A DNA stretch of 36,073 nucleotides from NCBI GenBank assembly GCA_001793895.1, contig MGIT01000002.1:25899-61971 (forward strand). Direction: 5' to 3'. Numbering within the stretch: the first letter of the stretch is position 1; each line of letters starts with the position of its first letter. This stretch comes from Candidatus Wolfebacteria bacterium RIFOXYB1_FULL_54_12. GTDB taxonomy: Bacteria; Patescibacteriota; Minisyncoccia; UBA6257; UBA9933. The translations under genes were made by a program, and so were the position numbers. Shown here piece by piece: positions 1 through 36,073 of the stretch. The notes below the pieces were generated by a model. The model saw only the letters and a list, made by a program, of their open reading frames with translations, was not told the DNA's origin and did no database searches.

Positions 1-119
1 CGGCGGTTTTGGAAGCTCGGGGCTGAAATAAGATAGGTTTGACTATTGGTCGCGCGATTGATAGTGTGGGGAACAGTTGTTTAACCGATAAATATCAACA
101 GACGGAGGTAGGGAACGGT

Positions 120-476
120 ATGGCGACGATTCTACGGTTTAATGAGGGATTGACTGATTTTACGGAGATTGACGTTGATAAGGCGAGAGTTGTGTATATC
201 AACGAGATGGCGGTGATCATAAACCTTGACGGCGAAGATGTTGGATTTATCCTTGCCGATGGCGCAATAATCATTACCCCGAACTCCGTCACCGAGATTT
301 CGGCCTTATCTATCCGCTTCACCGAAACCCAATGGACGGCCATTGCCTTGCGGGCAAAAGAGTTCAGGGAGCGATGCGCCCGAATCGCGCAGGAGGAAGC
401 TCAGGAACAGCAGGATCGCATGCTGGACAAAGCGTACGAGGAAATGGAAGCGCTCGGCGCCTCCTCGCCCGCCTAA
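120..476 (+). CDS. hypothetical protein, 118 aa
   Basis: I do not recognise this family. The frame is open upstream from a TTG at 39, but the ATG at 120 has an SD (GGAGGT, 104-109) about ten bases before it, so I start there. The N-terminal two thirds alternates hydrophobic and acidic residues, as in a small beta-rich domain. The last 45 residues are charged and helical (ELA/KEFRERCARIAQEEAQ type) and end in an Ala/Ser tail. There is no signal peptide or membrane segment, so it is probably cytosolic. It stands alone, with a terminator right after it and no partner gene visible. The strong SD groups it with the accessory genes of this window and not with the ribosomal cluster downstream. Confidence 0.6.
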   Translation: MATILRFNEGLTDFTEIDVDKARVVYINEMAVIINLDGEDVGFILADGAIIITPNSVTEISALSIRFTETQWTAIALRAKEFRERCARIAQEEAQEQQDRMLDKAYEEMEALGASSPA

Positions 477-502
477 CCGAGCCATTGCCGGCCAGGCCAC
501 TT

Positions 503-534
503 AAAAGCACCGTAAATACGGGGCTTTTGTTTTT
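503..534 (+). terminator. intrinsic terminator after the first gene
   Basis: AAAAGC-a-CCGT at 504-513 pairs with ACGG-g-GCTTTT at 517-528, followed by a T-rich run. It lies 27 bases after the stop codon of the 118-aa gene. Confidence 0.75.
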
Positions 535-540
535 ATAATA

Positions 541-586
541 TTTGCGTCTTGCGATGACGCAAATTATCGACGTTCAATGTCGATAA
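541..586. repeat. two adjacent short stem-loops
   Basis: TTTGCGTC (541-548) faces GACGCAAA (556-563). Immediately after it, TTATCGAC (564-571) faces GTCGATAA (579-586). Neither has a T-tract. They open a gene-free stretch of about 570 bases that otherwise holds palindromic repeats, a promoter and the rplC leader. Confidence 0.5.
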
Positions 587-660
587 CAAGAAAAGGTGGA
601 TTTTGGCCGTATTTTGAGCCTGCGAGCCTATGAAAATGGCGGGGCAACACATCTAATTCA

Positions 661-730
661 TGTCATTCCGGCCCACGAGCCGGAATCTCGTCAATAATCA
701 TTGAGATCCCGGGTCAAGCCCGGGATGACG
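661..730. repeat. two REP-like palindromes (TGTCATTCC...GGAATC type)
   Basis: One unit at 661-687 has the form TGTCATTCCGGC...GCCGGAATC. A second, opposite unit at 705-729 has the form GATCCCGGG...CCCGGGATGAC. About twenty relatives occur in the intergenic regions of this window, none inside genes. A half-degenerate third copy lies at 825-851. Confidence 0.7.
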
Positions 731-791
731 GCATATGGTACTCAGCCATTTTTAGGAGTTTATAGTGAGCTTGTCGAACTACTCGCGATTT

Positions 792-823
792 TTTGTCCAC
801 TTTTTATAAAAAAAGTGGACAAA
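792..823. repeat. perfect 14-bp hairpin
   Basis: TTTGTCCACTTTTT (792-805) pairs perfectly with AAAAAGTGGACAAA (810-823) around a four-base loop. The A/T runs inside the stem mean it could act as a terminator in either direction, insulating the ribosomal promoter about 60 bases downstream from upstream transcription. Confidence 0.55.
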
Positions 824-880
824 GCTGGATCCAGGCCTCCGCCGGGATGACACGAAGAGCCGCGTGGTGATGACGGCCTG

Positions 881-909
881 TTGACATTGCTCAGCGCCTC
901 TGTTATTAT
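881..909 (+). promoter_or_regulatory. promoter of the ribosomal protein operon
   Basis: TTGACA (881-886) and TATTAT (904-909) are separated by exactly 17 bases, a near-consensus housekeeping sigma-70 promoter. The predicted start is near 916, giving a leader of about 235 nt before rplC. It is the only strong promoter I see before the ribosomal cluster. Confidence 0.8.
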
Positions 910-1008
910 CACAAGGTCAAATAGCAACAGCGATGTTGGTATCGATTGAAAAAAAGAAAATAGAGCGTACATAATCTTTACGAAGATTTAGTTTAAAACA
1001 CCACAGGG

Positions 1009-1039
1009 ACGGGTGGATTGCTAAATCCGCTCGTTTTTT
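1009..1039 (+). terminator. attenuator-like hairpin in the rplC leader
   Basis: ACGGGTGGATT (1009-1019) pairs with AATCCGCTCGT (1024-1034), 11 bp with two G-U pairs, followed by T's to 1039. It lies between the operon promoter and rplC, so read-through must be allowed or regulated. A 13-codon ORF (933-974, Lys-rich, no SD) precedes it and might be a leader peptide, but nothing else supports that ORF. Confidence 0.5.
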
Positions 1040-1046
1040 AACAGGG

Positions 1047-1147
1047 GTCGCTAATGATGCAAATTAACGGCAAATAATGCCAATAAGAAATGCATCCATG
1101 GATTCATTCGCATTATTAAATTTAAATTCGCATTATTCGCGAATACT
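1047..1147 (+). repeat. family A intergenic hairpin element, copy 1
   Basis: The left arm carries copies of AATAATGC(c/a)AAT. The right arm carries two copies of ATTCGCATTATT about 20 bases apart, ending CGCGAATACT three bases before the rplC ATG. ATGCAT sits near the middle. The arms can pair into a long AU-rich stem, and no SD is present. This is the most diverged copy on the left side. Confidence 0.8.
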
Positions 1148-1150
1148 ATT

Positions 1151-1750
1151 ATGAAATTCATACTCGGTAAAAAAGTAAAAATGACTCAGATTTGGAGCGG
1201 CGACAAGCAGATTCCGGTAACGATTCTGCAGGCTGGTCCGGTAACGGTAACGCAGGTACGCGGAACCGAAAAAGATGGCTACGAGGCGGTTCAGGTCGGA
1301 TTTGATAAATCCGAAAAGAAGGCAAATAAGCCGCTCGCAGGACACTTGAAGGATCTGGGTAATTTCAAAACATTGAAAGAGTTCCGGGTTGAAGGAAGCG
1401 ATCTTAAGGTAGGAGACGTCATCGATGTCACACGGTTTGCGGAAGGTGATGTGATAAAGATCAGCGGTTTGTCGAAGGGACGCGGTTTCCAGGGCGTGGT
1501 AAAGCGACATGGATTCCATGGCGGACCGAAAACGCACGGACAGAAGAACCGACATCGTGCACCGGGTTCCATCGGCTCTACGGCAACGCAGCGCGTTGTA
1601 CCAGGCAGAAAGATGGCCGGACACATGGGTCAGGAACGTTTCTCGATCAAGAACCTTAAGGTTGCCGCGATAGACAAGGAAAATAATCTTTTGATGGTCC
1701 ACGGACCGGTTCCGGGAATGCGGGGAACTATTATCGAAGTACGCGGATAA
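1151..1750 (+). CDS. rplC: 50S ribosomal protein L3 (uL3)
   Basis: L3 binds 23S rRNA early in 50S assembly and reaches toward the peptidyl-transferase centre. The 199-residue product has the bacterial length. The N-terminus MKFILGKKVKMTQIW is typical, and the signature GRGFQGVVKRHGFHGGP (about residues 113-129) is followed by the conserved GSIGSTATQRV and GRKMAGHMG. These are the loop that inserts into rRNA. The ATG lies three bases after a family A hairpin and has no SD. It is the first gene of the cluster here: rpsJ, which usually precedes rplC, is absent upstream, so the S10 gene must be elsewhere. The leader promoter and attenuator-like hairpin would control the whole cluster. Confidence 0.97.
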   Translation: MKFILGKKVKMTQIWSGDKQIPVTILQAGPVTVTQVRGTEKDGYEAVQVGFDKSEKKANKPLAGHLKDLGNFKTLKEFRVEGSDLKVGDVIDVTRFAEGDVIKISGLSKGRGFQGVVKRHGFHGGPKTHGQKNRHRAPGSIGSTATQRVVPGRKMAGHMGQERFSIKNLKVAAIDKENNLLMVHGPVPGMRGTIIEVRG

Positions 1751-1757
1751 AAGAGTT

Positions 1758-1858
1758 ATCGCCAATAATGCAAATCTTACGCAAATAATGCCAATAAGAA
1801 ATGCATGTATGGATTGATTCGCATTATTAAATATTAATTCGCATTATTCGCGAATACT
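1758..1858 (+). repeat. family A intergenic hairpin element, copy 2
   Basis: Fills the rplC-rplD gap. AATAATGCAAAT and AATAATGCCAAT on the left face two ATTCGCATTATT copies on the right, and the element ends GAATACT four bases before the rplD ATG. It is nearly identical to copy 3. Confidence 0.88.
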
Positions 1859-1862
1859 AAAT

Positions 1863-2492
1863 ATGAAAGTTGATATCTTAAACTATAAAAACGAAAAGGC
1901 AGGAACGATGGAAATGCCGGAGCTGATGGTTGCCACAAGGTGGAACCCGGATCTGGTACACCAGGCACTCGTGACGCATCTTGCAAACAAGCGTGACCCG
2001 TGGGCACATGCCAAAGGGCGCAGCGAAGTACGCGGAGGCGGCAAGAAGCCGTGGAAGCAGAAGGGAACAGGCCGCGCGCGACATGGTTCTATCCGATCCC
2101 CGTTGTGGAAGGGTGGAGGCGTAACGCATGGTCCGAGCAAGGATCGCGATTTCTCGAAGAAGATCAATAAGAAAATGAAGCGCATCGCTATTTTCTCGGT
2201 ATTCTCGAAGAAGTTCGCCGATAACAATGTCGTCGTCGTAGATTCATTCGCAAAGGTAGGAACCAAAACGAAGGAATGGGCGGACGCATTGCGAAAGTTC
2301 GTCGACCTGCGTTCCAAGACCGTTGTCATATTCTCGACCGAGAATAGGCAGCTCTCATTGGCGCTGGGCAACATCAAAAATGTTGACACCCTAAACCCCG
2401 CTTCAATCAATGTCTACGATCTGATGAAATATAAGAACGTCATCATCGAGCAGAGCGCGATCGCGGAAATCGAACAGCATTACAAGATCTAA
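1863..2492 (+). CDS. rplD: 50S ribosomal protein L4 (uL4)
   Basis: L4 binds 23S rRNA and lines the exit tunnel. In several bacteria it also represses its own operon by transcription attenuation and translational control. The 209-residue product carries the tunnel-loop signature GGGKKPWKQKGTGRARHGS at about residues 57-75, then the globular rRNA-binding fold with the C-terminal LxxxNIKNVDTLNPASINVYD segment. The start follows a family A hairpin by four bases and lacks an SD. Because L4 is a known autoregulator of such operons, the leader hairpin at 1009 is a natural candidate target, although that link is inference only. Confidence 0.96.
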   Translation: MKVDILNYKNEKAGTMEMPELMVATRWNPDLVHQALVTHLANKRDPWAHAKGRSEVRGGGKKPWKQKGTGRARHGSIRSPLWKGGGVTHGPSKDRDFSKKINKKMKRIAIFSVFSKKFADNNVVVVDSFAKVGTKTKEWADALRKFVDLRSKTVVIFSTENRQLSLALGNIKNVDTLNPASINVYDLMKYKNVIIEQSAIAEIEQHYKI

Positions 2493-2580
2493 CTAATAAC
2501 AAATAACTAATAACAATTAACAAAATTCAGCGTATCGCGGAGGTAATCCCGTTATAAGTTATGAGTTATAAGTTACCAGT
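2493..2580 (+). repeat. family B heptad inverted-repeat element, copy 1
   Basis: The left arm TAACAAA/TAACTAA/TAACAAT faces the right arm GTTATAA/GTTATGA/GTTATAA/GTTACCA, all in seven-base steps. The arms are complementary and enclose about 35 bases. The right arm runs up to the rplW start. Confidence 0.85.
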
Positions 2581-2584
2581 CAAT

Positions 2585-2950
2585 ATGGCTATTGCAAAGA
2601 AATCAAAAACTGAAGACAAAGCGGTTGTCGTAAAGAAGACCGCTGCGAAGAAGGGCGCTTTGCGAAATCCGGCCAACGAGTTTATAATAAAACACCCGTT
2701 GATCACCGAGAAGGCGTATCACATGAGCGCCACCGGACAATATGTGTTCGTCGTCGACAAGCACACGAACAAGTCTGAGATTGCAAAGGCGATCAAGAAG
2801 ATCTACAACGTCGACCCGATTTCCGTGAACACGGTAACCATCCGGGGAGAACGACAGAAGTATAGGGGCGTTGCCGGCAAAAAGACGACCACCAAAAAGG
2901 CGATCGTCACGCTCAAAAAAGGACAGAAGCTCGACATCATGCCTTCCTAA
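2585..2950 (+). CDS. rplW: 50S ribosomal protein L23 (uL23)
   Basis: L23 sits at the exit of the ribosomal tunnel and is the docking point for trigger factor and SRP. The frame could begin at an ATG at 2561, but that codon lies inside the heptad repeat arm. The ATG at 2585 corresponds to the start used in rplV after an identical GTTACCAGTC spacer, so I use it, giving 121 residues. An N-terminal Lys-rich extension of about 28 residues (KKSKTEDKAVVVKKTAAKK) precedes the core, which starts near NEFIIKHPLITEKAY and includes the loop NVDPISVNTVTIRGERQ. The Lys-rich tail resembles those on L22 and RpoD here. Confidence 0.93.
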   Translation: MAIAKKSKTEDKAVVVKKTAAKKGALRNPANEFIIKHPLITEKAYHMSATGQYVFVVDKHTNKSEIAKAIKKIYNVDPISVNTVTIRGERQKYRGVAGKKTTTKKAIVTLKKGQKLDIMPS

Positions 2951-2956
2951 AAGAGT

Positions 2957-3059
2957 GATCGCCAATAATGCAAATCTTACGCAAATAATGCGAATAAGAA
3001 ATGCATGTAGAGATTGATTCGCATTATTAAATTTTAAATTCGCATTATTCGCGAATACT
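2957..3059 (+). repeat. family A intergenic hairpin element, copy 3
   Basis: Fills the rplW-rplB gap. The layout is as in copy 2, including the GATCGCCAATAATGCAAAT left end and the CGCGAATACT right end three bases before the rplB ATG. Confidence 0.88.
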
Positions 3060-3062
3060 ATC

Positions 3063-3899
3063 ATGAAGAAATATTCACCAACAACTCCATCGCGACGCCA
3101 TATGACGGTGGTCGACTACAGCGTACTGACCAAGATCGAGCCCATGAAGAGCGCGCTTATTCGGATTGCTCATCGTGCGGGCCGCAACAATCAGGGCCGC
3201 ATCACGACTCGTCATCAAGGGGGAGGCGTTAAACAGCTCTACCGCATGGTGGATTTCAAGCAGAACAAGATCGACATTCCGGCACGCATCGAAGCCATCG
3301 AATATGATCCGTATCGCTCCGCTTTTATCGCACGCGCGCTTTACAAGGACGGCGAAAGACGGTATATTTTGGCTGGCAAGGACATGAAGGAAGGAGATGA
3401 GATCATCACGGCGGAAAACGCGATCGTAAAGAACGGCAACCGCTCGAAGCTTAAGAACATCCCGACCAGCTACATGGTATACAATATAGAGTTGCAGCCG
3501 GGCAAGGGAGGCCAAATGGTAAAATCCGCAGGCTCCTATGCGCAGGTATTGGCTCACGAAGGAAAGTACACCAGCCTTAAGTTGCCGTCCGGTGAGGTCC
3601 GCAAGGTCTTGACCGAAGGATACGCAACCATGGGTCAGGTTTCGAACAACGAGCACAACCTGGTAAATATAGGAAAGGCAGGCCGCTCCCGCCACTTGGG
3701 TATTCGCCCGACCGTTCGCGGTAAGGCAATGAACCCGTGCGACCACCCACACGGAGGAGGTGAAGGAAGCCAGCCGCGTGGAACAAAGCGATTGAAGACC
3801 GCATGGGGTAAGATCGCAGGAGGCCACAAGACTCGCAACAAGAAGAAGCGCTCGACAAGCTTGATCATCAAGCGACGGGTATCGGTTCGCAACAAATAA
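3063..3899 (+). CDS. rplB: 50S ribosomal protein L2 (uL2)
   Basis: L2 is needed for subunit joining and peptidyl-transferase activity. The 278-residue length is normal. The N-terminal OB-like domain includes RNNQGRITTRHQGGG (about residues 41-55). The SH3-like domain contains VKSAGSYAQVLAHEGKYTSL. The C-terminal loop carries the near-invariant NPCDHPHGGGEG, whose histidine is implicated in catalysis-related function. The basic tail (RNKKKRSTSLIIKRR) is typical. The start is three bases after a family A element and has no SD. The gap to rpsS (40 bases) is one of the few in the cluster without a long hairpin. It holds CAACCAATCAACCAAC-like words instead. Confidence 0.97.
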   Translation: MKKYSPTTPSRRHMTVVDYSVLTKIEPMKSALIRIAHRAGRNNQGRITTRHQGGGVKQLYRMVDFKQNKIDIPARIEAIEYDPYRSAFIARALYKDGERRYILAGKDMKEGDEIITAENAIVKNGNRSKLKNIPTSYMVYNIELQPGKGGQMVKSAGSYAQVLAHEGKYTSLKLPSGEVRKVLTEGYATMGQVSNNEHNLVNIGKAGRSRHLGIRPTVRGKAMNPCDHPHGGGEGSQPRGTKRLKTAWGKIAGGHKTRNKKKRSTSLIIKRRVSVRNK

Positions 3900-3939
3900 T
3901 TTGCAAATCAACTAACGAAATTTCAACCAATCAACCAAC

Positions 3940-4236
3940 ATGGCACGATCAGCAAAAAAAGGTCCATACGTAGACGAAAAACTCATGAAAAAGGTGACTG
4001 CTTTGGCGCACGACGACAAGACCGTCATCAAGACGTGGGCGCGTAGTTCCGAGATCGCGCCGGACATGATAGGTCGCATATTCGGAGTACACAATGGAAA
4101 GGACTTCATTCAGGTGCGCGTGACCGAAGAAATGGTCGGTCATCGCTTGGGAGAGTTTTCCCCGACAAAGAAGTTCATCAGACACGGTGGTAAGTTGGCC
4201 AAGGAAGCAGATCGCAAGGCAGCACAGAAGAAATAA
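3940..4236 (+). CDS. rpsS: 30S ribosomal protein S19 (uS19)
   Basis: S19 forms a head complex with S13 and contacts the A-site finger and tRNA. The product is 98 residues, slightly longer than the usual 91-93 because of a Lys-rich C-terminus. MARSAKKGPYVDEKLMKK at the N-terminus, TWARSSEIAPDMIG in the middle, and the signature MVGHRLGEFSPTKKF near residue 68 make the call firm. The ATG is preceded by an A/C-rich stretch with no SD. It lies between rplB and rplV as in most bacteria. Confidence 0.96.
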   Translation: MARSAKKGPYVDEKLMKKVTALAHDDKTVIKTWARSSEIAPDMIGRIFGVHNGKDFIQVRVTEEMVGHRLGEFSPTKKFIRHGGKLAKEADRKAAQKK

Positions 4237-4338
4237 CCAAAATAACCAATAACTAATAACTAATAACAAAACTCAAAACGAGCGCATCAGAAAACGCATC
4301 CCGTTATAAGTTATAAGTTATAAGTTATGGGTTACCAG
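4237..4338 (+). repeat. family B heptad inverted-repeat element, copy 2
   Basis: The left arm ATAACCA/ATAACTA/ATAACTA/ATAAC faces the right arm GTTATAA/GTTATAA/GTTATAA/GTTATGG. The centre is a GC-richer 40-base loop with GAGCGCATCAGAAAACGCATCC, split here as GAGCGCATCA and GAAAACGCATCC. The element ends just before rplV. Confidence 0.85.
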
Positions 4339-4344
4339 TCATTT

Positions 4345-4872
4345 ATGAAACAGCAAACAGCAAAATTGAATCATCTCCGAATGGCTCCGCGAAAGGCGCG
4401 TTTGATGGCAACCGTCATCAAGGGATTGTCGGTCAACGACGCGCAAGCGCAGTTGGCGGTCAACCCGAAGCGTGCAAGCGAGCCGGTATTGAAGTTGTTG
4501 CAGTCGGCGATCGCAAATGCGGTCAACAATGCAAAAATGGATATCACCAAGCTCGTCGTCAAGGAGATTAGGGTAGATGGCGGACCGATGCTGAAGCGCT
4601 GGTTGCCGCGGGCCCAAGGACGCGCAACGCCGATCCAAAAGAAAAGCAGCCATATCACGATCGTGCTCGAAGAGTCCGAAACGGTGAAGGCGCCGCGATT
4701 TACGATGGCAAAGAAGGCGGAAAAGATCACAAAGACAAAGGCTGAGAAAATAAAGAAGGTTGCAAAGGCCGAAAAGGCTGAAGAGAAGCCGAAGACAGAA
4801 AAGGCCGAGAAAACGACAAAAGCAACTAAAGAAGGAACGAAGAGAAAGCTGTTTCAGAGGAAATCTATCTAA
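4345..4872 (+). CDS. rplV: 50S ribosomal protein L22 (uL22) with Lys-rich C-terminal tail
   Basis: L22 spans the 50S subunit and its beta-hairpin lines the exit tunnel. I start at the ATG at 4345; the ATG at 4327 is inside the repeat arm. The conserved core occupies about the first 112 residues (MAPRKARLM, SAIANAVNNAKMD, then GGPMLKRWLPRAQGRA in the tunnel loop and HITIVLEE). After it comes a tail of about 60 residues rich in Lys, Ala, Glu and Thr (KAEKAEEKPKTEKAEK), which most bacterial L22 lack. The tail probably lies on the solvent side and may bind RNA by charge alone. The next gene, rpsC, starts eight bases after the stop. Confidence 0.94.
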   Translation: MKQQTAKLNHLRMAPRKARLMATVIKGLSVNDAQAQLAVNPKRASEPVLKLLQSAIANAVNNAKMDITKLVVKEIRVDGGPMLKRWLPRAQGRATPIQKKSSHITIVLEESETVKAPRFTMAKKAEKITKTKAEKIKKVAKAEKAEEKPKTEKAEKTTKATKEGTKRKLFQRKSI

Positions 4873-4880
4873 TAATTACT

Positions 4881-5609
4881 ATGGGTCATAAGATAAAACC
4901 AACTGCATTTAGGGTAGGCGTGATCAAAGACTGGACTGCTCGCTGGTTCCCGAAAAAGACCAATTTCAAGGAATACTTGGAAGAGGATGTGTTGATCCGC
5001 AAGATCATCGCAGACAAGATCGGAGCCGCAGGCATTGACTATGTCGCGATCGAGCGCTTTGGCGATTCGATCCGCATTCATATCAGGGCTGCAAAGCCGG
5101 GATTGATCATCGGCCGCGGAGGAAAAGGAATCGAAGACCTCTCGAAATTGCTTGATAAGAAGGTAGCTGCTATCCGCACAAAGAACGAAAGCAAAAAGCT
5201 TACCGGCATCAGTATGAACATCGAGGAGTTGAAGCGATTCGACGTATCCGCAGCGGTCACGGGCTACAACATTGCCCGCGATCTGGAACGACGCATGCCG
5301 TTCCGCCGCATCCTGAAAAAGACACTCGAGAGTCTGATGCAGACCAGGGAGGTCAAGGGAGCAAAGATCCGCGTTTCGGGCCGGTTGAACGGCGCCGAGA
5401 TCGCGCGCACTGAACAGCTTGCAAAGGGAACCATCCCGTTGCAGACCATTCGCGCCGATATCGATTACGCGGAAGCCACTGCTTACACGACCTACGGAAC
5501 CATTGGTGTAAAGGTTTGGATCAACAAAGGTGAAGTATTCAAGGAAAAGGAAAAGGAGCCGGTAAGGCGCCCGGGCCATTCCGAGAACCGCCCGCAGCGA
5601 AGAAACTAA
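4881..5609 (+). CDS. rpsC: 30S ribosomal protein S3 (uS3)
   Basis: S3 lies at the mRNA entry channel and takes part in helicase activity. The product is 242 residues. The N-terminal domain begins MGHKIKPTAFRVGVIKDW. A type II KH domain follows, with the GxxG loop in GLIIGRGGKGIEDL at about residues 75-88, then the S3 C-domain with SGRLNGAEIARTE and GTIPLQTIRADIDYA. The tail is basic (PVRRPGHSENRPQRRN). It follows rplV by eight bases with no SD, so translational coupling is plausible. Confidence 0.97.
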   Translation: MGHKIKPTAFRVGVIKDWTARWFPKKTNFKEYLEEDVLIRKIIADKIGAAGIDYVAIERFGDSIRIHIRAAKPGLIIGRGGKGIEDLSKLLDKKVAAIRTKNESKKLTGISMNIEELKRFDVSAAVTGYNIARDLERRMPFRRILKKTLESLMQTREVKGAKIRVSGRLNGAEIARTEQLAKGTIPLQTIRADIDYAEATAYTTYGTIGVKVWINKGEVFKEKEKEPVRRPGHSENRPQRRN

Positions 5610-5710
5610 CAAATAACCAAGAACAGATAACTGATAACTAATGACAAAATGCGGTCAAAGCCTATAGGAACGAGTATGCTGTTATAGGTTATAAGTTATA
5701 GGTTATAAGT
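5610..5710 (+). repeat. family B heptad inverted-repeat element, copy 3
   Basis: The left arm has AATAACC/AAGAACA/GATAACT/GATAACT/AATGAC. The right arm is GTTATAG/GTTATAA/GTTATAG/GTTATAA. It ends just before the rplP ATG at 5718. The period is strictly seven on the right. Confidence 0.85.
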
Positions 5711-5717
5711 TAAAATT

Positions 5718-6128
5718 ATGTTAATCCCGAAAAAAGTAAAACACAGGAAGTGGCACAAAGGCAGGAGCCGAACCCGTACCGTGGAAACACGCGGGTTGGA
5801 CCTCGCATTTGGCTCGTTCGGCATCCAGGCACTCGAAAGCGTTTGGTTGAACTCGCGCCAGATCGAAGCAGCCCGAAAATCCATTACGCACTTCACTAAG
5901 CGTGGAGGAAAGATCTGGATCAGGGTATTCCCGGACAAGCCGGTCACCAAGATGCCGCCTGAGGTTACCCTCGGTGGAGGTAAGGGTAACGTGGATCACT
6001 ATGTGTTCCCCGTAAAGCCAGGCAGAATGTTGTTCGAGATCGATGGAGTAAAGGAGGATGTGGCACGCGAGGCATTTCGCCGAGCAGGACATAAATTACC
6101 AGTTAAAACAAGAGTTGTTATTAAGTAA
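5718..6128 (+). CDS. rplP: 50S ribosomal protein L16 (uL16)
   Basis: L16 organises the A-tRNA site of the 50S subunit. The 136-residue length is standard. MLIPKKVKHRKWHKG at the N-terminus, GLDLAFGSFGIQALE, KRGGKIWIRVFPDKPVT near residue 70, and MPPEVTLGGGKGNVDHYV are all recognisable. The C-terminus ends in AFRRAGHKLPVKTRVV. The ATG is directly after the right arm of a family B repeat. No SD is visible. It is followed by a family A element and rpmC, as in the classical S10 order. Confidence 0.97.
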   Translation: MLIPKKVKHRKWHKGRSRTRTVETRGLDLAFGSFGIQALESVWLNSRQIEAARKSITHFTKRGGKIWIRVFPDKPVTKMPPEVTLGGGKGNVDHYVFPVKPGRMLFEIDGVKEDVAREAFRRAGHKLPVKTRVVIK

Positions 6129-6227
6129 TCACTAATAATGCAAATCTAAAGCAAATAATGCTAATAGAAATGCATTTATGGATTTATTCGCATTATTAAA
6201 CCAAAATTCGCATTATTCGCGAGTACT
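6129..6227 (+). repeat. family A intergenic hairpin element, copy 4
   Basis: Fills the rplP-rpmC gap. AATAATGCAAAT and AATAATGCTAAT face two ATTCGCATTATT copies, ending CGCGAGTACT. The change GAATACT to GAGTACT is the only variation in the last ten bases among five copies. Confidence 0.88.
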
Positions 6228-6229
6228 CT

Positions 6230-6424
6230 ATGAAAAAGCAGGATATCCAACAATTAAAGAGCAAATCGCAAGCCGAAATGCAGAAGGAACTGAGCGAAAG
6301 CCGGACTAAATTGCGGGACTTGAAGTTTGACCTTGCAGCTGGTAAAGTAAAGAACGTTTCTGAGATCAAAAAGCTCAAAAAGGTCGTTGCACGGTTGTCC
6401 ACGATGATCACCGGGGGAAAATAA
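6230..6424 (+). CDS. rpmC: 50S ribosomal protein L29 (uL29)
   Basis: L29 is a small two-helix hairpin protein near the tunnel exit, next to L23. The product is 64 residues, which is the family's usual size. The pattern MKKQDIQQLKSKSQAEMQKE, then ESRTKLRDLKFDLAAGKVKN and VARLSTMI matches the family. Its start codon is two bases from the end of a family A hairpin and has no SD. It precedes rpsQ as in most bacteria. Confidence 0.93.
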   Translation: MKKQDIQQLKSKSQAEMQKELSESRTKLRDLKFDLAAGKVKNVSEIKKLKKVVARLSTMITGGK

Positions 6425-6517
6425 CCAATAACCAATAACCAATAACCAATAACAGCATACAGGGAAAGCGCATGAGAAAGAGTATCCCCGTTATAGGTTA
6501 TAGGTCATAGGTTGTGG
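6425..6517 (+). repeat. family B heptad inverted-repeat element, copy 4
   Basis: The left arm is four near-perfect AATAACC units. The right arm is GTTATAG/GTTATAG/GTCATAG/GTTGTGG. This is the clearest example of seven-base periodicity. The central loop contains GCGCATGAGAAAG, shared with copy 5. Confidence 0.88.
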
Positions 6518-6528
6518 GTCAAAAAAGT

Positions 6529-6762
6529 ATGGCAGCACGAAAATTACAGGGAACGGTTGTTTCCGATAAAATGGATAAGACACGAGTGGTAGCGGTTTCA
6601 CGCCTTGCAAAGCACCCGATCTATCAGAAGATGTACAAGGTCACCGCGCGCTTCAAAGCGCACGATGAGCAGAACGAGTACAAGATGGGCGACGTCGTGA
6701 TCATCGAAGAGACCAGGCCGGTAAGTCGCGATAAGCGCTTCCGCATCGTCGGAAAGATCTGA
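6529..6762 (+). CDS. rpsQ: 30S ribosomal protein S17 (uS17)
   Basis: S17 is an OB-fold primary binder of 16S rRNA. The frame is open from a GTG at 6514, but that lies in the repeat arm. The ATG at 6529 gives the usual size (77 residues) and the family start [18 protein letters not shown]. The signature [18 protein letters not shown] sits near the C-terminus. The gene ends in TGA, useful evidence that UGA means stop in this organism. No SD is visible. It is flanked by family B repeats on both sides. Confidence 0.95.
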
Positions 6763-6862
6763 ATTTAACCAATAACCAATAACCAATAACCGACAACAGA
6801 ATGCAGGAGTAGCGCATGAGAAAGCGCATCCCGTTTTAGGTCATAGGTTTTAGGTTATAGGT
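6763..6862 (+). repeat. family B heptad inverted-repeat element, copy 5
   Basis: The left arm is AATAACC repeats. The centre has GCGCATGAGAAAGCGCATC. The right arm is GTTTTAG/GTCATAG/GTTTTAG/GTTATAG. It precedes rplN. Confidence 0.85.
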
Positions 6863-6870
6863 CGATTATT

Positions 6871-7239
6871 ATGATACAAGAACGATCAATTTTAAAAGTG
6901 GCTGACAACTCCGGAGCGAAGACAATTCGTTGTTTCCGCATCTTGGGAGGAACCCGACGACGGTATGCGCGCATTGGCGACATTTTTGTCGCATCGGTGC
7001 AGACTGCTGAACCGCGCAAAGCGGTAAAGAAGAAAGACGTCGTAAAGGCGGTCGTTGTGCGACAGCGCAAGGCGATGAAGCGGGCCGATGGTTCGTACAT
7101 CCGATTCGATGAAAACGCGGCGGTCATCCTGAATGCAAAAATGGAACCGAACGCGACTCGTATCTTCGGACCGATCCCGCGCGAATTAAAGGAAAAGGGA
7201 TTCGAGAAAATCGTTACGATGGCGGAAGATATCGTTTGA
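6871..7239 (+). CDS. rplN: 50S ribosomal protein L14 (uL14)
   Basis: L14 forms an intersubunit bridge and is the binding site of the silencing factor RsfS. The 122-residue length is exact for bacteria. The diagnostic [18 protein letters not shown] lies at residues 10-27, and [20 protein letters not shown] is at the C-terminus. The ATG follows a family B right arm by several bases, with no SD. The gene ends in TGA. Confidence 0.97.
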
Positions 7240-7338
7240 ACTAACCAACAACCGATAACCGATAACCGATAACAACATACAGGTAGGGCGCATAAGAAAG
7301 CGCATCCCGTTATAGGTTATAGGTTGTAGGTTGTAAGT
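7240..7338 (+). repeat. family B heptad inverted-repeat element, copy 6
   Basis: The left arm is GATAACC-type units. The loop contains GCGCATAAGAAAGCGCATCC. The right arm is GTTATAG/GTTATAG/GTTGTAG/GTTGTAA, ending just before rplX. Confidence 0.85.
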
Positions 7339-7345
7339 TAAACAT

Positions 7346-7654
7346 ATGCGTATTAAAAAAGGTGATACAGTCAAAATAATACAGGGCAAAGAGAAGGGAA
7401 AGACCGGAAAAGTGTTGAGCACCATGCCGCAGAAAGAACGGATTCTTGTCGAAGGGCTTAATTTGTATAAGAAGAACGTCAAGCCGAAGAAGCAGGGTGA
7501 AAAGGGTCAGATCGTCACGATCCCCCGCTCGATGAATGCTTCAAATGTCATGTTGGTTTGTCCGGCATGCGGAAAGACAACGCGCATTGGCGCAATGGTC
7601 GAGAATGATAAAAAGGTTCGCTCCTGCAAGAAGTGCGGAGCACGCATCAGCTAA
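7346..7654 (+). CDS. rplX: 50S ribosomal protein L24 (uL24), Cys4 form
   Basis: L24 initiates 50S assembly. The 102-residue product has the KOW motif MRIKKGDTVKIIQGKEKGK at the N-terminus and the family segment MNASNVMLVCPACGK. Two CxxC pairs (CPAC and CKKC) in the last 35 residues can form a zinc ribbon, as in the zinc-binding versions of L24. No SD is present. The 30-base gap to rplE is not a family A or B element but holds CGTAC (7655-7659) facing GTACG (7673-7677). Confidence 0.96.
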   Translation: MRIKKGDTVKIIQGKEKGKTGKVLSTMPQKERILVEGLNLYKKNVKPKKQGEKGQIVTIPRSMNASNVMLVCPACGKTTRIGAMVENDKKVRSCKKCGARIS

Positions 7655-7684
7655 CGTACGGCGTCACATAATGTACGATTGATT

Positions 7685-8245
7685 ATGAAAGATCTCAGCT
7701 TAAAAGAAAAATACATAAAGGAGGTTGTTCCTGCATTGAAGGCCAAGTTCGGGCACAAGAACGAAATGGCGACACCGAAGATCCAAAAGATCGTCGTAAA
7801 TGTAGGAACCGGACGCATGAGCCAACAGGCGAACTTTACCGATAAGCTGTTGCCTGCGGTAGTGAACGAATTGATGGCGATCACCGGTCAAAAGCCGAGG
7901 ACCAACCCGTCAAAGAAGTCCATCGCAGGATTTAAGATGCGACAGGGAACCGTGGTGGGCGTTTCAGTAACGCTCCGCGGCGACCGCATGTACGCGTTTT
8001 TGGATAAGGTGAACAAGATCGTTTTCCCGCGCGTGCGCGATTTCAAGGGATTGGAGACCAAGGGTATCGACGGAGTGGGCAATCTCTCCATCGGATTCCG
8101 GGAGCACACCGTATTCCCTGAGATCTCTCCGGAAAACGCAAAGGCCGATTTCGGAGTACAGGTAACGGTTGTTGCCCGTGCGAATTCCCGGGACGAGGCG
8201 GTCGAACTGTATCGATTGCTGGGCGTGCCGTTGAAAAAGGACTAA
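7685..8245 (+). CDS. rplE: 50S ribosomal protein L5 (uL5)
   Basis: L5 binds 5S rRNA and contacts the P-site tRNA. I start at the ATG at 7685, not the TTG at 7679, because MKDLSLKEKYIKEVVPAL is the normal N-terminus. The 186-residue product carries GTGRMSQQANF, TGQKPRTNPSKKSIAGFK and GVSVTLRGDRMYAFLDK, and ends in the LLGVPLKKD tail. It is linked by a short spacer to rpsZ. There is no SD in the spacer. Confidence 0.96.
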   Translation: MKDLSLKEKYIKEVVPALKAKFGHKNEMATPKIQKIVVNVGTGRMSQQANFTDKLLPAVVNELMAITGQKPRTNPSKKSIAGFKMRQGTVVGVSVTLRGDRMYAFLDKVNKIVFPRVRDFKGLETKGIDGVGNLSIGFREHTVFPEISPENAKADFGVQVTVVARANSRDEAVELYRLLGVPLKKD

Positions 8246-8265
8246 GCGTATTATTTTAAACTATC

Positions 8266-8451
8266 ATGGCTAAAAAATCAGTTGTCGTAAGATCACAAAA
8301 AGAACCGAAATATCCGTCCCGTGCAACAAACCGGTGTTTTAAGTGCGGACGCGGTCGTGCATATATGCGCGATTTCGGTCTTTGCAGGATCTGTTTCAGG
8401 GAAATGGCATCAAAGGGCGAGATCCCGGGAATAAAGAAGGCATCGTGGTAA
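8266..8451 (+). CDS. rpsZ: 30S ribosomal protein S14, zinc-binding type Z (uS14)
   Basis: S14 completes the 30S head. The 61-residue product is the short zinc-binding form, with Cys ligands at residues 24, 27, 40 and 43 (CFKC...CRIC), unlike the 101-residue zinc-free form of E. coli. The tail [12 protein letters not shown] is diagnostic of S14. It lies between rplE and rpsH as in the spc operon. No SD is visible in the preceding 20-base AT-rich spacer. Confidence 0.96.
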
Positions 8452-8550
8452 AATAACTGATGACTGATGACAAATAACTAATAACAAAAAGAAAGGGCGA
8501 GTAAATAAAAATACAGTCCGTTAGAAGTTAAAAGTTATGAGTTAATTGTT
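8452..8550 (+). repeat. family B heptad inverted-repeat element, copy 7
   Basis: The left arm is TAACTGA/TGACTGA/TGACAAA/TAACTAA/TAAC. The right arm is GTTAGAA/GTTAAAA/GTTATGA/GTTAATT. It is the most diverged family B copy, but the seven-base step is kept. It precedes rpsH. Confidence 0.8.
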
Positions 8551-8557
8551 AAATATT

Positions 8558-8938
8558 ATGTATATCGATCTATTAACACAAATTAAAAACGCCCAGGCCG
8601 TAAAGAAGGAATCGATCAAGGTGCCGTACACGAAGAACGACGAGCGCATTTTAGAGATTCTTACGAGCAGAAAGTATATTACTGCGTACGACAAGAAGGG
8701 TAGGACTCCGAAGCGCGTACTGAGTATAGACCTCAAGTACAACGACGGACAGGGAGCCATCGAAGGAGTTCGCTTTGTGAGCCGTCCGAGCATCCACATT
8801 TATAAGGGATGCGACGAGATCAGGCCGGTAAAGAGCGGCCGCGGCATGGCTATCGTGTCAACCCCGAAGGGGATCATGACCGGCGAGCAGGCGCGCAAGG
8901 AAAAGGTGGGAGGTGAAATCTTTTTCGAAATCTGGTAA
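8558..8938 (+). CDS. rpsH: 30S ribosomal protein S8 (uS8)
   Basis: S8 is a primary binder of the 16S central domain and, in E. coli, the repressor of the spc operon. I start at the ATG at 8558 (MYIDLLTQIKNAQ), not the upstream TTG at 8546. The product is 126 residues. The two-domain fold is shown by the N-terminal helices and the C-terminal VSRPSIHIYKGCDEI and GMAIVSTPKGIMTG. No SD is present. Confidence 0.95.
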   Translation: MYIDLLTQIKNAQAVKKESIKVPYTKNDERILEILTSRKYITAYDKKGRTPKRVLSIDLKYNDGQGAIEGVRFVSRPSIHIYKGCDEIRPVKSGRGMAIVSTPKGIMTGEQARKEKVGGEIFFEIW

Positions 8939-8967
8939 ACGATACTAACGGGTGGACGGGGCGGCCG

Positions 8968-8990
8968 ATGGCGGATCAAACATCCGACAT
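8968..8990 (+). repeat. GC-rich hairpin before rplF
   Basis: ATG-g-CGGAT (8968-8976) pairs with ATCCG-a-CAT (8982-8990). An outer ACGGGT/ACCCGGT pair can extend it across 8949-9002. This gap is unlike the AT-rich family A and B elements elsewhere in the cluster. Confidence 0.5.
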
Positions 8991-9018
8991 GGGTACCCGG
9001 TAACCAATATAAATAATT

Positions 9019-9582
9019 ATGTCAAAAGTTGGAAAAAAACCGATAATCATTCCTGAGGGCGTAACCGTTACATTTGACGGAGCTGCTTTGGAATTGAAGA
9101 AAGGGGAGAACGTCGTAAAAATGGACGTACTTCAGTTCGTAAAGACCGAAATAGGAGATGCGGCCGATGCCGATGGTGTTATGAAGAACGCGATCACATT
9201 TACGATCGACAGCAACACCAAGCAGGCGAAATCGAACTGGGGAACCATGCGTGCGCTTACCGCGAACGCGATCCAGGGCGTTTTGGGAGGTTTTACAAAA
9301 GTATTGGAGATCGAAGGAGTCGGCTATCGCGCTGCGATGGACGGCGAGAATCTGGTCCTCAATATCGGTTTTTCTCATCCGGTAAAATATGAGCCGCGCA
9401 AGGGCATCAAGTTGTCCGTCGAAAAGAACGCCGTTACCGTGACGGGCATCGACAAGGCAATGGTCGGACAGACTGCCGCAGAGATCAGAAAGGTCAGAAA
9501 GCCGGAGCCGTACAAGGGCAAGGGTATCCGATACCGCGGAGAGGTTGTACGACGCAAGCAAGGAAAGAAGGTTGGAAAGTAA
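9019..9582 (+). CDS. rplF: 50S ribosomal protein L6 (uL6)
   Basis: L6 lies near the sarcin-ricin loop and the factor-binding site. The 187-residue product begins MSKVGKKPIIIPEGV and has two repeated alpha/beta domains. Domain 1 carries the NWGTMRALTANAIQGV segment. Domain 2 ends with the signature PEPYKGKGIRYRGEVV about 25 residues from the C-terminus. The ATG follows an AT-rich spacer after the GC-rich hairpin. No SD is visible. Confidence 0.96.
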   Translation: MSKVGKKPIIIPEGVTVTFDGAALELKKGENVVKMDVLQFVKTEIGDAADADGVMKNAITFTIDSNTKQAKSNWGTMRALTANAIQGVLGGFTKVLEIEGVGYRAAMDGENLVLNIGFSHPVKYEPRKGIKLSVEKNAVTVTGIDKAMVGQTAAEIRKVRKPEPYKGKGIRYRGEVVRRKQGKKVGK

Positions 9583-9588
9583 AGAGCT

Positions 9589-9688
9589 GTCGCTAATAAT
9601 GCAAATCTAAAGCAAATAATGCTAATGGGAATGCATCTATGGATTAATTCGCATTATTAAATATTAATTCGCATTATTCGCGAATACT
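9589..9688 (+). repeat. family A intergenic hairpin element, copy 5
   Basis: Fills the rplF-rplR gap. AATAATGCAAAT and AATAATGCTAAT face two ATTCGCATTATT copies, ending CGCGAATACT four bases before the rplR ATG. It closely resembles copy 4, 3.4 kb upstream. Confidence 0.88.
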
Positions 9689-9692
9689 GCAT

Positions 9693-10049
9693 ATGAATAA
9701 AACAAAACAACTCAATCAAATAAAGGAACGCCGAAGGATCCGAACCCGCGCAAAGCTGTCTGGAACCATGGAGCGACCCCGACTTTCCGTATTGCGGACC
9801 AACCAGTTCACATCGGTGCAGTTGATCGATGACATGACCGGCAAGACATTGGCCAGCGCATCGACTCGGGACATGAAGACCAAAGAGAAGGGAAAGATCA
9901 CAAAGGCCGAAGCATTGGGAGAGATGATCGCAAAGAAGGCAAAGGATATCAAGATCGATGCAGCAGTATTTGACCGCGGAGGGTATAACTACCATGGTCG
10001 GGTAAAGGCAGTAGCGGAAGGCGCACGTAAAGGCGGCCTTCAAATCTAA
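9693..10049 (+). CDS. rplR: 50S ribosomal protein L18 (uL18)
   Basis: L18 carries 5S rRNA into the large subunit together with L5. The 118-residue product has the basic N-terminus KERRRIRTRAKLSGTMERPR, then RLSVLRTNQFTSVQLIDD, and the C-terminal FDRGGYNYHGRVKAVAEGAR typical of the family. It starts four bases after a family A hairpin and ends five bases before rpsE. Confidence 0.95.
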   Translation: MNKTKQLNQIKERRRIRTRAKLSGTMERPRLSVLRTNQFTSVQLIDDMTGKTLASASTRDMKTKEKGKITKAEALGEMIAKKAKDIKIDAAVFDRGGYNYHGRVKAVAEGARKGGLQI

Positions 10050-10054
10050 GGAGT

Positions 10055-10675
10055 ATGAATACTACGCAACAGAAAACAACTCAATCGACAGGAGCGCCCA
10101 CACAGGCGGGACGCAGGGGCTTTGGCGGTCATGGCGCGCCGCGCCGCGACGGCGGACGTCCGGTAGTAAAGTCCGAATATAAGGACAAGATCCTCGACTT
10201 GCGCCGCGTTACGCGTGTTGTCGCGGGAGGCAAGCGCATGAGCTTCCGCGCGACCGTGGTCATCGGAAACGAAAAGGGCCAGGTGGGCATCGGCGTCGGA
10301 AAGGGTCTTGACGTTGCACAGGCTGTCGACAAAGGCAAACTGAAGGCAAAAAAGAACCTGATCACTATTCCGCTTAAAGGCCGCACTATTCCGCACGAAG
10401 TGTTGGCAAAGTACAGCGCAGCGAAGGTTATCATCAAGCCGGCAAAGCTTGGCCATGGTTTAAAGGCAGGCGGTTCGGTTCGCGACGTATTGTTGATGGC
10501 GGGCGTAAAAGATGCCACTTCAAAAACGTTGGGAACCACCAAGAACAAATTGACCAACGGAATGGCCGCGATCGAAGCATTGAAAAAGCTCCGCGTCGTT
10601 GAAAAGGGAGAAAAGCGAAAGGCCGAAGTAGTGGAAGCAGTTATTGAAAAGCCTGAAGCTCAGGAAGAGGCGTAA
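10055..10675 (+). CDS. rpsE: 30S ribosomal protein S5 (uS5)
   Basis: S5 is at the mRNA entrance and affects decoding accuracy. The 206-residue product has an N-terminal Gly/Gln/Arg-rich extension of about 35 residues, then the double-stranded RNA-binding fold. Its signature RVTRVVAGGKRMSFRATVV is followed by GNEKGQVGIGVGKG and the S5 C-domain ending with GMAAIEALKKL. The acidic tail (EKPEAQEEA) is extra. AAGGAG is present one base from the ATG, too close to be a normal SD. The usual next gene, rpmD (uL30), is missing. Confidence 0.96.
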   Translation: MNTTQQKTTQSTGAPTQAGRRGFGGHGAPRRDGGRPVVKSEYKDKILDLRRVTRVVAGGKRMSFRATVVIGNEKGQVGIGVGKGLDVAQAVDKGKLKAKKNLITIPLKGRTIPHEVLAKYSAAKVIIKPAKLGHGLKAGGSVRDVLLMAGVKDATSKTLGTTKNKLTNGMAAIEALKKLRVVEKGEKRKAEVVEAVIEKPEAQEEA

Positions 10676-10696
10676 GCATATCACCTCGGCAAGGTC

Positions 10697-10725
10697 TGTC
10701 ATTCCGGCCTCCGAGCCGGAATCCA
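10697..10725. repeat. REP-like palindrome in the place of rpmD
   Basis: TGTCATTCCGGC...GCCGGAATCCA, an intergenic palindromic repeat between rpsE and rplO. In most bacteria rpmD occupies this position. Confidence 0.75.
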
Positions 10726-10759
10726 GTTCAACCAACTGCCGAAGGCAGAATACAATACT

Positions 10760-11215
10760 ATGCAATTACATGAAATAGCCCCGTTACATCCGGGAAAAAC
10801 TAAAAAGCGAGTTGGCCGTGGCGGCAAGCGGGGAGACAATTCCGGCACCGGACACAAGGGTCAAAAGTCTCGCGCAGGCCACAAAATGAACCCGGCCTTG
10901 CATGAAATGCTCATTCGCATCCCGAAGTTGCGCGGTTTTAAGAACAAACCGCTTTTCGGAAAGTCGATGGGTATTAACATCGGAGCCATTGATGCAAAGA
11001 TGACCGATTCCGTAGTGACCTTGGAAACATTGGTTGCGGCAGGATTGGTGCGCAAATCCCAGACGGACATTAAAGTGCTTGGAACCGGAGAGGTTACCAA
11101 GAAATTGAATGTAAAGGGTTTGCCGGTATCAAAAGCAGCAAAAGAAAAAATCGAAGCCAAGGGCGGAACGGTGGAAGCACCGACCGTAAAACCGGCAGTA
11201 AAAAAGGGAGTGTAA
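10760..11215 (+). CDS. rplO: 50S ribosomal protein L15 (uL15)
   Basis: L15 is a late assembly protein threading into the 50S core. The 151-residue product begins MQLHEIAPLHPGKTKKRVGR and has the basic Gly-rich stretch GGKRGDNSGTGHKGQKSR (about residues 22-39), then RIPKLRGFKNK and the globular C-terminal domain. No SD precedes the ATG. It is the last ribosomal gene of the cluster and is followed by a terminator/promoter pair and secY. Confidence 0.95.
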   Translation: MQLHEIAPLHPGKTKKRVGRGGKRGDNSGTGHKGQKSRAGHKMNPALHEMLIRIPKLRGFKNKPLFGKSMGINIGAIDAKMTDSVVTLETLVAAGLVRKSQTDIKVLGTGEVTKKLNVKGLPVSKAAKEKIEAKGGTVEAPTVKPAVKKGV

Positions 11216-11230
11216 GCTCCTTTTTTGCTT

Positions 11231-11258
11231 GAAAATCCCTTGCGTATCAAGGGTTTTT
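11231..11258 (+). terminator. terminator between rplO and secY
   Basis: CCCTTG (11237-11242) pairs with CAAGGG (11248-11253), flanked by AAAA and TTTTT. It lies 16 bases after rplO and overlaps the secY promoter, so part of the ribosomal transcription probably stops here. Confidence 0.6.
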
Positions 11259-11268
11259 CCCCTATACT
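11240..11268 (+). promoter_or_regulatory. candidate secY promoter
   Basis: TATACT (11263-11268) has TTGCGT (11240-11245) 17 bases upstream. The -35 match is partial (TTG only), and it is embedded in the rplO terminator hairpin. The predicted start is near 11275, leaving a leader of about 34 nt. Confidence 0.45.
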
Positions 11269-11308
11269 GATAACCACTAATAGCGCCCATCAAGGGCAGT
11301 ACTAATAC

Positions 11309-12571
11309 ATGGAAAAATATCTGAAAATTTTTAAGATCAAGGACCTGCGCATCAAGGTGCTGACCGTTGCGTTCCTGCTTGTATGTTTCAGGGTCCTGTC
11401 GGCAATACCGATCCCGGGTGTAGACAAAATGCGGCTCGAAGAGTTTTTTGGTTCGAATCAGTTGTTTAGCTTCGTCGGCATCATGGCCGGTGGAACATTG
11501 AGCAACTTGTCCATCATCATGTTGGGCGTCGGTCCGTACATCACGGCGACGATCATCATGCAGTTGTTGACCATGCTCTTTCCACGATTGAAGGAAATGT
11601 ATTACGAAGAAGGCGCTGCCGGTCGTGCAAAGTTCAACCGGTACTCCCGCTATTTGACGGTTCCGTTGGCGGGCTTGCAGGCATATGGTTTTTTAAACCT
11701 GCTTGCATCACAGGGAGTTGTGGGAAGCCTTGGATTGTTCGACGTACTCAAGAACGTCGTGGTGATCATGGCGGGTTCCATGTTGGTAATGTGGCTCGGT
11801 GAATTGATATCGGAGCAAAAGATGGGCAACGGCATTTCGCTGATCATCTTCGCGGGTATCGTAAGCAGCTTGCCGCAGACGGTCGTGAACATCATACAGG
11901 CATACACGCCGAGCGAGTTGCCGACCTACATCGGGTTTGTGGCGGTTGCCATTGCGGTCATCGCGGGCGTTGTGTTCATCAACGAAGGCGAGCGTAAGAT
12001 CCCGGTTTCCTATGCAAAGCAGGTGCGTGGCACCAAAATGTACGGTGGCGTTTCGAGCTATTTGCCGATCAAGGTAAATCAGGCCGGCGTTATCCCGATC
12101 ATCTTCGCCATATCGTTGCTGTTGTTCCCGCAGTTCGTTGCGCAGATCAGCGCGATCTTTTCCAAGAGTCTTTCGCTGAAGCTTACGGACCTCGTGAGCC
12201 AGTTCATGAACAACCAATATTTCTACAGCGCGGCATATTTCTTGCTCGTTGTGATCTTTACCTATTTCTATACGGCGGTAACATTCGATCCTAAAGAAAT
12301 ATCAAAGAATCTCCAGCGTGCAGGCGGTTTCATCGCCGGCATTCGCCCGGGTGAATCGACTACCATGTTTCTGACCAAGGTCATCAGCCGCATCACCTTG
12401 TGGGGCGCAATTTTCCTCGGTTTGATAGCTATTCTGCCGAACTTGGTACGCATGTTCACGGGCATCGCCATTTTGACCATCGGAGGTACCGCGATCTTGA
12501 TCGTCGTCTCCGTTGCGCTTGAAACCTTGCGCCAAATCAACTCCCAGTTGATGATCAGGGAATACGAGTAA
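11309..12571 (+). CDS. secY: protein translocase subunit SecY
   Basis: SecY is the membrane channel of the Sec translocon. The 420-residue length and pattern of about ten hydrophobic segments fit the family. Recognisable blocks are AIPIPGVD in the first periplasmic loop, the plug region after TM1, LGVGPYITATIIMQLL (TM2), GNGISLIIFAGIV (TM4-5) and GERKIPVSYAKQVRG in the cytosolic loop that meets ribosome and SecA. IRPGESTTMFL and the TM9-10 region follow. It occupies its usual place after rplO but has its own terminator and candidate promoter. No SD is visible. In the classical order adk and map follow directly; here they are displaced by an insertion sequence and an orphan gene. Confidence 0.97.
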   Translation: MEKYLKIFKIKDLRIKVLTVAFLLVCFRVLSAIPIPGVDKMRLEEFFGSNQLFSFVGIMAGGTLSNLSIIMLGVGPYITATIIMQLLTMLFPRLKEMYYEEGAAGRAKFNRYSRYLTVPLAGLQAYGFLNLLASQGVVGSLGLFDVLKNVVVIMAGSMLVMWLGELISEQKMGNGISLIIFAGIVSSLPQTVVNIIQAYTPSELPTYIGFVAVAIAVIAGVVFINEGERKIPVSYAKQVRGTKMYGGVSSYLPIKVNQAGVIPIIFAISLLLFPQFVAQISAIFSKSLSLKLTDLVSQFMNNQYFYSAAYFLLVVIFTYFYTAVTFDPKEISKNLQRAGGFIAGIRPGESTTMFLTKVISRITLWGAIFLGLIAILPNLVRMFTGIAILTIGGTAILIVVSVALETLRQINSQLMIREYE

Positions 12572-12583
12572 GGGAAGGTAGTG

Positions 12584-12660
12584 GGTATACGGTATACGGT
12601 ATAGAGTATAGGGTATAAAGTATACGGTATAAAGTATACGGTATAGAGTATAAGGTAGAG
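12584..12660 (+). repeat. GTATACG-type heptad array after secY
   Basis: A run of about ten units such as GTATACG, GTATAGA, GTATAGG, GTATAAA and GTATAAG, each seven bases, lies directly after the secY stop codon. The words differ from those of the ribosomal cluster but the period is the same. A related half-array precedes alaS at 27975-28077. Confidence 0.85.
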
Positions 12661-12664
12661 GAGT

Positions 12665-12692
12665 AAAAAGCATCGCTTGCGCGATGCTTTTT
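12665..12692. terminator. secY terminator, symmetric
   Basis: AAAAAGCATCGC (12665-12676) pairs perfectly with GCGATGCTTTTT (12681-12692) around TTGC. The A-run and T-run make it usable in both directions. Confidence 0.88.
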
Positions 12693-12709
12693 GTATTGAT
12701 TTTTTGTAT

Positions 12710-12786
12710 TGTCATACCGGCGGAGGCCGGTATCCAGAGCCCGTGTCATTCCCGTCCGTCCGCCAACCGGCGGACGGAGGAATCCA
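12710..12786. repeat. two REP-like palindromes next to the IS
   Basis: TGTCATACCGGC...GCCGGTATCCA at 12710-12734 is followed by a longer unit at 12744-12786 with GTCCGCC facing GGCGGAC. The next 50 bases to the IS edge show nothing else I can support. Confidence 0.65.
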
Positions 12787-12839
12787 TGATTTCCCTATGT
12801 AAATTACCGTCCAAATATACCCCCAATACGCGTTAGCTT

Positions 12840-13860
12840 ACCATTGTTTTAGGCAAGGACATTTGGCGGTTTTGCATGTCGGAATTCGTTAATGAATTCG
12901 TTCGGGCTTTTGCCCTGCAATCCGCAATGGAGTAGATCGTTGTATTCAGTATTCCATACGCGCAAGCGTTTGCGCAAATCGGCAAAGGAAACAAATTTTG
13001 CATCATCGTAAAATGTTTCCTGATCACTTCTATGGGACCGTTCCACGGTCCCATTTTGTGCTGGCTTACCCGGATCGATCAGATAATGGACGATGTCGTG
13101 CTCCGCACAGAACAGATCGAGCGCATGCACGGTCTTGACCGTGCAATCGGAGCGGTTGGTTGTTCCAATATACCGGTTAGTAAAAACACTCCCGTTATCC
13201 GTCTTGATCGCTTTGATCGGATGCGGGAAGCGATCCAGGACTTCTCTGAGGAATCGGATCGAGTTGCCATTGCTCTGTTCGTCGTATACAGCCAAATGTC
13301 GCCAGCGCGAAGCGCAATCAATGGCTGTATATTGGAAATACCGCTTGTTTGCTATGCGTCCAGGCACATACTTCACATCGATCTCTACGAGATCGCCCGG
13401 CTGCCGCTCCGCCCGGATGTATTTGTACGTGATCTTCTTTGTCCGATACTTCCGTACTAACCCCTCTTGCTTGAGGATTTTGCCGACGGTGCGCACGGGA
13501 ACGGATGTTCCCGTGCGCTCGAGCAGCCAGTGCAGCTTCAATGCGCAAAGCTTCTTCTCTTTGCGCAATGCAATAATCTTTTCTTTGATATGGATGGGTG
13601 TTTCTTCAGGGTGGGTGTGTGGTGTGGTTGATTTTGGGATGAGGCCTTCGGCCCCATCCCGTTTGTATGCCGCCACCCAGCGCTCCAGGGAGCGCGCACC
13701 ATGCGGACATACCTTCGCCGAGTCGACCAGTTTTATGCGCTTCTCTGCGATGGGGAGCACCCATCGCAGACGCTCTTCTTGCACCGTTTTTGCCATACTA
13801 ATAGCCATATTCCGAGCATATCGGAAAACCGCCATATGTCCTTGCACATTACCCCATGGT
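12840..13860 (-). mobile_element. IS481-family insertion sequence
   Basis: The element is about 1 kb with one transposase gene on the minus strand. Terminal inverted repeats match over 20 of 21 bases: GCAAGGACATTTGGCGGTTTT at 12853-12873 (split for length as GCAAGGACAT and TTGGCGGTTTT) against 13825-13845. ACCAT/ATGGT lies a few bases further out and I take it as the edge. I see no convincing target duplication beyond CTT. A consensus outward-facing promoter begins two bases beyond the right edge. A partial relative lies at 20641-20716. Confidence 0.8.
12849..13808 (-). CDS. IS481-family transposase (DDE)
   Basis: The protein cuts and joins the IS ends. An N-terminal helix-turn-helix region (HGARSLERWVAAYKRDGAEG, about residues 34-53) is followed by an integrase-type RNase H fold. 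The catalytic acids are in EIDVKYV, KTDNGSVF and NGTVERSHRSDQETF, giving a D-D-E triad with normal spacing. The frame stays open to 13868, but those codons cross the terminal repeat, so I start at the ATG at 13808. ATG 13796 is an alternative. The product is 319 residues with no frameshift, so the element may still be active. It lies between secY and adk, splitting an otherwise common gene order. Confidence 0.9.
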   Translation of the reverse strand: MAISMAKTVQEERLRWVLPIAEKRIKLVDSAKVCPHGARSLERWVAAYKRDGAEGLIPKSTTPHTHPEETPIHIKEKIIALRKEKKLCALKLHWLLERTGTSVPVRTVGKILKQEGLVRKYRTKKITYKYIRAERQPGDLVEIDVKYVPGRIANKRYFQYTAIDCASRWRHLAVYDEQSNGNSIRFLREVLDRFPHPIKAIKTDNGSVFTNRYIGTTNRSDCTVKTVHALDLFCAEHDIVHYLIDPGKPAQNGTVERSHRSDQETFYDDAKFVSFADLRKRLRVWNTEYNDLLHCGLQGKSPNEFINEFRHAKPPNVLA

Positions 13861-13861
13861 C

Positions 13862-13889
13862 TTGACAAATCCTACAAATCATGTATAAT
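13862..13889 (+). promoter_or_regulatory. consensus promoter at the IS edge
   Basis: TTGACA (13862-13867), 16 bases, TATAAT (13884-13889): a perfect match in both boxes. It starts two bases outside the proposed IS edge and reads away from the IS into the 147-aa gene. The same arrangement occurs at 20718-20746. Confidence 0.85.
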
Positions 13890-13956
13890 ATAAAAATATA
13901 CAGTTATAGGCCTTTCACAAATAAATAGCGTCGCAAAGCGGCAAGGAGAGAGCGTC

Positions 13957-14400
13957 ATGGTGAAAATCATTAGACCGTTTCAGATCAACACCACCGGCAA
14001 CCGCACAACTGAGGAAGTAGTCACCGCCGGCAACTACGATTGGACAAATGGCATGGTCAACGGGAAGAACTTCCCGATGCGCCCCATGCCAGAAGGACCC
14101 CGTGAGATCGTCTATCTCGAATTCGATCACAATCCGACACCCGAGGAAGCCTTTGCGGAAGCGGAGAGGCGGGGGCTGGAGCGTCCCCGGTACGAAGATG
14201 CGCTGTTCTTCGGTGAGCAACATCCTGAAGAACAGCGCAACGCCTCCATCGTGTTCTTGCATGAACCCTGGCGGGGCCCGCGCGCCCGCCTGCGCGTGCT
14301 GGTGCTTGGCTGTGTTGGTAGGGACCGCCATCTGGTCTTGTTCTGCTTCGGCGGCAGGTGGTTTCAGCGGCCCCGGTTCGCGTTCGTCTGTAAATCGTAA
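13957..14400 (+). CDS. hypothetical protein, 147 aa
   Basis: I do not recognise a named family. The product is soluble and acidic in the middle (NPTPEEAFAEAERRG). Its C-terminal half is basic and aromatic (LHEPWRGPRARLRVLVLG, then LFCFGGRWFQRPRFAFV), suggesting a compact beta-rich domain. The ATG has a strong SD (AAGGAGAG, ending about six bases upstream). A consensus promoter and a strong terminator bracket it as a single-gene transcript. Promoter, SD and terminator quality set it apart from the core genes and suggest acquired cargo next to the IS. Confidence 0.7.
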   Translation: MVKIIRPFQINTTGNRTTEEVVTAGNYDWTNGMVNGKNFPMRPMPEGPREIVYLEFDHNPTPEEAFAEAERRGLERPRYEDALFFGEQHPEEQRNASIVFLHEPWRGPRARLRVLVLGCVGRDRHLVLFCFGGRWFQRPRFAFVCKS

Positions 14401-14421
14401 CCTACCTCGGTAGGTTGCACA

Positions 14422-14449
14422 CCCCCTCGCTATGCGAGGGGGCTTTTTT
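14422..14449 (+). terminator. strong intrinsic terminator
   Basis: CCCCCTCGC (14422-14430) pairs with GCGAGGGGG (14434-14442), followed by c and six T's. It ends the 147-aa gene transcript. Confidence 0.9.
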
Positions 14450-14477
14450 GTCACGAACATAAAAAACTTGCTATACT
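14448..14477 (+). promoter_or_regulatory. adk promoter, possibly leaderless
   Basis: TTGTCA (14448-14453) and TATACT (14472-14477) are 18 bases apart. Transcription would start near 14484, almost on the first possible adk ATG (14483), so the mRNA may have no leader or may use the ATG at 14507. Confidence 0.55.
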
Positions 14478-14482
14478 AAAGC

Positions 14483-15178
14483 ATGTCTAAAACGAATGCA
14501 GGAAACATGGCTGTCGTATTTTACGGACCTCCCGGGTCCGGGAAGGGTACGCAGGCGCAGCTGTTGGCAGATACGCTTCACCTGTTTCATTTCGATACCG
14601 GGAATCTTTTGCGAAACCTGTTAAACGATCCGAAGTACAAGGACGACGAGAACATCAAGCGGGAACGTGAGCTGAACGAATCGGGAAAGCTGAACACGCC
14701 ATCGTGGGTGCTGGATGTGGTCATTAAGCAGGTGGATAATCTCGCAAAGCTTGGCCAGTCCATCGTATTCAGCGGTTCGCCACGGAATGTTTTCGAAGCC
14801 TTTGGCGAAGAAGGGCGCGTGGGTCTGCTTGATTTTTTGGTGGAAAAATACGGGAAGGAACATGTGCATATTTTCTACCTGCAAATACCCGACGAAACGA
14901 CCGTCCAGCGCAACACGCACCGGACTATTTGTTCGGTATGTAAAAAGCCGTTGCTCGATATGGAACACAAGCCGACCACCTGTCCGTTTTGCGGAGGAGC
15001 GGTCGAACATCGCGTCGACGACACCACGGAAGTCATCAAACAGCGGTTGAAGGAATACCACGAACGCACCGAGCCGGTCATTGCGGAATCGGTCAAACGG
15101 GGGTATAACGTGATAAAGCTCGATGGCACACCCGCCCCGTACAAGATACACGAAGCAATCATGGGGCATTTTAAGTAG
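14483..15178 (+). CDS. adk: adenylate kinase with zinc-type LID
   Basis: Adk converts ATP + AMP to two ADP in the cytosol. The P-loop GPPGSGKGTQ follows the first strand. DTGNLLRNLL is the AMP-site start and GSPRNVFEA the counterpart of the usual GFPR motif. The LID has four Cys (CSVC...CPFC) that can bind zinc, and RVDDTTEVIKQRLKEY is the conserved arginine-containing segment. At 231 residues it is slightly long. The ATG at 14507 would bring the P-loop to the usual distance from the N-terminus and has AGGA four bases before it, while 14483 fits a leaderless transcript. I list the longer form. map follows after a repeat-rich spacer. Confidence 0.92.
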   Translation: MSKTNAGNMAVVFYGPPGSGKGTQAQLLADTLHLFHFDTGNLLRNLLNDPKYKDDENIKRERELNESGKLNTPSWVLDVVIKQVDNLAKLGQSIVFSGSPRNVFEAFGEEGRVGLLDFLVEKYGKEHVHIFYLQIPDETTVQRNTHRTICSVCKKPLLDMEHKPTTCPFCGGAVEHRVDDTTEVIKQRLKEYHERTEPVIAESVKRGYNVIKLDGTPAPYKIHEAIMGHFK

Positions 15179-15179
15179 C

Positions 15180-15235
15180 TGCCATCTCTCGCCTCGCGCC
15201 TCTCATCTTGCATCTCTCACTGCGCACCTTCCGTC
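15180..15235 (+). repeat. CATCTCT-type heptad tract after adk
   Basis: Units CATCTCT/CGCCTCG/CGCCTCT/CATCTTG/CATCTCT/CACTGCG follow in seven-base steps. Similar pyrimidine-rich tracts occur before dnaG and hisS. Confidence 0.7.
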
Positions 15236-15352
15236 ATTCCCGCCCTTCTATGGTGTCATTCCCGCGCAGTATGCCACGTGGAAAGTAGCAACTTTCTTTA
15301 CGTGGGTGGGAATCTATAGGGTACTGGATTCCCGTTTTCACGGGAATGACAA
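15236..15352. repeat. composite REP-like palindrome
   Basis: GTCATTCCCG units at the left face CGGGAATGAC at the right. Inside, CCACGT...ACGTGG is nested. The inner spacer TATAGGGTACTG between GGGAATC and GATTCCC matches the spacer of the palindrome at 30493-30554 in 11 of 12 bases. Confidence 0.7.
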
Positions 15353-15398
15353 CCTTCGTTTCCACGTTTCCTTTTTCATCATCCACGATTCCCCCCCC

Positions 15399-16160
15399 AT
15401 GGTCCGCATCTATACAACTTCAGAAATAGAAAAAATAGCCCGCAGTGGGGCTATTTTGGCGCGTACGCTGGCGGTGCTGAAAAAGGAAATCGCCATAGGG
15501 GTCACGCTAAAGCATCTCGATACCGTGGCGCGTGAATACATTCGCAAAGAGGGCGCTGAACCGGCATTTTTGAACTACCAGCCGCATGGCGCGGAGCACC
15601 CGTACAGGGCGTCCATCTGCGCATCGGTCAACGAAGTCATCGTGCATGGGTTTCCGACCGAATACAAGATAAAATCGGGCGATATATTGAAAATCGACGT
15701 AGGAGTGCTGCTCGACGGCATGTACTCCGATTCGGCGTTCACGGTCATAGCGGGAAAGGGCACGGCAAAGGCTCAGAACCTCGTTACAGCCACCCGTAAG
15801 GCCCTGGAAGAGGCAATAAAGGCGGCAACACCGGGTAACCATATCGGCGACATAGGCTATGCCGTAGAGAAGACAGCAAAGCGCTATAAGGTCAATATCG
15901 TACAAGGATTAACGGGCCACGGCGTGGGCTACGGCTTGCACGAAGACCCCTATGTATATAACTACGGCAACAAGGGCGAAGGCCTGCTGTTGAAAGCAGG
16001 TATGGTATTTGCCATAGAACCGATGCTCTGCACCGGCAAGGGGCAGGTGTGTCAGCTGAAAGACGAAAGCTGGGCCATGGTAGACAGGGGACTTTCGGCC
16101 CAATTCGAGCACACCATAGCCATAACCGAAAAAGGACCCAGAATATTGACGAAAGAATAA
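15399..16160 (+). CDS. map: type I methionine aminopeptidase
   Basis: Removes the initiator Met from nascent proteins. I start at ATG 15399 (MVRIYTTSEIEKIARSGAIL), where family similarity begins; the upstream open frame runs through repeats. The product is 253 residues. Metal ligands are visible: D in LKIDVGVLLDG, D in YSDSAFT, H in GHGVGYGLHEDP, E in AIEPML and E in FEHTIAI. No zinc-finger N-terminal extension is present, so it is the short bacterial type. The start is preceded by a C-run with no SD. The cation efflux gene starts five bases after the stop, so the two are probably co-transcribed. Confidence 0.95.
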   Translation: MVRIYTTSEIEKIARSGAILARTLAVLKKEIAIGVTLKHLDTVAREYIRKEGAEPAFLNYQPHGAEHPYRASICASVNEVIVHGFPTEYKIKSGDILKIDVGVLLDGMYSDSAFTVIAGKGTAKAQNLVTATRKALEEAIKAATPGNHIGDIGYAVEKTAKRYKVNIVQGLTGHGVGYGLHEDPYVYNYGNKGEGLLLKAGMVFAIEPMLCTGKGQVCQLKDESWAMVDRGLSAQFEHTIAITEKGPRILTKE

Positions 16161-16165
16161 AGACC

Positions 16166-17179
16166 ATGAGTAGTAAAACACATCACGATCACGGAACCTT
16201 GCCGGTCATAGCAGCGCTTGCCGGTAACGGGTTTATCACAATACTTAAGTTTATCGGGTTTATGGTATCCGGTTCGGGCGCCATGTTTTCCGAAGCGATT
16301 CACAGCTTTGCCGACACCGCAAATCAGGCACTTTTGATGGTCGGCATCAAGCGATCCAAAAAGAAGGCGACCAAGGAATATTCATACGGGTATGGCAAGG
16401 AGCGATTTTTATGGGCGCTGATATCGGCGTGCGGGATATTTTTCGTGGGCGCAGGCGCGACGCTCTATCAGGGGATCACGGCGCTTGTCGAGCGAGAGCA
16501 CGTTGCCGTAAGCGGTATCGTATTTTTTATATTGGGAATATCGTTCATTGTCGAATTGTTTACGCTATGGTTGGCCTATCGCGCATTGCGCAAGGCGACA
16601 AAAGGCATGAAGTTCGCACGCGCGTTGCAATATGGTGACCCCGCGACCATAGCGGTGTTATATGAAGACGGCATTGCCGTACTTGGTGTTACGGTTGCAT
16701 TTGTGAGTATCTTGTTGACGAAGGTGACCGGTGCGTATTATTGGGACGCGATCGGTTCGATCACGATCGGCATCATGCTTGGCGTTATGGCAATCATTTT
16801 GATCGATAAGAACAGGGGATTGCTTATAGAAAAATCAATTCCGGAAGAGATTCGGGAGCGGATCATTGAAATACTGGAAGCAGATCCGGTCATAGAAAAA
16901 GTGCTTGATTTCAGATCGGCCATTATGGACGTAGGGAAGTATCGCATCAAATGCGAAGCCGAGTTCAATGGCAACGTATTGGTAAAGGAAATGTTTGCGC
17001 AAGGGGTACTGCGGGAAGAATACGATGACGTTCGGGATGATTACCGAAAGTTTATCAAGTTTTGCGTGGAATCTATCGATCGCGTGCCGCGGCTCGTGGG
17101 GAGCCACATAGACCGCATAGAAAAGAGCATTCAAAAGGAATATCCGGAGGTGGTGCATATAGATATCGAATTAAACTGA
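16166..17179 (+). CDS. cation diffusion facilitator (CDF) family transporter
   Basis: A likely divalent metal (Zn/Mn/Fe) antiporter of the inner membrane. The start at 16166 (MSSKTHHDHGTLPVIAAL) gives 337 residues, with about six membrane segments in the first 225. The CDF metal-site motifs are visible: FSEAIHSFADTANQ in TM2 (HxxxD) and YEDGIAVLGVTVA in TM5 (ExxxD, where many members have HxxxD). The C-terminal cytosolic domain of about 110 residues is longer than average and charged. The TM5 variation and the long tail resemble the ZnT9-like branch, but I cannot assign the metal. It follows map by five bases and ends at a terminator. Confidence 0.88.
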   Translation: MSSKTHHDHGTLPVIAALAGNGFITILKFIGFMVSGSGAMFSEAIHSFADTANQALLMVGIKRSKKKATKEYSYGYGKERFLWALISACGIFFVGAGATLYQGITALVEREHVAVSGIVFFILGISFIVELFTLWLAYRALRKATKGMKFARALQYGDPATIAVLYEDGIAVLGVTVAFVSILLTKVTGAYYWDAIGSITIGIMLGVMAIILIDKNRGLLIEKSIPEEIRERIIEILEADPVIEKVLDFRSAIMDVGKYRIKCEAEFNGNVLVKEMFAQGVLREEYDDVRDDYRKFIKFCVESIDRVPRLVGSHIDRIEKSIQKEYPEVVHIDIELN

Positions 17180-17180
17180 T

Positions 17181-17204
17181 AAAAAAGCGTGCAAGCGCTT
17201 TTTT
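17181..17204. terminator. terminator after the CDF gene
   Basis: AAAAAAGCG (17181-17189) pairs with CGCTTTTTT (17196-17204). It ends the adk-map-CDF unit. Confidence 0.85.
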
Positions 17205-17235
17205 GCCTTGAATTCAACCCTGAATCGCAACAGTG

Positions 17236-17382
17236 TGTCATTCCCGTCCGCCAGCTGGCGGAGGAATCCATTTCAATCATGTGCGGCACGCACGATAAAA
17301 TAATCTTAAATGCGCGTTCCGCGCGGAAGTGAAAGTGAAAGTGAAAGTGGAAGTGGATTCCGGCTCGGAGGCCGGAATGACA
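17236..17382. repeat. REP-like palindromes and a GTGAAA tandem tract
   Basis: TGTCATTCCCGTCCGCC...GGCGGAGGAATCCA lies at 17236-17270 and TGGATTCCGGC...GCCGGAATGACA at 17353-17382. Between them, AGTGAA-type six-base units repeat about five times (17327-17352). No gene is seen here. Confidence 0.65.
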
Positions 17383-17402
17383 ATTCAGCTGCGTACATAA
17401 TC

Positions 17403-17431
17403 TTGACAATTGTTATGCAATATGTTAGTTT
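17403..17431 (+). promoter_or_regulatory. candidate promoter of the PspA/DUF2491 operon
   Basis: TTGACA (17403-17408) with TAGTTT 17 bases downstream (17426-17431). The -35 is perfect and the -10 weak, which would fit a regulated promoter. The leader of about 60 nt contains AACCT/AGGTT. Confidence 0.5.
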
Positions 17432-17499
17432 GAAATAACCTACGAAAAGGTTTTACGTTTTCTGAACTTTTAAAATTCAATCTATATCATGGAGGAGAA

Positions 17500-17751
17500 A
17501 TGACAAATTCATTGCTGTGGATATTTTTGGGTGTTATTATGTATCATTTGCTTTCGGCTTTTCCGTTAGCTACCAAAACAAAGGTGGTCGCCTCTATCGT
17601 GGTGTCACTCATTTTGATGGTGGTTATCAAGATTGCTGGGTTTTTGATAAGCGGCATTTGGACAGTGGTCACAGTATTTGGTCCCTTCGTGTTGCTTGCC
17701 GTGGCTCTTAAGTATTTCGTTGGCTGGGCTGGAATAAAAAGAAAGGCTTAA
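17500..17751 (+). CDS. small membrane protein, 83 aa
   Basis: Family not recognised. Three hydrophobic stretches cover most of the protein (about residues 4-22, 29-52 and 55-75), and the C-terminus is basic (GIKRKA), suggesting the tail is cytosolic. A strong SD (GGAGGAG) precedes the ATG. It is the first gene of a run leading to a Ser-rich secreted protein, a DUF2491 protein and a PspA-like protein, so an envelope role is a reasonable inference. An AT-rich inverted repeat (17745-17771, GGCTTAA...TAGCC) overlaps its stop and may reduce read-through. Confidence 0.7.
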   Translation: MTNSLLWIFLGVIMYHLLSAFPLATKTKVVASIVVSLILMVVIKIAGFLISGIWTVVTVFGPFVLLAVALKYFVGWAGIKRKA

Positions 17752-17811
17752 TTTTTTTGCAAAAAATAGCCTGTAACCATCAAAATCAATATTTAACCAG
17801 AGAGGTGAGTA

Positions 17812-18837
17812 ATGAAGAAACTTTTGGCAGTGGTTATGATTTTTACACTCGGTTTTTCGGGTGTGTTTGCCGGAGTGGTAAACGCGAAGAGTGGCGGCGG
17901 AGGAGGTTTTTCTTCAAGCCGCTCATCAAGTTTTTCTTCTTCGTCGAGATCATCGTCTTCCAGCTTTGGCAATTCAAGTTCGTCAAGACCGTCGTCGTCA
18001 GGATTCAGCAACTCAAGCTCAGCAAAACCGTCACCGACGGTTTCGAAACCAGCCGGATTTTCCAATTCGGCTAGCAAACCGACTGTGGCTGCAGCTCCGC
18101 CTTCAAGCGGATTTAGTAACTCCGGTCAGGTAAAAGCGACACAAGTGGCATCGGTGGCGCCACAAGCGCCGAGTGTCAAGATGACGCCGATGCAGCAGAA
18201 GATGAATCAGGCTTATTCGAAGCAGGAGTCTACCAAGGCCTTTGCATCGTATAAGACTGAGCAGACAAAGTTCAAGGCAACGGAAGTTGCTGCACAAACG
18301 CCAAAGGCAGAACAGACGCGGGTGGTAAATAACATCAGGGTGAAAAACTATTCCTCTGGCAATTACTACGCGCGTCGGAATGTCTTCTACGACACCTATC
18401 ATTACCGAACCCCGGCTTATGCTTATTACAGCAGCCCCAGTTTCGGAATGTGGGACGGCATGTTCCTTTGGTTCATGCTTGATCACATCAATGATCGGCA
18501 GTATGCTAACATGTACTACAATCAGCAGAATAACGAGGATATGAAAGCGTGGCGCCGCGAGGCTGATCGTTTGGCTCGGGACAATGCTGAATTGCGGGCA
18601 AAGCTCAACAATCTTGATGCCGAAACCGGTAAGTTGAAAGCGCAGGGTGCGGTAATCGACCCGTCCTATGTTCCGCCTGATGCTCAGGATATGGCTCTTT
18701 CAGCCAAGGTGGTCGAAGAGAATGCCAGCAAGATCGCGGCAGTGAATACTAAGAAAGAACCTCTGGTTTGGCCTTGGGTTCTTGGTCTTTGCGCTGCTCT
18801 TGGCGGCTTCTTCTTTGTTTGGAGGAAATTTGCATGA
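17812..18837 (+). CDS. secreted/anchored Ser-rich protein, 341 aa
   Basis: Residues 1-25 form a signal peptide (KKLLAVVMIFTLGFSGVFAG), followed by a Gly run and a low-complexity Ser/Arg/Pro region to about residue 110 containing several GFSNS units. The middle is basic, then Tyr-rich (YYARRNVFYDTYHYRTPAY). It is followed by FGMWDGMFLWFMLDHIND, a charged coiled-coil stretch (READRLARDNAELRAKLNNL) and a final hydrophobic segment (WPWVLGLCAALGGFFFVW) with a basic end. This suggests an extracytoplasmic protein anchored at its C-terminus. The SD is GAGAGGTG. Its stop overlaps the start of the DUF2491 gene by four bases (ATGA), so they are translationally coupled. Exact family unknown. Confidence 0.75.
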   Translation: MKKLLAVVMIFTLGFSGVFAGVVNAKSGGGGGFSSSRSSSFSSSSRSSSSSFGNSSSSRPSSSGFSNSSSAKPSPTVSKPAGFSNSASKPTVAAAPPSSGFSNSGQVKATQVASVAPQAPSVKMTPMQQKMNQAYSKQESTKAFASYKTEQTKFKATEVAAQTPKAEQTRVVNNIRVKNYSSGNYYARRNVFYDTYHYRTPAYAYYSSPSFGMWDGMFLWFMLDHINDRQYANMYYNQQNNEDMKAWRREADRLARDNAELRAKLNNLDAETGKLKAQGAVIDPSYVPPDAQDMALSAKVVEENASKIAAVNTKKEPLVWPWVLGLCAALGGFFFVWRKFA

Positions 18838-19538
18838 TTGCAAAACTCCTGGCAGCGATCACCAAAAAGAAAGCTGCAAATTCCACACTATTTGGTGAAA
18901 AGCCGAAAGTGCGGATTGATGAGTCGTGGCCTTTGGGTATCAAGCTCGGCCGCACGGTCGTTCTTGAACAAACGCCTTTTTTGTTGGCTGACAACTCGGA
19001 AGTAAAATTCCCGGGTGAGGACAACGTGATCAAGGCGGTTGGAATTGCCGAGCCAGCGATTGCGGAAGGCGTGAAAGTTTTTCGCATCTATTTGCAAAAA
19101 GTCGCCGGCGAAGAGGAGTCAGTCCTGCAAATCTCGGTCGATAAAAAGACTGATGAAGTATTGGAAAGCATTCTTTATCGACTGGCTTGGGAAATTTTCC
19201 CCGCCAGTTCCGAAGAAGTTGCCTTATGGATGAATGAAGAAAACGGCATGCTTGGTTGGAAGGATATGAAAACGCCGACGGAAAATAAATACGAACGGGT
19301 TACACCATTTGCCAATAAGGACATGGTCAAGCCGTTTCCGTGGCGCGAACACTTCACCGACGATCCTCATATCGCCAACATCCTCCATATTGATTACGGG
19401 TCAGTTGTCTATGGTCGTGAGCTCAATGAGCAAACGACTGAATATCTGCTCGTAAGCAAGGTTGAGGAGGAGGGTAGCACCTCCATCAAAATCTATGCCG
19501 GCATCACGATTGATTCCGGTTTCATTAAAATCCTGTAA
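18834..19538 (+). CDS. DUF2491 (YjfK-like) family protein
   Basis: The 234-residue soluble protein resembles the DUF2491 family, of which E. coli YjfK is a member. Features I match are the WPLGIKLGRTVVLE segment near residue 31, the FPGEDNVIKAVG block, RIYLQKVAGEEES and the C-terminal RELNEQTTEYLLVS. Its molecular function is not established. In E. coli yjfK sits beside yjfJ, a PspA-like gene, and here a PspA-like gene also follows directly, so the association is conserved across very distant bacteria. Start codon and previous stop overlap (ATGA). No membrane segment is seen. The assignment is by recall of family features, not a search. Confidence 0.65.
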   Translation: MIAKLLAAITKKKAANSTLFGEKPKVRIDESWPLGIKLGRTVVLEQTPFLLADNSEVKFPGEDNVIKAVGIAEPAIAEGVKVFRIYLQKVAGEEESVLQISVDKKTDEVLESILYRLAWEIFPASSEEVALWMNEENGMLGWKDMKTPTENKYERVTPFANKDMVKPFPWREHFTDDPHIANILHIDYGSVVYGRELNEQTTEYLLVSKVEEEGSTSIKIYAGITIDSGFIKIL

Positions 19539-19557
19539 AGGTAAAAGGAGAAACATT

Positions 19558-20337
19558 ATGGCGGGTAAAGGAAGATTCTTTGGTTCATTGATCAGCGGCT
19601 ATTTTGCAAAGGGCATGGACGAGCTACTCAAAGGCTTGGTCAAGCTTGATCCGGAAACAGCCACCGAGGCCCAGATCGACGCTCTGCTCAAGGACTTTGA
19701 TGACATGTCTCTCGAAGTCGCCAAGGCACAGAATGAATATGCCAAGGAGCAGAAAGAGGCCGATGCGATTCAGGCGCTCTTTGACCAGCGGTTGAAGGCG
19801 GCAGAAAATCTGCAGGCCAAAATGGTTGCAGCAACCGACGAGGCCACGAAGGCGAGTTTTGAAAAAAGCCTGATGGCGCTTCTCGAGCAAATCGAGGAGA
19901 TGAAGCTGGATGTTGAGCGCGAGAAGGCCGAAGCCCTTGATGCGAAAAACCTTTATGAAGACATGAAGGCTACCATCGAGGCTTTCGCCAAACAGCTGCA
20001 GAATACCCGGAAACAGATCGAGGCTGCGAAGCGGGCGATGAAGTCCGCCGAGGCACAGAGGGCCAGGGCGGAAATGCGTGAAGCAACTGCCTTGAGTGCA
20101 TCGGGTTTGAAGACCAGCGCCAATGAGCTCAATACGGTTCTCGGTGCCATGAACAGCCTTGCCGACAAGGAAAAGACAGCCGCCATGGCCGCCGATCAGC
20201 GGGCTCGGCTGTTGACACCGACCAACATCGAAAAGGATGATGACAACATTGCCGCCGCCATGGCCGAAGTAAGCGGTGCGCCGGCAAAAAGCCAAAGCAT
20301 TGAAGAACGTCTCGCTGCGCTCAAGAACGCTGCGTAA
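19558..20337 (+). CDS. PspA/IM30-like (YjfJ-like) coiled-coil protein
   Basis: The 259-residue, almost wholly helical protein is rich in Ala, Glu, Lys and Gln, with long heptad stretches from about residue 45 to 190 (AKAQNEYAKEQKEADAIQAL and EAAKRAMKSAEAQRARAEMR). The C-terminal SIEERLAALKNAA resembles the end of PspA/IM30 relatives. PspA-type proteins bind membranes and form scaffolds under envelope stress. The N-terminus here (GRFFGSLISGYFAKGMDELL) could be the amphipathic membrane helix. The SD GGAG is seven bases before the ATG. It is last in the operon and followed by a terminator. A generic coiled-coil protein remains possible, but pairing with DUF2491 favours the YjfJ branch. Confidence 0.7.
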   Translation: MAGKGRFFGSLISGYFAKGMDELLKGLVKLDPETATEAQIDALLKDFDDMSLEVAKAQNEYAKEQKEADAIQALFDQRLKAAENLQAKMVAATDEATKASFEKSLMALLEQIEEMKLDVEREKAEALDAKNLYEDMKATIEAFAKQLQNTRKQIEAAKRAMKSAEAQRARAEMREATALSASGLKTSANELNTVLGAMNSLADKEKTAAMAADQRARLLTPTNIEKDDDNIAAAMAEVSGAPAKSQSIEERLAALKNAA

Positions 20338-20375
20338 GGCAAAAATCACAAACAAGCAAGGTCGTTTTTAACGAC

Positions 20376-20410
20376 AATCCCTTGGAAAGAAATTTCCAAG
20401 GGATTTTTTA
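20376..20410 (+). terminator. terminator of the PspA/DUF2491 operon
   Basis: AATCCCTTGGAAA (20376-20388) pairs perfectly with TTTCCAAGGGATT (20393-20405), followed by T's. The next 230 bases are AT-rich and hold no gene I can support. Confidence 0.9.
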
Positions 20411-20640
20411 TTTCCATATTTCAGTTTTAATATATTAAATTACTTACTAAATATCCTAATATTAATCATTTATAAAATATAGTACATCTTTGGGTTACTA
20501 ATCTCCATGTACCAAGTGTTATAACAGATTCAGTGTTACTAATATGAACTGGTTAAAGGGAATGAAAATATTAGGTAGGCATCTCTATATATTGATCTGG
20601 TGCTGGCAACAAAAGATAAATATCAAACAAGCCAACAGAT

Positions 20641-20716
20641 CTTGCCGACGGTGCACACGGGAACGGATGTTCCTGTGCGCTCGAGCAGCCAGTGTCCTTG
20701 CGAATTACCCACTCCT
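20641..20716 (-). mobile_element. relic of an IS481-type element
   Basis: 20643-20692 matches the internal transposase segment at 13482-13533 (GCCGACGGTGC...CTCGAGCAGCCAGTG) with few changes. The match then jumps to TGTCCTTGC-nn-ATTACCC, the right end of the intact IS at 13837-13853. It is therefore an internally deleted remnant of a related copy, and it immediately precedes a consensus promoter. Confidence 0.8.
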
Positions 20717-20717
20717 A

Positions 20718-20746
20718 TTGACAAATAGTAAATATACGTATATAAT
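20718..20746 (+). promoter_or_regulatory. consensus promoter next to the IS relic
   Basis: TTGACA (20718-20723), 17 bases, TATAAT (20741-20746). The context TGTCCTTGC..ATTACCC.......TTGACAAAT is shared with 13837-13870, including the bases just after the -35. It drives the two tiny membrane-protein genes downstream. Confidence 0.85.
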
Positions 20747-20794
20747 ATATACATGCAGTAAAGAACCTTTACAACTTAATCGGGGAGGCCCGGC

Positions 20795-20965
20795 ATGCAA
20801 TTCGGTCCATTTTTCGTACTGCTGGTTCTGCTGGCAGTGATTTCGCCGACGCAATTCTTCGCGCTCGGCCAGCGGCTCATCGCAGCGGTCTATCCGCTCG
20901 TGGAACAAGGCTTGACGCTGGCGATCGTGGTCGCCGGCATCATCTTTTTACTGAAAGGAAAATAA
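20795..20965 (+). CDS. small membrane protein, 56 aa
   Basis: A short gene with a clear SD (GGGGAGG, seven bases before the ATG). It has two hydrophobic helices (FFVLLVLLAVISPTQFFALG at about residues 6-25, and LTLAIVVAGIIFLL near the C-terminus) separated by an amphipathic stretch (QRLIAAVYPLVEQG), and a basic end (KGK). No family recognised. The next small membrane-protein gene starts 25 bases after the stop with its own SD, so the pair is an operon. Base composition and SD use differ from the core genes. Confidence 0.7.
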   Translation: MQFGPFFVLLVLLAVISPTQFFALGQRLIAAVYPLVEQGLTLAIVVAGIIFLLKGK

Positions 20966-20990
20966 GGCCACATTGGCCGAAGGAGAAGAT

Positions 20991-21224
20991 ATGGACCGTT
21001 TTATGGAGTTGTTCTTCGGTAGCCCGAAACGGCTGCTGGGGTCCGGTGTGGCGTTGCTGGTGATCTTCGCGATCATCAGCCCGGCCGGCTTCAACTGGCT
21101 CATGGTTAGGGTGTTCAACACCCTCTGGCCTTGGGGCAAGGTCGTTGGCATGCTGGCCGCCGGCTGGTATGTCATGGGGTCGATCTTTCGCCCCGCCCCC
21201 AAAAAGGGCAAAAAGGGAGATTAA
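20991..21224 (+). CDS. small membrane protein, 77 aa
   Basis: I start at the ATG at 20991, which has GAAGGAG six bases upstream, not at the TTG at 20973. The 77 residues contain a first helix at about 17-40 (GSGVALLVIFAIISPAGFNW), a second at 49-66 (GKVVGMLAAGWYVMGSIF), and a strongly basic tail (PAPKKGKKGD) that should stay in the cytosol. No family recognised. It shares the promoter of the 56-aa gene and ends one base before a perfect terminator. A two-component membrane complex or peptide is possible but unproven. Confidence 0.7.
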   Translation: MDRFMELFFGSPKRLLGSGVALLVIFAIISPAGFNWLMVRVFNTLWPWGKVVGMLAAGWYVMGSIFRPAPKKGKKGD

Positions 21225-21258
21225 GAGGGTGTGCGCGTACGCGCACACCCTCTTTTTT
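21225..21258 (+). terminator. perfect 13-bp terminator
   Basis: GAGGGTGTGCGCG (21225-21237) pairs with CGCGCACACCCTC (21240-21252) with six T's after it. The stem begins right at the stop codon. Confidence 0.93.
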
Positions 21259-21267
21259 GAGAAAAAA

Positions 21268-21296
21268 TGGACAAAATAAAGTGTTTGTAGTATGCT
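21268..21296 (+). promoter_or_regulatory. promoter of the 45-aa gene
   Basis: TGGACA (21268-21273), 17 bases, TATGCT (21291-21296). It lies directly after the terminator and about 45 bases before the 45-aa gene. Confidence 0.6.
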
Positions 21297-21341
21297 ATGT
21301 TCAGTATATTTTACAGAGCAAACAAAAAAGGAGATATCGTA

Positions 21342-21479
21342 ATGAAAGGGATAACAATAGGTGAATTCGGCCTGATGTATGTCGGGATGTATATCGCAAT
21401 ATGCGGAGCTGCAGTCTTGGTGCTTATCGCGCGGGACCGTGCAGTAAAGATTTATAGGCGTAGGGTGTGTAGGGGATAA
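21342..21479 (+). CDS. single-helix membrane peptide, 45 aa
   Basis: The ATG at 21342 is preceded by AAAAGGAG at eight bases. One hydrophobic helix (about residues 8-29, including GLMYVGMYIAICGAAVLVLI) is followed by a basic tail (RDRAVKIYRRRVCRG), the usual topology of a small inner-membrane peptide with cytosolic C-terminus. It has its own promoter and terminator. Family unknown. The compact promoter-SD-peptide-terminator layout would also suit a type I toxin, but I see no antisense RNA partner. Confidence 0.6.
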   Translation: MKGITIGEFGLMYVGMYIAICGAAVLVLIARDRAVKIYRRRVCRG

Positions 21480-21507
21480 CCCCCCATCCTTAAGCCGATT
21501 GACAGTA

Positions 21508-21531
21508 GTCGCACGCACGTGCGACTTTTTT
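21508..21531 (+). terminator. terminator after the 45-aa gene
   Basis: GTCGCAC (21508-21514) pairs with GTGCGAC (21519-21525), followed by six T's. Confidence 0.88.
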
Positions 21532-21539
21532 ACGTATCA

Positions 21540-21568
21540 TTGCATATTAAGGGGCAATCTTGTATACT
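21540..21568 (+). promoter_or_regulatory. promoter of the glycosyltransferase gene
   Basis: TTGCAT (21540-21545), 17 bases, TATACT (21563-21568), with TG directly before the -10. The predicted leader is about 90 nt and is mostly one large hairpin. Confidence 0.6.
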
Positions 21569-21595
21569 TTTGGCAATCGAAATATAAGCCACCAC

Positions 21596-21650
21596 AATTC
21601 CGTGCCCATCGCCATTTGCTGTTTTGACGGCACAGGGCGGGCACGGAATT
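21596..21650 (+). promoter_or_regulatory. long leader hairpin before the glycosyltransferase gene
   Basis: AATTCCGTGCCC (21596-21607) pairs perfectly with GGGCACGGAATT (21639-21650). The 31-base loop contains a smaller GCC/GGC stem. It ends 16 bases before the ATG and has no T-tract, so it is a leader structure, not a terminator. Confidence 0.6.
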
Positions 21651-21666
21651 TAAAGAAAGAGCGTAT

Positions 21667-22401
21667 ATGGAACAAAAACCAAGACTGTCGATAATCATCC
21701 CCGCCTACAACGAGGCGAAGCGATTGCCGTTGACCTTGGTCGATATGAAAAAGCATCTCGACCACGTTGATTTTCCATACGAAGTTATCGTAGTGGACAA
21801 TGGTTCAAAAGATAGTACGGTCGATATCGTACTCCGATTCGAACATTTGTGGAACGAGCTTCGGCTCGTTGAGTGCAAGCCCAAGGGAAAAGGTGCGGCG
21901 GTGCAAAAGGGTATGGCCGAAGCAAAAGGCGATCTAAGGGCATTCGTGGATGCGGACAATTCCATATCCATCGATCAGGTTATCGACGCCATGCAGTATG
22001 AAGATAAAGGCTACGATGTCGTCATCGGCTCGCGGGATATCGAAGGGGCCAAGCGCGATCAGCCATTGCTTCGCAAATTGCCGGGCAAGATGGGGAATTG
22101 GTTCATTCAGCTAATGGTATTGCCGGGGCTGAAAGACACGCAGTGTCCGTTGAAGATATTCAGCGAACGGGCAGCGGAAGATATTTTCCCGCTAATCAAG
22201 GTAAAGCACTGGGGATTCGATGTAGAAATATTGGCGTTGGCGAAAAAGATGGGGTACAAGATCAAGGAAGTCCCCGCCAACTTCATCAACGACCCGAATT
22301 CGCGGATAAAACTATCTTCCTATATAGAGGTATTATGGGAAGTGTGCAAGGTCCGCTGGTGGCTTTGTACAAACGCATATAAGATCAAGTCGAAAAAATA
22401 A
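21667..22401 (+). CDS. GT2 glycosyltransferase, dolichyl/polyprenyl-phosphate sugar synthase-like
   Basis: Transfers a sugar from a nucleotide donor, probably to a polyprenyl phosphate, at the cytosolic face of the membrane. The 244-residue product begins PRLSIIIPAYNEAKRLPLTL. It has the donor-site VVDNGSKDSTVDIV, the metal-binding DADNS (a DxD variant) at about residue 97, and GSRDIEGAK. QCPLKIFSERAA and the WGFDVEILALAKKMGYKIKE block are typical of the DPG/DPM synthase branch. There are no clear C-terminal membrane helices, so it is the soluble or peripheral form. It has its own promoter and leader hairpin. Sugar and acceptor cannot be told from sequence alone. Confidence 0.88.
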   Translation: MEQKPRLSIIIPAYNEAKRLPLTLVDMKKHLDHVDFPYEVIVVDNGSKDSTVDIVLRFEHLWNELRLVECKPKGKGAAVQKGMAEAKGDLRAFVDADNSISIDQVIDAMQYEDKGYDVVIGSRDIEGAKRDQPLLRKLPGKMGNWFIQLMVLPGLKDTQCPLKIFSERAAEDIFPLIKVKHWGFDVEILALAKKMGYKIKEVPANFINDPNSRIKLSSYIEVLWEVCKVRWWLCTNAYKIKSKK

Positions 22402-22423
22402 AAAAGGTAATAAAATATATTGA

Positions 22424-22492
22424 TTGTCATCCCCGCGCAGGCGGGGATCCACTACCACTGCAAATGGATTCCCGTTTTCACGGGAATGACAG
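22424..22492. repeat. pair of REP-like palindromes before greA
   Basis: TGTCATCCCCGC...GCGGGGATCCAC at 22426-22452 is followed by TGGATTCCCG...CGGGAATGACA at 22465-22491, in opposite orientation. Only 12 bases separate the second from greA. Confidence 0.7.
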
Positions 22493-22504
22493 AGAAAAAC
22501 GAAT

Positions 22505-22960
22505 ATGGAATTTTACGTAACAAAAGAACGGCTCGAAGAGCTGAAGGAGGAATTGGAAGGCGAAAAGAAGGAAGGGCGGAATGAAATAGCAGACCGCTTG
22601 AAGCGCGCAAAGGAATTTGGCGATCTTTCGGAGAATGCCGAATATTCCGAAGCAAAGGAGGCGCAGACGAAATTGGAATCCCACATTGTCGAATTGGAAA
22701 ACATCATTCGCAATGCGGTCATCATCAAGAAGTCGCGCGGTAAAAAGACCATCGAAATGGGAGCGACCATAAAGGTGGAGCGGGACAAAAAGGTGTTTGA
22801 ATACACCATCGTCGGTTCAAATGAGGCAAATCCGGAAAAGCGGCTGATCTCGAATGAATCACCGCTGGGTTCTACATTTATCGGAAAGAAGGAAGGCGAC
22901 CTCGTAGAGGTGGAAACGCCAAAGGGTCTCGTGAAATACAAAATTTTGGAGATAGAGTAA
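22505..22960 (+). CDS. greA: transcription elongation factor GreA
   Basis: GreA enters the RNA polymerase secondary channel and stimulates cleavage of backtracked RNA. The 151-residue product has the N-terminal coiled-coil with the catalytic-tip signature GDLSENAEYSEAKEAQ (about residues 38-53, including the DxxxNxEY acidic tip). The C-terminal FKBP-like domain follows, with SPLGSTFIGKKEGDLVEV. The start MEFYVTKERLEELKEEL is typical. It lacks an SD. A weak hairpin (22966-22991) after the gene may terminate it. Confidence 0.96.
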   Translation: MEFYVTKERLEELKEELEGEKKEGRNEIADRLKRAKEFGDLSENAEYSEAKEAQTKLESHIVELENIIRNAVIIKKSRGKKTIEMGATIKVERDKKVFEYTIVGSNEANPEKRLISNESPLGSTFIGKKEGDLVEVETPKGLVKYKILEIE

Positions 22961-22965
22961 TATTT

Positions 22966-22993
22966 AAGCAGAGGCAATACGTTCTCTGCTTTG
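22966..22993 (+). terminator. weak terminator-like hairpin after greA
   Basis: AAGCAGAG (22966-22973) pairs with CTCTGCTT (22984-22991) around a ten-base loop, but there is hardly any T-run. Confidence 0.45.
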
Positions 22994-23041
22994 TGTCGTA
23001 ATAAAGACATCGTTAAAAGTGTCATCCGGTATTTAACCGAC

Positions 23042-23142
23042 ATGTACTCATGTCGCCCTGAACTCGTTTCAGGGTCTGAGTATGTTTCAGGATCTCGTGT
23101 TCATGTGACGAGATTCCGGCTCGTGGGCCGGAATGACAGAAA
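23042..23142. repeat. REP-like palindromes before lysS
   Basis: GTCGCCCTGAACTCGTTTCA, followed by GGGTCTGA, lies near 23052-23080. GAGATTCCGGC...GCCGGAATGACA lies at 23111-23140. The second ends eight bases before the lysS ATG. Confidence 0.6.
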
Positions 23143-23148
23143 AACACT

Positions 23149-24600
23149 ATGTTAGATAATATTCGAGAAGCAAAAATTGAAAAGTTGCAACGGCTGATCG
23201 CCGCCGGCGAGGAAGCATATCCGCAGGAAAGCAAAAAAGATTTCGCAAACCGCCATGTCGTGGAGCATTTTGATAAACTCTTGGAAAAGCAGCTAACCCT
23301 TGCGGGTCGCATCAAGTCCATGCGCGTCATGGGCGCGTTGGCATTTGTGCACATCGAAGACGAATCGGGTAAGATACAGGTGTTGGTAAAGCGCGACATT
23401 GTGGGCGACGAACGGTTCGATCTGTTCGCGAACAACATCGACATGGGCGACTTCATCCAGGCTACAGGGACGCTCTTTATTACCAAGACAGGAGAAAAAA
23501 CATTGCAGGCAGACGCATGGAAGCTGTTATCAAAATCATTACTCCCGATCCCGAGCGAATTTTATGGGCTTAAAGATACCGAGGTATTATTGCGCAAGCG
23601 ATATCTCGATCTGATGATGAACGCGGAAACGCGCGAAATCTTCAAAAAGAAAAATATCTTTTGGAAGACGATCCGCACATTTTTGGACAACGAAGGATTT
23701 TTCGAGGTGGACACGGCGGTGCTGGAAGCTATTCCGGGCGGAGCCGATGCGCGACCGTTCGTCACGCACCACAACGCGCTCGATCGCGATTTCTTTTTGC
23801 GCATTTCACTTGAACTGCCGTTGAAGAAGATGTTGGTCGGCGGTTTCGAAAAGATCTATGAAATAGGAAAGGTATTCCGCAATGAAGGTATCGATGCCGA
23901 GCACTTGCAGGATTATATTGCCATGGAGTTCTATTGGGCATATGGCGATATGACAAAGGGCATGGACGCGGTGGAGCGCATGTATAAGCAGATCGTAAAG
24001 AATGTCGTCGGCGAAGGCATGAAGACCGAATACGACGGCGAAACGATCGATTGGTCCGGCGAGTGGCCGCGCATTGATTATTTTGAGGAATTCAAAAAGG
24101 AAACAGGCATCGACTTGTCGGGCGAGGTTTCCGTAGAGGAATTGAAACAAAAGGCCGACCAGCTCGGTATAAAGTATGACGCGGCGGACGGCAAAGGCCG
24201 CATGATCGACACGATCTACAAAAAGACGGTACGGCAAAGGCTTATTCAGCCGTGCTTCCTTACGGGGCATCCGCTTGAAATATCGCCATTGGCGAAAAAA
24301 GACCCGGCCGATCCAAAGCGCGTATTGCGGTTCCAGATGATCGCGTGCCGGTCGGAGCTGGGCAATGGATTTTCCGAATTGAACGACCCGCTCGATCAGC
24401 GCCAGCGGTTTGAGGAGCAAATGAAACTGCGTGAAGCAGGCGACGAAGAGGCGCAGATGATCGACGAAGATTATGTAGAGGCAATGGAGTATGGCATGCC
24501 CCCGGCGGTGGGCTTTGGTTTGAGCGAACGGCTATTCTCGTTCCTATTAAACAAATCGATCCGCGAAACAGTCGTCTTCCCCCCGATGCGGAGTGAATAG
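23149..24600 (+). CDS. lysS: lysyl-tRNA synthetase, class II
   Basis: Charges tRNA-Lys in the cytosol. The 483-residue product has an N-terminal OB-fold anticodon domain (LAGRIKSMRVMGALAFVHIE at about residues 47-66). The class II catalytic domain follows: VLLRKRYLDLMMN, motif 1 around FLDNEGFFEVDTAVLEAIPG, and motif 2 in KIYEIGKVFRNEGIDAEH. Motif 3 is GFGLSERLFSFLLNKSIRET, where the usual G-I-D-R core reads G-L-S-E-R. EFYWAYGDM corresponds to the E(M/F)Y.AY block. No SD is seen, and a REP-like palindrome ends just upstream. Confidence 0.95.
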   Translation: MLDNIREAKIEKLQRLIAAGEEAYPQESKKDFANRHVVEHFDKLLEKQLTLAGRIKSMRVMGALAFVHIEDESGKIQVLVKRDIVGDERFDLFANNIDMGDFIQATGTLFITKTGEKTLQADAWKLLSKSLLPIPSEFYGLKDTEVLLRKRYLDLMMNAETREIFKKKNIFWKTIRTFLDNEGFFEVDTAVLEAIPGGADARPFVTHHNALDRDFFLRISLELPLKKMLVGGFEKIYEIGKVFRNEGIDAEHLQDYIAMEFYWAYGDMTKGMDAVERMYKQIVKNVVGEGMKTEYDGETIDWSGEWPRIDYFEEFKKETGIDLSGEVSVEELKQKADQLGIKYDAADGKGRMIDTIYKKTVRQRLIQPCFLTGHPLEISPLAKKDPADPKRVLRFQMIACRSELGNGFSELNDPLDQRQRFEEQMKLREAGDEEAQMIDEDYVEAMEYGMPPAVGFGLSERLFSFLLNKSIRETVVFPPMRSE

Positions 24601-24618
24601 AATAAATAGTGACCCTGT

Positions 24619-24652
24619 ATCTGTCATTCCGGCGGAGGCCGCGGAATCCAGT
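24619..24652. repeat. REP-like palindrome after lysS
   Basis: TGTCATTCCGGCGGAGGCC, then GCGGAATCCAG. It lies between lysS and the dnaG heptad tract. Confidence 0.6.
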
Positions 24653-24667
24653 ATTTGATTCGTATTC

Positions 24668-24792
24668 GAATCTATCACACCTCTCATCTCTTATCTCATA
24701 TCTCTCATCTCTCATCTCTCATCTCATACCCCCATCTCGCACCTCCCATCTCTCGCCTCTAATCTCACACCTCACATCTCATACCTCTCCCC
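24668..24792 (+). repeat. CATCTCT-type heptad array before dnaG
   Basis: About seventeen units in seven-base steps: CTCATCT, CTTATCT, CATATCT, then CTCATCT three times, later CATCTCG, CACCTCC, CATCTCT, CGCCTCT and CACCTCA. The array ends within four bases of the dnaG ATG, where an SD would normally be. Confidence 0.88.
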
Positions 24793-24795
24793 CTC

Positions 24796-26541
24796 ATGGA
24801 TAACCCAATCGAACAAATAAAAGAGAGGTTGGATATCGTGCAGGTCATCGGCTCGTATATTGAGGTAAAACCTGCGGGAAGAAACTTCAAAGCCCGTTGT
24901 CCGTTCCACGGAGAAAAAACGGCTTCTTTTATGATCGCGCCCGATAGGCAAACATGGCATTGTTTTGGCTCGTGCAACGAGGGCGGGGATGTGTTTTCGT
25001 TCGTTATGAAATACGAAAATATCGAGTTTTACGAAGCGCTGAAACTGCTCGCAGAAAAGGCGGGAGTCGAGCTGAAAAAGCTGAGCCCGGAAGATCAAAA
25101 GCAATTCGGCATTCTGTACGACATAAACGATGCGGTAAAGGATTTTTACCAACAGGAATTACAGCGTGATCCAAAGATCATGGCATACATAAAAGAGCGC
25201 GGGCTGACCGAAGCGACGATCAAGGAGTTTGAACTCGGTTTCGCACCGCAATCGTGGGATGCCGCAACGCTCTATTTGACGGCAAAAGGCTTTACTGCGC
25301 CGGACATTGAACGCGCAGGTATCAACTTTCGCACGGATCGCGGCACCTATGTAGATCGGTTTCGCGGCCGCATCATGTTTCCCATTTGGAACCACACCGG
25401 AAAGACGGTCGGGTTCAGCGGGCGCATATTGCCCGAATACGACAAGGGCGATGCCGGAAAATACATCAACAGTCCGGAAACGCCCATTTTCAATAAATCG
25501 CGGGTGCTCTATGGGTTCAACAAGGCAAAGAACCATATTCGGGAAATGAAGTTTGCGTTGCTCGTGGAAGGGCAAATGGATCTGCTCATGTGCGCACAGG
25601 ACGGGTTGAAGAATGTGGCGGCGACCTCGGGAACGGCGTTGACCGCAGATCATTTGAAAACGCTCAAGAAGCAGACCGAGAATGTCATGTTCTCGTTCGA
25701 CAACGATGAAGCCGGACAAAAGGCTGCGGAGCGAAGCATCGACCTTGCCAAAGGGCTCGATTTCAATGTGAAGATATTGTTGGTAAGGGACTTCAAGGAT
25801 CCTGCCGACGCCATAAAGGCAAAGCCGGGTATCATGGTCGCCTATGCAAAAGAGGCAAAGGAGGCGATGGAGTTTTACTTCGAGCGATATCTGTCGCACG
25901 GCGAATCGTTCAAGAACGATCCGACGAAGTTCAAAAAGAACCTGCACATCGTATTGGCAAAAATAAAGGCATTGCCAAGCGCGGTGGAACGCGAACACTG
26001 GATACGCCAGCTGGCGCGGCTGGTAAACATCAGCGAGCATATACTGCAGGAAGATATGACGCGTGTAGAGACCATAGTGCCGCTGGAACTTCGACCGAAG
26101 CAGGGAGAAGTGACATTGCAGGAAGTGCAGGAAGAAAAGATGCGCATCGATCTGGTTGCGGAGCGCGCGTTGAACATGGCGCTGATACGGGAGGATTTCA
26201 TGAAACAGCTGGCGGAGTACGCAAAATATTTGCCCAAACGGTATCGCAGGATATACGACGCCGCAATGGAAAAAGAGACCATAGACGATCCGAAGCTGAT
26301 GGACGAACTGCACACATTTACGCTACGCGCGGGCATGGATATGAACGATGAGGAGCCGGAAAAGGCCGCAAAGGAGTTTGTGTTGTTGTTGAGCCAATTA
26401 CGCCAAGAGGCGCTCAAGGAAAAGCAAATGGTCGTCATGCGGGCCATTCGGCAGGCCGAACGGCAAGGGGACGCGGAAAAATCAACGCATTATCTGAAGT
26501 TGTTTGACGAGGTGTCAAAACTACTGCAGAATGAAAGGTAA
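24796..26541 (+). CDS. dnaG: DNA primase
   Basis: Makes RNA primers at the replication fork. The 581-residue product begins with a CHC2 zinc finger (CPFHGEKTASF...WHCFGSC, ligands near residues 36, 39, 57 and 61). The RNA-polymerase fold follows, with DRFRGRIMFPIWNHTGKTVG and FSGRILPEYDKG. The TOPRIM acids are in LVEGQMDLLM and SFDNDEAGQKA, and DPADAIKAKPG follows. The C-terminal helical region of about 200 residues is the helicase-interaction part. The ATG directly follows a heptad array, with no SD. rpoD follows, as in the common dnaG-rpoD macromolecular synthesis order. Confidence 0.96.
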   Translation: MDNPIEQIKERLDIVQVIGSYIEVKPAGRNFKARCPFHGEKTASFMIAPDRQTWHCFGSCNEGGDVFSFVMKYENIEFYEALKLLAEKAGVELKKLSPEDQKQFGILYDINDAVKDFYQQELQRDPKIMAYIKERGLTEATIKEFELGFAPQSWDAATLYLTAKGFTAPDIERAGINFRTDRGTYVDRFRGRIMFPIWNHTGKTVGFSGRILPEYDKGDAGKYINSPETPIFNKSRVLYGFNKAKNHIREMKFALLVEGQMDLLMCAQDGLKNVAATSGTALTADHLKTLKKQTENVMFSFDNDEAGQKAAERSIDLAKGLDFNVKILLVRDFKDPADAIKAKPGIMVAYAKEAKEAMEFYFERYLSHGESFKNDPTKFKKNLHIVLAKIKALPSAVEREHWIRQLARLVNISEHILQEDMTRVETIVPLELRPKQGEVTLQEVQEEKMRIDLVAERALNMALIREDFMKQLAEYAKYLPKRYRRIYDAAMEKETIDDPKLMDELHTFTLRAGMDMNDEEPEKAAKEFVLLLSQLRQEALKEKQMVVMRAIRQAERQGDAEKSTHYLKLFDEVSKLLQNER

Positions 26542-26551
26542 TATAAAGGGA

Positions 26552-26580
26552 TTGTCATCCTGAACTTGTTTCAGGATCTG
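26552..26580. repeat. REP-like palindrome between dnaG and rpoD
   Basis: TTGTCATCCTGAACTTGTTT then CAGGATCTG, with TCCTGAA facing TTCAGGA. It belongs to the same broad class as the other intergenic palindromes. Confidence 0.55.
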
Positions 26581-26604
26581 CATCTTTATTGAAGGGAATT
26601 ATAT

Positions 26605-27957
26605 ATGGTAAAAAAAGTCGTTGGTAAAAAATTGAATAAGGTTGCAAAAAAACCCGCTCAAAAAGCGGTAAAGGGGAAAGCTGCACCGAAAAAAGCAGCA
26701 ACAAAAAAGCCGGTAACAAAAAAGCCGGTCAAGAAAGTGGTAGTGAAAAAAGCGGTAAAAAAGCTGGTAAAAAAAGAAGCTCCGAAGAGAGTTTCCAAAT
26801 TGCCGGCACGGGGAGAAAAGCGTCCGCATAAAAAGGTTCCCAAAAAGAAATTGACGGCGGAAGAGACGGAAAAAAAGGTTGCCTTTGACAAGGAGCAAAT
26901 GGAAGAGCTCGTACATCGCGGTCGCGCCAAAGGGTTTGTGACCGATACCGAGATATTGTATTACTTCCCGCATGTAGAAGACGACATTTCGGTACTCGAA
27001 GAGCTATACGACTATCTTGAAAAGAACAACATCAAGGTCGTCGAGACCGCGGCGTTGATCGAAATATCAAAAGACGACGAGCCGACCAAAAAAGAAATAG
27101 AGGGAGTGGGTAAGGAAAAGCTTAGCGAAATGCCCGACTCCGTGCAGATGTACCTGAAGGAAATAGGCCGCTATGCGTTGTTGACCTCGGCGGAAGAAAA
27201 GGATCTCGCCAAGCGTTCCGAAGACGGCGACGAAAATGCCCGACAGCGCCTTATTCAGGCAAACTTGCGCTTGGTGGTTTCCATCGCAAAGCGCTATGCG
27301 CATCGCACTACGCAGATGGGTATTTTGGATCTTATACAGGAAGGGAACATAGGGCTTTCCAAGGCGGTCGACAAGTTCGATTACCGCAAAGGCTTTAAGT
27401 TTTCGACCTATGCAACATGGTGGATCCGTCAGGCCATTACGCGTGCGCTCGCAGACCAGTCGCGCACCGTGCGCATTCCGGTCCACATGATCGAAAACAT
27501 TTCGAAGTACACGCAGGTCAAGCGCCGCTTGATGCAGGAGCTGGGTCGCGAAGCATTGGCCGAAGAAATAGCCATCGAAATGGGCACGACCGTGGAAAAG
27601 ATCTATAACATTCAGAAGATATCACAGGAGGTCATTTCGCTCGAAGCGCCGCTCATGGAAGACAGCGACGAAGCAACGCTTTCCGACCTTATCAAGGACG
27701 ACAAAAACCTTTCCCCGACGCAATCGGCCGAGTTGGCATTGCTCAAGGAAAAGATCAGGGAAATATTGGTTGACCTTGCCGCACGCGAACAGGAAATATT
27801 GAAGTTGCGTTTCGGTTTGGAAGACGGCGTAACGCATACGCTCGAAGAAGTGGGCAAGAAGTTCGGCGTCACGCGCGAACGCATCCGCCAGATCGAGGCA
27901 AAAGCGATCGAAAAGATCAAAGGCCACTCGAAAGCGGAAGAATTGAGAGGATACTAA
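26605..27957 (+). CDS. rpoD: RNA polymerase sigma factor RpoD with Lys-rich N-terminal tail
   Basis: The primary sigma factor. The first 75 or so residues are almost entirely Lys, Ala, Val and Pro ([20 protein letters not shown]), unlike the acidic 1.1 region of E. coli. A 1.1-like helical segment follows (residues 84-150). Region 1.2 is [20 protein letters not shown]. Regions 2.1-2.4 include [40 protein letters not shown] and [16 protein letters not shown]. Region 4.2 ends with [26 protein letters not shown] lies about ten bases before the ATG, one of the few SD-like motifs among core genes. The promoters called in this window fit the -35/-10 such a factor should read. Confidence 0.96.
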
Positions 27958-27974
27958 ACAGGGGATGGGTAGTT

Positions 27975-28077
27975 CGTATAATGTATACGGTATGATGTGA
28001 AATATTATACCCTATGCGGTATACGCGCTACCTCCCCATATTCCATACCTTATACCTAATACATTCTACTACATACC
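27975..28077 (+). repeat. GTATACG/ATACCTT heptad inverted arms before alaS
   Basis: The left side has GTATAAT/GTATACG/GTATGAT. The right side has ATATTCC/ATACCTT/ATACCTA/ATACATT/CTACTAC/ATACC, ending directly on the alaS ATG. The two sides are complementary in type, so a hairpin is possible. Confidence 0.75.
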
Positions 28078-29877
28078 ATGCATTCCAAGGATCTACGAAA
28101 ACATTTTTTTAACTTTTTTCATAGCAAGGGGCATGTACGCGTTCCGTCGTCATCGTTGATACCCGACGATCCGTCGGTGTTGTTGACGACAGCGGGCATG
28201 CAACAATTCAAAAGATATTACACCGGCGAACTGAATGCGACGGATGATTTTGGTTCCCAACGTATAGCCACGATACAGAAATGTTTTCGTACCAGCGACA
28301 TCGAAGAGGTGGGCGACAAGACGCACTTGACCATGTTCGAGATGATGGGGAACTTTTCATTCGGCCCGGTCGGGTCCGATGATCCGGAAGACGGTGGCAA
28401 GGAAGGGTATTTCAAGCGCGCCGCGATCCACTGGGGATACCAGTTCATCACCGAAGTGCTGGGCATAGACCCGGACCGCATGCATGTAACCGTGTTTGGC
28501 GGCGATGAAGAAACTCCGTTTGACGGGGAAGCATACGATATTTGGAAAGACGAAGTAGGCGTGCCGGAAGACAAGATACTCAAGGGCGTGCGTGAAGATA
28601 ATTTTTGGGGGCCGACGGGCGAAGAAGGTCCGTGCGGTCCGTGCACCGAGATCTATGTCGATGGTGTAGAGGTCTGGAATATCGTGTTCAACGAGTTCTA
28701 CAAGGAACGCGGCGGCACCTACCGCAAGGCAGAGCGCCCCGGTATCGATACCGGCATGGGTTTTGAGCGGCTTTCCGTAATGCTCGAGGGAGTCGATAAT
28801 GTATTCGAGTCGGAACTATTCCGGCCGATCATGGCGAAAATAGAAGAGCTGGCGCCCAACATGGATGAAGCGATAAAGCGCGTGTTTGCGGACCATTTGC
28901 GCGCGGCTACATTTTTGATCGCCGATGGCGTGGTACCGTCGAACAAGGAAGCGGGTTATATTTTGCGCCGTCTGTTGCGCCGCGTCATGGCCTATCAGGT
29001 CAAATACGATGTGCACGCGAACCTGTTCGAAGAAATGACGCCGGTCATCAAGGAATTGTTCGGAGAGATATACCCGGAGATCAATGATTCCGATCGCATC
29101 ATCGGCGTGTTCGAAACGGAAAAGACAAAGTTTCAAGAAGCCGTTTCCCGAGGGCTAAAGGAAATGGAAAAGATATTCGAAGAAAACAGGGAAGAAAAGC
29201 GCATTACCGGGGAGCAGGCGTTCAATCTGTTTTCGACCTATGGTTTTCCGATAGAACTTTTGAAGGAGTTTGTAGAAGGAAAGCAATTCACGCTGGACGA
29301 AGATGGATTCCAAAAGAAAGTCGCGGAACATCAGGAAACATCCCGCGCGGGAGCCGGCAACAAGTTTGGCGGACACGGACTGGTGCTCGATACCGGCGAA
29401 TTAAAGGCGGGGAGCGAAGAGGAAATGAAAAAGACTGTCGGTCTGCATACTGCAACGCACTTGCTTAACTGGGCATTGCGCCATGAATTCGGCGACGAGG
29501 TCAAGCAAATGGGTTCCGACATCAACCCGGAGCGCTTGCGATTCGACTTTACATTCGATCGCAAATTGACCATGGAGGAACGGCAAAAGATAGAAGATCT
29601 GGTCAACGATAAGATCACTGCAAATCTTCCGGTCTATATGCGGGAAATGCCGAAAGAAGAAGCGGAACAGCTCGGAGCGGTCGCGTTTTTCAAGCATAAA
29701 TATCCGGCAATAGTAAAAGTGTACTCCGTTGGTTCCGAAGCAAGTGGGGGAGTCGTGAGCCGCGAGTTTTGCGGAGGACCGCATGTGGAATACACAGGCC
29801 AGCTCGGTTCGTTCAAAATAACAAAAGAAGAAGCCGTTTCCGCCGGCGTCCGCCGCATCCGCGCAACAATTCAATAG
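28078..29877 (+). CDS. alaS: alanyl-tRNA synthetase, short form
   Basis: Charges tRNA-Ala. The class II catalytic domain starts at residue 1 (MHSKDLRKHFFNFFHSKGH) with SSLIPDDPSVLLTTAGMQQF and motif 2 around QKCFRTSDIEEVG. The tRNA-recognition domain follows. The editing domain has the two zinc/catalytic motifs HTATHLL (about residue 460) and CGGPH (about 570). The protein ends at residue 599, just after TGQLGSFKITKEEAVSAGVR. E. coli AlaRS has about 876 residues, so the C-terminal DHHA1/C-Ala region is missing. The stop is followed by REP-like repeats, not by a continuing frame, so this looks like a genuinely short enzyme. Confidence 0.95.
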   Translation: MHSKDLRKHFFNFFHSKGHVRVPSSSLIPDDPSVLLTTAGMQQFKRYYTGELNATDDFGSQRIATIQKCFRTSDIEEVGDKTHLTMFEMMGNFSFGPVGSDDPEDGGKEGYFKRAAIHWGYQFITEVLGIDPDRMHVTVFGGDEETPFDGEAYDIWKDEVGVPEDKILKGVREDNFWGPTGEEGPCGPCTEIYVDGVEVWNIVFNEFYKERGGTYRKAERPGIDTGMGFERLSVMLEGVDNVFESELFRPIMAKIEELAPNMDEAIKRVFADHLRAATFLIADGVVPSNKEAGYILRRLLRRVMAYQVKYDVHANLFEEMTPVIKELFGEIYPEINDSDRIIGVFETEKTKFQEAVSRGLKEMEKIFEENREEKRITGEQAFNLFSTYGFPIELLKEFVEGKQFTLDEDGFQKKVAEHQETSRAGAGNKFGGHGLVLDTGELKAGSEEEMKKTVGLHTATHLLNWALRHEFGDEVKQMGSDINPERLRFDFTFDRKLTMEERQKIEDLVNDKITANLPVYMREMPKEEAEQLGAVAFFKHKYPAIVKVYSVGSEASGGVVSREFCGGPHVEYTGQLGSFKITKEEAVSAGVRRIRATIQ

Positions 29878-29878
29878 T

Positions 29879-29968
29879 ATTGTCATTCCCGCTCATCCCG
29901 TTATTAGTTATCAGTCATCGGTCATTCCTCCCCGTATTGTCATCCCGGACTTGATCCGGGATCCATTT
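29879..29968. repeat. mixed repeat spacer after alaS
   Basis: A half REP-like unit (TTGTCATTCCCGC) is followed by GTTATTA/GTTATCA/GTCATCG/GTCATT, a lone family B type heptad arm, and then TTGTCATCCCGGAC...GATCCGGGATCCA (29937-29966). Confidence 0.65.
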
Positions 29969-30000
29969 CAACCTTATGCCGAAGGCGATATAAAATCCCC

Positions 30001-30441
30001 ATGAAACTCAAAAAGATCGTTCATTTTTTCGATAAGTTTGAAGACAAAGTACGCGCGATATTGGCGCGCCATCCCGTTGTTTACGCCATGATAGGAAGTA
30101 TCGGCATCATTTTGCTGTGGCGCGGCATCTGGGGCATCGCCGATGAGTACGGCATGAGTTCCGTAACGTCGATCATTGTAGGAACCGTTATTTTGTTGGT
30201 AACCGGTTTGTTTGTGTCGTTTTTCGTCGGTGAACAGATCATCATCAGTGGTATCAACGAAGAAAAGCGCATTGACGAAGAAACCGAAGAAGAGGTAAAG
30301 TTTCAATCAATCAGTCGCATTCAAATGCAATGGAAACTCGAGGGCATGCTGAAAAAATTGGATCGCCGCTTGGAGCGCCTTGAAGAAAAATTAGGCACCA
30401 CACCACCACATGAAAAGGCAGATAAAACGCAAATAAAATAA
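30001..30441 (+). CDS. two-helix membrane protein with coiled-coil tail, 146 aa
   Basis: No named family recognised. After a basic amphipathic start (MKLKKIVHFFDKFEDKVRAI) come two membrane helices at about residues 26-46 (VVYAMIGSIGIILLWRGIWG) and 54-77 (VTSIIVGTVILLVTGLFVSF). An acidic linker (EEKRIDEETEEEVK) and a charged coiled-coil (LEGMLKKLDRRLERLEEKLG) follow. The long C-terminal domain probably lies in the cytosol. No SD is visible, like the core genes around it, which suggests a resident gene. It is flanked by alaS and hisS. Confidence 0.75.
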   Translation: MKLKKIVHFFDKFEDKVRAILARHPVVYAMIGSIGIILLWRGIWGIADEYGMSSVTSIIVGTVILLVTGLFVSFFVGEQIIISGINEEKRIDEETEEEVKFQSISRIQMQWKLEGMLKKLDRRLERLEEKLGTTPPHEKADKTQIK

Positions 30442-30492
30442 TCCACCCCTGCCATTCCCGCATTCCCGCATTGTCATACCCGCTCCCCATTC

Positions 30493-30554
30493 TGTCATTC
30501 CCGCGGAGGCGGGAATCTATAGGGTGCTGGATTCCCGCCTCCGCGGGAATGACA
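30493..30554. repeat. perfect 25-bp inverted repeat (double REP unit)
   Basis: The arms at 30493-30517 and 30530-30554 are perfectly complementary. Each arm is itself a TGTCATTCCCGC...GCGGGAATC palindrome. The 12-base spacer TATAGGGTGCTG is nearly the same as in the composite at 15236-15352. Another REP-like unit follows at 30598-30626. Confidence 0.85.
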
Positions 30555-30680
30555 TGCGCTCTTACCTCTAACCTCTTATCTCCACCCCCCCTGCATTGTC
30601 ATCCCGTGCTCCGACACGGGATCCAGTATTTTACATTGTTATCCCTCCCATCTCTTACCTCTTACCTCCAATTAAACTAC
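30555..30680 (+). repeat. TCTTACC-type heptad tracts before hisS
   Basis: TCTTACC/TCTAACC/TCTTATC/TCCACCC (30560-30588) and, after a REP-like unit, TCCCATC/TCTTACC/TCTTACC/TCCAATT lead up to the hisS ATG, again in seven-base steps. Confidence 0.7.
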
Positions 30681-30682
30681 CC

Positions 30683-32029
30683 ATGGAACAAAAAGATAAA
30701 CAAAAAACAAGTGAGCAAATACCGACACGCGTATTGTCCGGGTTGATGGAGTTGCTCCCTGCGGAGCAGCTTGTGTTTGACCACATGCGTTCCGTAATAG
30801 AGGAAGTGTATAGGATCTACGGGTTCATAGCACTCGACACGCCGGTCATAGAACGGGCGGATGTTCTGCTTGCAAAGGCGGGTGGGGAAACGGAACAGCA
30901 GATATATCGCTTTACCAAAGGCGAAAACGACCTGGCGCTCCGGTTCGACCTGACCGTGCCTTTGGCGCGGTATGTGAGCGAGCACGCAAACGAGCTTACA
31001 TTTCCATTCCGACGAAGTCATATCGGCAAGGTATATCGCGGGGAACGCCCGCAGAAGGGTCGGTACCGCGAGTTTTATCAGTGCGACATCGACATCATCG
31101 GCGATGGCGCCTTGAGCCTCATGAACGATGCGGAAATACCGAGCGTGATCAACGAGGTGTTTACCCGATTGAACTTCGGGCCGTTTGTGATCCGCATTAG
31201 CAACAGAAAATTGGTTGCGGGCCTATTGGAATCATTGGAAGCGGGAAACCAATCCGTCGGAATCATACAAACGATAGATAAACTGGAAAAGATAGGAGAG
31301 AACGAAGTGCGCGGTCTGTTGGTTGCGTTGGGCGTGCCCGACAATACGATTCGGGCGATCTTTGATTTTATTGCGATCAGCGGTTCGCCTGAAGATATGC
31401 TTGCGGCATTGCGCAACCTTGGCGTGGAAAATGAAACATTCCACAAGGGCGTGGAAGAGCTGGCGGAGGTTGTTCGCCACTTGGGCGTACTCGGCGTGCC
31501 TGCCGATAATTACGCCATTGACCTGACCATCGCCCGCGGGCTGGATTATTACACAGGCACCGTATACGAAACGGTACTGCGCGATCATCCCGAACTCGGC
31601 TCGATCTGTTCCGGTGGCCGCTACGACAATTTGGCGGAAAAATACACCGACAGAAAACTCCCGGGTGTAGGAATATCCATCGGGCTTACGCGGTTGTTTT
31701 CGCAGTTGAAGGAAATAGGCCTATTGCAATTCGGCATGGCGACGCCGACGAACGTGTTGGTGGTCCCGTTGGTTGCCGATGTATCCGTCCCGCTCGAAAT
31801 AGCCACGGCGCTTCGCGAAGCGGGCCTGCCGACCGAAGTATATTTTGAAGACGTGAAGATGAAAAACAAGCTTGCCTATGCAAACAAACTGGGGATCCCG
31901 TTTGTCGTGCTGGTTGGCGAAGACGAGATCGCTTCAGGCGAGTTCACGGTAAAGAATATGCAGACAGGGGAGCAGATAACATGCGCGAAAGGCGACATCG
32001 CCACCACGATCAAAAAAGACATACGGTAA
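30683..32029 (+). CDS. hisS: histidyl-tRNA synthetase
   Basis: Charges tRNA-His. I start at ATG 30683 (MEQKDKQKTSEQIPTRVLSG); the upstream open frame runs through repeats. The product is 448 residues. The class II motifs are clear: motif 1 around VYRIYGFIALDTPVIE, motif 2 in YRGERPQKGRYREFYQCDID, the HisA motif ARGLDYYTGTVYE, CSGGRYDNL, and motif 3 in GVGISIGLTRLF. The C-terminal anticodon domain spans about residues 355-448 (VLVVPLVADVSVPLEIATAL). A strong terminator follows within five bases. No SD is seen, and a pyrimidine-rich heptad tract precedes the start. Confidence 0.96.
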   Translation: MEQKDKQKTSEQIPTRVLSGLMELLPAEQLVFDHMRSVIEEVYRIYGFIALDTPVIERADVLLAKAGGETEQQIYRFTKGENDLALRFDLTVPLARYVSEHANELTFPFRRSHIGKVYRGERPQKGRYREFYQCDIDIIGDGALSLMNDAEIPSVINEVFTRLNFGPFVIRISNRKLVAGLLESLEAGNQSVGIIQTIDKLEKIGENEVRGLLVALGVPDNTIRAIFDFIAISGSPEDMLAALRNLGVENETFHKGVEELAEVVRHLGVLGVPADNYAIDLTIARGLDYYTGTVYETVLRDHPELGSICSGGRYDNLAEKYTDRKLPGVGISIGLTRLFSQLKEIGLLQFGMATPTNVLVVPLVADVSVPLEIATALREAGLPTEVYFEDVKMKNKLAYANKLGIPFVVLVGEDEIASGEFTVKNMQTGEQITCAKGDIATTIKKDIR

Positions 32030-32034
32030 AAAAG

Positions 32035-32059
32035 AAAAGCCCCGATTGTCGGGGCTTTT
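32035..32059. terminator. bidirectional terminator
   Basis: AAAAGCCCCGA (32035-32045) pairs perfectly with TCGGGGCTTTT (32049-32059). It serves hisS on the plus strand and the converging gene (ending at 32080) on the minus strand. Confidence 0.9.
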
Positions 32060-32079
32060 GTGCGCGCGGTATGCGCGTA

Positions 32080-32592
32080 CTACGAAAGAGTCATGTAGTC
32101 TATGAATATGTCGGGCAAGTCGTTCATGGCACCCGTAGGCGCTTTTCCGTAGTACAAAGCTTCAACGAGCTTCATACGATAATATACCGGGCCGTTGGTC
32201 GGCCGCCTGCGAGGAGTCATTCCTTGGATGCCATCCACGAGCGTATCAAGCGTGTCTTGCTGACCGCGCTTGTTGTCGCTCGCAAAGGCGCGCTTGGCCT
32301 GCCAAAGCAGTTCCACGATGTTGCGCCGGTCGAGCCGGGTGTGCTTGGTGCTTTTGGCGCCTAAGCCGGGGATTTCGGCCCAGCCATATCGGGGACCGAG
32401 AACATCGAGTCCGGTATCCGTAAAAAATTCCAAGGTCCTCATTTGATCAATAAGAAACTCGCAGGTGACCCGTTCAGGATTAACGGATATTACGTGCCCC
32501 TCGGTTCGCCACAAGAGGCTACTGGGGTAGAGCGGGTGTATCCAAACGATTGGGTCTTCCGGAACAAGGTCTTTCAAGTGACGTGCCGTCAT
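32080..32592 (-). CDS. hypothetical protein, 170 aa (minus strand)
   Basis: Family not recognised. The frame extends back to 32715, but the ATG at 32592 (MTARHLKDLVPEDPIVWIHP) has a perfect SD (AAAGGAGG) ten bases before it. A TTG two codons upstream, four bases from the SD, is an alternative start. The product is soluble. It has an aromatic-rich first third (VWIHPLYPSSLLWRTEGHVI) and a charged middle (RLDRRNIVELLWQAKRAFAS). The C-terminal DIFIDYMTLS is acidic. It converges on hisS with a shared terminator and is the only clear non-IS minus-strand gene here. TTGACA-like sequence at 32674-32679 (minus strand) might be its -35. Confidence 0.65.
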   Translation of the reverse strand: MTARHLKDLVPEDPIVWIHPLYPSSLLWRTEGHVISVNPERVTCEFLIDQMRTLEFFTDTGLDVLGPRYGWAEIPGLGAKSTKHTRLDRRNIVELLWQAKRAFASDNKRGQQDTLDTLVDGIQGMTPRRRPTNGPVYYRMKLVEALYYGKAPTGAMNDLPDIFIDYMTLS

Positions 32593-32709
32593 GGGCAATG
32601 TGCCTCCTTTCGAAATAGGTATATGAAGTAAAGTAAATGATGCTGAAAGTAAAATGGCATAAAATAATGACCATGTCAATATTTGTACAAAACAAGCCCC
32701 CATTTGCCC

Positions 32710-32737
32710 TTGCAAAATAAAGATTTTTTGATAAAAT
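32710..32737 (+). promoter_or_regulatory. candidate promoter for the tRNA-Asn locus
   Basis: TTGCAA (32710-32715), 16 bases, TAAAAT (32732-32737). It is about 170 bases before the tRNA, with a REP-rich stretch in between, so the link is tentative. Confidence 0.35.
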
Positions 32738-32760
32738 GGGTATTACGTGGTTTGACCACG

Positions 32761-32897
32761 CATGTCATTCCCGCGCAGGCGGGAACCCAGTATTCCTGCA
32801 TTGTCATACCGGCGAAGGCCGGTATCCAGCATCTTGTCATTCCCAAACGCGGGCCCCGTGTCGTGGCACGGGGTAAACTCCGGCGGGAATCCAGTAC
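32761..32897. repeat. cluster of REP-like palindromes
   Basis: Units at 32762-32790 (TGTCATTCCCGC...GCGGGAACCCA), 32802-32828 (TGTCATACCGGC...GCCGGTATCCA) and a long one at 32836-32894 in which GGGCCCCGTG/CACGGGG is nested. It fills the gap before the tRNA. Confidence 0.7.
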
Positions 32898-32943
32898 AAC
32901 TAAATACATTCCCTGGTAGCTCAGTGGTAGAGCGGCTCGCTGT

Positions 32944-33490
32944 GAACAATGTCACTACGATGTTATAATAGTAATTATGGCAACGAAAAGGACATATGCT
33001 GACCGTCGAGAATACCTAATCCAAGCCGTCGCAAAGCGACGCCGAAAGATTAAGGCGATGTCAATTGAATACAAAGGAGGTAAATGTCAGGTTTGCGGAT
33101 ATGATAAATATCCGGGAGCACTTGATCTTCATCATTTGGGTGATAAATTATTTGGCATTGGTGCCAAAGGATACACGCGCTCATGGGATAAGGTTAAGGC
33201 GGAACTAGACAAATGCGTTCTCGTGTGTGCAAATTGTCATCGAGAAATCGAAGCAGGCATTACGCAGCCCTTTCAAGTAATTGAAAGCGGAAAAACGAGG
33301 TGAAATCGGTGAAGCCCGGAAACGGGTAATACCGAGCCAAGCCCGCACAAGCGGGAAGGTGTAGAGACTATCCTTTTAAGGAGTAGATCATTGTTTAGAC
33401 AGTGATCGAAGCGCCTCGCCCCGTAATCTCTTTTAGAGATTTTACGGCGGATGATATAGTCCATCCCTATAAGTAATCATAGGATAAATG
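32944..33490 (+). other. group I intron in tRNA-Asn, between U35 and U36
   Basis: 547 bases, beginning after a U and ending in G (33490), as group I introns do. Core helices: P4 TCGGT (33306-33310)/ACCGA (33331-33335); P5 CCCG-GAAA-CGGG (33315-33326); Q/P6 GAGCCAAGCCC with P6a CCCGC-ACAA-GCGGG; R word AAGGTGTAGAGACTA (33356-33370); P7 GACTAT (33366-33371)/ATAGTC (33456-33461). P9-like ATCCCTAT/ATAGGAT closes the 3' side. Two further stems (33386-33407 and 33421-33447) lie between the P7 strands. The Q/R words resemble the IC3 subgroup of cyanobacterial tRNA-Leu introns, but the extra stem leaves the subgroup open. P1 is less certain: TCGCTGT could pair with GCAACGA (32980-32986) with one mismatch. 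Confidence 0.85.
32977..33303 (+). CDS. HNH homing endonuclease encoded in the intron
   Basis: The 108-residue protein probably cuts intronless tRNA-Asn alleles to spread the intron. The N-terminus is basic (KRTYADRREYLIQAVAKRRR). The HNH/zinc-finger fold is visible as CQVCGYDKYPGALDLHHLG (about residues 37-55), then the second Cys pair and histidine in CVLVCANCHREIEAG (79-93), with HH and NCH giving the metal-site residues. The stop TGA at 33301-33303 lies directly against the intron core, so coding and ribozyme sequence are packed end to end. No SD is visible. It is much smaller than LAGLIDADG enzymes. Confidence 0.88.
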   Translation: MATKRTYADRREYLIQAVAKRRRKIKAMSIEYKGGKCQVCGYDKYPGALDLHHLGDKLFGIGAKGYTRSWDKVKAELDKCVLVCANCHREIEAGITQPFQVIESGKTR

Positions 33491-33531
33491 TAACGAGATG
33501 GTCGGGGGTTCGAATCCCTCCCGGGGAGCAA

Positions 33532-33568
33532 AAGTAAAAACACACCTTTAATAGGTGTGTTTTTACTT
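33532..33568. terminator. 16-bp bidirectional terminator after the tRNA
   Basis: AAGTAAAAACACACCT (33532-33547) pairs perfectly with AGGTGTGTTTTTACTT (33553-33568). The T-run is inside the stem. It starts four bases after the tRNA end. Confidence 0.85.
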
Positions 33569-33586
33569 CTTGTTTCTTGGGCGTGG

Positions 33587-33745
33587 ATGAGAAACCTCAT
33601 AGGGGGTCGGGGAAAGTGTACTTTCCCCGTTGGGGTGACCGATCCATCAGCCGACGGAGAGGACAAGAGGGCGGAAGCCCTACTGGGAGGAGCTTGAGCC
33701 TGCGAAAGCGGCGACGAGGGCGTAATCCCTCCCCCGGGGCAACTA
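33587..33745 (+). ncRNA. candidate structured RNA, unknown type
   Basis: A GC-rich stretch with consecutive hairpins: ATGAG/CTCAT (33587-33600), GGGGAAAG-TGTA-CTTTCCCC (33610-33629), AGGGC-GGAA-GCCCT (33668-33681), a GAAA-capped GCCTGC/GCGGC stem (33698-33712) and GAGGG-CGTAAT-CCCTC (33716-33731). Its last part, AATCCCTCCCCCGGGG, resembles the tRNA-Asn 3' half just upstream (AATCCCTCCCGGGG), so a decayed tRNA-like piece is an alternative. It is bracketed by two hairpins. No convincing coding sequence. Confidence 0.35.
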
Positions 33746-33775
33746 AAATAATCTGCATTTACGCAGATTATTTGT
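33746..33775. terminator. terminator-like hairpin
   Basis: AAATAATCTGC (33746-33756) pairs perfectly with GCAGATTATTT (33763-33773). It closes the structured stretch and precedes the NYN gene. Confidence 0.7.
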
Positions 33776-33838
33776 TGTGCTCCATAGTGGATGTTCGAAC
33801 TCGTAGGATGTCCATTGATAAATTGTTATAATAAAAAT

Positions 33839-34384
33839 ATGAGTAACGAGAAGAAGAATAAAAATTACGCATTTGTAGATGGACAGAACTTGTTTATGGG
33901 CACAGCGAAGAGAGAAGTTGATCCGTGGGAAATAAATCTTACCCGCTTTCGCGTATATCTCGAGCAAAAGTATAATGTCACGAACGCCTATTATTTCTTA
34001 GGGTTTGTTCAGGAAACAAATCAAGAATTATACGAAGCGATACAGAAGGCTGGTTTTGTGCTTATTTTTAGAGAACACAATCCGGCGATGATAGGTAAGA
34101 AAAAAGGGAATGTGGATTCTGATATCATTTTTCACATTATGAAAAAGATGTACAAGAAAGAAGATTTCGATAAGATTATTCTTGTATCTGGGGATGGCGA
34201 TTACAAGCTCGTAGTTGATTTTCTGATTGAAGAGAATAGATTTGAGAAAATACTATTTCCGTATAGGCAATTCGCATCCTCGCTGTATAAAAAGCTTGGG
34301 TCGCAATATTTTGATTATTTAGAGAGCCCCGAAATCAAAAGTAAGATAGGGGTAAAAAAAGAAAAGGGCTCCTTAGGTAATTAG
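33839..34384 (+). CDS. NYN-domain (LabA/DUF88-type) putative ribonuclease
   Basis: I start at ATG 33839; the upstream frame is incidental. The 181-residue product has the PIN-like NYN fold: the first acidic motif in YAFVDGQNLFMG (about residues 9-20), the second in GNVDSDIIFHIMKKMYKK (about 101-118) and the third in IILVSGDGDYKLVVDFLIEE (about 125-144). These supply the metal-binding aspartates. Such proteins are predicted RNases or RNA-binding regulators. The C-terminus is Lys-rich. No strong SD. It stands between the intron-bearing tRNA and an IS, so an accessory or defence role is possible but not shown. Confidence 0.85.
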   Translation: MSNEKKNKNYAFVDGQNLFMGTAKREVDPWEINLTRFRVYLEQKYNVTNAYYFLGFVQETNQELYEAIQKAGFVLIFREHNPAMIGKKKGNVDSDIIFHIMKKMYKKEDFDKIILVSGDGDYKLVVDFLIEENRFEKILFPYRQFASSLYKKLGSQYFDYLESPEIKSKIGVKKEKGSLGN

Positions 34385-34401
34385 CCGTTCGGATCCCTTT
34401 T
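34362..34401 (+). terminator. terminator-like hairpin at the NYN gene end
   Basis: AAAAGGG (34362-34368) pairs with CCCTTTT (34395-34401), with CTCC/GGAT extending it partly. It overlaps the end of the coding region. Confidence 0.55.
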
Positions 34402-34453
34402 CGTCTGAATATTTATATAGTAGCAAATTAGGTAATAATGTCAAGGTAGCGCT

Positions 34454-35757
34454 ATAGCTAATAATTAATGGTACTCAACGGCTACTGGATATCCAATAAT
34501 TAGTGGTACCGTGTTTCCATATGAAAATGGAGACGAAACAAGAGATATTTGCGCGATATCGGAAAGAATATCGAGAAGCAAGAAAGTCAAAAGGAAGCAG
34601 AAGCACACTGACCCGCATCATTGATACAGTTAAGAATGTGACGGGTATGGGGAGGAAGTCAATCATCAGGGCATTCAATCGAGAGCAAATAAAAGACCCG
34701 TGCACACTAGAGCGACGTGGTCGCCCTGTGCACTATACAAGAGATGCCACAGTAGCCCTGAAAGAAGTTTGGGAGGCAGGAGGTGAAGTATGCGGCATCC
34801 TGCTTCATCCGGTCGTGCATGAGTATGTGGATATATTTCAGCGTGACAAGCTATGGACGCATAGCGTCGATGCTACGAATAAATTACTCGCAATGAGTTC
34901 AGGAACTATGAAGGAGCGCGTTGGATGTTTTTTGAAAATTAGAAGAAAAGGTCGCGGTATTTCTTCTACGTCTCCATCCCGGCTGAAGCATATCATCCCC
35001 ATCTTTCACGGAGACTGGAGCAAGAAGTTGCCGGGCACCGGACAGATCGACACGGTGGTGCATTGCGGGCATACTCTTGCAGGAAATATGGTTTTTACCC
35101 TCAATTATATTGATGTTCCGGTTCTTTGGGATGTTATGCGAGCGCAGTGGAATAAAGGTCAAGAGGCCACGCAAAAGAGCTTGGAGCACATTGAGAAGAG
35201 TCTTGCATGGAATATTATTGAAGTACATCCCGATACAGGTAGCGAGTTCATTAACTGGTTTATGAAGGCGTGGTGCGATGCAAGGAATATTTTAATGACG
35301 AGGTCAAGACCAAGCCACTCAAATGACAATATGCATGTGGAAGAACGCAACGGGCATATTATGCGCAGGTGGATCGGGTACATGCGCCTAGACTGCATTG
35401 AGGCGGTAGACGCGCTCAATGATATCTATGATGTCCTTTGTCCGTACCTTAATCATTTTGTTGCCTCGCGACGACTAATTGATAAGGTTGAAGTAAATGG
35501 CAAATGGAAAAAGAGATATGAAAAAGTTGCAAAGACACCATATCAACGAGTACTCGCGAGCGAGCACATCTCACTCGAGGTAAAGGAAAAACTACGAGCA
35601 GAACATGCGAAGCTCAATCCATTGGTTATGAAAAAGGAAATTGACCGGCTCAAAAGAGTTCTTTATGATGTACAGAAGAAACATGGACCTACTGGAAAAT
35701 AGTCGAGATTCAATAAAAATCCGCTACTCAGTTGGGTACCACTTTATTATTAGCTAT
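34454..35757 (+). mobile_element. insertion sequence with DDE transposase, family not assigned
   Basis: The terminal inverted repeats are imperfect. ATAGCTAATAAT at 34454-34465 and GGTACTCAACGGC downstream face the reverse complement of 35723-35757 (ATAGCTAATAATAAAGTGGTA, split as ATAGCTAATAAT and AAAGTGGTA, then CCCAACTG). A second internal copy of the motif, CAATAATTAGTGGTACC, is at 34494-34510. No target duplication is evident. Length is about 1.3 kb with one gene. Confidence 0.7.
34521..35702 (+). CDS. DDE transposase (integrase-core type)
   Basis: I start at the ATG at 34521 (MKMETKQEIFARYRKEYREA), not the GTG at 34503, because the latter lies in the terminal-repeat region. The 393-residue product has a helix-turn-helix N-terminus (GMGRKSIIRAFNREQI), a GRP motif (ERRGRPVHYT) and an rve-like catalytic core. 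The acids are in GTGQIDTVVHCGH, VHPDTGSEF and MHVEERNGHIMRRW, the D-D-E order. The HCGH segment after the first Asp and the C-terminal PYLNHFVASRRLI are of the kind seen in ISNCY-type integrase-core transposases, but I cannot name the family securely. Intact frame. Confidence 0.85.
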   Translation: MKMETKQEIFARYRKEYREARKSKGSRSTLTRIIDTVKNVTGMGRKSIIRAFNREQIKDPCTLERRGRPVHYTRDATVALKEVWEAGGEVCGILLHPVVHEYVDIFQRDKLWTHSVDATNKLLAMSSGTMKERVGCFLKIRRKGRGISSTSPSRLKHIIPIFHGDWSKKLPGTGQIDTVVHCGHTLAGNMVFTLNYIDVPVLWDVMRAQWNKGQEATQKSLEHIEKSLAWNIIEVHPDTGSEFINWFMKAWCDARNILMTRSRPSHSNDNMHVEERNGHIMRRWIGYMRLDCIEAVDALNDIYDVLCPYLNHFVASRRLIDKVEVNGKWKKRYEKVAKTPYQRVLASEHISLEVKEKLRAEHAKLNPLVMKKEIDRLKRVLYDVQKKHGPTGK

Positions 35758-35774
35758 CACGGGTAGAGTCTTTT

Positions 35775-35905
35775 AGAGGGGCGTAGCAAATACGGTACGA
35801 ACATTATCTATCAGGAGAAGTCCCATTCGTCAGCCAGCCGGCGGATCAGAACAAGGCAGATAAATTTGGTGCATCCGACACATATGGGTCAGATTCCCCC
35901 CCCCC
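35775..35905. other. gene-free stretch with a ten-C run
   Basis: One plus-strand frame is open from about 35783 to 35944 without a good start, so it could be the 3' remnant of a gene cut by the IS. A run of ten C's (35896-35905) abuts the terminator. Confidence 0.3.
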
Positions 35906-35931
35906 AAAACGAGGCCCACAGGCCTCGTTTT
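35906..35931. terminator. bidirectional terminator
   Basis: AAAACGAGGCC (35906-35916) pairs perfectly with GGCCTCGTTTT (35921-35931) around CACA. It insulates the next gene from the IS side. Confidence 0.9.
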
Positions 35932-36001
35932 GCGTTGGTTACATAATAGGTCAAAATTTGGTAAGATTTAGGGAATTAATGAGTGGGTTATAAATTAATA
36001 T

Positions 36002-36073
36002 ATGAAACTGGACGGAAGTGTTGAAAGTTATTACCCGGGTAAGCCTCAGAAAATCGTTGCGATCGATTTTGAT
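36002..36073 (+). CDS. partial gene at the window edge, 24 codons visible
   Basis: ATG at 36002 opens a frame that runs to the end of the window. The visible N-terminus includes GSVESYYPGKPQKIVAIDFD. A hydrophobic strand ending in IDFD would suit the first catalytic motif of HAD-type hydrolases or another nucleotide-binding fold, but 24 residues are too few to say. TATAAA at 35989-35994 may be its -10. No SD is seen. Confidence 0.5.
   Translation, partial: MKLDGSVESYYPGKPQKIVAIDFD

What the first reader, a model, noticed from the sequence alone, without database searches (positions are those of the whole stretch)
17403..20410. PspA-like/DUF2491 envelope module in a probable CPR genome
A four-gene operon encodes a small membrane protein, a Ser-rich exported and C-terminally anchored protein, a DUF2491 protein and a PspA/IM30-like coiled-coil. 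yjfJ-yjfK in E. coli pair the last two families. The operon has its own promoter, SDs, overlapping starts and a perfect terminator. CPR cells have unusual envelopes and an episymbiotic lifestyle, so a membrane-maintenance system acquired by transfer would be notable. The Ser-rich protein may be an uncharacterised partner.
Basis: partly seen in the sequence, partly recalled or inferred. Interest (0 to 1): 0.58.

Follow-up and report, generated by a model that had tools for sequence, protein, structure and literature searches.

The report
Mobile membrane-stress operon in a CPR bacterium
An ultra-small bacterium has recently picked up a four-gene set that probably helps hold its cell membrane together, and relatives of three of these genes sit together in soil bacteria and, next to an ion-channel gene, in several giant phages.

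Summary
The four genes at 17,500-20,337 are real, on one strand, with a strong terminator. Gene 3 is DUF2491. Gene 4 is a coiled coil that fails the PspA_IM30 Pfam model; it resembles PspA/YjfJ only weakly in profile comparison, in predicted architecture and by operon position. Gene 2, the Ser-rich protein, is a conserved partner: in Azospirillum/Bosea its relative is fused to DUF2491 in one polypeptide (signal peptide, Ser-rich part, ~100-residue domain, TM, DUF2491), followed by DUF350 and the gene-4 relative. Relatives of genes 2-4 also lie in order on five IMG/VR contigs (a sixth has genes 2 and 4), several with T4-like phage genes, preceded in four by a glutamate-receptor-like channel. 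The host is a Wolfebacteria-type CPR genome; DUF2491 is in 2 of 244 genomes of its order. The 3.3-kb segment is nearly identical between two species whose flanks differ by 5-9% and ends in an IS fragment: recent transfer. Best reading: an exported sensor docks DUF2491, which controls a PspA-like membrane scaffold. Function untested.

The parts
17337..17381 (.). short-period repeat (gtgaaagt units) at the left edge, where the two Wolfebacteria genomes differ in length; from here to 20713 they are almost identical
17403..17408 (+). TTGACA, -35-like; no acceptable -10 at 16-18 nt
   Evidence: sequence; not listed by the consensus scan
17500..17751 (+). gene 1 (P0001): 83-aa membrane protein, 2-3 hydrophobic segments; no Pfam family and no relative in the fetched alphaproteobacterial or phage loci that were compared
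17812..18837 (+). gene 2 (P0002): exported Ser-rich protein, signal peptide, conserved ~100-residue domain, C-terminal TM
18379..18699 (+). conserved domain of gene 2 (residues 190-296; FGMWDGMFLWFMLD ... WRREADRLARDNAELRAKL), shared with 5 alphaproteobacterial and 6 IMG/VR proteins
18834..19538 (+). gene 3 (P0003): DUF2491 protein, start overlaps the stop of gene 2 by 4 nt
   Evidence: PF10679, E 2e-18
19558..20337 (+). gene 4 (P0004): 259-aa coiled coil; short N-terminal helix, helical hairpin, C-terminal SIEERLAALK
20376..20405 (+). terminator-like hairpin (13 pairs, loop 4) followed by T run
20638..20694 (.). 57-bp fragment, 95% identical to the interior of the rve-transposase insertion sequence at about 12838-13850, followed by an IS-end-like TGTCCTTGC
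20713..20713 (.). right edge of the near-identical segment; in the genus-mate an IS copy abuts here

Best explanation
A horizontally mobile membrane-stress module. Gene 2 is exported, with its Ser-rich part and conserved ~100-residue domain outside the membrane, and is held by one C-terminal TM. Gene 3 (DUF2491) sits at the inner face against gene 2, as the fused homologues suggest. Together they sense envelope or ion-balance stress and control gene 4, a coiled coil that works like PspA/YjfJ: it assembles on the inner face of the membrane and limits leakage. Gene 1 is a small membrane partner that may take the place of DUF350. Shown: gene content, order, fusion, linkage in three kinds of genome, recent transfer. 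Inferred: docking, sensing, assembly, protection.
For: DUF2491 by HMM. Gene 2 and gene 3 are one polypeptide in 5 of 6 fetched alphaproteobacterial loci (L025, L026, L028, L029, L030; L027 lacks both), with the TM before DUF2491. The gene-4 relative is the third gene of those operons and stands between DUF350 and DUF1190-GSP_synth-ion channel in Indioceanicola, comparable to yjfJ in the E. coli yjfIJKLMC run. Model of gene 4: helix 6-28, hairpin 37-91/95-218; E. coli PspA 1-144 aligns over 132 of 137 residues at 2.6 A, Z 10.0. Profile comparison of 13 gene-4 family proteins with 7 PspA/YjfJ: P 4e-4, against 0.038 reversed and 0.043 for the best of 20 column shuffles. In heat-evolved E. coli, yjfIJKL is strongly up-regulated (PMC12492005, passages). 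Ion channels stand near related modules. All four frames are intact in both genomes.
Against: Gene 4 fails PF04012. The hhalign probability is only 35%, and 0.3% with smaller alignments. Unrelated helical proteins (for example YscO, Z 11.2) match its model as well as PspA does. The DUF2491 model is of low confidence and finds no fold. No ion channel or DUF350 is among the CPR genes. No function was tested, and the conditions of expression are unknown.
Confidence: 0.5

Rival explanations
1. The module is a factor for building or gating membrane complexes, ion channels above all, rather than a membrane repair system: gene 2 and DUF2491 act as sensor and assembly factor, and the coiled coil organises the channel.
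For: Ion channels stand near related modules: GluR0-like in four IMG/VR contigs, TrkA_N type in L044, ion channels in Indioceanicola and Rhizobium. Ravi et al. 2024 propose a chaperone-like role in complex assembly for several PspA partners (PMC11237479, section 19 read).
Against: No channel is in or directly beside the CPR operon; gene 1 has no channel family (only a sub-threshold CrcB hint, E 0.024).
Confidence: 0.25
2. The operon is a phage-derived host-takeover or superinfection-exclusion module that an episymbiont has kept.
For: The same gene order, Ser-rich-DUF2491-coiled coil without DUF350, is on five IMG/VR contigs; gene 2 of the window scores best against the phage proteins (123 bits for L044, 94 for L035, against 79 for the best alphaproteobacterial one).
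Against: Trees leave the CPR lineage deep and unresolved; gene 2 has the C-terminal TM of the bacterial form and lacks the substrate-binding domain found on phage versions; gene 4 scores slightly better against Bosea (150 bits) than against the phages (140 bits); no phage gene was recognised among the 10 flanking genes tested.
Confidence: 0.15
3. A passenger without use: the segment arrived recently and has not yet decayed.
For: Present in 2 of 4 genomes of the genus, near-identical, IS-associated.
Against: All four frames open in both genomes with a single in-frame 3-nt difference; the module is conserved elsewhere over large distances.
Confidence: 0.1

Closest known systems
Azospirillum/Bosea operon [exported Ser-rich::DUF2491]-DUF350-coiled coil (for example NZ_CP054617.1, NZ_CP016463.1)
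   Same: All three conserved proteins, same order, same membrane topology of the Ser-rich part
   Different: There genes 2 and 3 are fused and DUF350 stands between DUF2491 and the coiled coil; here they are separate, DUF350 is missing and gene 1 is extra
Modules on six IMG/VR contigs (for example 3300021514_000002, 364 kb; 3300041402_000314, 204 kb)
   Same: Separate Ser-rich, DUF2491 and coiled-coil genes in the same order without DUF350 on five of the six
   Different: The larger Ser-rich proteins (five of six, 533-566 aa) have no C-terminal TM; an NMT1_3 substrate-binding domain is over the cut-off in L034 and L044 and below it in L035; a GluR0-like channel gene precedes in four; the sixth (L045) has no DUF2491 found
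E. coli yjfIJKLMC / third PspA group of Ravi et al. 2024 (PMC11237479)
   Same: DUF2491 next to a PspA-like protein
   Different: No DUF2170, DUF350, DUF1190 or ATP-grasp ligase among the four genes; no Ser-rich protein among the annotated E. coli neighbours; E. coli YjfJ was not matched by gene 4 at E 0.1

Membership tests
DUF2491 (PF10679), gene 3 | score above Pfam's curated cut-off over most of the model | tested here: met
   66.8 bits against 25, model positions 4-207 of 210
PspA_IM30 (PF04012), gene 4 | score above Pfam's curated cut-off | tested here: not met
   No match in the genome or in gene 4; not among the 25 of 42 families shown for 7 members
PspA_IM30 (PF04012), gene 4 | N-terminal helix plus long helical hairpin (ESCRT-III-like monomer) | tested here: inconclusive
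   Predicted (mean pLDDT 77.5); PspA Z 10.0, Vipp1 Z 10.7, but unrelated helical proteins reach 11
PspA_IM30 (PF04012), gene 4 | profile-profile similarity to PspA/YjfJ | tested here: inconclusive
   P 4e-4 with 13 and 7 sequences, better than the reversed and shuffled controls, but probability 35%; 0.3% with 7 and 2 sequences
PspA_IM30 (PF04012), gene 4 | oligomerisation on membranes | not testable with these tools
   needs purified protein
yjfIJKLMC-type operon | DUF2170 (CesT/Tir)-PspA dyad | tested here: not met
   None of the four genes matches DUF2170 or PspA_IM30
yjfIJKLMC-type operon | DUF350, DUF1190 and ATP-grasp ligase in the operon | tested here: not met
   The operon has four genes, none of these families; the rest of the genome was not searched for them
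Ser-rich/DUF2491/coiled-coil module (named here) | all three proteins adjacent on one strand in this order | tested here: met

The most novel reading that the evidence does not exclude
A previously undescribed three-protein module, exported Ser-rich sensor, DUF2491 adaptor and remote PspA-like scaffold, passes between bacteria and jumbo phages; phages couple it to a glutamate-receptor-like channel to keep the membrane of the infected cell under control, and an episymbiotic CPR bacterium uses the same module to survive membrane damage at the contact with its host or from phage.
Probability: 0.2. Interest if true: 0.78.

Novelty: new variant of a known kind. Interest (0 to 1): 0.6.

Why it matters
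It gives DUF2491, which appears in 1 paper of the searched library, a likely physical partner and a membrane topology through gene fusion, so both can be tested. It shows a membrane-stress-like operon moving recently between CPR species in a lineage that mostly lacks PspA (1 of 286 genomes over the cut-off). It also ties the module to jumbo phages with a ligand-gated channel, which raises the question why a phage would carry it.

Tried and rejected
PspA_IM30 by HMM: rejected. Contamination or a chimeric contig: considered unlikely, because one contig joins both flanks (SecY, adenylate kinase, M24 peptidase and cation efflux to the left; glycosyltransferase, GreA, class II tRNA synthetase, DnaG to the right) and the genus-mate has the segment after the same upstream gene. 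Anti-phage defence: PADLOC gives gene 4 only weak coiled-coil hits, mostly to SMC-like proteins, and nothing for genes 1-3. Phages in GenBank: no tblastn match for gene 3, for the phage coiled coil of L033 or for the phage DUF2491 of L034; the phage Ser-rich protein of L035 matched 5 records, only in its substrate-binding half; the channel of L033 matched 12 records, only in short parts; the neighbourhood of one of them, Vibrio phage vB_VpaM_sm033, has no such module among the 8 proteins tested. E. coli YjfJ matched 2 records of that collection, both labelled Salmonella. Fold of DUF2491: mean pLDDT 65.8, no PDB match at E up to 0.001, best VIA Z 3.9; PsbP, Mog1 and EagT6 recur in the lists but too weakly to claim. 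Trees of gene 4 (13 rows) and DUF2491 (14 rows) do not place the CPR sequence. Centring a search on proteobacterial whole genomes was not possible: the centre must be a genome handle. A scan of the genome collection with gene 3 found only the genus-mate; with a single protein it reaches close relatives only.
Full report
Setting. The window is contig 2, 25,899-61,971, of an 824,713-base genome, 98% complete. A genome of the same genus (G381) is Candidatus Wolfebacteria bacterium RIFOXYD12_FULL_48_21: its contig 2 and contig MGIW01000002.1 have the same length, 44,594 bases, and the same operon. Left of the operon lie SecY, an rve transposase, adenylate kinase, an M24 peptidase and a cation efflux gene; right lie a glycosyltransferase, GreA, a class II tRNA synthetase and DnaG.

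The operon. Four ORFs at 17500-17751, 17812-18837, 18834-19538 and 19558-20337. Each start has a purine-rich stretch in front. Genes 2 and 3 overlap by four bases. A terminator-like hairpin with 13 pairs lies at 20376-20405 (terminator-like sites in the region: 10 found, 4.5 expected; this one has the most pairs). The TTGACA at 17403 is perfect but has no acceptable -10, and the scan does not list it.

Gene 3. DUF2491, E 2e-18. AlphaFold with seven sequences gives a beta-rich model of mean pLDDT 65.8 with no reliable fold match.

Gene 4. No match to PspA_IM30. The single-sequence model has a short helix and a long hairpin. VIA-align gives Vipp1 Z 10.7 (rmsd 14.5, 183 aligned) and E. coli PspA Z 10.0 (rmsd 2.6, 132 aligned), but unrelated helical proteins score the same or higher, so the fold test is inconclusive. 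A profile comparison of 13 family members with 7 PspA/YjfJ proteins gave score 33.8 and P 4e-4, in the C-terminal half; the reversed profile gave 0.038 and the best of 20 column shuffles 0.043. With 7 and 2 sequences there was nothing. I therefore call gene 4 PspA-like and not a member.

Gene 2. Signal-like N-terminus, Ser-rich stretch (28% Ser in the first 150 residues), C-terminal TM. A region of about 100 residues (190-296) is shared by 12 aligned proteins: the window's, five from alphaproteobacteria and six from IMG/VR (the Bosea L028 copy keeps the motif poorly).

Gene 1. 83 aa with 2-3 hydrophobic segments; no Pfam match and no relative in the compared loci at E 0.1, E 1 or E 0.01.

Relatives in bacteria. 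tblastn against 72,556 plasmid records found gene 3 in 14, gene 4 in 15 and gene 2 in 13, all Azospirillum and Bosea except one Indioceanicola record for gene 4. I fetched six. In five the Ser-rich part and DUF2491 are one ORF with the TM between them. In the four annotated ones of these DUF350 follows, then the gene-4 relative; the fifth, L030, has no annotation, and its ORF between the two (6494-7066) looks like DUF350 by eye only. In Indioceanicola (L027) the order is DUF350, gene-4 relative, DUF1190, GSP_synth, ion channel. E. coli has yjfI-J-K-L-M-C. Fusion implies that genes 2 and 3 work together, and with the TM between them it places DUF2491 on the cytoplasmic side.

Relatives in phages. 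Pattern-based scans of 2.9 million IMG/VR contigs gave six contigs. L033, L034, L035 and L039: GluR0-like channel (SBP_bac_3, Ion_trans_2, Lig_chan), Ser-rich protein, DUF2491, coiled coil. L044: Ser-rich protein with NMT1_3 domain, DUF2491, coiled coil, and a TrkA_N channel about 2 kb upstream. L045: a shorter Ser-rich protein and coiled coil, no DUF2491 found. T4-type major capsid (Gp23) is in 2 of the 6 records (L033, L034) and in 0 of 14 control genomes. RIIA, RIIB, QueD and QueE are near the module in L035/L038, and UvsX, DnaB-like helicase and primase in L039. So four of the six carry clear phage genes; for L044 and L045 I have only their listing in IMG/VR. These scans are not exhaustive.

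Distribution in CPR. DUF2491: 1 of 379 genomes sampled from the phylum, 2 of 244 in the order. Gene 4 family: 3 of 244 in the order, of which one (G408, E 7e-5, part of the profile) is probably a chance coiled coil. Gene 2: 2 of 101 relatives. PspA_IM30: 8 of 286 at E 0.001, 1 over the curated cut-off.

Recent transfer. Between the window and G381, the stretch 17382-20713 differs by seven bases and one in-frame 3-base gap. Neighbouring genes differ by 5.1% and 5.6% on the left and 7-9% on the right, so about 170 or more differences would be expected. Identity starts somewhere between 17007 and 17382. On the right, a 57-bp piece (20638-20694) is 95% identical to the interior of the rve insertion sequence at about 12838-13850, followed by a short IS-end-like sequence; in G381 the contig runs at this point into a copy of that element. 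Two other genomes of the genus, G379 and G380, lack DUF2491 and the gene-4 family, and the matches to the upstream and downstream genes lie only about 1.6 kb and 1.5 kb apart, against 4.4 kb here. GC of the operon is 0.493 against 0.487 for the window, so composition does not reveal the donor. Trees leave the CPR sequences deep and unresolved.

Mechanism. Shown: the parts, the fusion, the linkage, the transfer. Inferred: that gene 2 senses outside, that DUF2491 relays inside, that gene 4 assembles on the membrane. Literature: yjfIJKL was up-regulated in heat-evolved E. coli, and its authors predict a role in membrane stability (PMC12492005, abstract and passages); Ravi et al. list DUF2491 as an uncharacterised partner with predicted enzymatic activity in one PspA operon group (PMC11237479, passages and section 19). 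PMC9239133 does not contain the words Patescibacteria, candidate phyla, CPR, YjfJ or bacteriophage in its held text, and PMC11237479 has no Patescibacteria, candidate phyla or CPR. In the listings of searches for jumbo phages with ion channels or Psp proteins I saw no description of this module (listings only); one isolated Ralstonia jumbo phage, RsoM2USA, has an ORF whose best database match is named phage shock protein A (PMC8504454, passage). GluR0 as the name of a bacterial glutamate-receptor-like channel is recalled.

Noticed in passing
L033:2598-3614, L034:2614-3660, L035:2544-3557, L039:4636-5685: Four IMG/VR contigs (42-364 kb) encode a glutamate-receptor-like channel (substrate-binding domain split by an ion channel; filter motif TTTGYGD in two of the four) directly before the Ser-rich gene. 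A scan for it found these four contigs only.
   Followed up: partly
L035:6863-11092 and L038:3559-15570: The module on contig 3300010413_000016 lies among RIIA, RIIB, QueD, QueE, a Nudix hydrolase and a PRPP synthetase.
   Followed up: partly
window 12838-13892: An rve-transposase insertion sequence between SecY and adenylate kinase; a fragment of it marks the right end of the mobile segment.
   Followed up: partly
window 20718-21224: A perfect TTGACA-17-TATAAT (20718-20746) in front of two small hydrophobic ORFs (20795-20965, 56 aa; 20973-21224, up to 83 aa) right of the segment.
   Followed up: no
window about 17207-17393, 22423-22501, 23020-23140: Short intergenic sequences with many similar copies elsewhere in this genome and its genus-mates.
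   Followed up: no
L045:4916-8345: A reduced module, Ser-rich protein then coiled coil then a VWA-like protein (by eye), without recognisable DUF2491.
   Followed up: no
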